From Oscillospiraceae bacterium (GTDB lineage Bacteria > Bacillota > Clostridia > Oscillospirales > Ruminococcaceae), in contig JAGAZJ010000012.1 in the NCBI GenBank assembly GCA_018110925.1, positions 1-63,504 of the forward strand: a DNA stretch of 63,504 nucleotides. The letters are read 5' to 3'. Shown one piece after another: positions 1 to 63,504 of this stretch; the stretch's first letter is position 1; every line of letters begins with the position of its first letter. The position numbers were made by a program, and so were the translations under genes. Under the pieces are notes generated by a model, which was given only the letters and a program-made list of their open reading frames with translations, was not told the DNA's origin and did no database searches.

Positions 1-96
1 ATGAATCTGAAAAAGTATGCAGTTCACAAGTGGAAGGAGAATTGTTTTTCGCTTTTTTTGCATTTTTACACCCTATTTCAGCGTAAATATATGCTT

Positions 97-175
97 AACC
101 CCTGATTCATCTGCGAATCAGGGGTTATTCGACAGACTGACGGCATTCCGCATCTGCGGAATGCCGTGTTTTTTT
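97..175 (+). terminator. Tandem hairpins with rightward terminator
   Basis: Two perfect hairpins lie in tandem: a 12-bp stem (97-108 with 115-126) and a 13-bp stem (140-152 with 155-167). The second is followed by seven T (169-175), the form of a strong intrinsic terminator. The gene it ends would lie left of the window. Bases 1-96 hold no convincing gene. Confidence 0.75.
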
Positions 176-176
176 G

Positions 177-680
177 TCATGAGCGTTCACAAAATGGTGC
201 ATCCCTGTCGGAGGGCGATATCACGGTAACGGGCATCGGAAGATTCAGACCTATCCGCTCATCACGGTAGTTGATAATGTCTGACGGGCTTTCTGTCTCA
301 CAGGCAAAGAGCTGTACCGTGTTGTCTTCAAGCGATAGAAATGCATGACCGAAGCCATTGGGTATGTATATGACCGTACCCTGAGAGAGTATATTCATTT
401 TCCACCTGAGATATGTGGGAGAGTCCGGACGCAGATCAACTGTATAATCAGCGCCCTTTCCTCTTATAACGCTCACCAGCTTTGCCGCAGGTGCCTTGTG
501 ATAGTGTATGCCGAAAAATGTGCCTGCCTTCGGCATATCATAGGTGCGAAGCGTCTTCATATCAAATGATATGCCCATTTCATCAAATATACTCTTACTG
601 AATACACGGTCCACCGATGCTCTTTCATCCGTCCTTCTGCTGTCAAAGAGGACAGCGCAGCCAAATATTTTCTTTATCAT
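177..680 (-). CDS. RmlC-like cupin (dTDP-4-dehydrorhamnose 3,5-epimerase family)
   Basis: A 167-residue cupin resembling dTDP-4-dehydrorhamnose 3,5-epimerases. The family segments are visible: GIHYH near residue 60, then AKLVSVIRGKG, a VDLRPDSPTY strand and a YIPNGFGHAFL strand near residue 115. The Tyr usually found after that last strand is replaced by Phe (QLFACE), so classical epimerase chemistry is uncertain. The ATG at 680 was chosen because the next gene upstream stops at 685-687; a longer frame to 767 would run deep into it. It is the last gene of the GH67-methyltransferase-GH39 operon, which suggests a sugar-related role rather than rhamnose synthesis, since no rml partners are present. 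Family call is good; the substrate is unknown. Confidence 0.7.
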   Translation of the reverse strand: MIKKIFGCAVLFDSRRTDERASVDRVFSKSIFDEMGISFDMKTLRTYDMPKAGTFFGIHYHKAPAAKLVSVIRGKGADYTVDLRPDSPTYLRWKMNILSQGTVIYIPNGFGHAFLSLEDNTVQLFACETESPSDIINYRDERIGLNLPMPVTVISPSDRDAPFCERS

Positions 681-684
681 ACGG

Positions 685-2169
685 TCAGTGGAATGACAAT
701 ACCCTGTCATAGTCATAGCCCCTGTCGGGAGTGAATGTCCTGCGTCTGAGTTCAAAGTACACCACACCGTTTCTGTTCACTTCAAAGGATACATCCGCCC
801 TGCCGTCTGCGGCTCTTATGATATCGCTCCTTACCGCAGGATATGCGGCTGACCTGATAAGTTCTGTCTCCTCCTCTGAGGGGCAGGCAGGTTCGCCCAG
901 GTCGTGCCATACCCTCAGCGGATCACAGCAGATCTCATCAACGGTCTTAGTAATAAGCGTGTATTCCCCGTCAAGAGCAAATTCCAGCTCTCTTGTAAAG
1001 CTGTCCGAGTCGATGTTCCATGACAGCCCGGAGAAGCCTGCGGCGGTCTTCATCACGATAGTGTTTTTATCTCTGAGCACACACTTTTCCGCACTTTTGA
1101 GCTTCTTGAAAAATGCAAATGTCCAGAACACGGGCTTTGGTATGCACCCCGCCGCAACCATGCCGAAGCCACCGTGGAAGGGCGTGAACGGTACACCCGT
1201 TTCCTCAAAGACATCACCGAATGTCCAGTAGGAATAAGACTCGTTCATATCACCCAGCCTTGAAAGCTGACCTGCGATATATGCCGCATTAAGGTTGGTG
1301 TCGTGTATCACTCCCCTGGGAATGTAGGAAGTGGAGAACTCCGTAATGTGCATGGGAGTGCCTCTGAATTCATCGAATGAATCTATGATATCCCGCGAGG
1401 TCTGAAGATTTGCTATCCTCATATCGGGGTCTTCCAGCTTTGAATAGCCGTATTCTCCCTGATACTCCGGGAATTCCACCGTGTAATGGTGGCGTGTGAT
1501 ATTGTCGGGCTTTATCCCGTTATCACGGCAGAACTCAAGGAACGAACGTATCCACAGCTCGTCCCTCACGCCGCATATAGCAGGACCGCCGACCTTGAAG
1601 CGTCCGTCATATGCCTTGATGGCGTTGAACGTCTCCCTGAACAGCCTGAAATACTCGTTCATATCCGCATCCTTCCAGAAGCCAGGCAGGTTAGGCTCAT
1701 TCCAGACCTCTATCGGCCAGTCCAGCACTTCTTCACCGTAACGGCTGCGCAGATGCCTGAGCAGGGATACCACCATATCCGTCCAGACAGAATAGTCCTT
1801 CGGAGGGGTAGTGTTGCCCTTCCAGTAAAATATGGTCTGTGTGCCGCTCGCCAGCTTGTCCGGCATAAAGCCAAGCTCCAGATAGGGGCGTATACCAAGG
1901 GCGATGTAACTGTCAATTATCCTGTCGATATAGGTATAGTTATAGACGGTCTTTGTTGTTCCGTTCTCATCATATTCATGATATATCGCCACATCATCCG
2001 AGAACAGACCATGCCCCCTGATGTATTTAAATCCGATCTCTTTCTGCACCAAAGCCAGTTCGTCAAGATATTCCTTTGTCAGGGCAAGACCCAGTCGGCC
2101 CGTACCCACACAGTGATCGGTGTTGTTGTTGAAGCTGACCTCGTTATCTGCATTTATGACTGTTCTCAT
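685..2169 (-). CDS. GH39 beta-xylosidase
   Basis: A 494-residue glycoside hydrolase family 39 protein, predicted to release xylose from xylo-oligosaccharides by a retaining mechanism. The acid/base Glu158 sits in WNEPN and the nucleophile Glu277 in HITEFSTSY, both in the expected order on a (beta/alpha)8 barrel; the C-terminal third should be the beta-sandwich. Length fits the XynB-type family. There is no signal peptide, so it should act in the cytoplasm on imported oligosaccharides. Its ATG overlaps the stop of the methyltransferase (ATGA), pointing to translational coupling, and the cupin gene starts 4 bp after its stop. Other GH39 activities (alpha-iduronidase) are unlikely in this context. 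Confidence 0.92.
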   Translation of the reverse strand: MRTVINADNEVSFNNNTDHCVGTGRLGLALTKEYLDELALVQKEIGFKYIRGHGLFSDDVAIYHEYDENGTTKTVYNYTYIDRIIDSYIALGIRPYLELGFMPDKLASGTQTIFYWKGNTTPPKDYSVWTDMVVSLLRHLRSRYGEEVLDWPIEVWNEPNLPGFWKDADMNEYFRLFRETFNAIKAYDGRFKVGGPAICGVRDELWIRSFLEFCRDNGIKPDNITRHHYTVEFPEYQGEYGYSKLEDPDMRIANLQTSRDIIDSFDEFRGTPMHITEFSTSYIPRGVIHDTNLNAAYIAGQLSRLGDMNESYSYWTFGDVFEETGVPFTPFHGGFGMVAAGCIPKPVFWTFAFFKKLKSAEKCVLRDKNTIVMKTAAGFSGLSWNIDSDSFTRELEFALDGEYTLITKTVDEICCDPLRVWHDLGEPACPSEEETELIRSAAYPAVRSDIIRAADGRADVSFEVNRNGVVYFELRRRTFTPDRGYDYDRVLSFH

Positions 2170-2873
2170 ATTCGTTCCTCTTTTCTAAGGATAAGATGAT
2201 GAAAGAATGCGATGTCCCTGTACGGGCTCATCCCGGACACTCTCATCTCCAGGCGCATCATTTCCTTCTGCCATTCTTCGCTGTCGTGCTTCTGCTGATC
2301 CTGCTGAAGATCCCAGAAGGTGCGTATGCCGAGAGTGCGTATCTGAGTAAGCTCCGGACACGTTTCTGTGATGAGCCCGTCATCATAGTACCGTATGTCT
2401 CCGAATTTAGATGCCGTGCTGTTCTTTCCGTCCAGCAGGTCATGTGCCATCTGCATATCATCGAGAAGCACAGCCATCTGCATCACTCTGCCTGCACGGT
2501 TGTGCTTTGCCACCGACATATGTCCGCCGTATCTCAGCACTCTTGCAAGCTCCCTGATTATGTCCTCCCTGTTGTCTGCATATTCAAGCACATTGTGACA
2601 TATTACCATGTCAAAGGAGCGGTCGGGCATTTCCCGTACCTTTTCGATACCGCCCTGTATCTGGGTATAGTCGTTGTCGTCCCACCTGTTTTTCAGCATC
2701 TCGTCCCACGGCTCAACAGCTGTTACCCTGTTGTCGGCGGCATAGTGACAGGCGGTCACTCCCTCTCCGCTGCCGAAATCCAGTATGTCAAGACCGCTCA
2801 GAGAGCCTGTCTGCTCCCATACTATCCTCTTGAACAGCCGCTCCCATGCAGGCAGCTCCCTTATATCACGCAT
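2166..2873 (-). CDS. Class I SAM-dependent methyltransferase
   Basis: A 235-residue protein with a Rossmann methyltransferase core. Motif I is DILDFGSGEGVTACHYA (near residues 30-46), followed by an acidic strand end (TAVEPWDEML) and the motif IV region FDMVICHNVLEYADN, typical of the Methyltransf_11 group. It is co-translated with its neighbours: its ATG shares one base with the GH67 stop (TAATG) and its stop overlaps the GH39 start (ATGA). The substrate is not evident. Since the operon attacks glucuronoxylan, where glucuronic acid is often 4-O-methylated, a link with that sugar is tempting, but this is inference only. No secretion signal is seen. Confidence 0.8.
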   Translation of the reverse strand: MRDIRELPAWERLFKRIVWEQTGSLSGLDILDFGSGEGVTACHYAADNRVTAVEPWDEMLKNRWDDNDYTQIQGGIEKVREMPDRSFDMVICHNVLEYADNREDIIRELARVLRYGGHMSVAKHNRAGRVMQMAVLLDDMQMAHDLLDGKNSTASKFGDIRYYDDGLITETCPELTQIRTLGIRTFWDLQQDQQKHDSEEWQKEMMRLEMRVSGMSPYRDIAFFHHLILRKEERI

Positions 2874-4828
2874 TAATCGTATACCTTTCTGTTGTGTATA
2901 TCATCTATCCCCGACTTGCGGTGGAAGTATGTGTTCACAACGTCACGCCAGCGTTCTGCGTTGGCTGTCTGCATTTCAAAGCGTTCACGCACGGTCTCAA
3001 AGTAATCATCGGGCACTCTGCCTTTAAGTGTTTCCCACTGATGTGCAAGCTCAGCCGCCCTGTCAGCCCCCTCGAAATGGCTGTCATATATGTGTTGTAT
3101 AAGCGTTTCGCCGCTTTTGAGCATATGTGTGTAGGGCACATGGTGAAAGAACAGCAGCAGTTCCTCGGGGCAGGTGTCTATATTCTCGTACATATCGGCA
3201 TTTTCAGGCGCATACTGTGAGGTATAGCCCGTGCCTGTCGCTACCGTCCTGTCAACGCCCATGCCGTGACAGTCGGAATAGTGATATGTTCCCCAAGGAG
3301 AGTATTCATAGCCGTCTATATCGACCCCGTAGTGATAGTGAGGCACGACCATCCAGCCCACACCGAGCGGAGATGTGTAGCTCTCATATATATCACGGGA
3401 GGAAAGGAGCATTTTCGTTATAAGCTCCGAATCCTTCTCATCGGATGTGACAGAGGCACGCACCCACTCCTCGGCTATCTCTCCTGCGGAGAGAGACGGA
3501 TCAAAAACCAGCCTGCCGAAGCCGTAGAGATTTGCACCTGCAAGGGGGGCACCTGTCCAGCAATGGCTGTCGCCTATATTCGACACACCTGCCGCACCGA
3601 GTATGCGGTCTTTCACAAAGGGCTTCCCATTTCTGAATGTGTTGAAGTCAAGGCATTCCTTCCACATGGGCACAAGATAGCAGAGGTCCTTCTGCTGACC
3701 TGTGTACTCCTGTGTTATCTGGAACTCCGCAAACATATTGGTCTTATCAAGACCGCTGAACAGCGGAGATACAGCCTCTCTTATCTGAAAGTCCATAGGA
3801 CCGTTCTTTATCTGCAAATACACATTATCGGCAAATCTGCCGTCAAGTGGCTTGAAGTGGTCATATGCCGCTCTCGCCCTGTCTATCGAACGGTCTCGCC
3901 AGTCAAGGTGACAGTTATACACAAAGCAGCGCCATATAACTATCCCGCCGTAGGGACGAAGTGCCTCCGCCAGCATATTTGCGCCGTCGGCATGGTCTCT
4001 GCCGTATGTGAACGGACCGGGACGGTTCTCGGAATCCGCCTTTACAAGAAAGCCGCCGAAGCCGGGGATGTGGGCATAGATATTTTTTGCCATATCCGCC
4101 CAAAAGCTCTTTACACCGCTGTCCAGCGGATCTGCCGTATCAAGTCCGCCTATCTCGATGGGAGCGGCATAATTCACGCTGAGATACAGCTTTATGCCGT
4201 AGTCACCGAACGTATCCGCAAGTGCGGATATCTTATCGAGGTATCTGTCTGTTATGAAATAGCTCTCGTTTCTGTGAACATTCACATTGTTTATGCATAC
4301 CGCATTTATACCCACCGACGAGAGCAGTCTTGCATAGTCTGTTATCCGTGTCATATCTTCGGTCACGGCATAGTCCGAAAAGAATATGGAACGGCCTGCG
4401 TAGCCTCTTTCAATGCCGCCGTCACCGTTGTCCCAGTGATCTATCATACGCACAGCATATGCAGGGCTTTCCGAGACAGCTATCCTGTCATCGGGATAGC
4501 CGCCCCCTGTCAGTATCAGAAAGCGATAGACCCCGTACAGCACGCCGTTCCCGTCGCCGCCCGTGATATATACCGCATCGTCTGTTATCTCTGTCTTGTA
4601 TGCGCCTGCTCCAAGAGACGCATCAATGCGCAGTACAAAACCCTTGTCCGCATCACCGTCAACACACGGCGATATGCCGAACAACCGCTCCGCCGTATTA
4701 CACAGTTCCTTCACCGCACTCGATACCACACGCCCATCGGGAGCGGTCACCGAGCAGAAATACTTCTTCGCACGGTCAAAGTTATCATCCTTGCCGGCTG
4801 AGAGCCAGCAATCATACATCATATCCAT
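2873..4828 (-). CDS. aguA: GH67 alpha-glucuronidase
   Basis: A 651-residue family 67 alpha-glucuronidase, which removes (4-O-methyl)glucuronic acid from the non-reducing end of xylo-oligosaccharides. The family signature FAEFQITQEYTG with its catalytic Glu is present in the middle of the protein, and the WRCFVY and HCWTGAPLAGANLYGFGRL segments also match. Length is close to the family norm. The ATG at 4828 was chosen because AAGGCGG lies upstream at good spacing; the frame is open to 4942 without a better site. No signal peptide, so intracellular. First gene of the operon GH67-methyltransferase-GH39-cupin, divergent from the sugar-sensor/GGDEF gene. I could not identify a convincing promoter for it. 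Confidence 0.95.
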   Translation of the reverse strand: MDMMYDCWLSAGKDDNFDRAKKYFCSVTAPDGRVVSSAVKELCNTAERLFGISPCVDGDADKGFVLRIDASLGAGAYKTEITDDAVYITGGDGNGVLYGVYRFLILTGGGYPDDRIAVSESPAYAVRMIDHWDNGDGGIERGYAGRSIFFSDYAVTEDMTRITDYARLLSSVGINAVCINNVNVHRNESYFITDRYLDKISALADTFGDYGIKLYLSVNYAAPIEIGGLDTADPLDSGVKSFWADMAKNIYAHIPGFGGFLVKADSENRPGPFTYGRDHADGANMLAEALRPYGGIVIWRCFVYNCHLDWRDRSIDRARAAYDHFKPLDGRFADNVYLQIKNGPMDFQIREAVSPLFSGLDKTNMFAEFQITQEYTGQQKDLCYLVPMWKECLDFNTFRNGKPFVKDRILGAAGVSNIGDSHCWTGAPLAGANLYGFGRLVFDPSLSAGEIAEEWVRASVTSDEKDSELITKMLLSSRDIYESYTSPLGVGWMVVPHYHYGVDIDGYEYSPWGTYHYSDCHGMGVDRTVATGTGYTSQYAPENADMYENIDTCPEELLLFFHHVPYTHMLKSGETLIQHIYDSHFEGADRAAELAHQWETLKGRVPDDYFETVRERFEMQTANAERWRDVVNTYFHRKSGIDDIHNRKVYD

Positions 4829-4944
4829 AGCTGCACCGCCTTGTATCATAGTGTTTTTTAAAGTGTAACCCATATCAGCCGTTTTTTCCAATCGTTTATT
4901 GCGTTCTTGACATATAATTGTTGTTGAAACTGAAAAATACACAA

Positions 4945-4956
4945 ATGTTCAAACAT
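4945..4956. promoter_or_regulatory. 12-bp palindrome in divergent intergenic region
   Basis: ATGTTCAAACAT is an imperfect dyad (ATGTT and AACAT around CA). It lies in the 328-bp gap between the divergent GH67 operon and the sugar-sensor gene, about 115 bp upstream of the GH67 start. A regulator site is possible, but nothing names the regulator. Confidence 0.3.
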
Positions 4957-4985
4957 ATTTTCGGTAACAAAAATTTATTTCTTTG

Positions 4986-5014
4986 TTGATTTCGGCTTAC
5001 AAATATGATATAAT
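4986..5014 (+). promoter_or_regulatory. Promoter of the sugar-sensor/GGDEF gene
   Basis: TTGATT and a perfect TATAAT (5009-5014) are separated by exactly 17 bp. The expected start site is near 5021, giving a leader of about 135 nt before the ATG at 5157. Confidence 0.65.
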
Positions 5015-5156
5015 TTAATTTGGAGTTTTTTATACTCTGAACAGAATTAAAGGAAGTTTCCATCCTGCGGTACAGACAGAAAATACACAGATGATCCCGC
5101 AGAATGAAGAATGCGCCGTGCGATCCGGAGACGGCGTGTATAAGGGGGAAAGCAAC

Positions 5157-7391
5157 ATGAACAAGCGATATAATGTGTGTCTGCTGGTGGCAAAGATAGT
5201 GGACTTTTTCAGCAGTGAACTTGTAAAGGGCGCTATAATGGCGGCAAAGGGTCTTGACATAAACCTCACGGTAATGCCCGGCAACTACATAGGCGAGCAG
5301 GAGCATAACGACCAGATCGGTATGCACTATGAATATCAGTATAACGTGCTGTTCGACTATGCGGCCATGGCGCATTTTGACTATGTGATAGCCGCTGTCG
5401 GTACTATCGGATATAATCTTGAGGAAAAGGAACTGAAAAAATTCCTAGCTCCCTTCGGAAACACACCGCTCCTCTGCGTGGCATCGCCCGTGGAAGGGTA
5501 TGACCACCTGTGCTTTGACAATTATTCGGGGCTGTCCGATGCGATAAAGCACCTGGCATCACAAGGCAGAAAGCATATCGGCATCATGGCAGGCAGACCC
5601 GACAACTCAGACTGTGCGGAAAGATATGAAGCATACCGAAAGAGCCTTGCGGAAAACGGTCTTGAATACAAGGACAGCTATGCCGTGTACTGCGATATTT
5701 CCTTTGACAGCACCACTGAGGCAAAGAAGCTGCTGGATGACAACCCGGAGCTTGATGCTGTTATATGCGCAAATGACAAGATAGCCGCAGAGCTGTACAA
5801 GGTACTGCACGAAAGAAATATCGCCATAGGCAGGGATATAGCGGTAGTCGGGTTTGATGACCAGCCCGCCGCAAAGAATTACGATCCTCCCCTTGCGACC
5901 GTCAAGGCTGACGCAAGGATGATGGGAAGCATGGCGGTAGAAAAGGCCGTATCATACCTCAGAGGCGAACCTACGGGCGACATGGTGGTTTCCACACGGT
6001 TCATACCCCGTCATTCCTGCAATTCGGGATATATGCCAATGCCCAAGGATATATTTGAGGGGAACAGCGACGACACCAAAAAGAGGCTGAAAGCAAGTGT
6101 TGCTTCGCTTTTTGAGGGTATTCCCGATAAGGACAAGATATGCACCGAGATAGACGAGATAATAGATTATTTCGACAAAGAATTCTTACGGGGCGTTTCT
6201 GACGAGAGCGCAAAGGAGCGCTGTCTGGAACGTATAAATATTCTCATATCCTCAGATCTCAGGCTGTTCAGCGGTATGTCGAGGATATACTCCCTGCATG
6301 AGCTCATCTATATATGGCTCATCAGGAACTGCCGCTCGGAGAACATCCCTGTTGTAAGAGAGATATACACCATTCTCGATCAGAAGCTCAGAAAGCGTTA
6401 TATAAACAACAAAACCACGGATGAGCAGTCCCATCTGGAGAATATCTTCATCAGAGAGGCACTGACTGTCGGCATGAACCTTAAAGACAGCTATGCGGCG
6501 ATACTCAAATGTCTGTGCAACCTCGGCTCTCAGACAAGCTACCTGTATCTGCTCGACAAACCTGTGATACATAACTTCGGCTTTGACTTTCCGGACGATA
6601 TATCGTGGAAGTTCAAGTCATACAGCTTCGGAGCAAATACGTTCAGCATCCCGGAGAACGAGCAGAAGATGTACACTCCCGAAGTGTTCAGAAACAGTTT
6701 CCTCGTTTCGGACAGACCGAGGATACTCATTGCGTCCATACTGTTCACAGGCTCTACCCACTATGGTCTTGCGCTTCTGGAGCCGGACGGCCCCGACCTT
6801 TTCAGAGAGCTTGAACTGATAACCTATCAGCTCAGCTCGGCTGTAAGAACGCTCGATATCCTCCGCTCGCTCAACGATCATATGTCTGATATGTATGAAA
6901 AAAACACCGAGCTTGAAACAGAGTCCAGGACCGATGAACTTACAAGAGTCCTCAACCGCAAGGGCTTCTATTCCGCCTGTGAGGAGCTTATGGAGAAGCA
7001 CAGCGGCAACAACGACGGCTTTATCATCTGTTACACCGACACGGATGACCTCAGAGATATAAACCGTCTGCACGGGCACATCCAGGGCGATTTCGTCATC
7101 AAGCTCTCCTCCGACTGTCTGCGTTATGCATTTGGCAGGAACGCCGTTGTCGGCAGGATGGGCGGCGGTGAATTTGCAGTGATGATACACCGTTCCCAGA
7201 TCATGTCCACCGACGATATCATACAGCGCAAGGAGCGCTTCATAGCCGATTTCAACAAGTCTAAGATAAAGCCCTATTCCTACAATATGTCTTTGGGAAT
7301 GGTCGAGACACAGTGCAGCACAAGAGCAGACCTGGAGTCTGCCCTTGAAAAGGCGTGTGAGATCATACTCGCATCCAAAAGCAGCAAGTAA
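5157..7391 (+). CDS. LacI-type sugar-binding domain fused to a degenerate GGDEF domain
   Basis: A 744-residue soluble protein. Residues 1 to about 290 match the periplasmic-binding-like sensor of LacI regulators (AVICANDKIAAELYKVL, then DIAVVGFDDQP), but the usual N-terminal helix-turn-helix is absent. A helical linker follows and a GGDEF domain occupies about 590-740 (TDELTRVLNRKGF, then RMGGGEFAVMI). The signature is GGGEF at 669-673 instead of GGDEF/GGEEF, so diguanylate cyclase activity is doubtful; it could bind GTP or act as a partner. The start follows AAGGGGGA at good spacing. No membrane segment, so it would read a cytoplasmic sugar. It faces the xylan operon, suggesting it senses a xylan-derived sugar. 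Confidence 0.85.
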   Translation: MNKRYNVCLLVAKIVDFFSSELVKGAIMAAKGLDINLTVMPGNYIGEQEHNDQIGMHYEYQYNVLFDYAAMAHFDYVIAAVGTIGYNLEEKELKKFLAPFGNTPLLCVASPVEGYDHLCFDNYSGLSDAIKHLASQGRKHIGIMAGRPDNSDCAERYEAYRKSLAENGLEYKDSYAVYCDISFDSTTEAKKLLDDNPELDAVICANDKIAAELYKVLHERNIAIGRDIAVVGFDDQPAAKNYDPPLATVKADARMMGSMAVEKAVSYLRGEPTGDMVVSTRFIPRHSCNSGYMPMPKDIFEGNSDDTKKRLKASVASLFEGIPDKDKICTEIDEIIDYFDKEFLRGVSDESAKERCLERINILISSDLRLFSGMSRIYSLHELIYIWLIRNCRSENIPVVREIYTILDQKLRKRYINNKTTDEQSHLENIFIREALTVGMNLKDSYAAILKCLCNLGSQTSYLYLLDKPVIHNFGFDFPDDISWKFKSYSFGANTFSIPENEQKMYTPEVFRNSFLVSDRPRILIASILFTGSTHYGLALLEPDGPDLFRELELITYQLSSAVRTLDILRSLNDHMSDMYEKNTELETESRTDELTRVLNRKGFYSACEELMEKHSGNNDGFIICYTDTDDLRDINRLHGHIQGDFVIKLSSDCLRYAFGRNAVVGRMGGGEFAVMIHRSQIMSTDDIIQRKERFIADFNKSKIKPYSYNMSLGMVETQCSTRADLESALEKACEIILASKSSK

Positions 7392-7411
7392 CCTTGACAG
7401 GGAGGCAAACT

Positions 7412-8059
7412 ATGAAGATAGTAGCAGTAAATGCCAGCCCCAGAAAAACCTGGAACACATCAAAGCTCGTCCGTGCGGCGGCAGACGGCGCAAAGTCGGC
7501 AGGGGCTGATACAGAGATATATGACCTTTATACCCTCGGCAAATTCTCAGGCTGTATCTCATGCTTCGGATGCATGAAGGAAAAGCATTTCGGCGAATGT
7601 GTCTGCAATGACGCCCTGAAGCCCGTACTTGACAGCATAAGGACAGCCGACGGTCTGATACTCGGCACGCCCAACTATCTCGGAGAGGCGACTGCGGCTT
7701 TCCGCTCGCTTTATGAGAGACTGATATTCCAATATATAACCTATAACTCCGACAAGTTCAGCGCCAACACACGGCACATCCCCGTGCTGTTTATAATGAC
7801 CAGCAACGCAGGCGATGCGGCATATGAGGACGGCGGTATGTACAGCGGCATTCTCCAAAACTATAAGAACACACTCTCACGCTTCATAGGCCCCGCAAAT
7901 GTGCTTGTCGCAGGGGACACGCTTCAGGTCAATGACTACTCGCATTATGACTGGACTATGTTTGACCCCGTCTCAAAGGCGAGACGCAATGAAAAGGTAT
8001 TCCCGGAAAAGCTCTCAGCCGCCGAGAGAATGGGCAGAGAGATGGCGGTCGTTCAATAA
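7412..8059 (+). CDS. NADPH-dependent FMN reductase / iron-sulfur flavoprotein
   Basis: A 215-residue flavodoxin-fold protein. The N-terminus KIVAVNASPRKTWNTSKL is the FMN-phosphate-binding loop of the NADPH-dependent FMN reductase family. The Cys cluster CISCFGCMKEKHFGEC (C-x2-C-x2-C-x8-C) near residue 50 resembles the [4Fe-4S] site of iron-sulfur flavoproteins, with a slightly longer last spacing. The ATG at 7412 follows GGGAGG. It starts 20 bp after the sugar-sensor gene and ends before a strong terminator, so the two are probably co-transcribed. The electron acceptor is unknown. Confidence 0.85.
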   Translation: MKIVAVNASPRKTWNTSKLVRAAADGAKSAGADTEIYDLYTLGKFSGCISCFGCMKEKHFGECVCNDALKPVLDSIRTADGLILGTPNYLGEATAAFRSLYERLIFQYITYNSDKFSANTRHIPVLFIMTSNAGDAAYEDGGMYSGILQNYKNTLSRFIGPANVLVAGDTLQVNDYSHYDWTMFDPVSKARRNEKVFPEKLSAAERMGREMAVVQ

Positions 8060-8070
8060 GACCTTAATAC

Positions 8071-8116
8071 AAAAGCCTCGAAGCGATCCGACGATCACTC
8101 CGAGGCTTTTATCATT
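8071..8116 (+). terminator. Intrinsic terminator
   Basis: AAAAGCCTCG (8071-8080) pairs with CGAGGCTTTT (8101-8110), followed by a T-rich tract. It ends the flavoprotein transcript. With A's on one side and T's on the other it could work in both directions. Confidence 0.8.
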
Positions 8117-8218
8117 TTATAGTAAACGACATTAAAAATTCTACATTCCTCGTCGCAAAATCATGATATACGATTTTGTGGATGAGGAATGACAAGAAAT
8201 TTATGTTGGTTACTATAA
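8117..8218. repeat. MITE-like nested palindrome, 102 bp
   Basis: The ends are perfect inverted repeats, TTATAGTAA (8117-8125) and TTACTATAA (8210-8218), and similarity continues inward (CGACATTAAAAATT against AATTTATGTTGG on the other arm). The centre is a second palindrome, ATTCCTC...CAAAATC with GATTTTG...GAGGAAT. Nearly the whole element can fold into one long hairpin and no reading frame is present. This is the form of a miniature inverted-repeat element. It sits between a terminator and the small gene at 8231. Confidence 0.65.
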
Positions 8219-8230
8219 GTTGTGCGTCAA

Positions 8231-8515
8231 TCACTTATTCCCGCCGAAAAGGCCTGCGATAGCATCCTTTACGCCGTCGAGCGCACTGCCGCCGATAGCG
8301 CTCTGTACTGCATCAGCGAGCTTGGAGGGGTTGGTCTCGCCCGCAGCTATTTTTGACTTGATAGTTTCTGCAACAGCGTTGATCTTGTCATCGGGAAGAT
8401 CTATCCCTATGATGTCCTCAACAGCCTTTACAGGGTCGGACTGAAGCTTTGCGGCAAACTCGGGGTCGGACTTTGCCTTGTTCATTACTTCTTCGATCTT
8501 AGCCTTGATATCCAT
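8231..8515 (-). CDS. Small NHLP-like protein of unknown function
   Basis: A 94-residue acidic, helical protein with no signal peptide. Residues 15-45 (DPEFAAKLQSDPVKAVEDII, then GIDLPDD) resemble the nitrile-hydratase-leader-peptide (NHLP) domain seen in some RiPP precursors. The tail is Gly-rich (AIGGSALDG, then GLFGGNK). No RiPP-modifying enzyme or peptide exporter is nearby, and I believe similar small proteins are widespread in clostridia, so a precursor role is not supported. It starts after a perfect AGGAGG and only 14 bp past the guaB stop, so it is probably in the guaB transcript. Confidence 0.75.
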   Translation of the reverse strand: MDIKAKIEEVMNKAKSDPEFAAKLQSDPVKAVEDIIGIDLPDDKINAVAETIKSKIAAGETNPSKLADAVQSAIGGSALDGVKDAIAGLFGGNK

Positions 8516-8529
8516 GTTTTACCTCCTGA

Positions 8530-10122
<1,593 letters not shown>

Positions 10123-10128
10123 TCAAGA

Positions 10129-10587
10129 TCACTTATTCTTGAGAAGATCCCTTATCTCAGTGAGGAGAACTTCTTCCTTTGTAGGCTCGGGAGCGGGAGC
10201 CTCAGCAGCCTCAGCGGCAGCCTTGTCATCCTCTTCCTTCTTGAGCTTCTTGGCAGCAGCCTCAGCAGCGGCACTTGCCTTGTTGATAGCCTTGAGCAAG
10301 CAGAAAAGTATGAGTGCTAAAATAAGGAAATTGACAACAGCAGAAATGAATGCGCCATAGTCAAAAACCGCACCCCTGATCGTGAACTGGCCGCCCATGG
10401 AAACCCCGTCGGCATTCTCACTTCCGGTGATGGCCTGGATAAGCGGATTGATAAAGCTCGTGGTCAGTGCGGTAACGATGTTACCGAATGCACCACCGAT
10501 GATAACACCGATCGCCATATCCATAACATTGCCCTTGAGTGCGAACTCCTTGAATTCCTGCAGGAAGCTCTTCTTTTCGTCTGCCAT
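10129..10587 (-). CDS. mscL: Large-conductance mechanosensitive channel
   Basis: A 152-residue MscL. The N-terminal amphipathic helix and TM1 (FLQEFKEFALKGNVMDMAIG, then VIIGGAFGNIVTALTTSFI) are unmistakable. TM2 lies near residues 75-100 (FISAVVNFLILALILF), and a long acidic and lysine-rich tail ends in LTEIRDLLKNK. It forms a homopentamer that opens under membrane tension and protects against hypo-osmotic shock. A strong AGGAGG precedes the ATG. A likely -10 element (TATAAT on the minus strand, 10634-10639) lies about 50 bp upstream. Confidence 0.97.
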   Translation of the reverse strand: MADEKKSFLQEFKEFALKGNVMDMAIGVIIGGAFGNIVTALTTSFINPLIQAITGSENADGVSMGGQFTIRGAVFDYGAFISAVVNFLILALILFCLLKAINKASAAAEAAAKKLKKEEDDKAAAEAAEAPAPEPTKEEVLLTEIRDLLKNK

Positions 10588-10740
10588 AAACGTTCCTCCT
10601 CTATAATAATTACTTTAATAAAATTATTGATTTATTATAACACATCAATATGTCTGTTGTTTTAACAAAGTCTAAAAACTCACGTTTGAAACATCCATAA
10701 GAACGTATTCAAAGCGGAGATATTTTGTTATATATGCACA

Positions 10741-10766
10741 AAGGCTCTGTGTGCCCACAGAGCCTT
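10741..10766 (-). terminator. Hairpin terminator after the GT2-GtrA gene
   Basis: AAGGCTCTGTG (10741-10751) pairs with CACAGAGCCTT (10756-10766) around a 4-nt loop. It lies 22 bp past the stop of the glycosyltransferase gene on the minus strand. The following tract is only moderately T-rich. Confidence 0.6.
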
Positions 10767-10788
10767 ATGATATGTCACGCTTATCCCT

Positions 10789-11805
10789 TCATGCCGAAAC
10801 AGATGAAGGTTTTCTGAAAATAAACAGCTTCTGCACCGTAAAGCTGACCGAGAACATAATAAGCTCGGTAACAATCTTTGCGGCAAATTCATTCATACCC
10901 GACGCCGTAAATGCCGAGAGCAGGAATGTATTCACCGTGAGTATGCCGGCCGCCAGAGCAAAATACTTTACAGCCGCACGAAGGCCGGAACTGCCGTCTT
11001 TAAACACAACACGCTTGTTCACAGTGAAGTTGAAAACAGAGCTTATAACCCTTGCACCGATATTTGCCGCCATCAGACCAAAACCCGATAACAGACAGAA
11101 GAACAGGTAATCCACCGCAAAGGCGGCAAGTGAGGATGCCGAGAATTTCACTATCTGACCCGTTATCCTGGCGGCATCCCTTACCGTGTTGAAATGCGAT
11201 GTGGAGTTATCGCCTATGTATATGGTCTGTATGGGCACTTCCCTTATCCTGTCGGGAGTGCCTGAAAATGCGAACAGCACGTTCATCTCATACTCATATC
11301 TGTCGCCCTCGATCTCTGTCATTTCGTGTACGAGCCTGTCTGAAAAGGCTCTCAGTCCTGTCTGAGTATCTGACACGGGCGTGCCGGAGCAAACGCCGAA
11401 TACCGTCCTGACTACCCTGTTTCCAACCTTGCTCCTTGCAGGCACATTCTCGCCGTCAAATCTGCGGCAGCCAAGTATCAGTTCATCCGGGAAATCCGCC
11501 GCACAGCCGCAGAGATGCATCGCATCGTCCACGGAATGCTGTCCGTCCGCATCAAGAGTACACACGGTATACGGCGCATCCGTATTTTCATATATATACG
11601 ACAGTCCTGTTTTTATAGCCGCACCCTTGCCCCTGTTGTCCGTATATGATATGACCTTGCAAGGCAGGTCAAAAAAGCCCTCAAACTCACTTCCGCTCCC
11701 GTCGTCTACCACGATGACCTCTGCTCCCCTGTCCATAAGTTCCGACACAAGACCTGCCAGCCTTTCATCAGGTCTGTATGCAGGTATCAGTGCTATGTTT
11801 TTCAT
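10789..11805 (-). CDS. Glycosyltransferase family 2 fused to a GtrA-like membrane domain
   Basis: A 338-residue two-domain protein. Residues 1 to about 215 are a GT2 domain of the dolichyl-phosphate-mannose-synthase type (NIALIPAYRPDERL, VVDDGS, TLDADGQHS). Residues 220-335 are a GtrA-like four-helix membrane domain (FAVDYLFFCLLSGFGLMAAN and VFNFTVNKRVVFK are typical). Such proteins usually charge undecaprenyl phosphate with a sugar and help flip it for wall or surface decoration. The ATG at 11805 follows GGAGGGG; an open frame continues upstream to 11934 but lacks an RBS. It appears monocistronic. Confidence 0.87.
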   Translation of the reverse strand: MKNIALIPAYRPDERLAGLVSELMDRGAEVIVVDDGSGSEFEGFFDLPCKVISYTDNRGKGAAIKTGLSYIYENTDAPYTVCTLDADGQHSVDDAMHLCGCAADFPDELILGCRRFDGENVPARSKVGNRVVRTVFGVCSGTPVSDTQTGLRAFSDRLVHEMTEIEGDRYEYEMNVLFAFSGTPDRIREVPIQTIYIGDNSTSHFNTVRDAARITGQIVKFSASSLAAFAVDYLFFCLLSGFGLMAANIGARVISSVFNFTVNKRVVFKDGSSGLRAAVKYFALAAGILTVNTFLLSAFTASGMNEFAAKIVTELIMFSVSFTVQKLFIFRKPSSVSA

Positions 11806-11934
11806 ATTACCCCTCCGCCCGGAACGTGACCTCGCACGTTCTTTATGATACGATGATAATATATACAGGTTAAAACCGTATATGTAAATCGGAGAAAAAC
11901 GGCGAAATATATGTGATAAACTGACGAAATCCAA

Positions 11935-11965
11935 CTATCAAAAAAGGGGGAGCGGCCGCTCCCCC
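11935..11965 (-). terminator. Terminator of the flotillin gene
   Basis: On the minus strand GGGGGAGCGG pairs with CCGCTCCCCC as one perfect palindrome, followed by six T. It begins 6 bp past the flotillin stop. Confidence 0.85.
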
Positions 11966-11971
11966 ACATCA

Positions 11972-13558
11972 TTATTCGCCTATATCCGTGTCTGTCAGTT
12001 CTGTGTATGTCTGCTCGTCCGCACCTGTCTGTACAGGTTGTGAAGCGGAGTTGATACCCGTTGCGATAGCCTTGCCGGTCAGCACGGAGCTGAGAAGATC
12101 CTTCAGGGATATACCCATGCCGTCAAGCAGACCGCTGGATATCTGTGATGTTGACTGGGTTATCTCGCCTATTAGCTTGGCGGAATTGCCCTCGCCGTAC
12201 ATCGTGATGGAATCTACATTGTTGAGAGGCTCTGCAACAGCCTTTGCGATCTCAGGCAGTTTCTCGAAGTACATCTGAAGTATAGCGGCTTCCTGCATCT
12301 TCTGCATAGCCTCTGCCTTCTTGTCAAGACCCTCAGCCTCTGCGAGCGCCTTAGCCCTGACAGCCTCAGCCTCTGCAAGGCCCTTTGCCTTTATACCCTC
12401 AGCCTCCTGCTCGGCGGCAAACTTGGCTGCCTCCGCTCTTGTGCGGGCGGCCTTTGCCTCCTGCTCGGCAGCATAGAGGGCAGCCTCTGCCTCACGCTGT
12501 CTTACGGCGAGCTCAGCCTCGGCGTGCTGGATATCCTCATACTTCTTAGCTTCAACAGTTCTCTGCTTTGAATACAGGAATGCGTCCGCCTTCTGCTGTT
12601 CAACGAACTTGTTTGCCTCAGCCTGTTTCTTGACATCCGCATCGAGCCTGCGCTCCTGGATAGCGATCTTCTGAGTTTCAAGTTCAACTTCCTTTTCCTG
12701 CCTAGCGATATTCGCATTGGCGGTTGTGATCTCTATCTGCTTACGCTGTTCCTCTTCCTGTATCTTGTAAGCGGCGTCTGCTTCCGCCTGCTTTACGTCA
12801 GCCATCTTTTTGAGTTCTGCCTGCTTGATAGCAAGGTCATTGTTCTTCATGGCTATCTCAAGGTCAGCGGCTACCTTTGCGTCGTTTGCCTGCTTGTTTG
12901 CTTCAGCCCTTGCGACTGCAACATCTCTGTCGGCGTTCGCTCTTGCAATGGAGGCATCCTTCTGTATCTTGGATATGTTGTCGATACCGAGGTTGTCAAT
13001 AACGCCCTGTGAATCCGTAAAGTTCTGAACGTTGAACGATACTATGTCAAGGCCCATGTTTGCAAGGTCGGGAGCAGCATTCTCCTTGACCTTGTCGGCA
13101 AATTTCTGACGGTTGGATACCATTTCACGAAGTTCCATTGTACCGACGATCTCACGCATATTACCTTCAAGGACTTCTCTTGCTACTGCTACGATATACG
13201 CTCTGTCCTTGTTAAGGAAGTTCTGCTGTGCAAGCTCTATCCCGTCGGGTGAGAGGGAGACCTTGACGTTTACTACGCCGTCTACCGAGATATTGATATA
13301 GTCCGCTGTGGGTACTGCCGACGCTGTCTTTACATCGACAGGCATAAGTCCGAGATCGAGCTTATCAAGTCGCTCCAGGAAAGGTATCTTTATGGAAGCC
13401 TTACCAATGACCACTCTTGCCTTCTTGCCGATACCGGAGATGATGTACGCCTTGTCGGGCGGAGCCTTTACATAACCCGAGGCTACTATCGCACAAATAA
13501 TGATCACGACGATGACCGTCACAACGATCCCGCTGTGAGTTGCCAGAAAATCCAGCAT
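11972..13558 (-). CDS. Flotillin-like SPFH protein
   Basis: A 528-residue flotillin. A single membrane segment spans about residues 8-28 (SGIVVTVIVVIIICAIVASG). The SPFH/band-7 domain follows to about 200 (YVKAPPDKAYIISGIG onward), then a long Ala/Glu-rich coiled coil with repeated AEAEA-type heptads, and a C-terminal tail that suits oligomerisation. It should organise functional membrane microdomains, as FloT does in Bacillus. The ATG at 13558 lies 8 nt after AGGAGG; a frame with five more codons has no RBS. No NfeD-type partner gene is adjacent. Confidence 0.93.
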   Translation of the reverse strand: MLDFLATHSGIVVTVIVVIIICAIVASGYVKAPPDKAYIISGIGKKARVVIGKASIKIPFLERLDKLDLGLMPVDVKTASAVPTADYINISVDGVVNVKVSLSPDGIELAQQNFLNKDRAYIVAVAREVLEGNMREIVGTMELREMVSNRQKFADKVKENAAPDLANMGLDIVSFNVQNFTDSQGVIDNLGIDNISKIQKDASIARANADRDVAVARAEANKQANDAKVAADLEIAMKNNDLAIKQAELKKMADVKQAEADAAYKIQEEEQRKQIEITTANANIARQEKEVELETQKIAIQERRLDADVKKQAEANKFVEQQKADAFLYSKQRTVEAKKYEDIQHAEAELAVRQREAEAALYAAEQEAKAARTRAEAAKFAAEQEAEGIKAKGLAEAEAVRAKALAEAEGLDKKAEAMQKMQEAAILQMYFEKLPEIAKAVAEPLNNVDSITMYGEGNSAKLIGEITQSTSQISSGLLDGMGISLKDLLSSVLTGKAIATGINSASQPVQTGADEQTYTELTDTDIGE

Positions 13559-13632
13559 AAATATCCTCCTCACTGTTGTACACTGTCGTCCCCCGAAGTG
13601 TACCGTTTTTTCAACTTTATGTTGATGTTAAT

Positions 13633-13661
13633 ATATTACCACGATAAAACGCAAATGTCAA
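13633..13661 (-). promoter_or_regulatory. Promoter of the flotillin gene
   Basis: On the minus strand TTGACA (13656-13661) and TAATAT (13633-13638) are spaced by 17 bp. The start site would be about 70 nt upstream of the ATG. Confidence 0.65.
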
Positions 13662-13710
13662 ATAAAACAGGATTAAAATTATTAAAATCCGATTAGAATG
13701 TCAGTCTCTG

Positions 13711-15015
13711 TCACTCATCGAACTGGCCGAATACATAGTCGCTCATCTCTTCACCGAATGAAACTGCCTTGCTCTTGCCGCCGATGAGCTGTTCGGAATA
13801 GGCGGGAGACGGGTAGAATGCGATAGTGGCAGTCTCATCTTCTGATGAATATTCCATGAGATAGACAAGGTTCTTGCCATTGCTGAAGACAAAGACAGTG
13901 CTGTCATTTTTTTCTACCGTCATCCACTCGGAATAGCCCTGCTTTTTCAGCATCTCCTTCTGCGACGACAGGGAGCGGTCAAGATAATACTTCTCCTGCA
14001 TTACCAGAGCGCCGTCCTTTGTGGTATACACGCTGAGACGTTCATCATTCTCCATGACCTGATATACCTCGCCTGTCTCGTCTGTAACGATATGTATCGA
14101 CTTTCCCGACTTGTCCTCTTCGTCTATTTTCTTCTTGAGCTGTTTCTCGGTGATGTCCCAGGGCAGAAGACCTGTGGGCTTAGAGGTGGGCTCGGGCTTT
14201 TTATAATCCTTCATCACATCCCTGTACTGAGCCTTTGCAAAAGCCGCCGCTTTCTGCTTGTCGGCAAGCTCTGCCTTTGCATATGCGGGAGATACAGTTG
14301 TTTTTTTGTATGTTACCGAACCCGGAACACCCTCTGTACTTTTCATGCCGCCTGCGATGAATACAAGACTGTCGCCCTTTTTATAGGCGTATACCTTCTG
14401 CTCATCCACCGTAGTGGAGAACCACGGCTTGTAGCCGTTGAGTTTAAGTATCTTCATACCGTCCTCGGGCTTGGTGAAGGGATCCTGCTCGACAGACATA
14501 TACAGTCCGTACTTGTCATTCACGGTATAGGTGGTCACCCTGAGATTTTCGCCGGGCACCATAAATACGGTCTCTCCGTCCTTTTCATCCAGAACGACCG
14601 CATCGAATCTCCAGTCACGCACCTTGTCAGCCTTTATGCCCCATTTGATGCCTGTGCCGTCATCCGCCGATGCTTTTGCGGTCTTTGTGTCCGCCGCCGT
14701 TGTCTTCAAAGCGCCGTCGCTTCCGAAATCGTAAAGCTTTCCGTTCAGCTTTATCCTGCCCGTGCGCATGACACCGTCCGTGCCGAAATAGTAGGTCTTG
14801 CCTCCTATCTTCTTAAAGCCGGTCAGATAGCCGTCCTTGCCAAAGTAGTAGGTCTTGCCGTTCACCGTTTTCCAGCCTTTGACCGTTGCCGAGGAAGAAT
14901 AAGACCCCGAGGTCACAGCCGTATCTGCGGAAACGGTGCTGAACGCACCCGCCGCACCTGACAAAGAAACAACTGCCAGTGCGGTGCATATCACTTTTCT
15001 CATTTTGCTGTTCAT
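13711..15015 (-). CDS. Secreted protein with cell-wall/glucan-binding repeats
   Basis: A 434-residue exported protein. A signal peptide (KVICTALAVVSLSGAAGAFS) should be cleaved near the SADTA segment. Three choline/glucan-binding-type repeats follow at about residues 46-105 (GWKTVNGKTYYFGKDGYLTG, GGKTYYFGTDGVMRTG, NGKLYDFGSDGALK), which should anchor it to the wall. The remaining 320 residues are rich in Lys, Asp and Tyr and match nothing I recognise; they may contain two related halves (YKPWFSTTVDEQKVYAYKKG against YSEWMTVEKNDSTVFVFSNG). The start follows AAAGGGG. A consensus-like promoter precedes it. Confidence 0.8.
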   Translation of the reverse strand: MNSKMRKVICTALAVVSLSGAAGAFSTVSADTAVTSGSYSSSATVKGWKTVNGKTYYFGKDGYLTGFKKIGGKTYYFGTDGVMRTGRIKLNGKLYDFGSDGALKTTAADTKTAKASADDGTGIKWGIKADKVRDWRFDAVVLDEKDGETVFMVPGENLRVTTYTVNDKYGLYMSVEQDPFTKPEDGMKILKLNGYKPWFSTTVDEQKVYAYKKGDSLVFIAGGMKSTEGVPGSVTYKKTTVSPAYAKAELADKQKAAAFAKAQYRDVMKDYKKPEPTSKPTGLLPWDITEKQLKKKIDEEDKSGKSIHIVTDETGEVYQVMENDERLSVYTTKDGALVMQEKYYLDRSLSSQKEMLKKQGYSEWMTVEKNDSTVFVFSNGKNLVYLMEYSSEDETATIAFYPSPAYSEQLIGGKSKAVSFGEEMSDYVFGQFDE

Positions 15016-15045
15016 CGAATGAACACCCCTTTCATCAATGAATTC

Positions 15046-15074
15046 ATTCTATCATAAGACACATATGAAATCAA
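15046..15074 (-). promoter_or_regulatory. Promoter of the cell-wall-repeat protein
   Basis: On the minus strand TTGATT (15069-15074) and TAGAAT (15046-15051) are spaced by 17 bp, about 25 bp upstream of the RBS. Confidence 0.55.
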
Positions 15075-15165
15075 GGAAAAACAGATTAGAAAGATTAAAA
15101 CCTGATTATAAATCGGTAACAAGACGGTCAGCGTTGTTCCGTTTTTTCACCGAGTGGGAACACGA

Positions 15166-15199
15166 TGCCCCGAAGCGCTTTGTAAAGCACATCGGGGCA
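15166..15199 (-). terminator. Hairpin downstream of the two-TM protein gene
   Basis: TGCCCCGA (15166-15173) pairs with TCGGGGCA (15192-15199), and an inner GCTTT/AAAGC stem extends it. It lies 36 bp past the stop at 15235, but no T-run follows directly, so it may be a weak or factor-dependent terminator. Confidence 0.5.
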
Positions 15200-15234
15200 G
15201 ACATATCATACATATGTACCGAACGGGAAACCGG

Positions 15235-15756
15235 TTACTTGATCGTAACGCCCCACCTTGCGGCACTGACCTTTTTGTAAAGATCCATCTTGATCTTGTT
15301 CTTGGACTGCTTGTAGAGGAAGAATACAACTCCCACAGCCACCAGCGAGAATATTATGCCCAGAACCACACCTGCTGTATGCTTTATCACAGCAGCGCAC
15401 AGTATCCAGATAAGGATGAGGGCGATAGCAATGAGCGGCACGCAGAATGTAACAACGGTCCTGTTGTTTATCTTGATGTACTTGGATATCTCATCGGAAT
15501 CGAAGCACTCATAATATCTTGCGATAAACGTATCAGGTCTTGCCCATGTGCAGAAAGCCTTTGTGCTGTCAAATCTGACAGTAAAGTTCTGACCTGTGCC
15601 CGTTACACGGTAGCCCATGAGTACAGAGCCGTCAGGCGACTCCTTGGCGCTCATGACGTGTATCATAGTGCCGACCTTTGCCTGATTTGCCATATTCTTC
15701 ACTACGAGAAACTTACCGTCAACAGCCTCGTTTATATCATTAAGCATATATGCCAT
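15235..15756 (-). CDS. Hypothetical membrane protein, two C-terminal TM segments
   Basis: A 173-residue protein I do not recognise. Residues 1-95 are soluble (AVDGKFLVVKNMANQAKVGT, then SVLMGYRVTGTG) and may form a small beta-rich domain. Two membrane helices follow at about 103-123 (VTFCVPLIAIALILIWILCA) and 128-148 (TAGVVLGIIFSLVAVGVVFF), then a basic tail of about 20 residues. GGGAGGA precedes the ATG and a good promoter lies 80 bp upstream. It is transcribed alone. No function is proposed. Confidence 0.75.
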   Translation of the reverse strand: MAYMLNDINEAVDGKFLVVKNMANQAKVGTMIHVMSAKESPDGSVLMGYRVTGTGQNFTVRFDSTKAFCTWARPDTFIARYYECFDSDEISKYIKINNRTVVTFCVPLIAIALILIWILCAAVIKHTAGVVLGIIFSLVAVGVVFFLYKQSKNKIKMDLYKKVSAARWGVTIK

Positions 15757-15835
15757 AAGTTTTCCTCCCGATATCTGACTGCCGCTGTTTCATCACAGGG
15801 ACAGTCTAATTCCGATAGATGTCTTATCTTATGTA

Positions 15836-15864
15836 ATTATATCACATATTTTTTGGAATTGCAA
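15836..15864 (-). promoter_or_regulatory. Promoter of the two-TM protein gene
   Basis: On the minus strand TTGCAA (15859-15864) and TATAAT (15836-15841) are spaced by 17 bp. Confidence 0.7.
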
Positions 15865-15968
15865 CAAATTACGGCAATTTTCCCGTAAAAATATCCACCA
15901 AAATTGTAAAATTATTTTGACACAATGACATAAGCATCCTGTAAAGCATGATATCACTGTAAACGTCG

Positions 15969-15998
15969 GACCGCTCCTCTTAGCGAGAAACGGTCCTG
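15969..15998 (-). terminator. Hairpin after the H-cluster sensor gene
   Basis: GGACCG pairs with CGGTCC, with further GC/CTC pairing inside. It lies 24 bp past the stop at 16022. The T-tract is weak, so termination is probable but not certain. Confidence 0.45.
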
Positions 15999-16021
15999 AC
16001 ATCATCTATCGGTCATACAGA

Positions 16022-17722
16022 TCAACTCTCGACCTTCAGCTCTGCGTTCTCACTCTGGAGAAGCACGCTGTTGAGATCCTCGATGAGCTTGGTGATATCG
16101 GAGATAGACTTGTTGATCTCACCGGAGCTCTCATTCGTTGCGGTGATATTGTCATCAACTGCTCCGAATGCCTTGATGGTCGTCTCAAGTATGGCTATGA
16201 GCTGCTTTACGCTGCCCTCGTCCATCGTGGGGTTGCCGTTGCAGAATGTAACGATGTTCTTGAGCAGATCGTTCACGACATTTGCCCTCTCGTGGGTCTT
16301 TGTTGTAGCCTCGCCGATGGAGTTCATGTTCGTGCCGATATTGCCGATATCGTGCATCAGCTTGTCGGAAAGGCCCAGACATTCCTCTGTGATGGCCGCC
16401 AGACGCTCATGCTTGGAAGCCAGCTCGCTGTGCTTGGCTATAAGTACGGACTTAGCGTGAACTATGCAGTTATTGGGTGTGTTGAGGCCTCTGTATATAG
16501 CCATTGCCATATCACGGCAGGAACGATAGCCGCAGGCATGGCAGTTGTAGCATCTGTCCGCCTCTGTGTGCTTGCCCATCTGCTCGAATACAGGTATGAG
16601 CTGCTGATCGGAGGGAACGAGAGAAGGTCTGCCGGGGCTGTAGCTTCTGATGAAATCAGAGAGCTGGAGCTCTTCATCGAACTTCTTGAACAGCCTGTCC
16701 TCACCTCTGTTGAACATACCTCCGCCCCTGCGCCTGTTCCTTGCGTGCTCCTCAACGCCCTTCATGGTGGTGAGTACATCGAAAACGTTCTGGTTTGTGC
16801 CCGTGCCGGGACCCATGTTGCATCCGAACTCGCAGGAAAGCACATCGAATACTTCGGGATGCTTGCTGTCGGGCATCTTAGCATACATTTCAAGCTGAGG
16901 GTAGATATTGTGGACACCCTCGCCGGTGGCGATATTTATGTCGGGATTATGAGCCCAGAGTGAATCTCTGAGTCCGCCGGGACGGGGATATATACCGCCG
17001 AGCTGACCCTGCTGCTCCTCAAACTCGTATGAGTAGTCCTTTTCATCGTTGGTGGGTATCTTGATATCGTTCTGGTCGAAATACTCCATTACCTTCTTCA
17101 GAGTAACGTTGTAGTCGATTATACCCGTCTCGGAGAACTCTATCTTCTTTGCGATACACGGAGAAAGAACGGCGATCGGATTGTTTCTCCTCTGGTACTT
17201 TCTGATGTATGTCGCCGTGCACAGGATAGGGCTGTGTATGGGCGAAAGGTTCTGAAGAAGCTTTGGCTGATAGGTCTCGATATACTTTACAATCGCCGCA
17301 CAGGGCTGAGTGATGACGTTGCCGACCTGCTTGCTCTCTATGGCGCGCAGATGCGCCCATGTACATATGTCCGCACCGAGAGATACGTCGAATATAAGAC
17401 ATCCCTTTTTCTTGAACCAGTCGAGCACGCCCTTCCACTGGGTCGGGAGAGCCGCCTTTATGGCAGGTGTGGCAAGTATTATCATCTTCTCACTGCCGAC
17501 CTTGGACATACAAGCCTCTGTGTCGTCGATATAATCTCTTGCGCCGTGGTTGCAGGCCTTTACGCACTCACCGCAGCATATGCACTTCTCTGTATTTACG
17601 CTTGTTATGAATTTGCCCTCTTCCACCATCTTTGTGATATTGGCTTCGGGCGAGGGACATACACGCACACAGGCATTACAGCCCACACATTTATCGGGTT
17701 TTACAATGATTATCTCATTCAT
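16022..17722 (-). CDS. Sensory-type [FeFe]-hydrogenase homologue
   Basis: A 566-residue iron-sulfur protein. Two [4Fe-4S] ferredoxin motifs lie at residues 12-57 (CVGCNACVRVC, CICCGECVKAC). The H-domain keeps all four H-cluster cysteines: Cys141 (TQPCAAI), Cys189 with Lys192 and Glu195 (SPCIAKKIE), and Cys297 and Cys301 (LSCEFGCNMG). The proton-relay cysteine that normally precedes the first of these is Pro140, and the Met of MPC is Ser. Another Cys cluster (CYNCHACGYRSC, 391-402) and a helical tail resembling a chemoreceptor stalk follow. This fits a redox or H2 sensor rather than a fast catalyst. The ATG at 17722 follows TAGGAG. It lies 80 bp downstream of the DivIVA-like gene. Confidence 0.88.
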   Translation of the reverse strand: MNEIIIVKPDKCVGCNACVRVCPSPEANITKMVEEGKFITSVNTEKCICCGECVKACNHGARDYIDDTEACMSKVGSEKMIILATPAIKAALPTQWKGVLDWFKKKGCLIFDVSLGADICTWAHLRAIESKQVGNVITQPCAAIVKYIETYQPKLLQNLSPIHSPILCTATYIRKYQRRNNPIAVLSPCIAKKIEFSETGIIDYNVTLKKVMEYFDQNDIKIPTNDEKDYSYEFEEQQGQLGGIYPRPGGLRDSLWAHNPDINIATGEGVHNIYPQLEMYAKMPDSKHPEVFDVLSCEFGCNMGPGTGTNQNVFDVLTTMKGVEEHARNRRRGGGMFNRGEDRLFKKFDEELQLSDFIRSYSPGRPSLVPSDQQLIPVFEQMGKHTEADRCYNCHACGYRSCRDMAMAIYRGLNTPNNCIVHAKSVLIAKHSELASKHERLAAITEECLGLSDKLMHDIGNIGTNMNSIGEATTKTHERANVVNDLLKNIVTFCNGNPTMDEGSVKQLIAILETTIKAFGAVDDNITATNESSGEINKSISDITKLIEDLNSVLLQSENAELKVES

Positions 17723-17802
17723 GGTCAACGCTCCTAAAATTCATTCTGTAATCAACACGGGACGCACGGTAATGACCGTGCGCCGCCGTGACCATTATTA
17801 TG

Positions 17803-18825
17803 TCACGATATCGAAGCCGCCTGCTTCATCAGATCATCAAGGCTAACAGAGCCCTTCTTTTCTTCCTTCTTCTCGGAGGGCTTGTCCTCGGCAGGCTTAT
17901 CGCCGCCGATAGCCTGTGCCATAGCCATGAGCTTGTCCAGCTCCTCGTTCTTCTTTTCCTTCTTTTCATCGGCTATGTCATTGTCGATCTTCTTGTATTC
18001 AGGCTCGGGCGGTATCTCTGCCTTTATAACGGCAGGATCCCTGAACACGGGCACACCGCCGTCCGTGAGCTTCTTCCTTGTGCGCTTGAGCAGTTCCTCG
18101 GACTCCTGTATCTTTGCTATGCCCATATCCTCAAAGTTCTCAAACACTGTCCTGAGCTTGGATATCTGCTCCGAATACTGCTCTACCTCGTTCAGAACGA
18201 CCGCACGCAGGTTCTCGGAAGCGGCATTCATCTTTTCGGAATTGTTCTTGCTCTCGGCGTCCATTTCAGCGGCACGCTTCTCAGCCTCATATATTATCTT
18301 GGATGCCTTGTTATTGGCATCATCCACCATGTTCTGTACCAGCTTGTCAGCGTTCTTTTCCAGCTCCTCAGCCTTTGCCTTTGAAGTCTCGATAACGGTA
18401 TTTGCCGCTTTCTGAGCCTCTATAAACACTGTACCGAGCGAAGCGGCATCTGTTCCTGCTTCAAACACGGTGAGCCTTGAATTTGCCTCTTCAAGCTGTG
18501 CCTTCACTGTTGAAAGCTGTCCTTTAAGCTCTTCTATCTCCTTTTCCTTGCTCTTGCGGTCATCATCAAGGAGCTTTACCTTGTCGGAAAGGGTCTCTTT
18601 CTGCACCTGAGCGCTTGTAAGCATCGCACGCTCACCTGCTATAACGGTCTCCTGTGCCTTCTCTGCGTCTGTGCCCTTCTTGTATTCCTCGATCAGGAGC
18701 TTTGTTTCCCTCAGTTCGTTTTTTAGGTCATAGACCTGGGTATAAAGCGACTCCAGCTTCTTGTCCACGTCATTTTTATCGTATCCCCCGAAGGTAACAG
18801 TTTTGATAAACCTGGACTCATTCAT
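17803..18825 (-). CDS. DivIVA-like coiled-coil protein
   Basis: A 340-residue protein. The N-terminus FIKTVTFGGYDKNDVDKKLE resembles the membrane-curvature-binding DivIVA/GpsB domain. Residues 30-250 are a long, nearly continuous coiled coil rich in Lys, Glu and Ala, and the tail is a Lys/Glu-rich low-complexity linker ending in GSVSLDDLMKQAASI. Proteins of this shape mark poles or septa. The ATG at 18825 follows GGGAGG; upstream frame codons lack an RBS. A perfect consensus promoter drives it, probably together with the sensor gene behind it. DivIVA homology is inferred from pattern, not alignment. Confidence 0.75.
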   Translation of the reverse strand: MNESRFIKTVTFGGYDKNDVDKKLESLYTQVYDLKNELRETKLLIEEYKKGTDAEKAQETVIAGERAMLTSAQVQKETLSDKVKLLDDDRKSKEKEIEELKGQLSTVKAQLEEANSRLTVFEAGTDAASLGTVFIEAQKAANTVIETSKAKAEELEKNADKLVQNMVDDANNKASKIIYEAEKRAAEMDAESKNNSEKMNAASENLRAVVLNEVEQYSEQISKLRTVFENFEDMGIAKIQESEELLKRTRKKLTDGGVPVFRDPAVIKAEIPPEPEYKKIDNDIADEKKEKKNEELDKLMAMAQAIGGDKPAEDKPSEKKEEKKGSVSLDDLMKQAASIS

Positions 18826-18930
18826 ATAAATATTCCTCCCGTTCAAAGACAGCACAGTGCAATGCAGACCTGAGCCTTTTCTCAACAATATTTTATTATT
18901 ATTTCATAGATAAAATATGTATTTAGTCAT

Positions 18931-18959
18931 ATTATACAACGTTTAAAATAAAATGTCAA
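18931..18959 (-). promoter_or_regulatory. Consensus promoter of the DivIVA-like gene
   Basis: On the minus strand a perfect TTGACA (18954-18959) and perfect TATAAT (18931-18936) are spaced by 17 bp. The gap 18960-19172 shows several small hairpins but no gene or known RNA element. Confidence 0.8.
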
Positions 18960-19172
18960 TAGTTTTTCGGAACAAACATCAAATCCGTTATTTGTAATAA
19001 AAAAACCTGTTTTATTTTGTACTTTCAGCAAAAAACGTTCCGGATTTTTTTCAACTGAGAAAAGAATTACACAGCCGTATGCGGCGACGGCAGGAAGATG
19101 CCCGATGGACAGGGCAATGAGGCATATGTCACGTTGCTGTACAAACGGCGTGTTTTTTCTCACTGATTTCTG

Positions 19173-19201
19173 TTGCAATTTCCGGGACAGTATGATATAA
19201 T
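19173..19201 (+). promoter_or_regulatory. Promoter of the flippase gene
   Basis: TTGCAA (19173-19178) and TATAAT (19196-19201) are spaced by 17 bp. The start site would be near 19208, which makes an ATG at 19212 almost leaderless and favours the ATG at 19275. Confidence 0.75.
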
Positions 19202-19274
19202 AGGAAAGGTGATGTCTGCGCACATGGCACAGGCATATAGGAAGGGTACGGATACAGGTTTTCAGGGTGGAAAA

Positions 19275-20723
19275 ATGGCAGACAACAAATATAAAAAACT
19301 TATGAACAATACCATGATCTTCGGCATAGGTCAGGTATTTGCAAAGATAGTGGGGTTCCTGCTGGTAGCGCTGTACACGCGCTTCATGACGGAAAAGGAA
19401 TATTCGACCGCAACGCTGGTTTACAATACAGTAAACCTGCTCGTGCCGCTGGTGACATTCAGCATGGCGGATGCAGTCATCCGCTTCGGGATGGACAAGA
19501 CATACGACAAGAGAAAGGTATTCACCAGCGCCAACTTCGCACTTCTCATGGGCATGGGCGTATTCATGCTGGCAAGCCCTCTTGTGTCTCTCAATGCCCA
19601 TATAGGAAAGTATGCCCTGCTTTTGTACATATACTGCTATTTCTCATGTTTCAGGCAGATAGCATCACAGTTTGTCAGGGCAAGGAACATGGTAAGGCTC
19701 TTCATCCTTGACGGGATACTCACCACGATAACACAGCTCATATGCAACTGCATATTCATCATCGGGCTCAAAATGAGCGTCACGGGATATATTCTTTCGT
19801 TCATCATTTCCGACGGGCTGTCTCTTGTATTCCTCACTCTCATGGGCTCTTTGTGGAAGTATGCAGACACAAAGTTCTATGACAGACAGCTTTTCAGGGA
19901 GATGCTCGGTTTCTCCGTATGGCTCATACCGACATATATGCTTTGGTGGGTCACATCATCGTCTGACCAGTGGTTCGTGGTGAGCATGATAGGCGAGACC
20001 GAGAACGGCATATACGCCGCCGCCTACAAACTGCCCACACTGCTTATGCTGGTGACCACCATGTTCTATCAGGCGTGGCAGATGTCGTCCATTGAGGAGC
20101 GCAACAGCAAAGGGCTGGGCAAATTCTACCAGAATGTGTTCAGTGCATACAGCTCTCTTCTTTTCCTTGCGGCGGCGGGTCTTATAATGCTCGTGAAGCC
20201 CCTGACATTCATACTCACATCCGACGGGAGCAACGGCACAAGGTACTATGAGGCATATATGTTCACCCCCATACTCATAATATCCATGGTGTTCCAGTGT
20301 ATGTGCCAGTTTCTCTCATCGGTATACACCACGACAAAGCGTTCGAGGAACTCTCTCTGGACCGCCCTCTTTGCAGCAGTACCTAACATAATAATGAACT
20401 TTATCCTGATAAAGCCCTTTGGCGTGTGGGGTGCGGCGGCTGCCACCGCTCTCTCATACTGTGCCTGTTTTGCAGTAAGGCTCTGGGACGTAAGACACTA
20501 TATAAGATTTTATGTAAATATTCCCCGTCTTGTCATAAACTCTGTACTGCTGATACTCATGACAGTGGCAGTGGGAGTTCACGGCAAGCTGTGGGTGATG
20601 TGGCTCATTATCCTCTTCATCCTCTCGGCAGTGATGAACTTCGGTGCGGTGATACGCACGCTCAAGCGCATACTCAACAGGGGAAGAAAGCCCGCATCTG
20701 CGCAGTTGCCCGCACAAAAATGA
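19275..20723 (+). CDS. Wzx-like polysaccharide flippase (MOP superfamily)
   Basis: A 482-residue integral membrane protein with 12 or more hydrophobic helices. The N-terminal segment NNTMIFGIGQVFAKIVGFLL followed by YTRFMTEKEYSTATLVYNTV is typical of lipid-linked polysaccharide flippases and their MATE relatives. It should move lipid-linked glycans across the membrane for surface polymer assembly. No glycosyltransferase cluster surrounds it, so the cargo is unknown. The ATG at 19275 follows AGGGTGG; an earlier ATG at 19212 abuts the predicted transcription start. A terminator follows directly. Confidence 0.88.
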   Translation: MADNKYKKLMNNTMIFGIGQVFAKIVGFLLVALYTRFMTEKEYSTATLVYNTVNLLVPLVTFSMADAVIRFGMDKTYDKRKVFTSANFALLMGMGVFMLASPLVSLNAHIGKYALLLYIYCYFSCFRQIASQFVRARNMVRLFILDGILTTITQLICNCIFIIGLKMSVTGYILSFIISDGLSLVFLTLMGSLWKYADTKFYDRQLFREMLGFSVWLIPTYMLWWVTSSSDQWFVVSMIGETENGIYAAAYKLPTLLMLVTTMFYQAWQMSSIEERNSKGLGKFYQNVFSAYSSLLFLAAAGLIMLVKPLTFILTSDGSNGTRYYEAYMFTPILIISMVFQCMCQFLSSVYTTTKRSRNSLWTALFAAVPNIIMNFILIKPFGVWGAAAATALSYCACFAVRLWDVRHYIRFYVNIPRLVINSVLLILMTVAVGVHGKLWVMWLIILFILSAVMNFGAVIRTLKRILNRGRKPASAQLPAQK

Positions 20724-20729
20724 TATTTT

Positions 20730-20758
20730 CGGCGAAAGAGGCACTTTCGCCGTTTTTT
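20730..20758 (+). terminator. Terminator between flippase and aminopeptidase genes
   Basis: CGGCGAAAG (20730-20738) pairs with CTTTCGCCG (20744-20752), followed by six T. Confidence 0.85.
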
Positions 20759-20777
20759 AAACAGAAAGGAACAGGCT

Positions 20778-22526
20778 ATGACTATATCGGAAAGGCTCGG
20801 CGCTCTGCGCCGTATCATGGCAGACAAGGGGCTTGACGCTTATCTTGCGGTATCGGATGATTATCATTCATCCGAATATGTCAGCGGATATTTCAAGTGC
20901 AGGGAGTATATATCGGGTTTCACAGGCTCGGCAGGGACGGTGCTCATACTCCCCGACAAGGCATATCTGTGGACTGACAGCCGCTATTTTATCCAGGCGG
21001 CGGCTGAACTGGACGGGACAGAGTATATCCTCATGCGGTCGGGAGAGCAGGGCGTTCCCACCGTTACTGCCTTTATAAAGGAAAACATCAGAGGGAAACT
21101 GGGCTTTGACGGCAGGACAGTATCATACTCAATGGCTCAGACACTGGCGGAAAACGGTCTGACGCTCTGTACGGATGATGATCTTATAGGCATGATATGG
21201 CCCGACCGTCCCGAATTTCCTCATTCGGAGGTGTGGGAGCTTGACGTAAGATATGCGGGTATGAGCCGCCGTGATAAGCTCGCTTTGCTGAGAAAAAAGC
21301 TCGACGGCAGGGCATCTTCAATCATGATATCGGCGCTTGACAGCACAGCTTGGCTTTTCAACATCCGCGGGGATGATATAGACTACACCCCCCTTGCGCT
21401 CGGCTATGCCGCAGTGACAGCAGATAGTGCGGAGCTTTTTCTCTCGGGAGCCGTGTCCGACGGTCTGAGGAAAGCACTTTCAGACGACGGAGTGACGGTC
21501 AGGAAATACGACGAGGTCTATTCTGCCGCCGCAGCTCTTCCTGCGCCTGTAATGGCAGACAAAAAGGCAACATCATACAGGCTGTACGGGCTTCTGGCTT
21601 CACCCTGCGACGGCGACCCTATCAGTCTGATGAAAGCTGTAAAAAATCCAACGGAATGCGATAATATGCGCAGGGCGCATATTATCGACGGGGTCGCTCT
21701 CACAAAGCTCATATACCGTCTGAAAAAGGCCGCCGCAGACGGCACCGTGAAACAGCTGACAGAGATGAAAACCGCAGAAATGCTCGAATCTCTCCGCAGG
21801 CAGGGCGAAGGTTATCTGTACCAGAGCTTTGCCCCCATTGCGGCATACGGCGCACACGGCGCTATCGTTCATTACGACCCCGATGAGAAAACAGACATCC
21901 CCCTCGACAGCAAGGGGTTCATACTCCTCGACACGGGCGGGCAGTATCTCACCGGTACCACCGATGTTACAAGAACAGTATCCCTCGGTGAACTCACAGA
22001 AAAGCAGATAAGGGCATACACCGCAGTGCTGAGAGGAAATCTCGCCCTCGGAGCAGCGGTGTTCAGATACGGCACAACGGGTGCTAATCTTGATGTGCTC
22101 GCCCGCTCTCCTCTCTGGGAGGAAGGGCTTGATTACGGTCACGGAACGGGTCACGGCGTAGGATACCTTTCCACGGTGCATGAGGGTCCCAACTCCATTC
22201 GCATGAAAAATGCGGATACGCCGTTTGAGGAGGGCATGATAACCTCGGACGAACCCGGAGTATACATAGAGGGCGAATTCGGCATACGCCTTGAAAATCT
22301 CATTCTGTGCAGAGAAAAACAACATACGGACAAACGCTTTATGTGCTTTGATACCCTCACACTCGCCCCGTTTGACCGTGCGGCAACAGACCCCGGTATG
22401 ATGACAGACAGAGAAATCCGTCTCCTCAACGATTACCACGCCCGTGTGTGGGAAACGCTCTCGCCGTATCTTGACGATGAGGAGCGTGAATGGCTCTTGT
22501 CGGAGACGGCTGAGATAAAGAAGTGA
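20778..22526 (+). CDS. Xaa-Pro aminopeptidase P (M24B)
   Basis: A 582-residue aminopeptidase P of the long, three-domain type: two creatinase-like N-terminal domains (about 1-290) and a pita-bread catalytic domain. The metal ligands are in place: the two Asp in LLDTGGQYLTGTTDVTRT, the His in GTGHGVGYLSTVHEGP, and the two Glu in SDEPGVYIEGEFGIRLEN. It removes N-terminal residues preceding proline, in the cytoplasm, using two Mn2+ ions. GAAAGGA lies upstream of the ATG. Because a terminator separates it from the flippase, it must have its own promoter or depend on read-through; I saw no clear promoter. Confidence 0.93.
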   Translation: MTISERLGALRRIMADKGLDAYLAVSDDYHSSEYVSGYFKCREYISGFTGSAGTVLILPDKAYLWTDSRYFIQAAAELDGTEYILMRSGEQGVPTVTAFIKENIRGKLGFDGRTVSYSMAQTLAENGLTLCTDDDLIGMIWPDRPEFPHSEVWELDVRYAGMSRRDKLALLRKKLDGRASSIMISALDSTAWLFNIRGDDIDYTPLALGYAAVTADSAELFLSGAVSDGLRKALSDDGVTVRKYDEVYSAAAALPAPVMADKKATSYRLYGLLASPCDGDPISLMKAVKNPTECDNMRRAHIIDGVALTKLIYRLKKAAADGTVKQLTEMKTAEMLESLRRQGEGYLYQSFAPIAAYGAHGAIVHYDPDEKTDIPLDSKGFILLDTGGQYLTGTTDVTRTVSLGELTEKQIRAYTAVLRGNLALGAAVFRYGTTGANLDVLARSPLWEEGLDYGHGTGHGVGYLSTVHEGPNSIRMKNADTPFEEGMITSDEPGVYIEGEFGIRLENLILCREKQHTDKRFMCFDTLTLAPFDRAATDPGMMTDREIRLLNDYHARVWETLSPYLDDEEREWLLSETAEIKK

Positions 22527-22588
22527 TGCTGTTTTGACGGGCATTTGCCCATTAACAATTTATGCCCACTATATCCGCAAATAATAGC

Positions 22589-22617
22589 TTGAATTTAGTG
22601 CTGTCATATGTGATAAT
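22589..22617 (+). promoter_or_regulatory. Promoter of the GH43 gene
   Basis: TTGAAT (22589-22594) and GATAAT (22612-22617) are spaced by 17 bp, with the predicted start inside the palindrome at 22623-22640. Confidence 0.6.
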
Positions 22618-22622
22618 AATAG

Positions 22623-22640
22623 TGTTATCAGACGATAACA
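22623..22640. promoter_or_regulatory. Palindromic operator at the GH43 start site
   Basis: TGTTATCAGACGATAACA is a perfect 7-4-7 inverted repeat. It covers the predicted transcription start of the GH43 gene, the ideal place for a repressor. The cognate regulator is not in the window. Confidence 0.6.
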
Positions 22641-22678
22641 GATCAAAGATCAATCTAACCGTAAATGAGGTAAACAGT

Positions 22679-23653
22679 ATGAGTCAGGAAAGAAAACCGC
22701 TTGTAACGGACATCTACACCGCAGACCCCTCTGCACACGTTTTTAACGGAAAGATATACATCTATCCGTCACATGACATCGACCACACCGTACAGGACAG
22801 CAAGGACGGTGACGTTTATATGATGGAGGACTATCATGTTCTCTCCATGGACGATATCGACGCTCCCTGCGTTGACAACGGCGAAGCCCTGCATATGAAG
22901 GACGTTCCCTGGGTCAGCAAGCAGATGTGGGCTCCCGACCTTGCTTATAAAAACGGCAGATACTATCTTATTTTCCCCGCCCGTGACAAAGAGGGCATAT
23001 TCCGCATAGGCATGGCATCCGGCGACAGCCCGACGGGTCCTTTCGTTCCCGAGCCCGACTACATCAAGGGCACATTCAGCATTGACCCCGCCGTATTCGT
23101 TGACGACGACGGCAAGGTATATCTTTACTGCGGCGGCCTCTGGGGAGGTCAGCTTGAAAAGTGGTCAACGGGCAGATTTGATCCCGACGGCACTGAGCCT
23201 GCCGCAGATGCGCCCGCAGTAGGTCCTGTATGCGCAGTTATGAAAGACAATATGAAGGAGCTTGAAGGAGAGCCGGTACATCTGCGGATAGTTGACGAAA
23301 ACGGTGATGACATCAAGGCAGGCGATGAGGACAGACGCTATTTTGAAGGTCCCTGGATGCACAAGTACAACGGCACTTACTATCTTTCATATTCAACGGG
23401 CACTACCCACTATATAGTATATGCCACATCAAACAGCCCTATGGGTCCCTTTACCTATCGCGGACGCATACTTGAACCCGTTATCGGCTGGACAACGCAT
23501 CATTCCATAATCGAGTACAAGGACAAGTGGTATCTGTTCTATCACGACAGCGAGCTTTCGGGCGGTCAGAACCACCTGCGCTGTGTGAAGTTCACCGAGC
23601 TCAAATACAACGAGGACGGTACGATAGTCACAATAAAACCGTACGAGAAGTGA
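22679..23653 (+). CDS. GH43 beta-xylosidase/arabinofuranosidase
   Basis: A 324-residue family 43 five-bladed propeller enzyme. The inverting catalytic triad can be placed: general base Asp16 (YTADPSAHVF), pKa modulator Asp136 (FSIDPAVFVDDDG) and general acid Glu223 (YFEGPWMHKYNG). No signal peptide and no accessory domain, so it is a cytoplasmic exo-acting enzyme on arabinoxylan or xylan fragments. Xylosidase and arabinofuranosidase cannot be separated by eye. The ATG at 22679 lies 8 nt after GAGG; the frame is open to 22562 but those codons precede the predicted transcription start. It is monocistronic, with its own promoter, operator and terminator. Confidence 0.93.
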   Translation: MSQERKPLVTDIYTADPSAHVFNGKIYIYPSHDIDHTVQDSKDGDVYMMEDYHVLSMDDIDAPCVDNGEALHMKDVPWVSKQMWAPDLAYKNGRYYLIFPARDKEGIFRIGMASGDSPTGPFVPEPDYIKGTFSIDPAVFVDDDGKVYLYCGGLWGGQLEKWSTGRFDPDGTEPAADAPAVGPVCAVMKDNMKELEGEPVHLRIVDENGDDIKAGDEDRRYFEGPWMHKYNGTYYLSYSTGTTHYIVYATSNSPMGPFTYRGRILEPVIGWTTHHSIIEYKDKWYLFYHDSELSGGQNHLRCVKFTELKYNEDGTIVTIKPYEK

Positions 23654-23715
23654 TTCAACCCCGGTCCGACCTATATCTGCGGCGGAAAACACCGCCGCTC
23701 GGGGGACATACAGAC

Positions 23716-23763
23716 AAAAAAACACCGGTCACGACCTCATCAAAGGTCATGACCGGTATTTTT
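23716..23763. terminator. Bidirectional terminator
   Basis: A 14-bp stem (23724-23737 with 23744-23757, one mismatch) is flanked by A-run and T-run. It ends the GH43 transcript and, from the other side, can end the ABC importer operon. Confidence 0.85.
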
Positions 23764-23822
23764 ATACCCAATGATATCACTGAGTACAAGGGGAGTATCT
23801 GTTATAAGGATATTGCAGAATG

Positions 23823-24488
23823 TTATTCCCTGCGTGTCCCTGACTTCAGACTGTTGCCGATCTTTCCCATCAGCTTCTCTTCGTCTTCATCAAGCGCAGA
23901 GTGCTTCGCCTTGAACGACAGTATTCCGACCGACGCTGTGCCCTGTATCAGAAGCATCACCGCCGCACCCGCGAGTGCGGATACCACCATGAATACCTCT
24001 CCGAACAGCACACAGGACAGCACACATACCAGCCAGACAGCAAGCATATTGGGCAGTGACCATATCATCACCATAGCCGCCGTCACAAGATCACACTTCT
24101 CATCAATATGTGTCCTGCAAAGGCAGAGATATATGATGTATGTCAGTATCAGCCCCATAAGGACTATACATACATATGATATGACCATGAAGCCTATCCG
24201 TGCCGAGGCAGTCACTCCAACAGCTTCAAGCGCAAGTATCAGCACCAGAGGGAAATATCTCATCATGCCGATATTGTTCTTAATACCCGAGAAGAACCGC
24301 CCGAAAATACTGTCTGTGCGGTCGTAGTGCCCGTAAAGTATATCCTTGCCAACGGCAAAGAACGACATGAGCGCAGGTATCAGCAGTATGCCGAATGTGA
24401 CATATACAGTCACAAAGAACACTATGCTGAGCCAGAACACCACATGAACCGCATCAAGCACGGCAGAAAGCGAAAATCTCTTCTTCAT
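23823..24488 (-). CDS. YesL-like (DUF624) membrane protein
   Basis: A 221-residue membrane protein with about five or six hydrophobic helices, resembling the YesL/DUF624 family found with carbohydrate ABC importers of Firmicutes. The N-terminal pattern VVFWLSIVFFVTVYVTFGIL, then IPALMSFFAVGKDIL, is characteristic. Its exact role is not established; an accessory function in sugar uptake is assumed from context. The ATG at 24488 shares a base with the stop of the preceding permease (TGATG), so it is translationally coupled. It is the last gene of the importer operon. Confidence 0.8.
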   Translation of the reverse strand: MKKRFSLSAVLDAVHVVFWLSIVFFVTVYVTFGILLIPALMSFFAVGKDILYGHYDRTDSIFGRFFSGIKNNIGMMRYFPLVLILALEAVGVTASARIGFMVISYVCIVLMGLILTYIIYLCLCRTHIDEKCDLVTAAMVMIWSLPNMLAVWLVCVLSCVLFGEVFMVVSALAGAAVMLLIQGTASVGILSFKAKHSALDEDEEKLMGKIGNSLKSGTRRE

Positions 24489-25318
24489 CACATCTTTACA
24501 GAGCCTGCCGCAAGTCCGTTGTAAATGTACTTCTGCAGGAACAGGAAGATTATTATTATGGGTATCATACCGATTATGATAGCCGCCGAAACGATCTCAA
24601 ATGGCGTTGACATAGAGCCGTAAAACTTATACAGCGCCACGGTGAACGTCTGTACGTCACTGTTGAGATAGAGATTGGGGATATAGAAGTCGTTATAGAG
24701 TCCTATGCCGTTTATTATCAGAAGTGTTGTGCAGGCAGGGCGCATGAGGGGGAATATTATGCGGAAAAAGGTGTAGAAAAACCCTGCGCCGTCTATCCAC
24801 GCCGCTTCATCTATCTCCTTGGATATGGTGTCGAGCTGGTTGAGCATGATGTATATGCCGACTATGCCGACACCCGAATAGAGAAGCACTACGCTCCACA
24901 TGGTGTTTATGAGCTTGGCGGCATACATCATCCTGAATATGAGCGTCTGTGTGGCAACAACGGGAATGAACATGGTGAGAGTGAAAAGGGTCTTGACCAC
25001 TTTTCTGCCCACAAAGTCGAACCTGTGCAGTACATACGCCACCATAGATGTGAACACTATCTGGAAAAACAGAGATATAACCAGTATTATAGCAGTGTTG
25101 AGGAATGCCTTGCCCAGCTTGCCCACTCTTATGGCATAGCTGAAATTATAGAAATTAAAGAAATTTGACGGCGGTGTCAGCACCGACGTTGCCGAATACT
25201 CCGCACCTGTCTTGAACGCCATGAATACCAGCGGTATCAGCGGTATCAGCACGAACACGCAGGCCAGCACGAGTATCACATAACGCAGTACCTTGTACAA
25301 TGTGCTTTCATAGATCAT
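24488..25318 (-). CDS. Carbohydrate ABC transporter permease (MalG/AraQ type)
   Basis: A 276-residue CUT1-family permease with six membrane helices. The EAA loop that docks the ATPase is visible as EIDEAAWIDGAGFFYTFFRI. The ATG at 25318 lies 8 nt after a perfect AGGAGG, 13 bp past the stop of the partner permease. It should pair with that permease to form the sugar channel. No ATPase is encoded in the operon; such CUT1 systems in Firmicutes commonly borrow a shared MsmK-type ATPase encoded elsewhere. Confidence 0.93.
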   Translation of the reverse strand: MIYESTLYKVLRYVILVLACVFVLIPLIPLVFMAFKTGAEYSATSVLTPPSNFFNFYNFSYAIRVGKLGKAFLNTAIILVISLFFQIVFTSMVAYVLHRFDFVGRKVVKTLFTLTMFIPVVATQTLIFRMMYAAKLINTMWSVVLLYSGVGIVGIYIMLNQLDTISKEIDEAAWIDGAGFFYTFFRIIFPLMRPACTTLLIINGIGLYNDFYIPNLYLNSDVQTFTVALYKFYGSMSTPFEIVSAAIIIGMIPIIIIFLFLQKYIYNGLAAGSVKM

Positions 25319-25331
25319 CTGACGCACCTCC

Positions 25332-26186
25332 TCAGTCTTCTTCCTTGACAAGTATCTTCTGAAGGGTTATGACTATCATAACTATCAGGAATACCAGCAC
25401 GGAGAGCGCCGCCGCAAAGCCTACACGGTTGTCATACATACTCTGCTGTATCTGGATAACGGGAGTAAGTGTGCCGTTTGAGCCGTTGAGCATGATGTAG
25501 GGTATCTCAAATACCTGTATAGAGCCAGAGATACTGAGGATTATGTTTATAAAGAGCACCTTTCTGATAAAGGGGATGGAGATGTAGCGTATCTCCTGCC
25601 ACTTGGTACAGCCGTCCAGGAGCGCTGCCTCGTAAAGTTCGGGAGGGATCGCCTGGAGCGCACCGAAGAACATGATGAAGTTCATGCCGTAATAGCGCCA
25701 TATACTGATGGATGCGATGGCGGGGTTCACTATTTTAAGATCCTGCAGCCATTTGTGCTGGAAGACATCAAGGTGCAGCATACCGAGTATCGTATTCAGG
25801 CTTCCGCTGTTCTGGAAGAATATGATGAATATGGTCGATACGATAACACCGTTGAGCAGATAGGGCAGGATAAGTATCCCCTTGAACACGTTCAGACCTC
25901 TGAACTTGCCGTTGATAACGACTGCGAGCAGAAATGCGAAAACGAGCTGAGGGATAGCGGCGAGCAGATACCAGCCGCAGTTTTTGAACATTGCGATGTA
26001 CTCCGTATTCGTAAAGAGCTTCTTGTAGTTGCGGAGCCCTATGAACTCAAGGTCACCGAAGCCCTTCCAGTTTGTGAAGCTCACTACGAAGTTGCCTATT
26101 ATCGGCACATATGAGAATATAAGCAGATGGAGCACAGGGATGAGGAGGAACGCTATTATAAATAATGTTCTTTTTCCGTTCTTCAT
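25332..26186 (-). CDS. Carbohydrate ABC transporter permease (MalF/LplB type)
   Basis: A 284-residue CUT1-family permease with six hydrophobic helices, starting RTLFIIAFLLIPVLHLLIFS. The EAA motif is ELYEAALLDGCTKWQEIRYI. Two ATG codons are close together (26192 and 26186); the second has better spacing from AAAGG. It lies between the binding-protein gene and the partner permease. A strong hairpin separates it from the binding-protein gene. Substrate is inferred only from family: an oligosaccharide. Confidence 0.93.
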   Translation of the reverse strand: MKNGKRTLFIIAFLLIPVLHLLIFSYVPIIGNFVVSFTNWKGFGDLEFIGLRNYKKLFTNTEYIAMFKNCGWYLLAAIPQLVFAFLLAVVINGKFRGLNVFKGILILPYLLNGVIVSTIFIIFFQNSGSLNTILGMLHLDVFQHKWLQDLKIVNPAIASISIWRYYGMNFIMFFGALQAIPPELYEAALLDGCTKWQEIRYISIPFIRKVLFINIILSISGSIQVFEIPYIMLNGSNGTLTPVIQIQQSMYDNRVGFAAALSVLVFLIVMIVITLQKILVKEED

Positions 26187-26212
26187 GATCATTTTCCTTT
26201 GTATGAAACTCA

Positions 26213-26241
26213 GAGTGCTTGCGAGTTGTTCGCAAGCACTC
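26213..26241 (-). promoter_or_regulatory. Intercistronic hairpin after the binding-protein gene
   Basis: A perfect 12-bp stem (26213-26224 with 26230-26241) with a 5-nt loop lies between the binding-protein stop and the permease RBS, without a T-run. Such hairpins commonly stabilise the upstream mRNA so that binding protein exceeds permease. Confidence 0.7.
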
Positions 26242-26260
26242 ATCAATGACCTTTAAAAGA

Positions 26261-27739
26261 TCACTTCCACGAAACGCCGAGATCCTCTCTCGCTTCAACA
26301 TAAGCCTTGTTCTGCTTGTCTACCTGAGCGTCATAAGCAGACCAGTCGGGATCCTTGGTAACATCGAGCGAATCGAAGAGGTTGCCTGCATACTTCTCGT
26401 CGGCAAGGAGGTTAGCCTCGGAAAGTACAGCCTCGTTGTTTATGGAGTTATCGTCGGTAGCGTAGTTGTAGAGCACCTTGCAGGTACCTGCCTCAACCGC
26501 ATCGTCGATTATCTTGTAAAGTTCGGGAACTACGGGAGTAACGCCCTTCTTCATAGCGATGTATCCGCTGTCTGCAAGATACTGGGGAGACTCGGAGATA
26601 TACTCGATGAAGAGTCTTGCAGCTTCCTTATCGTCAGAACCCTTGCTGATGAAGTAGGAGTCGGCAGCTGCTGCCATTACATACTGACCTTTGCCGAAAT
26701 CAGGTGCGGGAGCAAACTTGATAACGGAAGGATCTGTTCCCTCGGGGCAGCGGCCCTGGATCTGAGGAACTACCCATGCGCCGAAGAGCATCATACCAGC
26801 CTTGCCGTTGCCCACAACGTCCATTGCAACGCCGAAGTCGGTATAGGTATCAGCCTCAAAGAATCCTCTTGACTTCCAGTCGGTATACATCCTTATGGTC
26901 TTTCCCATGGGATGAGACTCGCTGAAAGGTGTGTCGGACTTGAGCATCGAAGGGAAAGCATCGTTGCTTCCGGCAACATAGTTTGCAAAGTCACGCATCG
27001 TAGAGAGAGGCCAGTTCTCAACTCTGTGCATAGCAATGGGGTCAATGCCTGCATCACGGAGAGCCTGGCAAAGATTCTCGAACTCTGCCTGTGTTGTGGG
27101 TATGGAATCATAGCCCACGCTCTTTATTGTCTCTTCATTGTATACGACTGCGTTGTTATAGGTCTTTGCGGGCATGAGAGCGTATACATAAGTGCCGTCA
27201 TTGTACATTGTAGCAGCATAGTCGCCGTAGAGAGGTGTGAGCTCAGAAAGGAGAGCATAAGGCTCTGCGTACTGCTGCCATTCCTCAACCGTCCAGTTGG
27301 GGGATGTATAAATATCTATGCCGGGGTCTGCTGTCTGGAGCAGAGGACGGATATCATCCTCAGTGGAATTGACCTGAAGGTCCACATGGATGCCGTAATC
27401 CTTCTCAAACTGTTCTGCCAGATGCTTGAGGTAAGCATAGGACTCATCACGATAGGTGTTGCCGTTCTCATCCTTCTTTTCCTCACCGAGAACTCTGTTT
27501 CCGCCGTGAGTATAGAGGGTGATGGTCTTGCCCTTCAGAGACTCTGTATCAAGGTCCTGTATGGACTTGTACACGCCGCCCGAAAGAGCGGTAGCACTAT
27601 TGTCCGCTTCTGACTGTGCGGGCGCATCGTTTGAGACGGTGCCCGAACCGGAACCTGATGAGCCTGTGTTACCGCAAGCCGAGAAAAGGCTTGCAACGAT
27701 CGCTGTGCAGGCCACTGCACTGAAGATCTTCTTGTTCAT
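26261..27739 (-). CDS. Sugar ABC transporter substrate-binding lipoprotein
   Basis: A 492-residue family 1 extracellular solute-binding protein. The N-terminus has a lipoprotein signal (AVACTAIVASLFSACGN), with the lipidated Cys at about residue 22; Phe at -3 is unusual for a lipobox. A Ser/Gly-rich linker follows. Binding-protein features include KTYNNAVVYNEETIKSVGYD and GNGKAGMMLFGAWVVPQI, where the latter matches the conserved GKAAM-type strand. It should capture an oligosaccharide at the surface and deliver it to the two permeases behind it. GGAGGAG precedes the ATG. The 5' leader is long (about 170 nt). Confidence 0.93.
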   Translation of the reverse strand: MNKKIFSAVACTAIVASLFSACGNTGSSGSGSGTVSNDAPAQSEADNSATALSGGVYKSIQDLDTESLKGKTITLYTHGGNRVLGEEKKDENGNTYRDESYAYLKHLAEQFEKDYGIHVDLQVNSTEDDIRPLLQTADPGIDIYTSPNWTVEEWQQYAEPYALLSELTPLYGDYAATMYNDGTYVYALMPAKTYNNAVVYNEETIKSVGYDSIPTTQAEFENLCQALRDAGIDPIAMHRVENWPLSTMRDFANYVAGSNDAFPSMLKSDTPFSESHPMGKTIRMYTDWKSRGFFEADTYTDFGVAMDVVGNGKAGMMLFGAWVVPQIQGRCPEGTDPSVIKFAPAPDFGKGQYVMAAAADSYFISKGSDDKEAARLFIEYISESPQYLADSGYIAMKKGVTPVVPELYKIIDDAVEAGTCKVLYNYATDDNSINNEAVLSEANLLADEKYAGNLFDSLDVTKDPDWSAYDAQVDKQNKAYVEAREDLGVSWK

Positions 27740-27917
27740 TTACTTCTCCTCCTGAAAAGTTATTGGGTATCCCTGTTTCAAATTTTTGTTGTTACAGAGT
27801 GCTCAGGATATCATAATACCATCATGCGGCATCTGTTTTATCCTGTTGCCTGCCGCACTCTCTTACAACAATTTACACTAATATTAAACTATATTTATCC
27901 AAAAAAATCAAGTATTT

Positions 27918-27946
27918 TTTATCTAAAATCACATTTTGTTCGTCAA
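27918..27946 (-). promoter_or_regulatory. Putative promoter of the sugar ABC operon
   Basis: On the minus strand TTGACG (27941-27946) and GATAAA (27918-27923) are spaced by 17 bp. A second possible pair, TTGATT and TTTAAT with 17 bp, lies just downstream. The 568-bp gap 27740-28307 is AT-rich and otherwise holds only the operator-like site and a terminator. Confidence 0.45.
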
Positions 27947-28004
27947 AATCTGTTTTTTAAACACTTTTATCCTGACTTTATAGGTCATTTTGCATAACAA
28001 ATCG

Positions 28005-28018
28005 TGTAAACGATTACA
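28005..28018. promoter_or_regulatory. LacI/CcpA-type operator
   Basis: TGTAAACGATTACA is a near-perfect dyad around a central CG, the form of LacI-family sites and close to catabolite-responsive elements. It lies about 60 bp upstream of the putative promoter of the sugar importer operon. Confidence 0.5.
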
Positions 28019-28272
28019 GAAACATCATATGTTATATTTTTAATATTGTTGTTTCATATTTTTGACACATAAAACGGTTACATTTTCGCCTTTGAAATAA
28101 TCACCTATGTTTTTTATTCTTTTTGTTTTATTTAAAATCATATTCGTTTTTCTGCGAATAAAACTTTATTAATAATGTGATATCTGCGGTCATACAGCCG
28201 CTACGTAAAAACCGGCGGCACATCCGCCCTGAATTGATGTCCGCAAAGTCAAATCCATTATATATAAAGACA

Positions 28273-28299
28273 AAAGCAGAGAACCGTGTCCTCTGCTTT
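28273..28299 (-). terminator. Terminator of the DUF4353 operon
   Basis: AAAGCAGAG (28273-28281) pairs with CTCTGCTTT (28291-28299). On the minus strand a short T-rich tract follows. It begins 9 bp past the stop at 28308. Confidence 0.75.
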
Positions 28300-28307
28300 A
28301 TACAGAT

Positions 28308-30083
28308 CTATCTTCCGAACATTCTGCCTCTGCCAAAACCTGCCGGTGATACAGTCTCTCCCCTCTCGTTTATGCTTGTGATACCCGAGATATTCACTGT
28401 ACACAGCTGTGCTCCGTCCGCATACACGGTATATTCGCCGTCGTTCATATCCTGTGAACTGAGGGTGATGAAGGAGAATGACTTTTTCGGTTTAAACCGG
28501 GCGACCACACCGTCGTTATTCTTTACCGCGATCTCCGTGCCTGCCTTCTGCGCCGATTTAAAGTATATACACAGCACGCCCTGTTCAGATGAAGATGCGG
28601 TCTGAGCCATGCCCGAAGAACCTGCCGCCGCAAGCGTTCCGCCTGTGAGAGTGAATGTACCGTCATAATCGACAGAAGCGTTCCCGTCGTCAACAGGGCC
28701 GTTCACATACAGTTCTCCGCCGCTCATCATGATATTGCCGTTTGAATCGATACCGTCGCCGCCCGCATCAACATTCAGAACACCGCCCGTGATGCTGATG
28801 AACACATTGTCCGGAACAGCGGATGCATCTGCAAAGGGCATATTGTCCGACCGAGAACTGCGTGTCGGCATCCCTGTGGCGTCATCCGGCATAGCAGGCA
28901 GATCTCCATCCCATTCGGGAGCATTGAATTTGTCATGCCATTCGCCATCAACACTGTTCCGATCCCTGTCAAAACCGCCCATGAAGTCCCCTGTGTCCGA
29001 TGAACCGTCTGTTGCATTCACACCGTCATCATCGGCCGCAACATACCACTCTCCGCCGTTTACAGTGATCGAGACAGCTTCAATGCCCTCATGGCTCTTT
29101 GTTATGCTTCCTTTACCGCTGTTCAGCGTCAGTGCCGATGCGTGGATACCGTCATCATCCGCACTGAGCGACAATTCACCGCCGTCTACGGTGATCTCTC
29201 CGTCACAGTGCAGTGCATCATCGGTCGCTGATATGGATATACTGCCGCCCGTTATCACTATCAGACCCGAAGACTTTATCCCCTTTGAGGATGTGCCCTC
29301 TGCGGTAATATCAACACTTCCGCCGGATACGGTAACAAGCCCCTCCATGTTCTTTTTCTCACTGCCGTTTGAAACGATCCCGTCGCCGGAGGCGACCACA
29401 GTGACATCGGCAGCAGTCTGAACGCTCTGTCTGCCCTTTATGCCGTCCTTCACAGCGGTCACTTTTATCACGCCGTTTTTTATCTTGATGTCATTTTTGG
29501 AATATATCCCGTTCTTGTTATTTCCGTTCACGACCAGTGCGCCGCTCCCTTTGAAGTCAAGATCATCCTCAGAATAGATGCAGGCATCAGCACCGCTGTC
29601 GTTAGGCGCATCAGAAAAAGTGTTCACAGTGTTCTTTTTCATCTTGACAGTCACCTTGTCTGCACTCTTTACCCACAGAGCACTGCCATACTCGGAAGGG
29701 GCTGTGACATCTGCACCGATAAGGATAATCTCCGCTTCCTCATCCTTGGATATATCAACAATGATCTGACCCGTGAGCCTGCCGCTTATCTCATATGAGC
29801 CGCCCTTTTCTATGGTGAGGACATTGCCGACGGCAGAGGCACCTGTGCCGCTCACTCTGATATTATCCGAAAGGGTTATCACCGCATTTACCCGGATGTC
29901 TGTCTCGTCTTTATCATTTGTTTGTTCAAGGGGCTCGGAGACAGATGTATCAGCTGATCCCCCTGCCTCATTGTCGGTCATCACTGTATCTGTGGGAGCA
30001 ACGGACGATGTGTCAGCAGGTGGCGCATCGACGGAACACGCTGTCAATGCCGCCGCCATCAGAAGCAGATATGCCCTTTTCAT
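28308..30083 (-). CDS. DUF4353 carbohydrate-binding beta-helix lipoprotein
   Basis: A 591-residue exported protein. The signal RAYLLLMAAALTAC places a lipidated Cys at residue 16. An acidic Ser/Thr/Asp linker is followed by about 450 residues of short repeated strands with GDGI/DDGI-type turns (ADDDGIHASALTLNSG, AADDDGVNATDG, AGGDGIDSNGNIMMSGG), as in right-handed beta-helices. This is the pattern of DUF4353, whose studied member Cthe_2159 binds cellulose and pectin and resembles polysaccharide lyases. An Asp-rich insert lies near residues 370-430. The ATG shares one base with the DUF4956 stop (TGATG). Surface binding of plant polysaccharide is likely; catalysis is unproven. Confidence 0.85.
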   Translation of the reverse strand: MKRAYLLLMAAALTACSVDAPPADTSSVAPTDTVMTDNEAGGSADTSVSEPLEQTNDKDETDIRVNAVITLSDNIRVSGTGASAVGNVLTIEKGGSYEISGRLTGQIIVDISKDEEAEIILIGADVTAPSEYGSALWVKSADKVTVKMKKNTVNTFSDAPNDSGADACIYSEDDLDFKGSGALVVNGNNKNGIYSKNDIKIKNGVIKVTAVKDGIKGRQSVQTAADVTVVASGDGIVSNGSEKKNMEGLVTVSGGSVDITAEGTSSKGIKSSGLIVITGGSISISATDDALHCDGEITVDGGELSLSADDDGIHASALTLNSGKGSITKSHEGIEAVSITVNGGEWYVAADDDGVNATDGSSDTGDFMGGFDRDRNSVDGEWHDKFNAPEWDGDLPAMPDDATGMPTRSSRSDNMPFADASAVPDNVFISITGGVLNVDAGGDGIDSNGNIMMSGGELYVNGPVDDGNASVDYDGTFTLTGGTLAAAGSSGMAQTASSSEQGVLCIYFKSAQKAGTEIAVKNNDGVVARFKPKKSFSFITLSSQDMNDGEYTVYADGAQLCTVNISGITSINERGETVSPAGFGRGRMFGR

Positions 30084-30745
30084 CACAGCCCCTCCTGCTG
30101 AACCGGTCTTCCGCAGCTGATGGTGAGATTTCCGTTTCGTGTGCGAAGCTCGTCTATCATCGCCTTCACACTCGTGCCGGATTTCAGGAGTATCTCGTAT
30201 TTGAGCTCGTAAAGACTGCCCATGTTGGTTGTCCTTGTGCTTTCGAGCCTGTATCTCCTCGTATATTTGCCGAGTATCTCATCAAACGAGCCTTCAAAGT
30301 CCAGATCCTCGGGCACGGTTATTTTAAGCTCCTGCACCGCTTCGGAAGCTCCTCCGAATTTCAGCGCCGACAGGAGTACCATAACGAGACCCACGACCAC
30401 GGTCATCACAAACGCAAAGCGAATAAGCCCCATCCCCGTGGCGATGCCCACCGCCATTGACAGGAATATAGCCGAAATATCCCTGGAATTGCCGGGCACA
30501 GAGCGGAATTTTATCAGGCTGAATGCGCCGAGCACCGCAACTCCCGTGCCCACATTCCCGTTTACAAGGATTATCACGGACTGCACCATGATTGGCAGAA
30601 GTATGAGCGTGGCGACAAAGCTCTGTGAATACCTGTTTTTGAACATATAGCAGAGAGCGGTTATCGCTCCCGAGCCTGCCGCCGCCAGTGAACATAATAT
30701 GAACTGTAAATATGTTATTTCACCATCTATGATACTATTAAACAT
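30083..30745 (-). CDS. DUF4956 membrane protein
   Basis: A 220-residue protein with about four membrane helices in residues 10-125, including GTGVAVLGAFSLIKFRSVPG and IFLSMAVGIATGMGLI, the signature of DUF4956. The C-terminal 85 residues are a soluble ferredoxin-like domain (LKITVPEDLDFEGSFDEIL). Function is not known. The family is regularly found beside VTC-type polyphosphate polymerase domains and CotH or carbohydrate-binding proteins, as here. Of two adjacent ATG codons (30748, 30745), the second has the better distance from GGAGG. It is co-translated with the DUF4353 gene. Confidence 0.85.
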   Translation of the reverse strand: MFNSIIDGEITYLQFILCSLAAAGSGAITALCYMFKNRYSQSFVATLILLPIMVQSVIILVNGNVGTGVAVLGAFSLIKFRSVPGNSRDISAIFLSMAVGIATGMGLIRFAFVMTVVVGLVMVLLSALKFGGASEAVQELKITVPEDLDFEGSFDEILGKYTRRYRLESTRTTNMGSLYELKYEILLKSGTSVKAMIDELRTRNGNLTISCGRPVQQEGL

Positions 30746-30762
30746 CATTATCCTCCTTTGGT

Positions 30763-31500
30763 TCAGTTGGTATTTGACCCTGCGATCTTGTCTGAAAATC
30801 TGCCGAGCTGTTTCTCTGTGCCTGCGATCTCTCTTAGATAGAATTCGCCGTATTTTGAGTAAGATACGGGATACGCCCTTATCTCAGACAGCGCCTTTGC
30901 CATCCACATCGGCATTGCATTCGATATCTTTATCTCAAGAAGTACGTTGTTATGGCCTGTGAGCAGATAGCCCTCGTCACCGAGGCACGGATTCAGGCTG
31001 TCACGCCTGCACCTGATGGCAAAATCGAAGGTCATGCGTATCTCAGGATCCGTCTTGCCAAACATGGCGATCCTGTCATAGCACATGAGGAGTTTCGGAT
31101 ACGCCTGCCAGTGCTTCACTGAGAAGTCTATCTCCTTCATTATCTGTGACTCAAACGGCATGGTCCCTCTGAGGATATAGTCATCAGCCTGTCCGAGAGA
31201 CATCTCCACCCTGCGCTTGTAGACCGTGCCGGAGTATTTCTTTTTCAGTTCCAGAAATACCATGCTGTCGTCTCCCTTGGGAGTGCCGTAGCTTCTGAGC
31301 CTGATCTTTTCCTTGTACTTTGGCTTATTGATCGACGCTCTTATCATATCGTCGTTATCGCTGTCGAAGTAAAGGCTGTATATCGTGGTGAGCCCGTAAC
31401 GATCCACCGCCATATGCTCATCGATGAGCTGTCTGAATCTCATATACTGATATTCCGTGAGCATATATTTTATTTCTTCTCTTTTGAATACCGCCGTCAT
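30763..31500 (-). CDS. VTC-type polyphosphate polymerase domain protein
   Basis: A 245-residue protein resembling the VTC catalytic tunnel domain. Typical segments are FKREEIKYML at the start, TIYSLYFDS, KEKIRLRSYG, FLELKKKYSGTVYKRRVEMS and LLEIKISNAMPMWM; basic and acidic residues alternate as in the tunnel that elongates polyphosphate from ATP. The ATG at 31500 follows GGGGAAGGG at 8 nt. It is first in the VTC-DUF4956-DUF4353 unit (14 to 17 bp to the next gene). Activity on ATP is plausible but bacterial stand-alone members are little studied. Confidence 0.85.
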   Translation of the reverse strand: MTAVFKREEIKYMLTEYQYMRFRQLIDEHMAVDRYGLTTIYSLYFDSDNDDMIRASINKPKYKEKIRLRSYGTPKGDDSMVFLELKKKYSGTVYKRRVEMSLGQADDYILRGTMPFESQIMKEIDFSVKHWQAYPKLLMCYDRIAMFGKTDPEIRMTFDFAIRCRRDSLNPCLGDEGYLLTGHNNVLLEIKISNAMPMWMAKALSEIRAYPVSYSKYGEFYLREIAGTEKQLGRFSDKIAGSNTN

Positions 31501-31707
31501 ATCCCATGCCCTTCCCCTTGTTTTCATACACATATGATAAACGCTGAGCCTTAAACAAATCTTAATGAATGGCCTTGCCAAAATGAAAATCCTGTGATGT
31601 TCACCTAAAGAATTATAACACCGTACAACAATGCTTGTCAACTGATTTATTGCGTTTAAGACATACAAAAGATGACAATAAATGTGCATTTTGTGCAGTA
31701 TTACATA

Positions 31708-31736
31708 TTGACATACGCAGATACGGGATGTATAAT
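31708..31736 (+). promoter_or_regulatory. Perfect consensus promoter of the citrate synthase operon
   Basis: TTGACA (31708-31713) and TATAAT (31731-31736) are both perfect and spaced by 17 bp. The start site should fall near 31743, inside the operator palindrome. Confidence 0.88.
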
Positions 31737-31746
31737 TGTATACAAT
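31735..31746. promoter_or_regulatory. GntR-type operator on the citrate synthase promoter
   Basis: ATTGTATACAAT is a perfect 12-bp palindrome overlapping the end of the -10 box and the start site. The TTGTATACAA core matches sites of FadR/VanR-type GntR regulators. The gene at 33190, in the same operon, encodes one, so autorepression is likely. Confidence 0.75.
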
Positions 31747-31790
31747 AATACAGATACACACAAATGCAAATATACAGAGGAGGAACAGTC

Positions 31791-33200
31791 ATGCACAACA
31801 ATATGCCCAATATAAGCCTTAGCCCCAGGACTAATCTACTGGATTTTGACACCTATGAGTACGAATTGCAGAATGTCAGCGAACCTGAGATGTTCCGTGA
31901 GATGTTCCCCTATACAGAGGTACCAAAGGTAGCATACAACTATCGTCATGTACCGATGAACTGCCCCGAGCATATCTATATAACTGATACCACATTCCGT
32001 GACGGTCAACAGTCCCGTGCGCCCTATACCACCGCTCAGATAGTGGATATATACAAGATGCTCCACCGCCTCGGCGGAGAAAAGGGCATCATACGCCAGA
32101 CCGAATTCTTTGTATACTCAAAGAGCGACCGTGACGCACTGGAAGAATGCATGGCTCTGGGATATGAATTTCCCGAATGTACCACCTGGATAAGGGCAAA
32201 CAAGAACGATTTTGAGCTTGTGCGTGACATTGGTGTCAAGGAAACAGGCATACTTGTTTCATGTTCGGATCACCATATATTCAACAAGATGGGTCTTGAC
32301 AGGAAAAAAGCACTGGATAAATACCTCGGTATAGTCAAGGAATGCATAGAGGCGGGACTGCGCCCCAGATGCCATTTTGAGGATATAACCCGTGCGGATT
32401 TCTACGGCTTTGTAGTCCCCTTTGCAATAGCACTGAAAAAGCTGTCTGATGAAAGCGGCGTGCCCATCAAGATAAGAGCCTGTGACACAATGGGATACGG
32501 CATCCCCTACCCCGGTGTCGCACTTCCCAGGAGTGTTTCCGGCATAATCTACGGTCTGCAGCACTATGCCGGATTTGAGAGCGATATGCTTGAGTGGCAC
32601 GGCCACAACGATTTCTACAAGGGCGTTACCAATGCGGCGACCGCATGGCTCTACGGCGCAGGTGCGGTCAACTGCTCACTTCTCGGCATCGGGGAGCGCA
32701 CAGGCAATGTCCCCCTTGAAGCTATGGTATTTGAATATGCATCGCTGAAAGGCACTCTTGACGGTATGGACACAAGGGTGATAACCGAGATAGCCGATTA
32801 TATCGTCAACGAAACACACTACGACCTGCCGCCCATGACGCCCTTTGTCGGTCAGAGCTTCAATGTGACCCGTGCGGGCATACACGCAGACGGGCTGATG
32901 AAGGATGAGGAGATATACAACATATTCGACACCGAAAAGCTCCTCGGCAGGCCTCCCTATGTGTCCGTCAGCGCATCGTCCGGTCTTGCCGGCATCGCCT
33001 GCTGGATAAACAACTACTATCGACTGCCCGCCGACAGACGCATAGACAAAAAACACCCGGCAGTGGCAAAAATCAAGGAATGGGTGGACAGTGAATACGA
33101 AAAGGGCAGAGTGACCGTGATAAGCGACGGAGAGCTTGAACGCCTTGCAAGAAAATATCTTCCCGAAACAGCCGACAGGAGAAAGAACGATGATACTTGA
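31791..33200 (+). CDS. (Re)-type citrate synthase (DRE-TIM metallolyase)
   Basis: A 469-residue enzyme of the isopropylmalate/homocitrate synthase superfamily. The metal-binding start of the TIM barrel is TDTTFRDGQQSRAPYT, and EWHGHNDFYKGVTNAATAWL carries the HxH metal ligands. Length and sequence style fit the (Re)-citrate synthases of clostridia, which condense acetyl-CoA and oxaloacetate for glutamate synthesis in anaerobes lacking the (Si) enzyme. It lacks the C-terminal leucine-binding domain of LeuA. Homocitrate synthase or another member cannot be excluded. A perfect promoter, operator and AGAGGAGG RBS precede it; its end overlaps the GntR gene by 11 bp. Confidence 0.85.
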   Translation: MHNNMPNISLSPRTNLLDFDTYEYELQNVSEPEMFREMFPYTEVPKVAYNYRHVPMNCPEHIYITDTTFRDGQQSRAPYTTAQIVDIYKMLHRLGGEKGIIRQTEFFVYSKSDRDALEECMALGYEFPECTTWIRANKNDFELVRDIGVKETGILVSCSDHHIFNKMGLDRKKALDKYLGIVKECIEAGLRPRCHFEDITRADFYGFVVPFAIALKKLSDESGVPIKIRACDTMGYGIPYPGVALPRSVSGIIYGLQHYAGFESDMLEWHGHNDFYKGVTNAATAWLYGAGAVNCSLLGIGERTGNVPLEAMVFEYASLKGTLDGMDTRVITEIADYIVNETHYDLPPMTPFVGQSFNVTRAGIHADGLMKDEEIYNIFDTEKLLGRPPYVSVSASSGLAGIACWINNYYRLPADRRIDKKHPAVAKIKEWVDSEYEKGRVTVISDGELERLARKYLPETADRRKNDDT

Positions 33201-33837
33201 ATCCGATGACCGCTCACTGCGGATAAGAGTTTTCAACGCCATAGAGAACGCCATACTTGACGGTGAATACAACGACGGCGACAGTCTGAATGAACTCAAG
33301 CTCTCAAAGGAGCTGGGCGTAAGCCGCACCCCCGTTCGAGAAGCGCTGATGCAGCTGGAGCTGGAGGGGCTCGTGAGGAACATACCGAACAAAGGCGCAG
33401 TGGTGGTGGGTGTAACCGAACAGGACACACACGACATATATGAGATACGCATACGCATAGAGGGACTTGCTTCAAAGCTGTGCGCCGAGAAGATAACCGA
33501 TGAGGAGCTTCGTGCCCTTGAACAGATCGTGGAATTGCAGGAGTTCTATCTGATGAAGAACGACACGGATCAGATATGGCGGCTCGACAGCGATTTCCAC
33601 AAGATAATCTACGACGCATCGAGGAGCAGACCGCTGAGGTCAACGCTTTCAAACTTCCACAACTACATCAAGAAGGCACGGGATATGTCGATGCACACCG
33701 AGGGTCGGGCAGAAAAGAGTGTTGCGGAACACAAGGCAATACTTGACGCCATAAAGGCACATGACGGCGCTCTCGCAGAGCGCCTGACCGCAGAGCATAT
33801 AACTAATGCCGAAGACAATATATTCTCTCAGATATAA
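33190..33837 (+). CDS. GntR-family regulator, FCD type
   Basis: A 215-residue FadR-subfamily repressor. The winged helix occupies residues 8-75 (LSKELGVSRTPVREALMQLE is the recognition region). The FCD effector domain follows, with candidate metal/ligand residues in DSDFHKIIYD, AEHKAILDA and the late His of TAEHITNAE. Effectors of the family are often organic acids. Its ATG lies 11 bp inside the citrate synthase gene, so the two are coupled, and the TTGTATACAA palindrome on their shared promoter is its likely site. Citrate or a related acid would be a reasonable effector, which is inference. Confidence 0.92.
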   Translation: MILESDDRSLRIRVFNAIENAILDGEYNDGDSLNELKLSKELGVSRTPVREALMQLELEGLVRNIPNKGAVVVGVTEQDTHDIYEIRIRIEGLASKLCAEKITDEELRALEQIVELQEFYLMKNDTDQIWRLDSDFHKIIYDASRSRPLRSTLSNFHNYIKKARDMSMHTEGRAEKSVAEHKAILDAIKAHDGALAERLTAEHITNAEDNIFSQI

Positions 33838-33839
33838 GA

Positions 33840-33877
33840 ACAGTCCGCGCGGAAGAGCCGTGCGGACTGTCTGTCTT
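33840..33877 (+). terminator. Terminator of the citrate synthase operon
   Basis: ACAGTCCGC (33840-33848) pairs with GCGGACTGT (33862-33870), followed by CTGTCTT. The T-tract is interrupted, so termination may be incomplete. Confidence 0.65.
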
Positions 33878-33881
33878 ATCA

Positions 33882-34688
33882 TCACTTCATGATAACATAT
33901 ATCTCATCGGAACAGCTTACTCTCATGCCGCCCTTGTACTTTGAGCCCTTTTCCGCCTTGCGGCTGTACGACCTGCGGACGGTGCCCACCTGCTTCCCGT
34001 TGAAATATATCTTGTAGTCTACATTGAGCTTATAGCTCATGTCGCTCTCGTCGGTGTCGGTCTTGCTGTTTTTGAGACTGAATCCGTCGGATGTCAGCTT
34101 ATCCACATATGCCTTGAATCGGGCGTTCCTGTTGTTCTCCCAATCCCTCGCCTTCTGTAAGTCATCCTTGTCCGCCTCGAAGTCTGTCTTGCCCACGGCG
34201 GTGTATTTGCCGTCATACTTGGCGGTGCGATCCTCATAGCCGTAATCCTTTACCTTGGGCAGAGCAGGCATCCTGCTGCTCTTGGCAGTCGAGGTCTTGG
34301 GGTCATAGGTCACCTTTATCTTTGCGGTGCGCTTGCCCTCGGTGTATTTATCGTCGTTCTTGTCAAGGGCAGACAGCACGAAATAATAGGTCTGACCTTT
34401 TGTAAGACCTGTAAGACTGCATACACTTGTGGTGACGGTCTTATACTTTTTCCACTTCCTGGCAGAAGTGTCATAAATGTAAACTCTGTATGCCTCAGCC
34501 CCCTTGACCGGATCCCACTTTATGCTCATCCTGCCCGAAGCAGACTTGACCGACAGACCCGAAGGTGCCGACAGCTGTGTTGCCGCCGAAACCGAGACCG
34601 ATGTCATCTCTGACGGCAGTGCGATATATCCGACGGACATAAAAGCGGCGAGAACAAGTGCGCAAAAACGGCTGTTTCTCATTTTCAT
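33882..34688 (-). CDS. Secreted fibronectin type III domain protein
   Basis: A 268-residue exported protein. The signal peptide (FCALVLAAFMSVGYIALPSE) probably ends near SVSAA. One fibronectin type III domain spans about 40-130 (SAPSGLSVKSASGRMSIKWD, then AEAYRVYIYDT and TYYFVLSALDK). The C-terminal 140 residues are Lys/Asp/Tyr-rich and unrecognised, ending with a beta-rich segment (YKLNVDYKIYFNGKQVGTVR). No catalytic motif is seen, and a surface adhesion or carbohydrate-associated role is a guess. The ATG follows GGAGG at 8 nt. Confidence 0.8.
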   Translation of the reverse strand: MKMRNSRFCALVLAAFMSVGYIALPSEMTSVSVSAATQLSAPSGLSVKSASGRMSIKWDPVKGAEAYRVYIYDTSARKWKKYKTVTTSVCSLTGLTKGQTYYFVLSALDKNDDKYTEGKRTAKIKVTYDPKTSTAKSSRMPALPKVKDYGYEDRTAKYDGKYTAVGKTDFEADKDDLQKARDWENNRNARFKAYVDKLTSDGFSLKNSKTDTDESDMSYKLNVDYKIYFNGKQVGTVRRSYSRKAEKGSKYKGGMRVSCSDEIYVIMK

Positions 34689-34759
34689 ATTTATCGCCTC
34701 CAGCAATGTATCCTTTGTTCAGAACAAAAACCATACCAAAAAAGTGTCATACTATCATT

Positions 34760-34788
34760 ATAGTACAACACTTTTTCCTCATTGTCAA
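34760..34788 (-). promoter_or_regulatory. Promoter of the FN3 protein gene
   Basis: On the minus strand a perfect TTGACA (34783-34788) stands 17 bp from TACTAT; a perfect TATAAT overlaps it at 20 bp spacing. Confidence 0.5.
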
Positions 34789-34804
34789 GAATTTTATTAA
34801 ACTT

Positions 34805-35587
34805 TTATCCGAGAGCAACGTCAAGGATCATCATTACAACAAACCCCACCGAGAAGAACACTGTCCCCACATCTGAATGGGGCTCGACGGACATCTCGGG
34901 TATTAGCTCCTCCACGACCACATATATCATAGCACCTGCCGCAAAGCTCAGCATATACGGCATCAGTGGCACAACGAGAGATGCGGCGAGTATGGTGACT
35001 ATCGCTCCGATAGGCTCTACTATGCCCGACAGCATACCGTAGGCAAAAGATCTTCTGCGGCTGACATTCTCCGCCCTGAGCGGCATTGAGATTATAGCGC
35101 CCTCAGGGAAATTCTGTATGGCGATACCTATGGCAAGCGCCAGTGCATCCGCATAGGATATCACACTGCTGTCTGAGAGCCAGCCTGCCAGCACGACGCC
35201 GACCGCCATGCCCTCGGGAATGTTATGGAGCGTCACCGCAAGCACCAGCATAGCGGTCTTTTTCAGCTTTGTGGAAGGCCCCTCTGCTTTTTCAGCATTC
35301 ATATGCAGATGGGGTATCACATGGTCAAGAAACAAAAGGAAGAATATACCGACAAGAAAGCCCACCGCCGCAGGAATAAACGCCAGTTTACCCATATGCT
35401 GCGACTGGTCTATCGCAGGGATAAGCAGGCTCCATACAGAAGCTGCCGTCATAACGCCTGCGGCAAATCCGCCGAGCCCTCTCTGCACCCGGTCATTGAG
35501 CTGACCCCTGACAAAAAACACACAGCACGCACCGAGCGTCGTGCCGAGAAACGGGATAAGAAGTCCGTAAAACACTTGCAGCGTCAT
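34805..35587 (-). CDS. ZIP family metal transporter (ZupT-like)
   Basis: A 260-residue ZIP transporter with eight hydrophobic helices. The metal-site helices are clear: LAVTLHNIPEGMAVGVVLAG (TM4) and GIAIQNFPEGAIISMPL (TM5). A His-containing loop (HVIPHLHMNAEKAEG) lies between TM3 and TM4. It should import zinc and perhaps other divalent metals. A perfect consensus promoter and GAGGAGG precede it, and no metalloregulator site was recognised. It is monocistronic. Confidence 0.94.
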   Translation of the reverse strand: MTLQVFYGLLIPFLGTTLGACCVFFVRGQLNDRVQRGLGGFAAGVMTAASVWSLLIPAIDQSQHMGKLAFIPAAVGFLVGIFFLLFLDHVIPHLHMNAEKAEGPSTKLKKTAMLVLAVTLHNIPEGMAVGVVLAGWLSDSSVISYADALALAIGIAIQNFPEGAIISMPLRAENVSRRRSFAYGMLSGIVEPIGAIVTILAASLVVPLMPYMLSFAAGAMIYVVVEELIPEMSVEPHSDVGTVFFSVGFVVMMILDVALG

Positions 35588-35617
35588 AGTAAGCCTCCTC
35601 TAACTATCATTGTCTGT

Positions 35618-35646
35618 ATTATACCACCCCGAGCAGGATATGTCAA
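35618..35646 (-). promoter_or_regulatory. Perfect consensus promoter of the ZIP gene
   Basis: On the minus strand TTGACA (35641-35646) and TATAAT (35618-35623) are spaced by 17 bp, about 30 bp upstream of the ATG. Confidence 0.85.
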
Positions 35647-35738
35647 TTGATTATTTGAATATATGTTCATATTTGTGGTTATATACAAACAAACGCCTTA
35701 CAGAGGTCTGATATATGATAAAAAATACATATCAGAAT

Positions 35739-35750
35739 TTGTTATAACAA
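35739..35750. promoter_or_regulatory. Palindrome upstream of the esterase-GH43 operon
   Basis: TTGTTATAACAA is a perfect 12-bp palindrome about 40 bp upstream of the -35 box of the esterase promoter. A looser dyad (CTGATAT ... ATATCAG, 35709-35736) lies beside it. Possible activator or repressor sites. Confidence 0.4.
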
Positions 35751-35787
35751 TTTCTTTGGAATTGGTGCTATGAGCGCAATATATGTC

Positions 35788-35816
35788 TTGCATTTGTATT
35801 GTTTATGGTGTACAAT
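35788..35816 (+). promoter_or_regulatory. Promoter of the esterase-GH43 operon
   Basis: TTGCAT (35788-35793) and TACAAT (35811-35816) are spaced by 17 bp. Confidence 0.65.
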
Positions 35817-35858
35817 ATAAGAAAGAGCAAAGCTCGTTTTTTTGAAAGGGGTAATCAA

Positions 35859-37370
35859 ATGATAAGGACAGCCATGACCGAAAGCGGCATAGTCAGAGGA
35901 CTTCCCGCCGCAGATCCGAGAATAACTTCATTCAAGGGCATACCGTTTGCCGCACCGCCCGTGGGCAAAAACCGCTGGCGTGCTCCCCAGCCGTGTGAAA
36001 GCTGGGAGGGCGTGCGTGACTGCTTTGAATTTGCTCCAATATCCGTGCAGGATACGCCCGGTATCGGTGACGACATATACTGCCGTGAGTGGCACGTTGA
36101 CCCCGAGATACCCATGAGCGAAGACTGCCTGTATCTTAATATATGGACAAACGCCAAGACCACCGATGAAAAGCTCCCTGTACTGGTCTGGTACTTCGGA
36201 GGGGGCTTTCAGTGGGGATACACCCCCGAAATGGAATTTGACGGCGAAAGGCTCGCCCGCAGAGGCATAATCGTTGTAACGGTCAATTACAGACTGGGCG
36301 CCTTCGGATTTCTCTGTCATCCCCAGATAACCGCAGAGCAGCCCGATGCACCCGCAAACTTCGGCTCTCTTGACCAGCAGGCAGGCCTGCGCTGGGTAAA
36401 GAGAAATATAGCCAACTTCGGCGGCGACCCGGACAATATAACCATAGCAGGTCAGTCGGCCGGCGGCGGGAGCGTAATGGCTCAGATGGCCTGCAAGGAC
36501 AATGCAGGGCTTTTCAACAAGGCGGCTGTATTCAGCGGTATGATACTTCAGCCCTACACTCCGAACGATTTCTTCATCCCCCTCGATCTGGAGCAGGCGG
36601 GCAAAAAGGGCACAGAGCTCTTTGATGCGCTCGGAGTAAAGACCCTTGAAGAAGCAAGAGAGCTGGATGCGCAGTATATCCGCAGGATCTATTCAGACCT
36701 CAGAAATCAGGGCAAAATGTTCTATACCATAGTAAACGACGGCAAGTTCAACACAGGCGACCCGATGCAGGCATTTGTGGACGGCACAAGGAACAGAGTG
36801 CCCGTCTTCGCAGGAAATACCGGGGACGAATTTATGGATGCGATACCTTCCGACAGCGTGGAAGCGCTTGAAGCGACCGTCCGTGAACACATGGGAGAGC
36901 GTGCAGATGCTTTTATGGCTCTTGACGGTGTAAAAGAAAAAACGCCATTTGGCTATGCGACCGTAAGCGCTCCCGAGCTTGGCGTCAAGAAAGCATTCAG
37001 GGCGGAGGAAAAGCTCGATGCTCCCATGAAGAACTATTACTACCGCTTTGTGCCCCATATCCCCGGAGAGGACGACCCCGGAACGTTCCATTCGGTAGAT
37101 CTCTGGTTTTTCTTTGAGACACTTGCCAAGTGCACGCGTCCTTATGACGGAAAATACTATGATCTTGCACGTCAGATGTGCGACTACTGGGTCAACTTCA
37201 TAAAGACAGGCGACCCCAACGGCTTTGATCTGCACGGCAATAAGCTGCCCGAATGGAAGCCGTACAACTCAGACACAAGAGCAGAAATGGAATTCAGGAC
37301 AGAGGGTGCAGTACCCGTCACCGAAAAGGACGGCATTGTGACATTCCTCGTTGAAAACGATCTGGCATAA
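35859..37370 (+). CDS. Type B carboxylesterase
   Basis: A 503-residue alpha/beta-hydrolase of the carboxylesterase/lipase family. The catalytic Ser200 lies in IAGQSAGGGS, Glu324 in GNTGDEF and His411 in GTFHSVDLW; the oxyanion loop is FGGGF (113-117) where the family usually has HGGGF. No signal peptide, so cytoplasmic. It is followed 12 bp later by a GH43 gene, so an acetyl or feruloyl esterase acting on imported xylo-oligosaccharides is a fair inference, though family members hydrolyse many esters. The ATG follows GAAAGGGG. Its own promoter and a palindrome lie upstream. Confidence 0.9.
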   Translation: MIRTAMTESGIVRGLPAADPRITSFKGIPFAAPPVGKNRWRAPQPCESWEGVRDCFEFAPISVQDTPGIGDDIYCREWHVDPEIPMSEDCLYLNIWTNAKTTDEKLPVLVWYFGGGFQWGYTPEMEFDGERLARRGIIVVTVNYRLGAFGFLCHPQITAEQPDAPANFGSLDQQAGLRWVKRNIANFGGDPDNITIAGQSAGGGSVMAQMACKDNAGLFNKAAVFSGMILQPYTPNDFFIPLDLEQAGKKGTELFDALGVKTLEEARELDAQYIRRIYSDLRNQGKMFYTIVNDGKFNTGDPMQAFVDGTRNRVPVFAGNTGDEFMDAIPSDSVEALEATVREHMGERADAFMALDGVKEKTPFGYATVSAPELGVKKAFRAEEKLDAPMKNYYYRFVPHIPGEDDPGTFHSVDLWFFFETLAKCTRPYDGKYYDLARQMCDYWVNFIKTGDPNGFDLHGNKLPEWKPYNSDTRAEMEFRTEGAVPVTEKDGIVTFLVENDLA

Positions 37371-37382
37371 CGGAGGCAGAAT

Positions 37383-38780
37383 ATGAAAAAACAGGCATTC
37401 AATCCATATCTCCCCTCATGGGAGTATATCCCCGACGGAGAGCCTTATGTATTTGACGGCAGAGTATATATCTATGGTTCTCATGACCTTTGGAACGGCT
37501 ATGTTTTCTGTCAGGGCGACTATGTTTGCTGGTCAGCACCCGTTGACGATCTCGGCAACTGGCGCTATGAGGGGGTTATCTATCCCAGGAACGAAGACCC
37601 CATGAACAAGGACGGGCGTATGTGTCTTTATGCCCCTGATGTCACGGTGGGACCCGACGGAAGATATTACCTTTACTATGTGCTTGACAAGATAAACGTC
37701 ATATCCGTTGCAGTATGTGACACACCCGCAGGCAGATATGAGTTCTACGGATATGTACACTATGCGGACGGCACACGCCTGGGAGAACGTGAGGGCGATG
37801 AGCCGCAGTTTGATCCGGGCGTGCTGACAGAAGGCGATGTTACATATCTTTACAGCGGCTTCTGCGGTCTCGGCGACAAGTCACGCACAGGCTCAAAGGT
37901 CATCACGCTCGACAAGGATATGCTCACGGTAGTACATGTGCCATCACTGATAATGCCCGGCAGCTGTTACAGCAAGGGAACGGAATTTGAGGGGCACGCA
38001 TTCTTTGAAGCGTCGTCCATACGCAAGGTAAACGGTAAATATTACTTCATATACTCATCCGAAGTAATGCATGAGCTCTGCTATGCAGTGAGCGACAGTC
38101 CTCTTGAGGGCTTCAGATACGGCGGTGTGCTGATAAGCAATACCGACCTGCATATAGACAGCTACAAGCCTGCCGATATGCCTATGGTGAGCGGCGCTAA
38201 CAACCACGGCAGTATAGTTGAGATAAACGGCGACTGGTATATATTCTATCACCGCCACACCAACAACACATGGTTCTCAAGACAAGGATGCGCACAGAAG
38301 CTCACTCTCAATGCAGACGGCAGCTTCGACCAGGCAGAAATGACCTCATGCGGTCTCAACGGCGGTCCCCTTGAAGGCAAGGGCGAATATCCCGCATACA
38401 TCGCCTGCAACCTGTTCACGGAAGATCATGAGCTCTATCTCGGCAAGCCCGGTCTGCCCAGATTTGTTCAGGACGGACGTGACGGTGATGAGGAAGTGGC
38501 TTATATCGCAGATATAAGCGATGGCACTACCTTCGGCTTCAAATATTTTGACTGCAAGGGCATAAAAAAAGTGAGCATCGCCACAAGGGCATACTGCAAC
38601 GGAAAATTTCAGCTGAAGACCGCATGGGACGGCGAAGTGCTGGCAGAATTCGATGTTGAGGGCAATAATATATGGACCACTGTATCAAGGGATGTCACTA
38701 TCCCCGACGGTATACAGGCAATATACTTCACTTACAGAGGCACGGGCTCACCGATGTTCAAGTCATTCACACTTGAATAG
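37383..38780 (+). CDS. GH43 enzyme with C-terminal CBM6-like domain
   Basis: A 465-residue family 43 protein. Propeller residues 1-325 carry a candidate base Asp18 (YIPDGEPYVFDG), modulator Asp144 (PQFDPGVLTEGD) and acid Glu209 (FFEASSIRKVNGKYYF). The last 130 residues form a beta-sandwich resembling CBM6-type modules (GTTFGFKYFDCKGIKKVSI, then IYFTYRGTGSPMFKSF). Subfamilies with this layout are usually arabinofuranosidases or xylosidases. No signal peptide. The 12-bp gap and GGAGG after the esterase indicate one operon. A terminator follows. Confidence 0.9.
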   Translation: MKKQAFNPYLPSWEYIPDGEPYVFDGRVYIYGSHDLWNGYVFCQGDYVCWSAPVDDLGNWRYEGVIYPRNEDPMNKDGRMCLYAPDVTVGPDGRYYLYYVLDKINVISVAVCDTPAGRYEFYGYVHYADGTRLGEREGDEPQFDPGVLTEGDVTYLYSGFCGLGDKSRTGSKVITLDKDMLTVVHVPSLIMPGSCYSKGTEFEGHAFFEASSIRKVNGKYYFIYSSEVMHELCYAVSDSPLEGFRYGGVLISNTDLHIDSYKPADMPMVSGANNHGSIVEINGDWYIFYHRHTNNTWFSRQGCAQKLTLNADGSFDQAEMTSCGLNGGPLEGKGEYPAYIACNLFTEDHELYLGKPGLPRFVQDGRDGDEEVAYIADISDGTTFGFKYFDCKGIKKVSIATRAYCNGKFQLKTAWDGEVLAEFDVEGNNIWTTVSRDVTIPDGIQAIYFTYRGTGSPMFKSFTLE

Positions 38781-38858
38781 ATAGGGTCGAGAAAAAGAGA
38801 GACAGCTTTGTAAAAATGAACCGAAAATTCCCCGACCGTGATATAATCATCCTTATTT

Positions 38859-38886
38859 GGAGCAGTCGGCGTACTGCTCCGTTTTT
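38859..38886 (+). terminator. Terminator of the esterase-GH43 operon
   Basis: GGAGCAGT (38859-38866) pairs with ACTGCTCC (38873-38880), followed by GTTTTT. The rest of 38781-39101 holds only the hairpin at 38998. Confidence 0.85.
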
Positions 38887-38997
38887 CTGCAATATACGAT
38901 CACGCCGGACGGTATTGTCTGAACGTTCGTTTCAATTACACCCGAGTTTCTCACCCATTTCAGGCTACGGCAACTCTTAAATCGTGTCTTAAATGAT

Positions 38998-39062
38998 GAT
39001 CCCCTTAGAGCAGACACACGTAGAGCAGACACACGAAAAAACGTGTGAACTCTAAGGGGATC
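38998..39062. repeat. Hairpin containing a 15-bp tandem duplication
   Basis: GATCCCCTTAGAG (38998-39010) pairs with CTCTAAGGGGATC (39050-39062). In the left arm TAGAGCAGACACACG occurs twice in direct tandem (39006-39020 and 39021-39035), and the second copy also pairs with CGTGTG. It probably ends the flavodoxin operon on the minus strand. Confidence 0.7.
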
Positions 39063-39101
39063 AAATCACATCTGTATGTCAGCGGCTCTTATAATACCAT
39101 G

Positions 39102-39863
39102 TCAGAATCCCAACCCGTCAAGCCAGTCACAGACAGACTGCTGTGTATCAGAGCTGAACTCCTGAGCTGTCTTGCCCTGAACAGCCATACCGTCGAGCAC
39201 CTGTGCATCCGGCAGATAGCTTTCTATCGCAGAGTATGTTCCCGATCCGCCGCTGCCCTCATGGGTGTTGAACGGGATAATGACCTTGCCGGAGAAGTCA
39301 TAGCTGTCCATGAATGTATATACCGCCATCGGCATATCTCCCCACCAGATCGGATATCCGAGGAAAACAATATCATACTGTTCCATATTCTCTACACCGC
39401 CCTGTATCTCGGGTCGGGCTTTGTCGGCAAGCTCTTTCTTTGCAACATCACAGCAGTCGTCATAATTTGCGGGATAAGGATTGACAGTTTCGATATGATA
39501 GCTGTCAGCACCGACCTCGCTTGCGATATATTCTGCAATGATCTGCGTATTGCCCTTATCTATCGTGCCGACATTGTAATTCTCATCGGCACGGGAGAAG
39601 TAAGCAACAAGGATATTCCTGCCGTCACTGTCCGTCGGATCGTCTGTTTCAGCCTGTGTTGAAAAGGCGATGTCCTCGGAGCGTTTATTATCTGCCTCTG
39701 TTTCATTTGGTCTGCTGTCCTGCCTGTTCAGCTTTTCTTCCACAGCTGCCTTGTCGATTTCGGCTACGCTCGGTGCAGATGCAGGCTCGGACGGAGCGCA
39801 GGCGGCAACAGCAAGAGCCATTACCAGTGAAGATACGACCACTGGTATATGTTTCACAAACAT
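39102..39863 (-). CDS. Flavodoxin-domain lipoprotein
   Basis: A 253-residue protein with a lipoprotein signal (SSLVMALAVAACAPSEP; lipidated Cys near residue 22), an acidic linker to about residue 80 and a flavodoxin domain of the long type. The FMN loop is LVAYFSRADENYNVG and the ring-stacking regions are GYPIWWGDMPM and NTHEGSGGSGT. It is a membrane-tethered, extracytoplasmic flavodoxin, likely an electron carrier or quinone reductase. The cytoplasmic flavodoxin at 42475 is a clear paralogue (same SRADENY start). It ends the TetR-NTF2-acetyltransferase operon, 6 bp after the acetyltransferase stop. Confidence 0.88.
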   Translation of the reverse strand: MFVKHIPVVVSSLVMALAVAACAPSEPASAPSVAEIDKAAVEEKLNRQDSRPNETEADNKRSEDIAFSTQAETDDPTDSDGRNILVAYFSRADENYNVGTIDKGNTQIIAEYIASEVGADSYHIETVNPYPANYDDCCDVAKKELADKARPEIQGGVENMEQYDIVFLGYPIWWGDMPMAVYTFMDSYDFSGKVIIPFNTHEGSGGSGTYSAIESYLPDAQVLDGMAVQGKTAQEFSSDTQQSVCDWLDGLGF

Positions 39864-39869
39864 CACTTC

Positions 39870-40454
39870 CTAATCCTTCATCTGCTCTGGATCAAGCATC
39901 TTGATGACCTTTGCGGGAACACCGCCGACTACGGCATAGTCGGGTACATCTTTGGTGACGACCGCTCCCGCCGCAACAACAGCATACTTACCGATAGTCA
40001 CGCCCGGACAGATCGTACAGCCCATACCGAGCCATGCATTCTTCTTTACTGTGACTTTTCCATAGGTGTAGGTGGTGCGGCGGTCATACATATCGTGGTT
40101 GATAGTGGCTATCCTTATACCCGGTGCCGCCATAACACCGTCCTCAAACTCTATACCGCCCGACGCAGAAAGAATAGCCGAATGATTGATAAATACACCC
40201 TTGCCGAATGTCACACGGTTGCCGAAATCACAGGTGAACGGCGTGAGTATCCGTACATCATTGAGCTTGCGCCCGAAAAGCTCCTCCAGATATCCGACAT
40301 ATGACGGATCATCGGGGAGAACGGCATTTGCCTTTGCGCACAGCGTTCTCGCCCTCATCATCTCATCGACCGCTTCTTTGAAGTACGGTTCAGTCACCTT
40401 TGTCGGACCGCCCTTGTCCATAAGTTCATATACATAACCGTTTTCGTATTCCAT
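39870..40454 (-). CDS. Maltose/galactoside O-acetyltransferase family (left-handed beta-helix)
   Basis: A 194-residue trimeric acetyltransferase of the LacA/Maa type. Hexapeptide repeats run from about residue 75 to 180 (GKGVFINHSAILSASGGIEF, GCTICPGVTIGKYAVVAAGA, DVPDYAVVGGVPAKVIK). The catalytic His lies in IATINHDMYD. It would transfer acetyl from acetyl-CoA to a sugar or related hydroxyl. GGAGA precedes the ATG. It lies in an operon with TetR, an NTF2-like protein and a flavodoxin, a layout often linked to redox or xenobiotic stress rather than sugar use. Confidence 0.92.
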   Translation of the reverse strand: MEYENGYVYELMDKGGPTKVTEPYFKEAVDEMMRARTLCAKANAVLPDDPSYVGYLEELFGRKLNDVRILTPFTCDFGNRVTFGKGVFINHSAILSASGGIEFEDGVMAAPGIRIATINHDMYDRRTTYTYGKVTVKKNAWLGMGCTICPGVTIGKYAVVAAGAVVTKDVPDYAVVGGVPAKVIKMLDPEQMKD

Positions 40455-40470
40455 ATCTTTTCTCCTGTTA

Positions 40471-40839
40471 TCAGTAGGTCGAAGCCTCTGCCCTTGTCAG
40501 CTTCCATTCCGAGCCTTGTTTCTTCGCTTCGAAGGAAAGCTGTAATCTCCATGTATGCTTTCCCCCGCCGAATACGGCTGCTGTCACTTCGGATCTTCCG
40601 GTGATAACAGCCTTTTCGCCGTATACATCGATTTTCAGCTCCTCTGTCCGAGCAGAATAATAATTCAGCGTGCCGCCCATGATCGCATGGATATACGCTT
40701 TCTTATCCTGCTTCATCCCTGTCATGTGAACGAGAACAAAGGAGTCATCATGTACACGCAGCAGTTCTGCTTCATCCTTTGCGATCATAGCATTATACAT
40801 ATCTTCGTAGAGCTGTTCAAGTATTTCCCTGTCATTCAT
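40471..40839 (-). CDS. NTF2/SnoaL-like protein (DUF4440 type)
   Basis: A 122-residue protein with the cone-shaped NTF2-like fold pattern: an N-terminal helix (EILEQLYEDMYNAMIAKDEA), then LLRVHDDSFVLVHMTG, and a curved sheet ending RLQLSFEAKKQGSEWKLTRA. Such small proteins bind or isomerise small hydrophobic ligands; no catalytic pair can be assigned. Its ATG overlaps the TetR stop (ATGA), so the two are co-translated. Confidence 0.8.
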   Translation of the reverse strand: MNDREILEQLYEDMYNAMIAKDEAELLRVHDDSFVLVHMTGMKQDKKAYIHAIMGGTLNYYSARTEELKIDVYGEKAVITGRSEVTAAVFGGGKHTWRLQLSFEAKKQGSEWKLTRAEASTY

Positions 40840-41411
40840 CCGAAAAAACCTTTCACACCGCCGAGCACCAGCCTGTTCGTGATCTCAGTGATCTCTTCCA
40901 CAGACTGCTGTTTGCCTTCCTCTATCCACTGTCTGTAAATGCCGAGAACAGAATTGTTTATGAAATTCATCAGCATGGTCTGCTGATATCCGGGCAATGC
41001 GCCGTATTTCTTTGAGCCGCTCCAGCCTGCGGTATTGACCTTTTTTATCATACCTCCGCGGATATAGCGATAGATCTCATTGCCTGCACAGGTGATCTTC
41101 TCGTAGGCAAGCCCCTTTTCCTCGGAAAAGAGGAAGAACTCACGGTTCACCTTGTCAAGCTCATCAGGCAGCTTGTAGTCCTTGATGTGCTCGATATATT
41201 CCGAAGAATACTCCGATTGTATCTCGTCGAGCAGATCGTCAAGGGTATGATAGTAAACGTAGAATGTCTTTTTGTTTATCATCGCACGGCTGCAAAGCTC
41301 CGTCACCCTGATCCTGCTGTAATCCATTTCGCATATCATCTGCTCAAATACACTCTTGATTGAATCTATTGTCCTGCGCACTCTAAGATCTTCATTGCCG
41401 GTGAGTATCAT
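40836..41411 (-). CDS. TetR/AcrR-family regulator
   Basis: A 191-residue repressor. The helix-turn-helix lies at residues 12-58 (TIDSIKSVFEQMICEMDYSR, then VTELCSRAMINKKTFYVYYH). The C-terminal domain resembles TetR_C proteins of Firmicutes. It is first in the operon with the NTF2-like, acetyltransferase and flavodoxin genes. AAGGAGG precedes the ATG, and the promoter carries the palindrome GTAACCAAAGTTAC right at the start site, which is probably its own operator. The inducer is unknown. Confidence 0.92.
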   Translation of the reverse strand: MILTGNEDLRVRRTIDSIKSVFEQMICEMDYSRIRVTELCSRAMINKKTFYVYYHTLDDLLDEIQSEYSSEYIEHIKDYKLPDELDKVNREFFLFSEEKGLAYEKITCAGNEIYRYIRGGMIKKVNTAGWSGSKKYGALPGYQQTMLMNFINNSVLGIYRQWIEEGKQQSVEEITEITNRLVLGGVKGFFG

Positions 41412-41440
41412 ATGGTCCTCCTTAACGCACTGCGGATAAA

Positions 41441-41454
41441 GTAACTTTGGTTAC
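41441..41454. promoter_or_regulatory. Probable TetR operator
   Basis: GTAACTTTGGTTAC (5-4-5 dyad) begins one base past the -10 box on the minus strand, covering the transcription start of the tetR operon. Position and symmetry fit autorepression. Confidence 0.65.
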
Positions 41455-41483
41455 ATTTTATCACAGAGTGTCGTATCTTTCAA
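41455..41483 (-). promoter_or_regulatory. Promoter of the tetR operon
   Basis: On the minus strand TTGAAA (41478-41483) and TAAAAT (41455-41460) are spaced by 17 bp. Confidence 0.7.
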
Positions 41484-41539
41484 GTCTCATACTAATTTCT
41501 GACCGATGCAATTATCTTCTGACGAAAATAGACAAGAAA

Positions 41540-41578
41540 CAAGCCGCAAGTGCTTGAATATAAGGAATTTGCGGCTTG
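41540..41578 (-). terminator. Terminator of the aldo-keto reductase operon
   Basis: CAAGCCGCAA (41540-41549) pairs with TTGCGGCTTG (41569-41578). On the minus strand TTTCTTG follows. It lies 32 bp past the stop at 41611. Confidence 0.7.
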
Positions 41579-41610
41579 GAGATCGTCTATACATCGAGGA
41601 GGAATTAGTA

Positions 41611-42462
41611 TCAATCCGCAGGATGCCATGCTCCGAGGTTTGATTCCTGCTGTTCGAGTGTCATATTGAAGAAACGCTTGCCGCAGTCGAGTGCTCTGAT
41701 CTCAGCCATTTCATCGGCGGTCAGCTCAAAATCGAATATCTCAAAGTTCTCTCTCATATGCTGTGGATTTGTTGTCCTCGGGAACACGACAGTCCCCTCC
41801 TGGATATGCCAGCGCAAGATTATCTGCACATTGCTCTTGCCGTATTTACGGGCAAGCTTTGTGAACACAGGCTCATTTATCAGGTCCTTGTCGCCGTGAC
41901 CGATGGGATACCAGCTTTCTATAACTGTACCGTACTTCTCGATACGCTTTTTCAGTGCGTTCTGCTGATAGTAGGGGTGGCACTCAACCTGCAATACGGA
42001 CGGCTTGACAGCGGCGGCGTCGCACAGCGCCTCAAGACGTTCGCTCTCAAAGTTGCTGATACCGATAGACTTCACCTTGCCTGCTTTCACAGCCTTCTCC
42101 ATATCCTTCCACGCACCGAGGTAATCACCAAACTGCTGATGCAGTAGGAGCAGATCAATGTAGTTCGTCCCGAGCCTTTCAAGCATCTTGCCGATGGCTG
42201 CGGAGGTCTTGCCTTCGCCGTATTCGTGCGGCCAGAGCTTTGTGGTTATCCACACTTCCTCACGGGGAACGCCGCTGTCCTTCACAGCCTTTCCGACGCT
42301 TCTTTCGTTCTGATATGCATGAGCGGTGTCGATGTGACGGACACCCATTTTCAGAGCATCAAGCACTGCGTTGTATGTTGCTTCACCCTCAGGCACCTGA
42401 TAAACACCAAGTCCGAACTGCGGTATCTTTGTACCGTCATTAAGTGTGATATAGGTCTGCAT
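41611..42462 (-). CDS. Aldo/keto reductase (AKR5-like)
   Basis: A 283-residue NADPH-dependent aldo/keto reductase. The catalytic tetrad can be read: Asp45 and Tyr50 (HIDTAHAYQNE), Lys75 (ITTKLWP) and His108 (LLLLHQQFG). The coenzyme region near the C-terminus (VVFPRTTNPQHMRENFEIF) is present. It reduces aldehydes, ketones or related carbonyls in the cytoplasm. GGGAGG precedes the ATG. It follows the flavodoxin at 42475 by 12 bp; the pair is one operon adjacent to the TetR cluster. The substrate is not evident. Confidence 0.94.
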   Translation of the reverse strand: MQTYITLNDGTKIPQFGLGVYQVPEGEATYNAVLDALKMGVRHIDTAHAYQNERSVGKAVKDSGVPREEVWITTKLWPHEYGEGKTSAAIGKMLERLGTNYIDLLLLHQQFGDYLGAWKDMEKAVKAGKVKSIGISNFESERLEALCDAAAVKPSVLQVECHPYYQQNALKKRIEKYGTVIESWYPIGHGDKDLINEPVFTKLARKYGKSNVQIILRWHIQEGTVVFPRTTNPQHMRENFEIFDFELTADEMAEIRALDCGKRFFNMTLEQQESNLGAWHPAD

Positions 42463-42474
42463 GGTATCCTCCCC

Positions 42475-42981
42475 TTATATGATATGATTGTTTTTCAGCC
42501 ACTTTTCGATCACCGGCTTTGAATTTTTAACTCCGCTGCCGGAAAGTGAAAGCCCCTCACCGACGTCTGCATATTTTCTGATATCCGAAACGCTCTTGCC
42601 AAGCCCGCTGCCCTCATTGGTACAGAGCGGATATATCGTCTTGCCCGAAAGGTCTGCACTGTCAAGGAACGTAAAGACCGCCATGGGAGCAGTGCCCCAG
42701 TAGTTCGGATAGGCAAGAATGATATTGTCATAGCCTGATACGTCGGGGATCTCTTTCAGCTCGGGACGAGCGTTCTCTCTGAGATGAACCTTAGCTTCGT
42801 CAATGCAGATCATATACTTCGCAGAATAGGGCTTCACCATTTCGAGCTTGAAGCTGTCAAAACCCGTCAGTTCCTTGATATGCCCGACTGCGATCTCGGT
42901 GTTGCCTGTCTCCACAAACTTCATTGCCCCACCGAAATAATTCTCATCGGCTCTTGAAAAGAAAATAATAACAGTGTTCAT
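42475..42981 (-). CDS. Flavodoxin
   Basis: A 168-residue cytoplasmic flavodoxin-domain protein. The FMN phosphate loop is FFSRADENYFGGAM and the isoalloxazine loops are AYPNYWGTAPM and CTNEGSGLGKSV. It is paralogous to the lipoprotein flavodoxin at 39102 but lacks a signal peptide. GGGAGG precedes the ATG. The first gene of an operon with the aldo/keto reductase, to which it may be functionally linked as redox partner. A good promoter lies 45 bp upstream. Confidence 0.9.
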   Translation of the reverse strand: MNTVIIFFSRADENYFGGAMKFVETGNTEIAVGHIKELTGFDSFKLEMVKPYSAKYMICIDEAKVHLRENARPELKEIPDVSGYDNIILAYPNYWGTAPMAVFTFLDSADLSGKTIYPLCTNEGSGLGKSVSDIRKYADVGEGLSLSGSGVKNSKPVIEKWLKNNHII

Positions 42982-43026
42982 ATACTTCCTCCCTTGGTTT
43001 TATGTAACATCCGTTCCGATAATTCT

Positions 43027-43055
43027 ATTTTAGCAGATAGGTTTTGAAATATCAA
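43027..43055 (-). promoter_or_regulatory. Promoter of the flavodoxin-AKR operon
   Basis: On the minus strand TTGATA (43050-43055) and TAAAAT (43027-43032) are spaced by 17 bp. Single GTAAC/GTTAC half-sites like those of the TetR operator lie in 43000-43115, but not at operator spacing. The rest of the 42982-43283 gap shows only the terminator at 43226. Confidence 0.65.
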
Positions 43056-43225
43056 CAGGCAGTTTCCACAAAACAGTCACTTATGTAACAGCTTGCGTGA
43101 AATGGTTACTTATCCTTAAGCCGGCTGTGATGGATAATCTGTCTCTTTTATATCTTTCCGTCAAATAGAAATCTCAGATTGTCAGCCGTATCACTTCTAA
43201 TCTTATTGAATGGGGCATCATGACA

Positions 43226-43257
43226 AAAGCTCACTGACATCATGTACGGTGAGCTTT
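43226..43257 (-). terminator. Terminator of the orphan gene at 43284
   Basis: AAAGCTCAC (43226-43234) pairs with GTGAGCTTT (43249-43257). On the minus strand the stem is followed by a short T-rich tract. Confidence 0.65.
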
Positions 43258-43283
43258 GTATATGTGTTCACACAAAGTAAAAG

Positions 43284-43772
43284 TCATTCAAGTTCCATAA
43301 CTTTCAGTTCAATGGCAACCATAAGATCTTGGACTGTTGGTGAAATAGATTTATCCACTTCATAATGATCTGTTTCACCATTATATACTTTCAACAATTC
43401 ATCTTCATATACTAAATAATCATAAGGAAATGCCCACCAATGATAAGGTTCCTCTTGTGTCGAGTTCCTATTTGTATTGTGACGCTTGTAACTTAAAATT
43501 TTTAAATGATCTATGTCACAGGTGAGGAAACCATTCAAATCACTTAGTACATAATGTGAAAACACCGGTTTATCCTTATATTTTGAATTACCGGAAATAT
43601 CAGATGTTATTATCTGCATAAACGCATTTGCTATCTTATTGAATTCTTTATGCATATCAGGTTCACAAAATAAAACTGCCATTATAGACATATTCATATA
43701 ATGAATAAAATCGGAAGGTGTTATACATCTATTGGAATTTGATTGGTCATAAATTCGATAGCTTGCTTCCAT
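43284..43772 (-). CDS. AT-rich orphan protein with unclear start
   Basis: At least 162 residues of a protein I do not recognise, rich in Ile, Asn, Tyr and Lys (YMNMSIMAVLFCEPDMHKEF, then EEPYHWWAFPYDYLVYEDEL). Base composition is clearly more AT-rich than its neighbours, suggesting transfer. The first ATG (43772) has no ribosome binding site, yet the same frame stays open 30 codons further upstream to a stop at 43863-43865 and still reads like protein (IRDYGLINNEVSIYEAFHL), without any ATG, GTG or TTG. Either a rare start such as ATT is used or the 5' end has been lost. A good promoter lies at 43867-43895. Confidence 0.6.
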   Translation of the reverse strand: MEASYRIYDQSNSNRCITPSDFIHYMNMSIMAVLFCEPDMHKEFNKIANAFMQIITSDISGNSKYKDKPVFSHYVLSDLNGFLTCDIDHLKILSYKRHNTNRNSTQEEPYHWWAFPYDYLVYEDELLKVYNGETDHYEVDKSISPTVQDLMVAIELKVMELE

Positions 43773-43866
43773 TAAGTGAAATGCCTCATAAATAGATACT
43801 TCATTATTTATTAAGCCATAATCTCTTATATACTTCTTTATAATATACCTAATATGACCGAATTAT

Positions 43867-43895
43867 ATTTTATCATATGCCGAACGATTTATCAA
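43867..43895 (-). promoter_or_regulatory. Promoter upstream of the orphan gene
   Basis: On the minus strand TTGATA (43890-43895) and TAAAAT (43867-43872) are spaced by 17 bp. Transcription would start near 43860, only just upstream of the open frame. Confidence 0.55.
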
Positions 43896-43965
43896 GAGAT
43901 GTTGCATAAAAATCCGGACAGACCACATACAGTGACCTGTCCTTTTCGCAGGATACCGAGCTTTA

Positions 43966-45684
43966 TCATGAAGCATTCATCTGAAGCTCATACATCCTCC
44001 TATATATACCGCCTTTTTCCATGAGCTGCCTGTGTGTTCCCTGCTCTGCTATCCTTCCTCCGTCAAATACTATTATGTTGTCGGCATCCGCTACTGTCCG
44101 AAGCCTGTGCGCTATCATAATAACGGTCTTGTTCTCCACAAGCCTTGCTATTGCCTGCTGGACAAAAAGCTCGTTTTCGGGGTCAAGAGAAGCTGTCGCT
44201 TCATCAAGTATTATTATCTCAGCATCTTTGAGAAGTGCTCTAGCGATGGATATTCTCTGTCTTTCTCCGCCGGAAAGAGTTCCGCCGTTTTCACCGATCA
44301 CAGTTTCATATCCATGAGGCAGCTTTGAAACAAATTCATCGCAGAACGCCGCCTTCGCCGCCGCATATACTTCTTCGTCGGAAGCGCTTTCACGACCCAT
44401 TTTTATGTTGTTGAATATCGTGTCGTTGAAGAGTGTCACGTCCTGAAAAACAAATGACATATGTTCCATAAGAGATGACGGGGATATGTTCTTTATATCC
44501 TTACCCCCGAACCTGATACAACCGCCGTTTACATCCCAGAAACGTGCTATGAGTTTTGACATGGTGCTCTTTCCGCTTCCCGAAGGTCCGACAAGTGCCG
44601 TTACACTCTCCTTTTCCACTTTGAAAGATACACCGTGGATCACTTCCTCATCATTATAACCGAAGCGAGCGTCGATCACCTCTATATTTCCGCCGTCCGT
44701 CTTCTCCGTTCCGCCCATTTCATCTGCGATCATAAGGCTTCTCATCCTGTCCGTCACAACATCAAGATGCATGAGCGTCGAAAGCTGTCCGAGCACGGCA
44801 AGTATAGGTCCGTATATCCTTGTTGCCATAAGCAGGAACATGAGCAATGTGAGAAGCTCGACCTTTCCGCTGAGAAGGAGCGCACAACCCGCAAAAATCG
44901 TTATGCCTATGCCCGATTGAAGTATCATGCTTGCACCGGAAATAAATACACCTATCGCAAGTTCTGTCTTTACAGACATATCCTTCAGCGCCCGGAGCGT
45001 CCTGTCGAGAGCCTCATGTCTTTTGCCTGATACACCGCAAGCCTTGATTATCTTTACTCCCTCAAGATATTCCTGTATCCTTGCAGATGCTTCAAGCTTT
45101 ATATCGTTCTGGCTTCTGAACAGCTTTTTCTGCTTGCTTTTGCTTGCGATTATGATGATGAACGCAAGCGGTATCGTTATGAATACGCACAGTGCCAGAC
45201 GGATGTCAAAGAAAGCGAGCATCACACACATCACCGCAGACGATATTATATCGGCGATGAGCGGCGGTATGGTCGAGCTGAGCATAGATTCCATAGCAGA
45301 GCAGTCGCTCATCATATTCGATGTTATCTCAGTAAGATCCCTCGTGTTGAAGAAACTCATGGGCATACCGCACAGATGCTCTGCCAGACGTTCTCTTGTC
45401 TTGTTTGACTCCTTATATGATGCTATGTAGGTCTTGCGATAATCATTCTTGGCACAAAGAAACACGGCCACCGCAGACACTATGCCGAATATCCACAGCT
45501 TCCATATCGCTGAGGTATCTGTGCTTCCTTCCGTTATCCCCTCAAGAAGCTCCCTGAATATCATCACCGTCACACAGAACGGGAGCATCATGCTGAGATT
45601 TGTGAGTGTGCAGGCTCCGATGGCTTTTTTCAGGTCTTTATACCCCTGCTCGGATAAAAGCAGTGCATCTTTAAGTCTCTTCAT
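43966..45684 (-). CDS. ABC exporter half-transporter (second of pair)
   Basis: A 572-residue ABC half-transporter: six membrane helices in about 1-310, then a nucleotide-binding domain with Walker A GPSGSGKST, signature LSGGERQR, and Walker B IIILDEATASLDPE. The ATG at 45684 follows GGAGG and overlaps the stop of the partner gene (ATGA); 24 codons of open frame upstream are inside that gene. With its partner it should form a heterodimeric exporter. The layout AraC plus two half-transporters resembles YbtA-YbtP-YbtQ of siderophore systems, but no siderophore genes are present and a peptide or drug cargo is equally possible. Confidence 0.92.
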   Translation of the reverse strand: MKRLKDALLLSEQGYKDLKKAIGACTLTNLSMMLPFCVTVMIFRELLEGITEGSTDTSAIWKLWIFGIVSAVAVFLCAKNDYRKTYIASYKESNKTRERLAEHLCGMPMSFFNTRDLTEITSNMMSDCSAMESMLSSTIPPLIADIISSAVMCVMLAFFDIRLALCVFITIPLAFIIIIASKSKQKKLFRSQNDIKLEASARIQEYLEGVKIIKACGVSGKRHEALDRTLRALKDMSVKTELAIGVFISGASMILQSGIGITIFAGCALLLSGKVELLTLLMFLLMATRIYGPILAVLGQLSTLMHLDVVTDRMRSLMIADEMGGTEKTDGGNIEVIDARFGYNDEEVIHGVSFKVEKESVTALVGPSGSGKSTMSKLIARFWDVNGGCIRFGGKDIKNISPSSLMEHMSFVFQDVTLFNDTIFNNIKMGRESASDEEVYAAAKAAFCDEFVSKLPHGYETVIGENGGTLSGGERQRISIARALLKDAEIIILDEATASLDPENELFVQQAIARLVENKTVIMIAHRLRTVADADNIIVFDGGRIAEQGTHRQLMEKGGIYRRMYELQMNAS

Positions 45685-47486
45685 ACAGCAGCACCTCCGA
45701 CCTTCCACTGCATCGACTCTTCATAGCTTTCCCACATCGTTTTGTATCTTCCGCCCTTTCCGATGAGCTCATCGTGAGTTCCTTGTTCCGCAACGACGCC
45801 GTTGTTCATAACAAGTATATTGTCAGCATCCTTTATCGAGCCGAGTCTGTGCGCTATCATAATGACGGTCTTGCCTTTCATCAGGCTTCTGAATGACTGC
45901 TTGATAAGATATTCGTTTTCCGGGTCGCTGAATGCAGTCGCCTCATCAAGTACAACTATCGGAGCATCTTTCAGTATAGCCCTTGCTATTGATATCCTCT
46001 GCCGTTCACCGCCCGACAGGTGTATCCCCGATGAACCGATGACCGTGTCATACCCGTCGGGCAGATCCTTTATGAATTCATGACAGTGTGCGAGCTTTGC
46101 GGCTTCGATTATCTGTTCCCTCGATGCATCCTTTTTGCCGAGGCTTATGTTATCCGCAATGCTCATTCTGAAAAGGAAAATATCCTGATATACAAAGCTC
46201 ACCTGCTCCATGAGCGACGAAACGCCTATATCCTTTATATCATGCCCGCCGATAAGCACCTGACCGCTGTCTGTATCATAAAACCGTGAGATAAGATTTG
46301 CAATGGTGCTCTTGCCGCTTCCCGAGCGTCCTACCACAGCAGTGAGACTGCCTTCCTTTATCTTGAAGCTAACATTATCAAGCACTTTCTGCTGGTCCTC
46401 ATCGTAGGAGAATGACACATTTCTGAATTCTATGTCGCAGCTGCTGAGCTTTATGTCCTTCCTTGTGTCGGAAAGTTCTCGTATGTTCATGACCTCGTCC
46501 ATTCTTTCAACGCTTCCGTTGACCTGCATAAAGCTCTCCGAAACATACATTATCTTGTTCATCACGCCTGCTGCTGCGGGCGTAAAGAGCAGATAGAAGA
46601 TAAAGTCCATGAGAAATCCCTTGCCGCTGTCCGATCTCATTATGATAAGTCCGACAGGTATCAGCAGAAGATATATATTGTTTATTATAGCCGTGAACGC
46701 AGGCATACAGTTCTGCCATCCCAGTGAGAATTTCAGCACCCAGTCCGTATAATCGGCTATGGCTTTTTTGAGCTTGGCAAACGAGCTCCGCTCACGTCCG
46801 AACGCCTTTATGACAGGCATTCCCCTGACAAATTCAACAGAGGCATTGTTCATGCTTTCAAGAGCGTTCTGATACTGCTCCATATTGTGCTTCATGTCCT
46901 TACTGCCATATCCGATGAATTCGGCAACAAACGCAAGAACTATGCCCGCAAGTGAGATAAGGCCCAGTTTGATATTGATAGCAAGAAGTATGACCACCAT
47001 AACTATCGGCGCTGTTACAGAGGCTGTAAAATCAGGGAACTGGTGAGCGATGAAGCCCTCTATGCTGTCTATGTTGTCCTCCATTATTTTTCTGAGCTTG
47101 CCGCTTCCGATATTCATGTGATACCCCAGCGGTATCTGCGTGAGATGCTTGGCAAATGCGGTCTTCAGCTCGTATATCGTCCCGAACGCCGCAAGATGAG
47201 AGAATAGTATCGCCAGAAAGTACATAACTATGTTGAGAAGTATACCTCCCAGCGCAGTCCATGCCATGAGCATTATCCGATGAGTATCCAGCAAATCGAG
47301 TTTCGGATACACCGAGAGTATCTCTTTTATGACACCGTATATCGCAAGATACGGTATGAACGATGCTACTGCCGCAAGCGACGACAGTACAGCCGATAAT
47401 ATGACCATAGGCTGTCTGTCGGATGCTATCTCCAGACAGCGTGCCAGCCCGGTCTTTGGTTTCATATCTTTTTGTTTCTTTTCCAT
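45681..47486 (-). CDS. ABC exporter half-transporter (first of pair)
   Basis: A 601-residue ABC half-transporter with an N-terminal membrane domain (about 1-320, including VILSAVLSSLAAVASFIPYL) and a C-terminal ATPase: Walker A GRSGSGKST, signature LSGGERQR, and Walker B VVLDEATAFSDPE. Both ATPase sites of the pair appear intact, unlike strongly asymmetric heterodimers. It lies 164 bp downstream of the AraC gene; that gap contains a hairpin that could be a terminator, attenuator or operator. AAGGAAG precedes the ATG. Confidence 0.92.
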   Translation of the reverse strand: MEKKQKDMKPKTGLARCLEIASDRQPMVILSAVLSSLAAVASFIPYLAIYGVIKEILSVYPKLDLLDTHRIMLMAWTALGGILLNIVMYFLAILFSHLAAFGTIYELKTAFAKHLTQIPLGYHMNIGSGKLRKIMEDNIDSIEGFIAHQFPDFTASVTAPIVMVVILLAINIKLGLISLAGIVLAFVAEFIGYGSKDMKHNMEQYQNALESMNNASVEFVRGMPVIKAFGRERSSFAKLKKAIADYTDWVLKFSLGWQNCMPAFTAIINNIYLLLIPVGLIIMRSDSGKGFLMDFIFYLLFTPAAAGVMNKIMYVSESFMQVNGSVERMDEVMNIRELSDTRKDIKLSSCDIEFRNVSFSYDEDQQKVLDNVSFKIKEGSLTAVVGRSGSGKSTIANLISRFYDTDSGQVLIGGHDIKDIGVSSLMEQVSFVYQDIFLFRMSIADNISLGKKDASREQIIEAAKLAHCHEFIKDLPDGYDTVIGSSGIHLSGGERQRISIARAILKDAPIVVLDEATAFSDPENEYLIKQSFRSLMKGKTVIMIAHRLGSIKDADNILVMNNGVVAEQGTHDELIGKGGRYKTMWESYEESMQWKVGGAAV

Positions 47487-47550
47487 TTATCCGTTTCTTC
47501 CTTATGACAGTAATGTTTATCACAGCGGGATCCTTTTCTGTGACAAAGAA

Positions 47551-47580
47551 AAACACAGTTAGCTAATTCTAACTGCGTTT
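47551..47580 (-). promoter_or_regulatory. Dyad between araC and the ABC exporter genes
   Basis: On the minus strand AACGCAGTTAG pairs with CTAACTGTGTT, followed by TTTC, as in a terminator for araC. The same dyad contains TTAG/CTAA half-sites reminiscent of DtxR-type metalloregulator operators, so an operator role is also possible. Confidence 0.6.
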
Positions 47581-47650
47581 TCAATGATATCATACAATAC
47601 TGTTTTTTTCAACTCCGATAATTCTTTTGAGTATCAAAAATGCTCCATTT

Positions 47651-48601
47651 CTATTTTTTATTTATCCTGCGGTAATCTCTCGGTGTCATACCGTAAACGG
47701 ATGAAAATGCTCCCGAAAATTTGCTTGCGTTTGAGTAGCCTGACTCAGCCGCAATATCACATATCTTCATATCGGTGTCGCAGAGCATCCCTGCCGCTAT
47801 GTTCATGCGGTACTTTTTCAGATGCACATATGGAGTATCGCCGTAGATCTGCAGGAATATCCTGTGAAACAGTGATGTGCTTATCCCGTAGCGTGAAGTA
47901 TATTCTTCTATCGGGATATGAAATAATGTGTCGGATACCATGTCATCCCGTATGCTTTTGGTGATATCTATCATTCTCGTGGGAAAATAATCGTGAGTGC
48001 TGTCTTCCGTGTTTTCCATTCCAGAGAGCAGATGCAGAAGCTCCAGTGCTTTCAGCCTCAGATAAATGACATCGGAACTGTGCTTCATTTCTTCAAGCTC
48101 TGAGAATATATTCTGTACGTGCTTCTCGGGCAGACATATGAACCATTTATCTTTAAGCCTGAGCCGTGTTTCGATTTCATCGGGGTCAATAGAGAAGCAG
48201 GACAGCATATTTTTTGTCTCGGCACTGAGTCTGTCACGCTCTATGACGACCGATATTCCTCTGTATACTTTCAGCGGAAAGCAGAAAAAGCGTGGAAGTG
48301 ATACTGTGCCGTTCACGCTCATATGCTGTTCTGGCATATACGAAACTGTATTGTCACGGAACGTGCTCTCCTGCCTGCCTTTAATGCAGTAGTTCACTGA
48401 AATAATATCCGTTCCGAAGCTGTTTGACGGGATTACCGCATCGGTCTCCATATCCTGAAACATGAGCTGTATACCGTCAGCAAGATCATAGCATATCACT
48501 TCGCCTTTGCCGGGACAGCCATAGTCTATCACAAGTATATCTCCGTTTTTGTTTACCACCGATGACCCGGTGCCGTACCATTCCGGTCTGTACTCTGACA
48601 T
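47651..48601 (-). CDS. AraC-family regulator
   Basis: A 316-residue regulator with a long N-terminal sensing domain (about 1-215) and a C-terminal pair of helix-turn-helix motifs (IPIEEYTSRYGISTSLFHRI and MKICDIAAESGYSNASKFSG, ending FSSVYGMTPRDYRRI). The type is found beside siderophore-like ABC exporters (YbtA-like). GGGAGGGG precedes the ATG and a strong promoter with a structured leader (GCGGTC/GACCGC stem at 48626-48651) lies upstream. It probably controls the two half-transporters behind it. Confidence 0.92.
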   Translation of the reverse strand: MSEYRPEWYGTGSSVVNKNGDILVIDYGCPGKGEVICYDLADGIQLMFQDMETDAVIPSNSFGTDIISVNYCIKGRQESTFRDNTVSYMPEQHMSVNGTVSLPRFFCFPLKVYRGISVVIERDRLSAETKNMLSCFSIDPDEIETRLRLKDKWFICLPEKHVQNIFSELEEMKHSSDVIYLRLKALELLHLLSGMENTEDSTHDYFPTRMIDITKSIRDDMVSDTLFHIPIEEYTSRYGISTSLFHRIFLQIYGDTPYVHLKKYRMNIAAGMLCDTDMKICDIAAESGYSNASKFSGAFSSVYGMTPRDYRRINKK

Positions 48602-48667
48602 ATTATCCCCTCCCCTGCCGCCATGCGGTCATTTCCCGTACATCGACCGCAATATGCTGTATGACCT

Positions 48668-48696
48668 ATTATATCAGATTTTATCAGATCTATCAA
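48668..48696 (-). promoter_or_regulatory. Promoter of the araC gene
   Basis: On the minus strand TTGATA (48691-48696) and TATAAT (48668-48673) are spaced by 17 bp. Confidence 0.75.
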
Positions 48697-48794
48697 GTGT
48701 TTTTTCGACCGCAGTTTTCCGACACTATGAACAGTGAGTATTATTAAGGCAGGCGGATGATCTTTGTTTTCCTCGGACAACTTTGAGTTATCTC

Positions 48795-48823
48795 TTGTAT
48801 TTTTCGGAGCGATGTGATATAAT
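48795..48823 (+). promoter_or_regulatory. Orphan plus-strand promoter
   Basis: TTGTAT (48795-48800) and a perfect TATAAT (48818-48823) are spaced by 17 bp. It points at no annotated gene: both neighbours are on the minus strand, and only a 39-codon frame lies ahead. Confidence 0.55.
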
Positions 48824-48847
48824 CATGGCAATAGTGCCGGTGTCTGT

Positions 48848-48967
48848 ATGTCTGTACATCTTTGCCTAGTCATAGAAAACACCACCACCATGCACAACGA
48901 TGAAAAAGAGGTATACGCCGCCATTACAGGCGATCAGGTGGCTATAACCGATATACGGATAAGATGA
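48848..48967 (+). CDS. Possible 39-residue peptide or gene remnant
   Basis: A 39-codon frame behind the promoter at 48795, ending NDEKEVYAAITGDQVAITDI plus a basic tail. The C-terminal half looks protein-like. Neither ATG (48848, 48890) has a ribosome binding site, and an ACCACCACC run lies in the middle. It could be a remnant of a larger gene or a chance frame over a small RNA. No domain is recognised. Confidence 0.25.
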   Translation: MSVHLCLVIENTTTMHNDEKEVYAAITGDQVAITDIRIR

Positions 48968-48977
48968 ACGGTTCCGA

Positions 48978-49298
48978 TCAGTCTTCATCAGACGTATCAA
49001 AGCCGTTGTTGAGTATCTCGTTATATTTTCTGTTGGCTTTCAGAGAATCCTTTCTCTCCCGCCACCTGTCAGCATCACTGCGAATGGAGATGATCTCATC
49101 GGCGATCATCTCCATACTTTTGGGGTCGGTCACATCGGGGGCGGTATGGATAAGATATGATGTCATCCTGCTTATAGATTTTGGACTGCCCAGCATCTTC
49201 GCCGCCTCATATCCCAGTTCGGCAGGATAACCCAGCCCGGTCAGCACCCTGACCAGCTCATCTCGCTGCCTTGCCCATTCTCTCTGATTGTCTGTCAT
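48978..49298 (-). CDS. Small hypothetical protein
   Basis: A 106-residue, charged, helical protein without signal peptide or membrane segment (VRVLTGLGYPAELGYEAAKM, SISRMTSYLIHTAPDVTDPK, RSDADRWRERKDSLKANRKY). Not recognised. GGAGC precedes the ATG, and it follows the AAA ATPase gene by 27 bp in the same direction, so it probably belongs to that transcript. Confidence 0.7.
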   Translation of the reverse strand: MTDNQREWARQRDELVRVLTGLGYPAELGYEAAKMLGSPKSISRMTSYLIHTAPDVTDPKSMEMIADEIISIRSDADRWRERKDSLKANRKYNEILNNGFDTSDED

Positions 49299-49325
49299 TG
49301 GTATCGCTCCTGTACTTTTGTACGC

Positions 49326-50072
49326 TCATTTTTCCAAAAGCCTTCCGAGCGTTCTTTCCGTATCGTTCACAAACCGCTTTGTGATCTGGTATGAGGGTGT
49401 TTCGGCATATGCACAGTCATGCACACTGTCATCATCGAACAGCAGTATCCTCGCATCAGGTACAGCAAGCAGTATCGGAGAATGAGTCGCCATGATGATC
49501 TGAGATCGATGCGCCGCAATATCAATCAGACGTACAAGCAGAGCCATCTGATTCTGCAGCGACAGTGCCGCCTCAGGTTCATCAAGGATAAAGAGCCCGT
49601 TTTCTTTGAAATTCACTTCCATCGTTTTCAGGAAGCTTTGTCCATGTGACATATAGTGGTAGTCATGAGGCACACCATGATTCATACTTCCGTAGTATTC
49701 ATCCATAGTTGCCACGTTGTAAAAGCTTTCCGCACGCAAAAAATATCCTATATCAGGTCGTCTGTATCCTCTTATAAGGTGAATAGCCTCATTAAGGTCG
49801 GAATGGCTGTCAAACGTTGAAAAACTGTAATTGAATGTCCCGCCTTCCGCATTAAAGCCTGCCTTTATGGCAATGGCTTCAAGCAGGGTGGATTTTCCGC
49901 TGCCGTTCTCGCCCGTGAATATGGTTATCGGTGTTGTGAATTCCAGCTCGGTCAGCCTTCTGACAGACTTTATCCCGTGCAGATAACTGTGCTTGTTTAT
50001 TTTTGACCATTCAATCTCCAGCGATTGTATGAACAGATCGCTGTCTTTGAATTCTTCCCTGTCGTCTTCCAC
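49326..50072 (-). CDS. AAA-type ATPase (ABC/SMC-like, AAA_21)
   Basis: A 248-residue stand-alone ATPase. Walker A is TGENGSGKST (53-62), Walker B is NGLFILDEPEAALS, and a late IMATHSPILLAV strand carries the switch His. This is the compact predicted-ATPase group related to RecF/SMC/ABC heads. It starts with GTG (50072) one base after the stop of the DUF2809 gene, with GGGCGGG as RBS. Function is unknown; relatives occur in DNA repair and defence settings, but no partner nuclease is seen here. Confidence 0.85.
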   Translation of the reverse strand: MEDDREEFKDSDLFIQSLEIEWSKINKHSYLHGIKSVRRLTELEFTTPITIFTGENGSGKSTLLEAIAIKAGFNAEGGTFNYSFSTFDSHSDLNEAIHLIRGYRRPDIGYFLRAESFYNVATMDEYYGSMNHGVPHDYHYMSHGQSFLKTMEVNFKENGLFILDEPEAALSLQNQMALLVRLIDIAAHRSQIIMATHSPILLAVPDARILLFDDDSVHDCAYAETPSYQITKRFVNDTERTLGRLLEK

Positions 50073-50073
50073 A

Positions 50074-50529
50074 TTATCCCGCCCTTTCCGTTCTGTGCCG
50101 CTTCATGACACATTCGGCGATATAGCAGGGTATGACGCCTGCTGCATAGCAGAACAGGTCTATGACCGAAAAACCCGTGCCTATCATTATTCGAAGGAGT
50201 CTGTCGGTGATGCCGAACCGGTCGCAAAAGCCCCACAGCTGCAAGAACTCCACAGCAAGTGCGAATATAAGTATCGCCGTCGGAAGCACATACCATTTCT
50301 GCGGCCTGACGGGAGATACCGTTCTGAACAGTGTATACAGCAGTATCACTACCAGCACATCGCCGAGATAACTGCGCACCCATCCGTGAGCAAACGCCCC
50401 TATGACTATTTCGACGGCAAATATCACAAGCGATACTATACCGAAGATAAGGCGGATCCCCGGCGCTCTGTCAGTGACACCCACACTTATGCCCCACAAA
50501 CACGAAAGGATCATAAACAAGCCTGTCAT
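50074..50529 (-). CDS. DUF2809/VanZ-like membrane protein
   Basis: Up to 151 residues with four hydrophobic helices (LIFGIVSLVIFAVEIVIGAF, YLGDVLVVILLYTLFR, VLPTAILIFALAVEFLQ, VIDLFCYAAGVIPCYIAECV). The GDVLVV...EFLQ pattern fits the DUF2809/VanZ-like group. The longest start overlaps the NifX-type gene by 59 bp and has no RBS. A GTG at 50484 behind TGGGGC is an alternative that would shorten the protein by 15 residues and reduce the overlap. Function unknown. Confidence 0.72.
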   Translation of the reverse strand: MTGLFMILSCLWGISVGVTDRAPGIRLIFGIVSLVIFAVEIVIGAFAHGWVRSYLGDVLVVILLYTLFRTVSPVRPQKWYVLPTAILIFALAVEFLQLWGFCDRFGITDRLLRIMIGTGFSVIDLFCYAAGVIPCYIAECVMKRHRTERAG

Positions 50530-50818
50530 TCAAAAGGTCGTCCACCGCCTTTGCAGCATCGCCGCTCACGCCGCCGTATACCTGTATGCCTGCCGCTTCA
50601 AGCAGTCTGAAAGCCTTTTCTCCCATACCACCGCAGATAAGGGTATTTGCACCGTGTTCTCTCAGAAAGTCCACAAGAGCCGCATGAGAAACCTCTCCTG
50701 TCGGTATCATATCGGTACCTGTCACCCTGCCGTCCCGAACATCACACATCATGAAGCAGGGTGTCTGCCCGAAATGCTGAAACACCTTTGAATCCTCATA
50801 TGCAACTGCTATCCTCAT
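50471..50818 (-). CDS. NifX/NifB-type cofactor-binding domain protein
   Basis: A 115-residue protein of the dinitrogenase iron-molybdenum cofactor-binding family (RIAVAYEDSKVFQHFGQTPC, then ANTLICGGMGEKAFRLL and GIQVYGGVSGDAAKAVDDLL). It ends in GHKCGCH, a Cys/His tail suited to metal or Fe-S binding. No nitrogenase genes are nearby; stand-alone members are common in anaerobes and may handle Fe-S or other metal cofactors. GGAAG precedes the ATG. It lies 36 bp downstream of the prephenate dehydratase gene. Confidence 0.9.
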   Translation of the reverse strand: MRIAVAYEDSKVFQHFGQTPCFMMCDVRDGRVTGTDMIPTGEVSHAALVDFLREHGANTLICGGMGEKAFRLLEAAGIQVYGGVSGDAAKAVDDLLNDRLVYDPFVFVGHKCGCH

Positions 50819-50854
50819 AATATCTTCCTTTCATAGATCTGTCGCTGTAATCAT

Positions 50855-51745
50855 TTATTTCGTATCGAAACATCCGAGAAAGCGGTACTCGAAATCAGCC
50901 TTTTCCGTGATCTTTTTATACTGTTCGTAGCCGCAGTCGGAGCACTCTATGAGATAGTAATATTCCCCCAGTTCGGTCTTTCTCGGTCTGTCATGGACAG
51001 TTACCAGAGATGCTTTGCTGTCCTTTATCGCCGCCATGAGCACAGGGAGATCCTCTGCCTTTCCTGCCGCTATGAATGCGGTGCGGCTTCCCGTGGTGCG
51101 TGGCTCATCAAGAGTAAGCACATAGAAGCGTGTCTTGTTTCTGTCATTGTTCTGTATAGCTTCCGCCAGTATCTCAAGGCCGTAGACATCGACACAGGCC
51201 GCCGATGCTATGGCGGCACAGGTGCTGTCCTTTCCCTCGGATACTATCCTTGCGCCCTCAGCGGTGCTTGACACCTCTATGATCTCGGCATCGGGGATGT
51301 TCTCCTCTATCCACACCTTTCCCTGTGCAATGCCCTGCTTGTGTGAATAGACCGTCTTTATATCACCGAGCTTTGTACCGGGCAGTACCAGAAGATCCTG
51401 ATTTATGGGCAGTTCCACCTCTCCCGCCACCGATACTCCCGTGTGGGCTATCACTGTGTCCACATAATCCACGACTGCGCCGCCTATGGTGTTTTCCTGC
51501 GGTATCACTGCATAGTCGCTCTCGCTGTTTTCAAGGGAAACGACCGCCTCCTCCACCGTCCCGCAGGGTATGGTCTCCTGCCTGCCGAAAAACACCACGC
51601 AGGCTTCCTGAGTGTATGTGCCCTCGGGTCCGAGATAGCTCACCATTGCCGATGAATAGTCCTCACGTATCTCCGCAGGTGCGGTGTTTTCCGTACAGCC
51701 CGTAAATATCATCAGTGCCGCAAGTAAAAACGATGCTCTTTTCAT
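50855..51745 (-). CDS. Prephenate dehydratase with lipoprotein signal peptide
   Basis: A 296-residue protein whose body is a typical prephenate dehydratase: SYLGPEGTYTQEA (36-48), IPQENTIGGAV (81-91), the catalytic T205-R206-F207 (NKTRFYVL) and an ACT domain (about 220-295). The phenylalanine-binding ESRP motif of the ACT domain reads HDRP (251-254). The surprise is the N-terminus, RASFLLAALMIFTGCTEN, a clear lipoprotein signal with the lipidated Cys at residue 17. The enzyme would make phenylpyruvate from prephenate, but outside the membrane, where prephenate is not expected. It may instead be a sensor or binding protein derived from the enzyme. GAGGA precedes the ATG at 51745. Confidence 0.85.
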   Translation of the reverse strand: MKRASFLLAALMIFTGCTENTAPAEIREDYSSAMVSYLGPEGTYTQEACVVFFGRQETIPCGTVEEAVVSLENSESDYAVIPQENTIGGAVVDYVDTVIAHTGVSVAGEVELPINQDLLVLPGTKLGDIKTVYSHKQGIAQGKVWIEENIPDAEIIEVSSTAEGARIVSEGKDSTCAAIASAACVDVYGLEILAEAIQNNDRNKTRFYVLTLDEPRTTGSRTAFIAAGKAEDLPVLMAAIKDSKASLVTVHDRPRKTELGEYYYLIECSDCGYEQYKKITEKADFEYRFLGCFDTK

Positions 51746-51798
51746 GTATATCCTCTTTTCATCTGTCGTCATCGGTAGCCAGAGCTTCCGGTGCAGTA

Positions 51799-51885
51799 TC
51801 ATCCGCTCTGTAATATTGCTGTACAGATAACCGGAACCGACAACAGCATAAGACCATGCAATAACGGTATCAGCTTTCTTTTCAT
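51799..51885 (-). CDS. Possible 28-residue hydrophobic peptide
   Basis: A short frame (MKRKLIPLLHGLMLLSVPVI, then CTAILQSG) in the leader of the dehydratase gene. TGGGGTG lies 8 nt upstream of the ATG and a strong promoter is 20 bp further. It looks like a single membrane helix or a signal peptide stub. It has no Phe codons, so it is not a classical Phe attenuator peptide. It may be a small membrane peptide, a translational leader or chance. Confidence 0.4.
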   Translation of the reverse strand: MKRKLIPLLHGLMLLSVPVICTAILQSG

Positions 51886-51905
51886 GCGCAACACCCCATA
51901 GCAAG

Positions 51906-51934
51906 ATTGTATCACTTGCCGTCATATATGTCAA
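51906..51934 (-). promoter_or_regulatory. Promoter of the dehydratase operon
   Basis: On the minus strand a perfect TTGACA (51929-51934) and TACAAT (51906-51911) are spaced by 17 bp. Confidence 0.75.
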
Positions 51935-51967
51935 GTACATACTGCTCTTGTCAACATTGAAAAGCAC

Positions 51968-51996
51968 TTGCATTTTACAGACAAATGGTGTATAAT
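51968..51996 (+). promoter_or_regulatory. Promoter of the double hydrolase gene
   Basis: TTGCAT (51968-51973) and a perfect TATAAT (51991-51996) are spaced by 17 bp, back to back with the dehydratase promoter. Confidence 0.75.
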
Positions 51997-52048
51997 GTTA
52001 GCATCATCTAACTGTATTAGAACACAAATAACCGAAAGGAAGATAGCT

Positions 52049-54103
52049 GTGAAATTTGACATCACAAAGCCCATGCCCTTCAAGGTCGGGCTGTATGAGC
52101 TGAACGGGAACGAGAACTATAACTTTCAGCTGAACCGCCTTGTAAACATGGACGGCGCCGACCTCGAACTTGTCAGAAAGGCTGCCGAGAGGATACACGA
52201 CCACAGAAGCTGGAAAAGAGTACTTCTCGGCACTGCGGTAAAGCTTGACAAAGCTGGCGATATCAAAAATGCGGCGGCATTTTACAGAATGTCGGAATTC
52301 TACATGGAGTGGGATGACCCCCATGCGCTCAGAGCGTGGAAAAGGGCAAGGAAACTGTTCTTTAAGTATTACAGGGATTATTTTACAGGCACAGACCCCG
52401 TGGTCGAATATACCGAGATACCCTACGACGGATACAAGATGCCCTGCCTTAAAATGAAGCCCTGCCATAAAGGGGCATACTCATCTGTCACGGAGCAAAA
52501 GGGCACGATAGTCATGAACGGCGGCTTTGATTCAAGCTTTGAGGAATTCTTCCCCCCGATGGAATATCTAAGGGAGAACGGCTACACCGTGTATCTCTTT
52601 GAGGGTCCGGGGCAGGGAGCCTGCATAAGACTGTACGGCGCTCCCCTGACAATGGAGTGGGAAAAGCCCGTGAAAGCCGTACTTGACCGCTTTGACCTTA
52701 CCGACGTATGCCTGATAGGGGCTTCTCTGGGTGGATACTTCTCGCCGAGGGCGGCGGCATATGAAAGGCGCATCACGAGCTTTGTAAGCTGGCCTGCATT
52801 CTCATCGCTGACAGCAAATCTTGATGCCTTTATGAAGCACAGTTCCTCCGCGCTGGAGGCTTCACGTCACATCGGCAAGGCTCTGGACGGTCTGTACCGT
52901 CTTAAAACCGAAAGAAACAGGCATGACCGCTTCACAGCCCTGTTCAAGACATATTATCATCGTCTGGGGTGCAGGAGTTTCAACGAAGCGGTGGATATAC
53001 TTGAAAGCATAAACACAAAGCCCCTCGGCAGGCTTATAACTCAGGACGTGCTTCTTCTGGGCGCAGAAAAAGATCTGAGCATCCATTATTCGCTGGCAGA
53101 TCTGCAAAAGGCGGATATGCCAAATGCAAGGTCTGTCACCACAAGGATACTCACAGACAAGGAACAAGCCTCCGATCACTGCAACTGCGGCAATCAGAAG
53201 CTTGCAATGGATATCATACTTGACTGGCTCGATGACGTGAAACACGGAAGAGCCGTGACACCTGCATCATTCCGTGATGAATACACTGAATATATCTCAG
53301 CGCATCCATACAAGACCGCAGATGCGTTCAGATACATACTTGACGGCGATGCCGAACAGTCGATAGTCTTTTTCAACGGTCTGAATATGCAGGAGATGTG
53401 GGTGCCGTATATGAAGGCATTTTCAGGGACTCACCGTGTTCTTATGATGGAGTATCCCACCGCACCAAAGACAAACAACGAGCTGCTCGATGCCATACAC
53501 GCACTGTTCGGGAAACTGGGCATATCAAAGCCTGTGATAATAAGCTCCAGTGACGGCGGAGTGCTGGCACAGCTCTATCTGCGCCGTTTCCCGGATGATA
53601 TAAGCGCTCTTGTGATGATGACCACCGTGACCATAGACTCAAAATACTGTGAGGACACCAGAAAGGAACTGCCTGTACTGCCCGCACTGCAAAGATTTAT
53701 CGGTGCAGTGCCGTACAGTATGCTGAGAAAGCGGCTCATCGGCACGGTCACAGGCTATCTGAACGATGAGACCCATGAAGAAAAGCAGTACGGCAGGAGC
53801 TTCCTTGAGACCGTTGCAGACAACGGCTACAAAGATAAATTCATAAGCGCCATAGGGCTTGTGGGCGATATGTCCGTACAGCCTGTGATGAGGGCAGAGG
53901 AGTTCGCTCCCGTTGAGGGAAAGATACTGCTCTTACAGCCCGAAAAGGATATATTCACAGAGGCGGACCGCAAAAAGCTCAATGACCTGATACCCACAGC
54001 AGAGCGCCACACCATGAGGGGCGGTCATCTGTCATTCATCATGTGTGCAGATGAGCATATCGCTCTGATAAAAGGTTTTCTTAACCGTATCAGCCTGTCA
54101 TGA
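52049..54103 (+). CDS. Tandem alpha/beta-hydrolase fusion protein
   Basis: A 684-residue cytoplasmic protein made of two alpha/beta-hydrolase units. The first, after a helical N-terminus, has the nucleophile elbow GASLGG with Ser226 and the preceding strand VYLFEGPGQGA, as in FrsA/DUF1100-like hydrolases. The second starts near residue 430 (EQSIVFFNGLNMQEMWVPYM) and has a variant elbow SSSDGG around Ser501, where the usual first Gly is Ser. The last His (TMRGGHLSFIM) could complete its triad. The start is GTG at 52049 behind AAAGGAAG. The gene converges on the next with a 6-bp overlap. Substrates are unknown. Confidence 0.82.
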   Translation: MKFDITKPMPFKVGLYELNGNENYNFQLNRLVNMDGADLELVRKAAERIHDHRSWKRVLLGTAVKLDKAGDIKNAAAFYRMSEFYMEWDDPHALRAWKRARKLFFKYYRDYFTGTDPVVEYTEIPYDGYKMPCLKMKPCHKGAYSSVTEQKGTIVMNGGFDSSFEEFFPPMEYLRENGYTVYLFEGPGQGACIRLYGAPLTMEWEKPVKAVLDRFDLTDVCLIGASLGGYFSPRAAAYERRITSFVSWPAFSSLTANLDAFMKHSSSALEASRHIGKALDGLYRLKTERNRHDRFTALFKTYYHRLGCRSFNEAVDILESINTKPLGRLITQDVLLLGAEKDLSIHYSLADLQKADMPNARSVTTRILTDKEQASDHCNCGNQKLAMDIILDWLDDVKHGRAVTPASFRDEYTEYISAHPYKTADAFRYILDGDAEQSIVFFNGLNMQEMWVPYMKAFSGTHRVLMMEYPTAPKTNNELLDAIHALFGKLGISKPVIISSSDGGVLAQLYLRRFPDDISALVMMTTVTIDSKYCEDTRKELPVLPALQRFIGAVPYSMLRKRLIGTVTGYLNDETHEEKQYGRSFLETVADNGYKDKFISAIGLVGDMSVQPVMRAEEFAPVEGKILLLQPEKDIFTEADRKKLNDLIPTAERHTMRGGHLSFIMCADEHIALIKGFLNRISLS

Positions 54104-54595
54104 CATAAGTGCGCCGAACAGCGCAACTATCAGTCCCGTCAGCGGACACACAAGTAGCGGCCACACCAGACCATGCTCCGGCACGGCCAGCTTCCACCAG
54201 CCTTTCCATTCCCAGTCGGGATGCTCCTCAGCTCCCTTGATGAGCCTTTTGTCCTTAACATAGATCCTTGCGAGCACATCAAGCAGAAAGAAGTCCCCCG
54301 CATTCACAAACATCATCTCGGTATAGCCCGTCCAGAACAGTGCCTTGAATCCGCTTACCCCTGCAAGGCGTGCGCTCGCCGCCATGTACAAAAACATCAG
54401 CAGATAGAGCGGTATCAGAACAAAGTACATCCTGATGACCTCCTCCTTTTTCACATAGGGAGCGGCGGCTTTCTTCAAATTCCTTGGGAACATAGTGCTG
54501 TAAGCCTGGGGAAACACAAAGAAGAAAAGCCCCACCACCGCATTGAATACCACACACATCACTATTCCGTCCAGTATCGTTCTTGCCGTATCCAT
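54098..54595 (-). CDS. Hypothetical four-TM membrane protein
   Basis: A 165-residue membrane protein with helices near 7-28 (ILDGIVMCVVFNAVVGLFFF), 52-70 (MYFVLIPLYLLMFLYMAASA), 78-100 and 140-162 (VWPLLVCPLTGLIVALFGAL). A WEWKGWWK segment precedes the last helix. I do not recognise a family. GGAGAG precedes the ATG at 54595; seven upstream codons lack an RBS. The promoter carries the palindrome GGTTAGCTTATGGTAACC at the start site, so it is probably regulated. Confidence 0.75.
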   Translation of the reverse strand: MDTARTILDGIVMCVVFNAVVGLFFFVFPQAYSTMFPRNLKKAAAPYVKKEEVIRMYFVLIPLYLLMFLYMAASARLAGVSGFKALFWTGYTEMMFVNAGDFFLLDVLARIYVKDKRLIKGAEEHPDWEWKGWWKLAVPEHGLVWPLLVCPLTGLIVALFGALMS

Positions 54596-54618
54596 GATCT
54601 CTCTCCTTTCATACATTC

Positions 54619-54636
54619 GGTTAGCTTATGGTAACC
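54619..54636. promoter_or_regulatory. Operator-like palindrome at the membrane protein promoter
   Basis: GGTTAGCTTATGGTAACC (GGTTA and TAACC half-sites) abuts the -10 box on its downstream side and covers the predicted start of the gene at 54595. Confidence 0.5.
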
Positions 54637-54665
54637 ATTATACCACACGTCTATAAAAAATGCAA
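54637..54665 (-). promoter_or_regulatory. Promoter of the four-TM protein gene
   Basis: On the minus strand TTGCAT (54660-54665) and a perfect TATAAT (54637-54642) are spaced by 17 bp. Confidence 0.72.
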
Positions 54666-54713
54666 GACGTGCAAAGAAAACGAACACAGCAGAAACCGAT
54701 ATCGGATATCTGT

Positions 54714-54741
54714 ATATCATATCAAAATTTTGATATGATAT
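54714..54741. promoter_or_regulatory. 28-bp perfect palindrome upstream of the GH11 gene
   Basis: The half-site ATATCATATCAAAA (54714-54727) is followed without any spacer by its exact complement (54728-54741). It lies 43 bp upstream of the -35 box of the xylanase promoter and about 50 bp upstream of the divergent promoter, so it could serve both. The length and perfection suggest a regulator site. Confidence 0.6.
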
Positions 54742-54783
54742 TCCCCATTCGCAATTATATACGATACAATCACAAAAAACAAC

Positions 54784-54811
54784 TTGCATTGAGCGCTGTG
54801 TGTGATAAAAT
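54784..54811 (+). promoter_or_regulatory. Promoter of the GH11 xylanase gene
   Basis: TTGCAT (54784-54789) and TAAAAT (54806-54811) are spaced by 16 bp. Confidence 0.6.
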
Positions 54812-54846
54812 AAACGTAAGATACTTACAGAAAGCGAGGTGACCTT

Positions 54847-55638
54847 ATGAAACACATAATGAAGACCATCGCTGTGTCTGCGGCACTCTTGTGCATGGCA
54901 ACGGCGGGCTGTTCACAGACCGCAGGTCCTGCCGATACGACAGTAAGCGCAGAGGCCGTTCAGGATCTTGTGCTCACAGAGAACAAGATAGGCACTCATG
55001 ACGGCTACGGCTATGAGCTCTGGAAGGACAAGGGTGACACCAGCTTCACAGTAAGCAGCGGCGGCACATTCTCCTGTGAATGGAGCAACATCAACAATGC
55101 GCTCTTCCGCAGAGGTCAGAAATTCGACTGCACCAAGACCTACAAGGAAATGGAAAAAATGTCCGTTGAATACGGTGTGGACTACTCCCCCGACGGCAAC
55201 TCCTATATGTGTGTATACGGCTGGACAAGAGACCCCCTGATAGAATTCTATATCGTGGATTCATGGGGCAGCTGGAGACCGCCCGGAGGAACTGCCTACG
55301 GCACGGCGATCATAGACGGAACAGCATACGACATATACAAGACCCTGAGGGTAAATCAGCCCTCCATAGACGGCACAAAGACCTTTACACAGTTCTGGAG
55401 CGTCAGAAAGACCAAGCCCGAGCCTGTGGAGGGCAACAAGCTTGAAGGCACTATCAACATATCCAAGCACTTTGATGCCTGGGAGCAGTGCGGTCTTGAA
55501 ATGGGCAAGATGTATGAAGTGGCGCTCACCATAGAGGGCTACCAGTCAAGCGGCAAAGCAGACGTTTACAAGAACGACCTGAAAATAGAGGGAGAATATG
55601 CCCCTGCCGATGACATCAAGGTTACTGTGATACCCTGA
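54847..55638 (+). CDS. GH11 endo-1,4-beta-xylanase lipoprotein
   Basis: A 263-residue family 11 xylanase. The nucleophile Glu133 lies in [13 protein letters not shown] and the acid/base Glu230 in [13 protein letters not shown]; the thumb region ([12 protein letters not shown]) is present too. It cleaves internal xylan bonds with retention. The signal [17 protein letters not shown] has a lipobox with Cys22, so it should be anchored on the outer face of the membrane, which is uncommon for a GH11 enzyme; no dockerin or binding module is attached. GCGAGGTG precedes the ATG. It is the extracellular counterpart of the intracellular GH67, GH39 and GH43 enzymes in this window. Confidence 0.95.
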
Positions 55639-55640
55639 TC

Positions 55641-55676
55641 AAAAAAGCGAAGGAACTTTGCGCTCCTTCGCTTTTT
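55641..55676. terminator. Bidirectional terminator
   Basis: AAGCGAAGGA (55645-55654) pairs with TCCTTCGCTT (55664-55673), with A-run before and T-run after. It ends the GH11 gene and the convergent EAL reading frame. Confidence 0.88.
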
Positions 55677-55677
55677 C

Positions 55678-56235
55678 TCATATTTCATAGCAGAAGCCGT
55701 CGAGCTTTTTCTCAAACTCGTTCACCGGCAGAGGACGGTCAAAGAAGAAGCCCTGTGCCACACGGCATTTGTAGTTTCTCAGCACATCTATCTGAGCCGG
55801 TGTCTCTACGCCCTCAGCTATACATTCAAGGCCGATGTCAAGCGCCATAGTGACAACGTGCCTGAACATGAGGTCTGTAACACTGCCCTTTTCATCATCA
55901 CCCGGCAGGAAGCATCTGTCCACCTTCAGAACGTTCCAGGGTATCTCTCTTATCAGATTGAGGGACGAATAGCCTATGCCGAAATCATCCACCGAGGTAT
56001 ACACACCGGCCTGCTGAAGACCCGACACTATACGTTTGAGATTGTCAAACTCCACATAGCTCGTGGTCTCTGTGAGCTCTATCTCGATATATTCATGAGG
56101 CACGCCGTTTCGGTCGATGATGCCCAGCAGTGTTTTTAACAGGTCTATATCCATCAGGTGCTTCCTTGACAGATTGACAGACACCCTGACGGCATTTTTG
56201 CCCTCATCAAGCCAGCGCCTTATGTCACGGCACAC
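55678..56235 (-). pseudogene. EAL-domain part of a frameshifted GGDEF-EAL gene
   Basis: About 185 residues forming the C-terminal two thirds of an EAL c-di-GMP phosphodiesterase domain. Catalytic motifs remain: IEIELTETTSYVEF, VDDFGIGYSSL and AEGVETPAQ. The frame lacks the first part of the domain, including the EAL signature itself, which is encoded in another frame just upstream (AEALCRW). The two frames overlap by 11 bp at 56225-56235. Dropping one base there would join LDxVCRDIRRWLDEG smoothly. No RBS supports an independent start. Confidence 0.8.
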
Positions 56236-57415
56236 ATTGGTCGAGCATATAGAAATCCAGCTTACATATATCCGAATTCTGCTCCAGGACGGGTATGAAA
56301 TCAGCAGGAAACACCACCTTGCCGTCGTGATACCATCGGCAGAGCGCCTCTGCGCCGACTATCCTGCCTGTCTCTATATCCACCTTGGGCTGATAATACG
56401 CCATGAACTCCTCGTTTGCAAGAGCGTCATGGAACTGCCCCTGCACACGTTTCATATTCTCACGCATACCCGCCATCTTGTCATCAAAGAACAGTATGTC
56501 ACCGCTGCCCGTCTTTGCGCTCTGAGCGGCGGAGGTTATCCTGTCCATAACGTCGTCGGGCGTCTCAAAGGTGAAATCATCGGGGAAAACATACACACCC
56601 GCAGAAGCAGACACCATCATCCTTGTATCATGCTCGGGAAGATCGACCGGCATATTTTTCAGTATCTCAACTACCTCATCGGTGTGATCCTTCTCAAACA
56701 AGCATACGAAATTATCTCCGCCCACACGGCACACAAGACCGCTGCTGCCGACACTTTCCTCCATAGCCTCGTAGTGCCTGCGGAGGACAAGGTCTCCCCC
56801 TGCACGCCCGACATCCCTGTTGACCAGTGAAAAATGCCTCAGATTGTATCTTGCCGCACCATAGCCGCCGAGCCTGTCTGCCGAGCGTATGTCCCAGAGA
56901 CTCCTGATGAAATAACGCAGATTTCGGTAGCCGAATTCATCATAGAAGCCGAGCTGTTCGACGGTCTGCTGGAGCCTGTTTCGGCTGATATAGCTGAGCA
57001 GTGCCCTCATAACAAGGTCTATCCTCTTTATATCCTCGGACTCTGGCGGCTCGTCATCCTCATTGATATACACAGACGCCTGTATCACAGCCTGTGACTT
57101 TGAAATTATCCTGCGCTTGTGTATCAGCTTGTTTCCCCTGCCGTTGTCGTAACCGATATACACTTCGCCCTTCCCTGTTTTCTCATGCAGAAGGGATCTG
57201 TAAAACTCGGTCACGCCCTTGGATATATTGAAAAATTCGCACATCTCCCTGAGCTTCACACCAAAGAATTCTTTGTTCATACCGTCGGGATCAGTCATCA
57301 ACCCGACAAACTCCTCAAACATCAGTGCAAAACTGATCGGATCACGCTTCATAGTATCAACTCCGCAATATACAGTCACGTAATTAAGCTCGTTCATTGT
57401 CTGTAATACAATCAT
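56225..57415 (-). pseudogene. GGDEF and N-terminal EAL part of a frameshifted gene
   Basis: 396 residues: an N-terminal region of about 170 residues without recognised domain, a GGDEF domain (about 180-315) with the degenerate signature GGDNF (RVGGDNFVCLF), and the first third of an EAL domain (MAYYQPKVDIETGRIVGAEA, then LCRW and PADFIPVLEQ), ended early by a stop at 56225. The degenerate GGDEF suggests the intact protein was a phosphodiesterase. No membrane segment, so cytosolic. The start is uncertain (57415, 57397 or 57352), none with a good RBS. Whether the frameshift is genuine, programmed or a sequence error cannot be decided here. Confidence 0.8.
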
Positions 57416-57566
57416 TTCATTGTAATGATAACATATTTATGTAAAACATTCAATAATACCCCTCAATTTTCCAAACATTTTTGTCGTTTTGTATAACCAA
57501 AGTAAACCCGTATAGTGTATTTTAACAAATTGTAATAATTTGAGTGAAAAGAAACCGCCGCTTTTC

Positions 57567-57595
57567 TTGACACCGCCGCCGTGATAATATATAAT
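57567..57595 (+). promoter_or_regulatory. Perfect consensus promoter of the potassium channel gene
   Basis: TTGACA (57567-57572) and TATAAT (57590-57595) are spaced by 17 bp, 36 bp upstream of the ATG. Confidence 0.85.
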
Positions 57596-57631
57596 TGGTA
57601 GTGTAACTATGTCTGTTCTGAGGTTGATAGC

Positions 57632-58582
57632 ATGAATAAGAACCGAATTTTCAGGATCATACAGATAGGCTCCAAGGACGACCTTCCGAGCCGTGCCTTT
57701 GATATGTTCATATCTGCCACCATAATAATAAATATCCTTGTGATGTTTCTTGAATCATTTGATGAGCTGGCGGCCTTCTCACAGGTATTCTCCGTTGCGG
57801 AATCCGTCACCATAGGGATATTCTGCATAGAATACGTCCTGAGGATATGGACAGCCGACCTTTTATACCCCAGGCTGTCAAAGCCCCGTGCGGTGCTCCG
57901 TTTTCTGCATTCCTTCGACGGCATCGTTGATCTGCTGACGATACTGCCGATGACGTTCTTCTCCGGCTTCATCGCATTCAGGATGCTGAGAGTTGTGAGG
58001 ATATTCCACCTCTTCAGGATAAACGCAAACGATGATTCGTTCACTGTCATCACCAGTGTACTCAAAGAGAAAAAGAACCAGATCATATCATCGGTATTCA
58101 TCATACTGGTACTTATGCTGGCATCATCCCTGGGCATATACAGCGCCGAGCACGAAGCACAGCCCGATGTATACAAGAACGCATTCTCGGGTCTGTGGTG
58201 GAGCGTAGCAACACTGCTGACAGTTGGATACGGTGATATATACCCCATAACCGTTACAGGACGCATCATGGCGATAATCATTACATTTCTCGGTGTTGGG
58301 GTCGTGGCTATCCCCACAGGTATCATCAGCGCAGGCTTTGTTGAACAGTACACCAAGAAGGAGAACTCCACCTCAAGATTCACCGACATATCCGCCATAG
58401 GCGAGATAAAGGCGGACTCAAAGAGCAGGCTCACAGGGATGACGGTAGCTGAGATACGCTCAAAATACGGCATACAGGTACATCTTGTAATAAGGAACGA
58501 TCTGTCCGTGATACCCACGGACAATCTGAAAATAAAGAAAAACGATGTTCTGATAGCACATTCGGAACAATACAGCAAGTGA
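57632..58582 (+). CDS. Voltage-gated (Kv-type) potassium channel
   Basis: A 316-residue six-helix potassium channel. S1-S3 span about 22-105, S4 carries spaced arginines (FRMLRVVRIFHLFRI, 116-130), the pore loop has the selectivity filter TVGYGD (197-202), and S6 includes FLGVGVVAIPTGIISAGF. The C-terminal 75 residues resemble a TrkA-C/RCK-C ligand domain (LTGMTVAEIRSKYG, ending IKKNDVLIAHS). It should conduct K+ in a voltage- and perhaps ligand-dependent way. A GAGG lies 9 nt before the ATG. The dipeptidase gene starts 11 bp after its stop, so the two form an operon. Confidence 0.93.
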   Translation: MNKNRIFRIIQIGSKDDLPSRAFDMFISATIIINILVMFLESFDELAAFSQVFSVAESVTIGIFCIEYVLRIWTADLLYPRLSKPRAVLRFLHSFDGIVDLLTILPMTFFSGFIAFRMLRVVRIFHLFRINANDDSFTVITSVLKEKKNQIISSVFIILVLMLASSLGIYSAEHEAQPDVYKNAFSGLWWSVATLLTVGYGDIYPITVTGRIMAIIITFLGVGVVAIPTGIISAGFVEQYTKKENSTSRFTDISAIGEIKADSKSRLTGMTVAEIRSKYGIQVHLVIRNDLSVIPTDNLKIKKNDVLIAHSEQYSK

Positions 58583-58593
58583 GGGTAAGAAGT

Positions 58594-59244
58594 ATGACCA
58601 ACAAGGACATAACCAAGAACACTTCGGGGTTTGTGGTCGTAAGCGACCTTGTGCCCCAGGTGATACAGGAGATAAGGTATCACTCCACATACAATTTTAT
58701 CGGTGACAGGATAGACGGTTATGAAGAGCCTGTCGCCATACTCACCAAGGAAGCGGCACGGGCACTGCGCTCTGCCTGCAACGAACTGAACGTAAAGGGT
58801 TACCGTGCAAAGATATTTGATGCGTACCGACCTGCCTGCGCTGTAAGGCATTTTGTGATGTGGGGCATAGAGGATCAGGATATTCGCATGAAGCCGTATT
58901 TCTACCCCGACCTTGAAAAGCAGGAGCTTTTCGCAAAGGGATACATTGCAAAGCAGTCCAGCCACAGCCGCGGCAGCACGGTGGATCTGACCCTTGTTGA
59001 CATGAAGACAGGCAAAGAAGTGGACATGGGAAGTCCCTTTGACTTGTTCAGCGAGAAGTCACACCCCGATTGCATGGACATAACCGACGAGCAGTATGAG
59101 AACAGGATGCTGCTGCAAAGCACTATGATCAGAAACGGATTTGTGCCTATCGACTGCGAGTGGTGGCATTTCACACTGGCAGACGAGCCCTATCCAGATA
59201 TATACTTTGACTTTCCCGTGAGCATCAGCGCTCTGAGGACGTGA
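58594..59244 (+). CDS. VanX-type D-alanyl-D-alanine dipeptidase
   Basis: A 216-residue M15D peptidase. Zinc ligands and catalytic residues can be read: Arg79 (FDAYRP), His124 and Asp131 (SSHSRGSTVDLTL), Glu189 and His192 (EWWHF). It hydrolyses D-Ala-D-Ala. No vanH, vanA or vanS/R genes are near and there is no signal peptide, so a role in recycling cell-wall dipeptide is more likely than glycopeptide resistance. GAGGG precedes the ATG. It is co-transcribed with the potassium channel gene, a pairing with no obvious functional reason. Confidence 0.93.
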   Translation: MTNKDITKNTSGFVVVSDLVPQVIQEIRYHSTYNFIGDRIDGYEEPVAILTKEAARALRSACNELNVKGYRAKIFDAYRPACAVRHFVMWGIEDQDIRMKPYFYPDLEKQELFAKGYIAKQSSHSRGSTVDLTLVDMKTGKEVDMGSPFDLFSEKSHPDCMDITDEQYENRMLLQSTMIRNGFVPIDCEWWHFTLADEPYPDIYFDFPVSISALRT

Positions 59245-59422
59245 GTGCCGTCAAAATATACAGCTGTGATGCCGCTCACGGACATTCGGGATATATAATC
59301 TGACCAATAGATCCGGCGCATCAAAAAGTCGGGACAGTATCAGAGAAAACGAGAGAAACAGCGTAATTTAAAGAGAATACGAGAGTATCGGAGATATATT
59401 TTGATTTTTTTAAAAAATCCAC

Positions 59423-59451
59423 TTGACAAATGCCCGCAAAGCTTGTATAAT
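59423..59451 (+). promoter_or_regulatory. Perfect consensus promoter of rplM-rpsI
   Basis: TTGACA (59423-59428) and TATAAT (59446-59451) are spaced by 17 bp, as expected for a ribosomal protein operon. 59245-59422 shows nothing else. Confidence 0.9.
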
Positions 59452-59457
59452 AGCCAA

Positions 59458-59540
59458 TGTTGTTTCCGATCGGATTGCTCTGTGCGCCCACGCATATAGT
59501 AGCCGCACGGAGAAAAAATATTCACAAAGGAGAAAAGACT
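59458..59540 (+). promoter_or_regulatory. L13-type ribosomal leader
   Basis: The 83-nt leader of rplM contains a hairpin, CTCTGTGCG (59478-59486) with CGCACGGAG (59504-59512), just before the RBS. Position and size fit the autoregulatory L13 leader of Firmicutes, though I could not match its consensus. Confidence 0.5.
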
Positions 59541-59981
59541 ATGTCAATGTCAACATCGACTTATATGCCCAAGGCTGCAGACATCACACGCAAGTGGTAT
59601 GTTCTTGATGCATCGGGCAAGTCTCTCGGCCGTGTAGCTGCTCAGGCTGCAACACTCCTCAGAGGCAAGCACAAGCCCACCTTCGCTCCTCATGCAGACT
59701 GCGGAGATCACGTTATCATCATCAACTGTGCAGAAGCTGTTCTCACAGGCAAGAAGCTCGACCAGAAGAGCTACAAGTGGCACACAGGCTGGATCGGCGG
59801 TCTCAAGGAAGTCAAGTACAGCGAGCTTATGAAGAAGAATCCCGAAAAGGCTATGCAGATAGCTGTAAACGGTATGCTTCCCAACAACTCACTCGGCAGA
59901 AGTGCTCTCACACGTCTGAGAGTATATGCAGGCGCAGAGCACGATCATGCGGCTCAGAAGCCCGAGAACTACGAGATATAA
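59541..59981 (+). CDS. rplM: 50S ribosomal protein L13
   Basis: A 146-residue L13. Diagnostic segments are KWYVLDASGKSLGRVAAQAA, LLRGKHKPTFAPHADCGDHV and the C-terminal VYAGAEHDHAAQKPENYEI. It is an early-assembling 50S protein. AAAGGAG precedes the ATG. It is the first gene of the standard rplM-rpsI operon with a perfect promoter. Confidence 0.98.
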   Translation: MSMSTSTYMPKAADITRKWYVLDASGKSLGRVAAQAATLLRGKHKPTFAPHADCGDHVIIINCAEAVLTGKKLDQKSYKWHTGWIGGLKEVKYSELMKKNPEKAMQIAVNGMLPNNSLGRSALTRLRVYAGAEHDHAAQKPENYEI

Positions 59982-59995
59982 GGAGGGTATGAGTC

Positions 59996-60397
59996 ATGTA
60001 CGAATCTAAGGTTCAGTCCTATTATGGCACAGGCAGAAGAAAGAGCTCCGTTGCAAGAGTAAGAGTTTACCCCGGCAGCGGCAAGGTAACCATAAACGGC
60101 AGAGACATGGACGATTATTTCGGCCTTGAAACTCTCAAGCTCATCGTAAGACAGCCCCTCGTTCTCACCGAGACAGGCGAGCAGTTCGACATCGTTGCCA
60201 ACGTTAAGGGCGGCGGTGTTACAGGTCAGGCCGGCGCTATCAGACACGGTCTTTCCCGTGCGCTCCTCGTTTTCAACCCTGAGCTCCGTCCCGTCCTCAA
60301 GAAGGCTGGTTTCCTCACCAGAGACCCCAGAATGAAGGAAAGAAAGAAGTACGGTCTCAAGGCCGCAAGACGTGCTCCTCAGTTCTCGAAGAGATAA
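59996..60397 (+). CDS. rpsI: 30S ribosomal protein S9
   Basis: A 133-residue S9. It has the expected core ([20 protein letters not shown]) and the basic tail ending APQFSKR that reaches the P-site tRNA. GGAGGGT precedes the ATG, 14 bp after rplM. Immediately downstream lies an integrase gene pointing towards it, consistent with a mobile element inserted at the 3' end of rpsI; the coding sequence itself remains intact. Confidence 0.98.
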
Positions 60398-60473
60398 TCA
60401 CACACCTCACAATCTGCGTATCTACGCACTTTGCGAGTGTTTCAAAACTCTTTGGTCAACATTTAGTCAATTC

Positions 60474-60507
60474 AAAACCTCTCTGTTCGCGCAGGGAGGT
60501 TTTTTTA
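60474..60507. terminator. Terminator between rpsI and the integrase gene
   Basis: CCTCTCTG (60478-60485) pairs with CAGGGAGG (60492-60499), one mismatch, with AAAA before and TTTTTTT after. It can end both rpsI and the convergent integrase transcript. Confidence 0.85.
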
Positions 60508-60514
60508 TTTGCCT

Positions 60515-61651
60515 TTATGCAAGGCACAGCTCGATCTGCTCGGCAGTTCGGGCTTTTGTTTTACGCAGAACATCAGCGTAGATTTCTGCGGTGATGTTCA
60601 CATCTCGGTGTCCAAGATGCTCGGACACGACTTTCAGGTCTACACCGCTGTTGAGCAAAAGCGTAGCGTTACAGTGCCTGAGCTGACGAAGAGTCATATC
60701 CTCAAACTCCGTTCCTTTGGTGAAGCGTTTGAGGGACTGATACACCGAATTGCGGTCACGGTAGTTTCCTCTTGCCGATACGAACACCATTTCAGGGTGA
60801 GCGAAATCATCACTGAGAGCATATTTCAGCTTTTCGATATACTCTTTCTGTGCAAGAAGAACTTTTTTCAGCTCCTGACCCATACCGATGATACGGATAC
60901 TGCTCTCGGTCTTAGGATCAGTCAGCTCGTGCTTTCCGCCAATATCGGTCAGCGTGTGGTTTATGGAGATAGTGTTGTTCTCGAAGTCAATGTCCTCCCA
61001 CGCTAGTCCAAGGCACTCTCCCGAACGCATACCCGTGTAAAGCAGCACCTTGATGATGCGCTTAAAATCCTCGTCCCAGGGCTTGCTTTCAAGGTAAGCC
61101 ATGAACCTTTTGAGCTTATCCTCCTCCAGAGCCTTGTTCTTACGGCTTTTCTTCCGCTTCGGCAGTACCACGTTAAGGCAGGGCGTGTCACGGATGAAGC
61201 CCTGCTCTGCTCCCCTGCGGAAGATGCTCTGCACAATGACGTACAGCTTTTTGACCGTTGCAGGGTTCAGGTCATAGGACTGCATTATCTGCGTCAGCCT
61301 TGGAGCGTTGATGTCCTTGACTTTGACGTTGCCGAGAACAGGCTCGATGTGGTTTTTGTACTGCCCCCAATAGGTGTAGACGGTGCTCTCTTTCAGCTCC
61401 TGGGGAGCATAGTTTGTGAAATACCAGTCGGCAAGCTCGGAGAATCGCATATTCTCATTGAGTTCTGTATAGTCTTTACAGCGGTTCTCAAAGTCGAAAG
61501 CAAACTGCTGTGCGAGCTTCTCCGCTTTCTTAGGCGTTACGCCCTGCGGAGGTTTGAAGGTTGTAGACTTGATGATCTGCTTGTGTTCTGTATCATAACC
61601 GAGGGATACCTTTATTCTGAAAGTATCGCCTCGCTTTGTAATAGTAGCCAT
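60515..61651 (-). CDS. Tyrosine recombinase/integrase
   Basis: A 378-residue integrase with an N-terminal arm-binding region, a core-binding domain (about 65-165) and a catalytic domain. The first catalytic Arg lies in LLYTGMRSGECLGL, LGH and the nucleophile Tyr lie in HLGHRDVNITAEIYADVL. The usual HxLRH box reads RQLRH here (EDMTLRQLRHCNATLL), so the first His is Arg; the second Arg and following His are kept. Some recombinases tolerate change at this site, but reduced activity is possible. It lies next to rpsI at the end of an integrated element and is followed on the element side by an excisionase gene. Confidence 0.93.
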   Translation of the reverse strand: MATITKRGDTFRIKVSLGYDTEHKQIIKSTTFKPPQGVTPKKAEKLAQQFAFDFENRCKDYTELNENMRFSELADWYFTNYAPQELKESTVYTYWGQYKNHIEPVLGNVKVKDINAPRLTQIMQSYDLNPATVKKLYVIVQSIFRRGAEQGFIRDTPCLNVVLPKRKKSRKNKALEEDKLKRFMAYLESKPWDEDFKRIIKVLLYTGMRSGECLGLAWEDIDFENNTISINHTLTDIGGKHELTDPKTESSIRIIGMGQELKKVLLAQKEYIEKLKYALSDDFAHPEMVFVSARGNYRDRNSVYQSLKRFTKGTEFEDMTLRQLRHCNATLLLNSGVDLKVVSEHLGHRDVNITAEIYADVLRKTKARTAEQIELCLA

Positions 61652-61674
61652 AAATGATTCCTTTCTATCACATA

Positions 61675-61770
61675 GATTTTATGGCATACTCCTGTTACTC
61701 TAATCATAGCGCGCATTTGCCCGTATGTCAAGAGGATTCTCTATCTTTTTTCGGAGTATGCCGAAATCTA
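61675..61770. repeat. Inverted repeat flanking the integrase promoter
   Basis: GGCATACTCC (61684-61693) and GGAGTATGCC (61754-61763) are a perfect 10-bp inverted repeat, extended by AGATTT (61675-61680) and AAATCT (61765-61770). The integrase promoter lies between the arms. Binding sites for the integrase, excisionase or a repressor are possible. Confidence 0.6.
61704..61732 (-). promoter_or_regulatory. Promoter of the integrase gene
   Basis: On the minus strand a perfect TTGACA (61727-61732) and TATGAT (61704-61709) are spaced by 17 bp. Confidence 0.7.
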
Positions 61771-61852
61771 TGCTCTTTGTTCTATGGTGTTTGTGGATTT
61801 TCTGTCTGTTGACGCTCAAACAGCGTAAAATCGCCGTTCTCAGCGTACAGAC

Positions 61853-62146
61853 TTACTTGTTCGCTGTCTGTCCGTTGAAGTAGGCAAGCAGATCAGCCTT
61901 GTTGATAAGCATTTTGCCACGCTGACCGTCTCCAGCTCTCATGTAAGGGAGCTTACCCTGAGCAATCAGCTTGCGGACAGTATGCTCGGACAGCCCCTTG
62001 ACTGCTTCAGTGCATTCCTTAACGGTCAGCATCTCCACGGCATCGGACTTGACCTCAGACACCTGTTCGGAATCATTGGCTTCGATAAGTTCGCTCAGGA
62101 TATTTACGAGCTGAGCGATAAGCTCGTTCTTACGATTTGTAGTCAT
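61853..62146 (-). CDS. Excisionase-like helix-turn-helix protein
   Basis: A 97-residue protein. Its C-terminal half is a winged-helix excisionase/HTH_17 domain (MLTVKECTEAVKGLSEHTVR, then KLIAQGKLPYMRAG and MLINKADLLAYF). The N-terminus is a short helical, acidic extension. The ATG at 62146 lies 5 nt after GGAGG; four earlier codons are less likely. It lies 201 bp upstream of the integrase gene in the same direction and should direct excision of the element. Confidence 0.88.
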   Translation of the reverse strand: MTTNRKNELIAQLVNILSELIEANDSEQVSEVKSDAVEMLTVKECTEAVKGLSEHTVRKLIAQGKLPYMRAGDGQRGKMLINKADLLAYFNGQTANK

Positions 62147-62195
62147 TATTTCCTCCATAGCAGGTACTTCCCCTGCTTTCTATCTTGTTTGTATT

Positions 62196-63397
62196 TTATT
62201 CCAGCACATTCTTTCTTGTGGTGCTGTTGTACTTGTACTGCTGATAATCGGCACTCAGCCCGCAGGCAGAAATAAACGCCTTAACCTTCCTCAGCTCACG
62301 GGACAGCTCGTCCTCACGGCTGATACGCTTTGTTTCCTTTTTCAGCTTCTCACGGGTGAAAAGTCCCTTTTGCTCCTCGGCTTTCTTGTAGGTCGCAAGC
62401 TCCGAGGAAACAGCAGACAACTTTGCTTTCAGTTCATCACGCTCCTGTACGGCTGTATCGTGTTAGGCTTTTAGCTTCTTCGTGGACTTGACCATAGCCA
62501 CATACTTCTTGGCGGTGTCGCTGAGTGTGTCGTAATCCTCTTTTGCGAGGGTGACTTTCTTGCCGAACATCGACTCTTTTACTTCGATACCCTCGATCTC
62601 ATCGAGCTTGACTTTCTTCTTAGCTGCCTTGTCAAGTTCGGTTCTGGCTTCATCACGCTCGGAGAGAGCCTGAGCCTTTTCTTCATTCAGCCGCCTGATC
62701 TCGTCCTCATGTTCGCCGTATTCCTCAACCGTGTTGCTGTACCCTCTGGACTTCTTCGGCTCGCTGATCTCAATGCCGTGAGCGTTGCAAATATCCCTCA
62801 GCACTTCCCACTCACGAAGCCGCCAACGGTTATTGGAATGAGCGCCATTTCCGAAGCCCATTTCGTCAAGAGCCTTGTTCTTGGCATTGCGGACTTCAAG
62901 CCCCCCTGCTGTAATGTCCGAGAGGGATATAGTCGATGTGCAAATGGGGAGTTGCTTCATCGAGGTGCATTGCCCGCATTGAACACATAGAGGTTAGGAT
63001 TTCTCGCTTGAAATCCCTCCATATATTCACGCAGGCATTCGGCAGTTTTTTCTGCATCGGAAGTGCCTACAGCCGAATCATTTTTCGTGCCAATATATAC
63101 GAGGTGTTCGTAGAAACTTTTCTGCTTGTTTGCACCCTCGATCACACTCTTACTCGGCGGACGGTTGAACAGGTGTTCAAAGTAGTCAACTATCTTGCGG
63201 TCACTTCTTTTCTGACGAGCGTTGTATCTCTCTACCGCATCGTCAAAAAGCTGGTGGTAAGTCTCACCCAGATCCTGCTGAACAAAGATCACATTGTTCG
63301 GCGTTCTGGAACTGTCAATATTCTTGGCAGTGAACTCTCGGTTGTTATGTGAAAGGCTGCCTTTGCCCTCGCACATCGAGATAGATTTTGTACTCAT
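62196..63397 (-). pseudogene. Decayed Mob/Pre-type relaxase
   Basis: Remnants of one plasmid mobilisation/recombination relaxase spread over three reading frames. The N-terminal part (63397 to 62957) ends LYVFNAGNAPR. The catalytic segment MHLDEATPHLHIDYIPL, which holds the HxDExxPHxH motif, is in a second frame at about 62966-62916. The frame then shifts again to SDITAGGLEVRNAKNKAL and continues to 62463, where an in-frame TAA interrupts the coiled-coil tail; the same frame resumes (HDTAVQERDELKAKLSAVSS) to 62196. Two frameshifts and one nonsense codon leave no functional relaxase. AGGAGA precedes the original start. Confidence 0.85.
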
Positions 63398-63427
63398 ATA
63401 ATGTCTCCTTTTATATCTCTGTTTGAA

Positions 63428-63496
63428 CCCTCTGACGAGGGATAATCATATACGCAAGGCTCACCGCCTGCGATATGATGAGCGCCCTTGAAGGGC
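63428..63496. other. Cluster of small hairpins upstream of mob, possible oriT region
   Basis: Three short dyads lie in 70 bp upstream of the relaxase start: CCCTC/GAGGG (63428-63441), CGCAAGGC/GCCTGCG (63453-63470, one bulge) and GCCCTT/AAGGGC followed by TTTT (63484-63500). Mob/Pre elements carry oriT directly upstream of mob, so one of these may be a nic-region hairpin; the last looks more like a terminator. Confidence 0.3.
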
Positions 63497-63504
63497 TTTT
63501 GAAT

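Follow-up and report, generated by a model that had tools for sequence, protein, structure and literature searches.

A predicted lipoprotein form of prephenate dehydratase in gut bacteria

Prephenate dehydratase (PDT) is a core enzyme of phenylalanine synthesis and normally resides inside cells. Export of shikimate-pathway enzymes by bacteria has nevertheless been described, and Stocker et al. call it an enigma (PMC10520331, available text). The same text reports exported CM-CDT fusions from nine proteobacterial species, all nine of which also hold cytoplasmic chorismate mutase-PDT (CM-PDT) genes; the fusions tested showed no feedback by phenylalanine or tyrosine, and the authors give their role as unknown. 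A secreted chorismate mutase beside a non-secreted CM-PDT appears in the accessible part of PMC5700972, and a title cited in the accessible part of PMC7356843 refers to phenylalanine made from phenylpyruvic acid by ruminal bacteria. Aromatic amino acids had no significant effect on EqPdt, from a rubber-tree powdery mildew fungus (PMC11980547, available text). Among the open-access papers that our searches listed, including the available portions of PMC11980547, PMC5700972, PMC6000758, PMC7356843 and PMC10520331, there was no report of an exported bacterial enzyme of the Pfam PDT family, PF00800. In bacteria the published examples that we encountered were chorismate mutases and enzymes of the PheC type; the exported true PDTs considered here are a separate family, of which about 80 members were read from species genomes.

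The window, that is, the whole 63,504-nucleotide stretch of an Oscillospiraceae contig that was analysed, carries a candidate for such an enzyme (Table 1). A sequence-only reading had identified it as a PDT with a lipoprotein signal, and the position and length it gave were exact; the ORF lies on the minus strand. PF00800 matched with 189 bits against a cut-off of 25.2 (E 8.9e-56, residues 35-212) and was the only Pfam match of this protein at E<=0.001; the NCBIfam prephenate dehydratase equivalog model gave 196 bits, under its cut-off of 219. The core motifs GPEGTYTQEA, PQENTIGG and TRF were all found in the translation. The 296-residue protein begins with MKRASFLLAALMIFTGC, including Cys17, and the proposed lipobox was recovered there by our hand-made rule, with a Shine-Dalgarno sequence at the signal-bearing start. 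Met34, directly ahead of the core, has a Shine-Dalgarno-like site too, so that a second, signal-less cytoplasmic product of this gene is possible.

Table 1. Features of the exported PDT locus (positions in the window)
Feature	Position	Strand	Basis
Exported PDT gene, 296 aa	50855..51745	-	ORF list, translation, Pfam
Signal peptide, residues 1-16, MKRASFLLAALMIFTG	51698..51745	-	sequence; hand-made rule score h=2.63
Cys17 codon, predicted lipidation site	51695..51697	-	hand-made rule only
Shine-Dalgarno AGAGGA ahead of signal-bearing ATG	51751..51756	-	upstream sequence scan
PDT catalytic domain PF00800, residues 35-212	51110..51643	-	Pfam
TRF motif, residues 205-207	51125..51133	-	invariant in family alignment
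ACT-like regulatory domain, ~residues 222-293	50867..51082	-	profile alignment to solved PDTs
HDRP replacing ESRP, residues 251-254	50984..50995	-	sequence, family alignment
Promoter-like site TTGACA-17-TACAAT	51906..51934	-	consensus match only
28-residue hydrophobic peptide ORF, not conserved	51799..51885	-	ORF list, comparison with relatives

Other elements of the initial description fared unevenly. The ACT domain gave no Pfam match at E<=0.001, but the alignment of the family profile to the solved PDTs 2qmw, 2qmx and 3mwb extends across their ACT regions, and the ESRP position does read HDRP. The promoter, described as strong, is a sigma-70-like site with 11/12 matches, but the scan that detected it gave 3 sites where chance alone predicts 2.3. 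The 28-residue hydrophobic peptide is present as an ORF inside a longer listed one; nothing resembling it was detected in the 84 small ORFs that lie ahead of 80 related genes on the same strand, and a conserved leader peptide upstream of the exported PDT was rejected. Pfam confirmed the NifX-type, DUF2809 and AAA ATPase genes downstream, which say little on PDT function. Elsewhere in the window, a GH11 xylanase with a lipoprotein-like signal lies at 54847-55638, and an ORF of 711 residues (51968-54103), which diverges from the PDT gene, matches alpha/beta hydrolases over the N-terminal half and shows, by eye, a second hydrolase-like stretch.

Of 180 relatives turned up by scanning species genomes, the best 80 (44-66% identity) were kept and read; since the analysis covered these best 80 of 180, and one of the six search peptides was taken from the signal region, the sample leans to close relatives. 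Signals and lipoboxes were called by the hand-made rule, which is neither SignalP nor LipoP. It assigned a signal and lipobox to 67 of these best 80, a hydrophobic leader without lipobox to 12 and neither to 1, so that the signal peptidase II-type site noted in the window protein recurs in most relatives. At a stricter threshold a hydrophobic leader was present in 78/80, versus 0/78 cytoplasmic PDT rows (44 monofunctional and 34 CM-PDT, with the window genome's own CM-PDT counted twice, as L002 and L024), in a test that demanded a leader ahead of the core, for which 39 monofunctional rows had no room. In five CM-PDT control rows the lipobox pattern occurred but no hydrophobic stretch. Of the 80, two fell short: L029 is truncated by the end of its contig, and L095 has a hydrophobic stretch but no ATG. 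For L033 the rule chose the start wrongly and a leader without Cys was seen by eye; at the spirochaete loci L051-L053 a leader ending in AQA precedes the core. A Shine-Dalgarno site was found upstream of the signal start in 59/78, against 11% of random 15-mers, and internal start codons near the core in 23/78, only 1 of them with such a site. Two relatives, KH1T2 and YRB3002, come from records titled as named strains rather than metagenome-assembled genomes (MAGs). Homologues do not, then, start after the signal region, and we conclude that export as a family trait is well supported by sequence. Two exported-PDT copies were seen in each of two assemblies, UBA1244 (L080 and L087) and RUG12488 (L029 and L037).

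The catalytic core is preserved throughout. The nearest solved structure by phmmer was 4lub, a putative PDT (E 5.2e-35), which the family profile matched at 1.4e-54. An alignment of 65 of 83 sequences, from which the two congeners and all rows that were truncated, fused or near-identical had been removed, is invariant at G39-P40, P82-Q-E-N85, S134-H135, Q141, S160-T161 and T205-R-F207, and Q137 is kept at 90% or more. The motifs TRF, PxEN and SHxQ are thus conserved in the family (83 and 65 sequences); PxEN, SHxQ and the other kept positions presumably correspond to active-site residues of the Escherichia coli enzyme. A T to A change in TRF abolished EqPdt activity (PMC11980547, available text). 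Dehydratase activity of the exported PDT is likely.

The regulatory domain differs from the canonical form. In place of the phenylalanine-binding ESRP motif, the 83 exported sequences have HDRP (75), HERP (3), HARP (2), HDSP (1), HDCP (1) or HDRT (1). HxRP was found in 0/78 cytoplasmic control rows and is, on this comparison, a family mark of exported PDTs. Loss of ESRP is by itself not special to exported forms, since ESR occurs in 50/78 control rows (37/44 monofunctional, 13/34 CM-PDT), 28/78 have something else and the window genome's own CM-PDT reads VSMP. The PDT of E. coli becomes desensitised when ESRP is altered (PMC11980547, available text).

To place the family, a tree was built from 139 rows, 82 exported and 57 cytoplasmic (40/44 monofunctional and 17/34 CM-PDT controls). 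A single branch, with support 100, separated all the exported proteins from the cytoplasmic ones; by this tree the exported proteins share one origin. Bacterial families are intermixed among them. Record titles assign the 82 rows to Bacillota (68), Actinomycetota (7), Spirochaetota (4), Chloroflexota (1) and no phylum (2), to be read as up to four phyla, since most rows are from MAGs, into which contigs of other organisms can be binned, and Chloroflexota is represented by one contig (L100). The window protein is 63% identical to the spirochaete copies. It shares 69% identity with the exported PDT of a Lachnospiraceae genome, whereas the CM-PDTs of the same pair share 33%; against a congener (G005) the values are 67% and 80%. 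Such discordance points to horizontal transfer. Titles indicate ruminant sources for 55/80 relatives (27 RUG, 25 RGIG or named ruminants, 3 RUI), a count with no background rate alongside; RUG, RUI and RGIG are presumably ruminant genome sets.

The distribution is patchy. Within the genus, 19/20 genomes had some PDT match and three the exported type (the window's own genome, G005 and G010); the congener G003 has a decayed remnant (L025:84-245), about 50 residues of the N-terminal core followed by stops, at a contig end. Within the family, exported PDT was detected in 3/119 sampled genomes at E<=1e-40 (own, G010 and G054). Among 291 genomes sampled from the class, matches at E<=1e-25 were found in 119; all except the own gene were at E 1e-42 or weaker and <=39% identical, and 29 of these PDTs were included among the cytoplasmic controls. 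No relatives were found in viral contigs, and plasmid and phage records yielded PDTs only below 60% identity (80 and 17 records; 27-34% among the 10 matches listed of each), on which grounds phage or plasmid carriage was rejected.

Neighbouring genes of the 80 loci were clustered and compared. No conserved neighbourhood emerged, so no transporter is tied to the exported PDT, and operon context was rejected as a clue to function. AlsD genes without visible signal lie near 3 loci. Three close kin (L080, L087, L091) have acetolactate decarboxylase fused to PDT behind one lipoprotein-type signal; L080 passes the NCBIfam acetolactate decarboxylase cut-off, and L087 and L091 were judged by sequence. 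PDT is also fused to regions resembling manganese pyrophosphatase (L081), glucose-1-phosphatase (L086) and a beta-N-acetylhexosaminidase-like GH3 enzyme (L099), each under the NCBIfam but over the Pfam cut-off, and to a HAD region (L100). The partners are small-molecule or glycan enzymes behind the leader.

An exported HAD of the L100 type was also found in the flanks of 8/80 loci (10 hits in 886 kb) and in 0/40 control regions of carrier genomes (554 kb), a borderline difference (p=0.051); 30 controls were starts of arbitrary contigs, 10 lay on contigs carrying shikimate or PDT genes, and 12/40 were shorter than 16 kb. The 10 hits compare with 0.40 expected from 59 hits in ~130.8 Mb of carrier genomes, an expectation chosen after seeing the data and with L080, L087 and L091 not independent. 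Among genomes, this HAD was present in 39/50 carriers (the own genome G000, G005, G010, G054 and those in which 46 of the 80 loci lie) and 3/60 non-carriers (16 from the genus, 20 from the family and 24 from the class, with G003 left out). Within the genus the figures were 2/3 carriers and 3/16 others (p=0.15); the genome co-occurrence is confounded by habitat. One 861-residue ORF (L237:131-2713, genome G528) combines an exported HAD region with what are, by eye, D,D-carboxypeptidase-like and C39-like peptidase regions.

The explanation we favour, with belief and doubt about evenly balanced, is an extracytoplasmic, lipid-tethered PDT, horizontally spread among gut bacteria, many of them from ruminants, that turns outside prephenate into phenylpyruvate. 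The PF00800 enzyme would be exported by Sec and tethered through a lipid on Cys17 to the membrane's outer face, which would place its active site outside the cell. Prephenate might reach it from lysed or leaking neighbours or from the own cell. Dehydration and decarboxylation would give phenylpyruvate, to be taken up, presumably, and transaminated to phenylalanine or put to other use. Loss of the phenylalanine-binding motif would fit a scavenging enzyme freed from feedback control. A benefit through salvage is suggested by the fusion partners behind the leader and by the exported HAD near some loci but none of the controls. More tentatively, gut bacteria of up to four phyla may have in common a mobile collection of exported core-metabolism enzymes for cytosolic metabolites from lysed neighbours, an extracytoplasmic salvage. 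We propose just as guardedly that PDT and HAD phosphatase might belong to this collection, as might acetolactate decarboxylase and pyrophosphatase-like or sugar-phosphatase-like domains at some loci, sometimes fused to one another, for surface processing before uptake.

The PDT fold could instead work outside the cell by binding or signal generation, the lipoprotein notifying a membrane sensor of prephenate as a mark of lysed neighbours, with catalysis, if kept, resetting the signal. A sensing role is what Stocker et al. propose for exported CM-CDT enzymes (PMC10520331, available text), and STAS, SpoIIE-type and RsbW-type genes do occur near some loci. However, neither STAS (7/80 loci vs 1/40 control regions, p=0.27) nor SpoIIE (5/80 vs 1/40, p=0.66) was significantly enriched, and partner-switching regulators were rejected as partners, as were MATE transporters, by comparison with the 40 control regions. 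The sequence-only reading had allowed either a surface enzyme or a binding/sensing protein; the family-wide leader backs the surface location, and the kept catalytic motifs suggest turnover and favour an enzyme, so that we regard a sensor as unlikely.

Alternatively, the exported PDT might support overflow phenylalanine synthesis, with prephenate that escapes from the producing cell itself as its substrate, an idea raised speculatively for exported Pseudomonas aeruginosa enzymes including PheC. The genomes of the 50 carriers bear on this. In the own assembly (1.67 Mb, 69% complete), the second, signal-less pheA envisaged at the outset was found as a 373-residue CM-PDT with PF00800 over cut-off, and the exported PDT is not the sole PDT. 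Two chorismate synthase matches were also seen there (G000:C4:39525-40541 and C15:33619-34650), as in G005 and G010. Chorismate synthase was detected in 47/50 carriers and a CM_2 match in 43/50, which speaks for overflow. Against it, 38/50 carriers have a further PDT over cut-off; 27 of these copies belong to genes that also match CM_2, and the other 11 have no leader by eye; the exported PDT stands alone in 12/50, some perhaps through missing sequence. The spirochaete family of G508 cuts both ways. PDT was over cut-off in 4/11 genomes, all four leader-bearing and none cytoplasmic, and G506-G508 have chorismate mutase and chorismate synthase, but 7/11 have no PDT match whatever. On balance overflow seems to us quite improbable.

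An exported chorismate mutase was rejected as a partner: 25 chorismate mutase reading frames, read at 30 loci of carriers, showed no clear signal start, in a search with PF01817, which may miss AroQ-gamma, although in one (L186) a hydrophobic stretch lies ahead of the likely start. An outside pathway would, in the carriers as far as they were read, have one step.

As a competition tool, the enzyme would destroy prephenate, and related exported enzymes acetolactate and phosphorylated metabolites, denying neighbours leaked intermediates. The fusions to acetolactate decarboxylase and to pyrophosphatase-like and phosphatase-like domains behind the leader would suit this, but the products stay usable, and neighbours would have to depend on leaked prephenate; we consider it very improbable. 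A wrong start or an assembly error joining a signal to a cytoplasmic PDT, for which Met34 and its Shine-Dalgarno-like site might speak, is scarcely credible given the leader in nearly all relatives, including both named-strain records, and the near absence of Shine-Dalgarno sites at internal starts.

Taken together, the occurrence of the exported form in distantly related gut bacteria suggests that a normally hidden metabolite is processed outside the cell. If extracellular prephenate is real, the view of how intermediates move between gut bacteria would change, and the fusions to other leader-bearing enzymes, together with strains KH1T2 and YRB3002, make the question testable.

Among known systems, cytoplasmic PDT with ACT (PheA; 4lub, 2qmw, 2qmx) is closest in sequence family, catalytic motifs and domain order; unlike it, the window-type PDT is predicted to be exported, has HDRP at the ESRP position, forms its own clade and falls under the NCBIfam equivalog cut-off. 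PheC of P. aeruginosa and the CM-CDT fusions share the same predicted reaction outside the cytoplasm, and fusion carriers, like exported-PDT carriers, also have cytoplasmic CM-PDT (PMC10520331, available text). PheC is, however, of a different family, probably evolved from solute-binding proteins, an ancestry the exported PDT does not share, and the fusions, unlike it, join chorismate mutase to a PheC-family dehydratase; the word 'lipoprotein' is absent from the available text on them (PMC10520331). Freedom from phenylalanine feedback, reported for those fusions, would be expected of the exported PDT. EqPdt resembles it as a secreted PDT with the TRF motif and an altered ESRP (NSRP), but is fungal, has no predicted signal peptide and is translocated into plant cells (PMC11980547, available text). 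Exported chorismate mutases (AroQ-gamma) are likewise bacterial exported shikimate enzymes, but a different enzyme.
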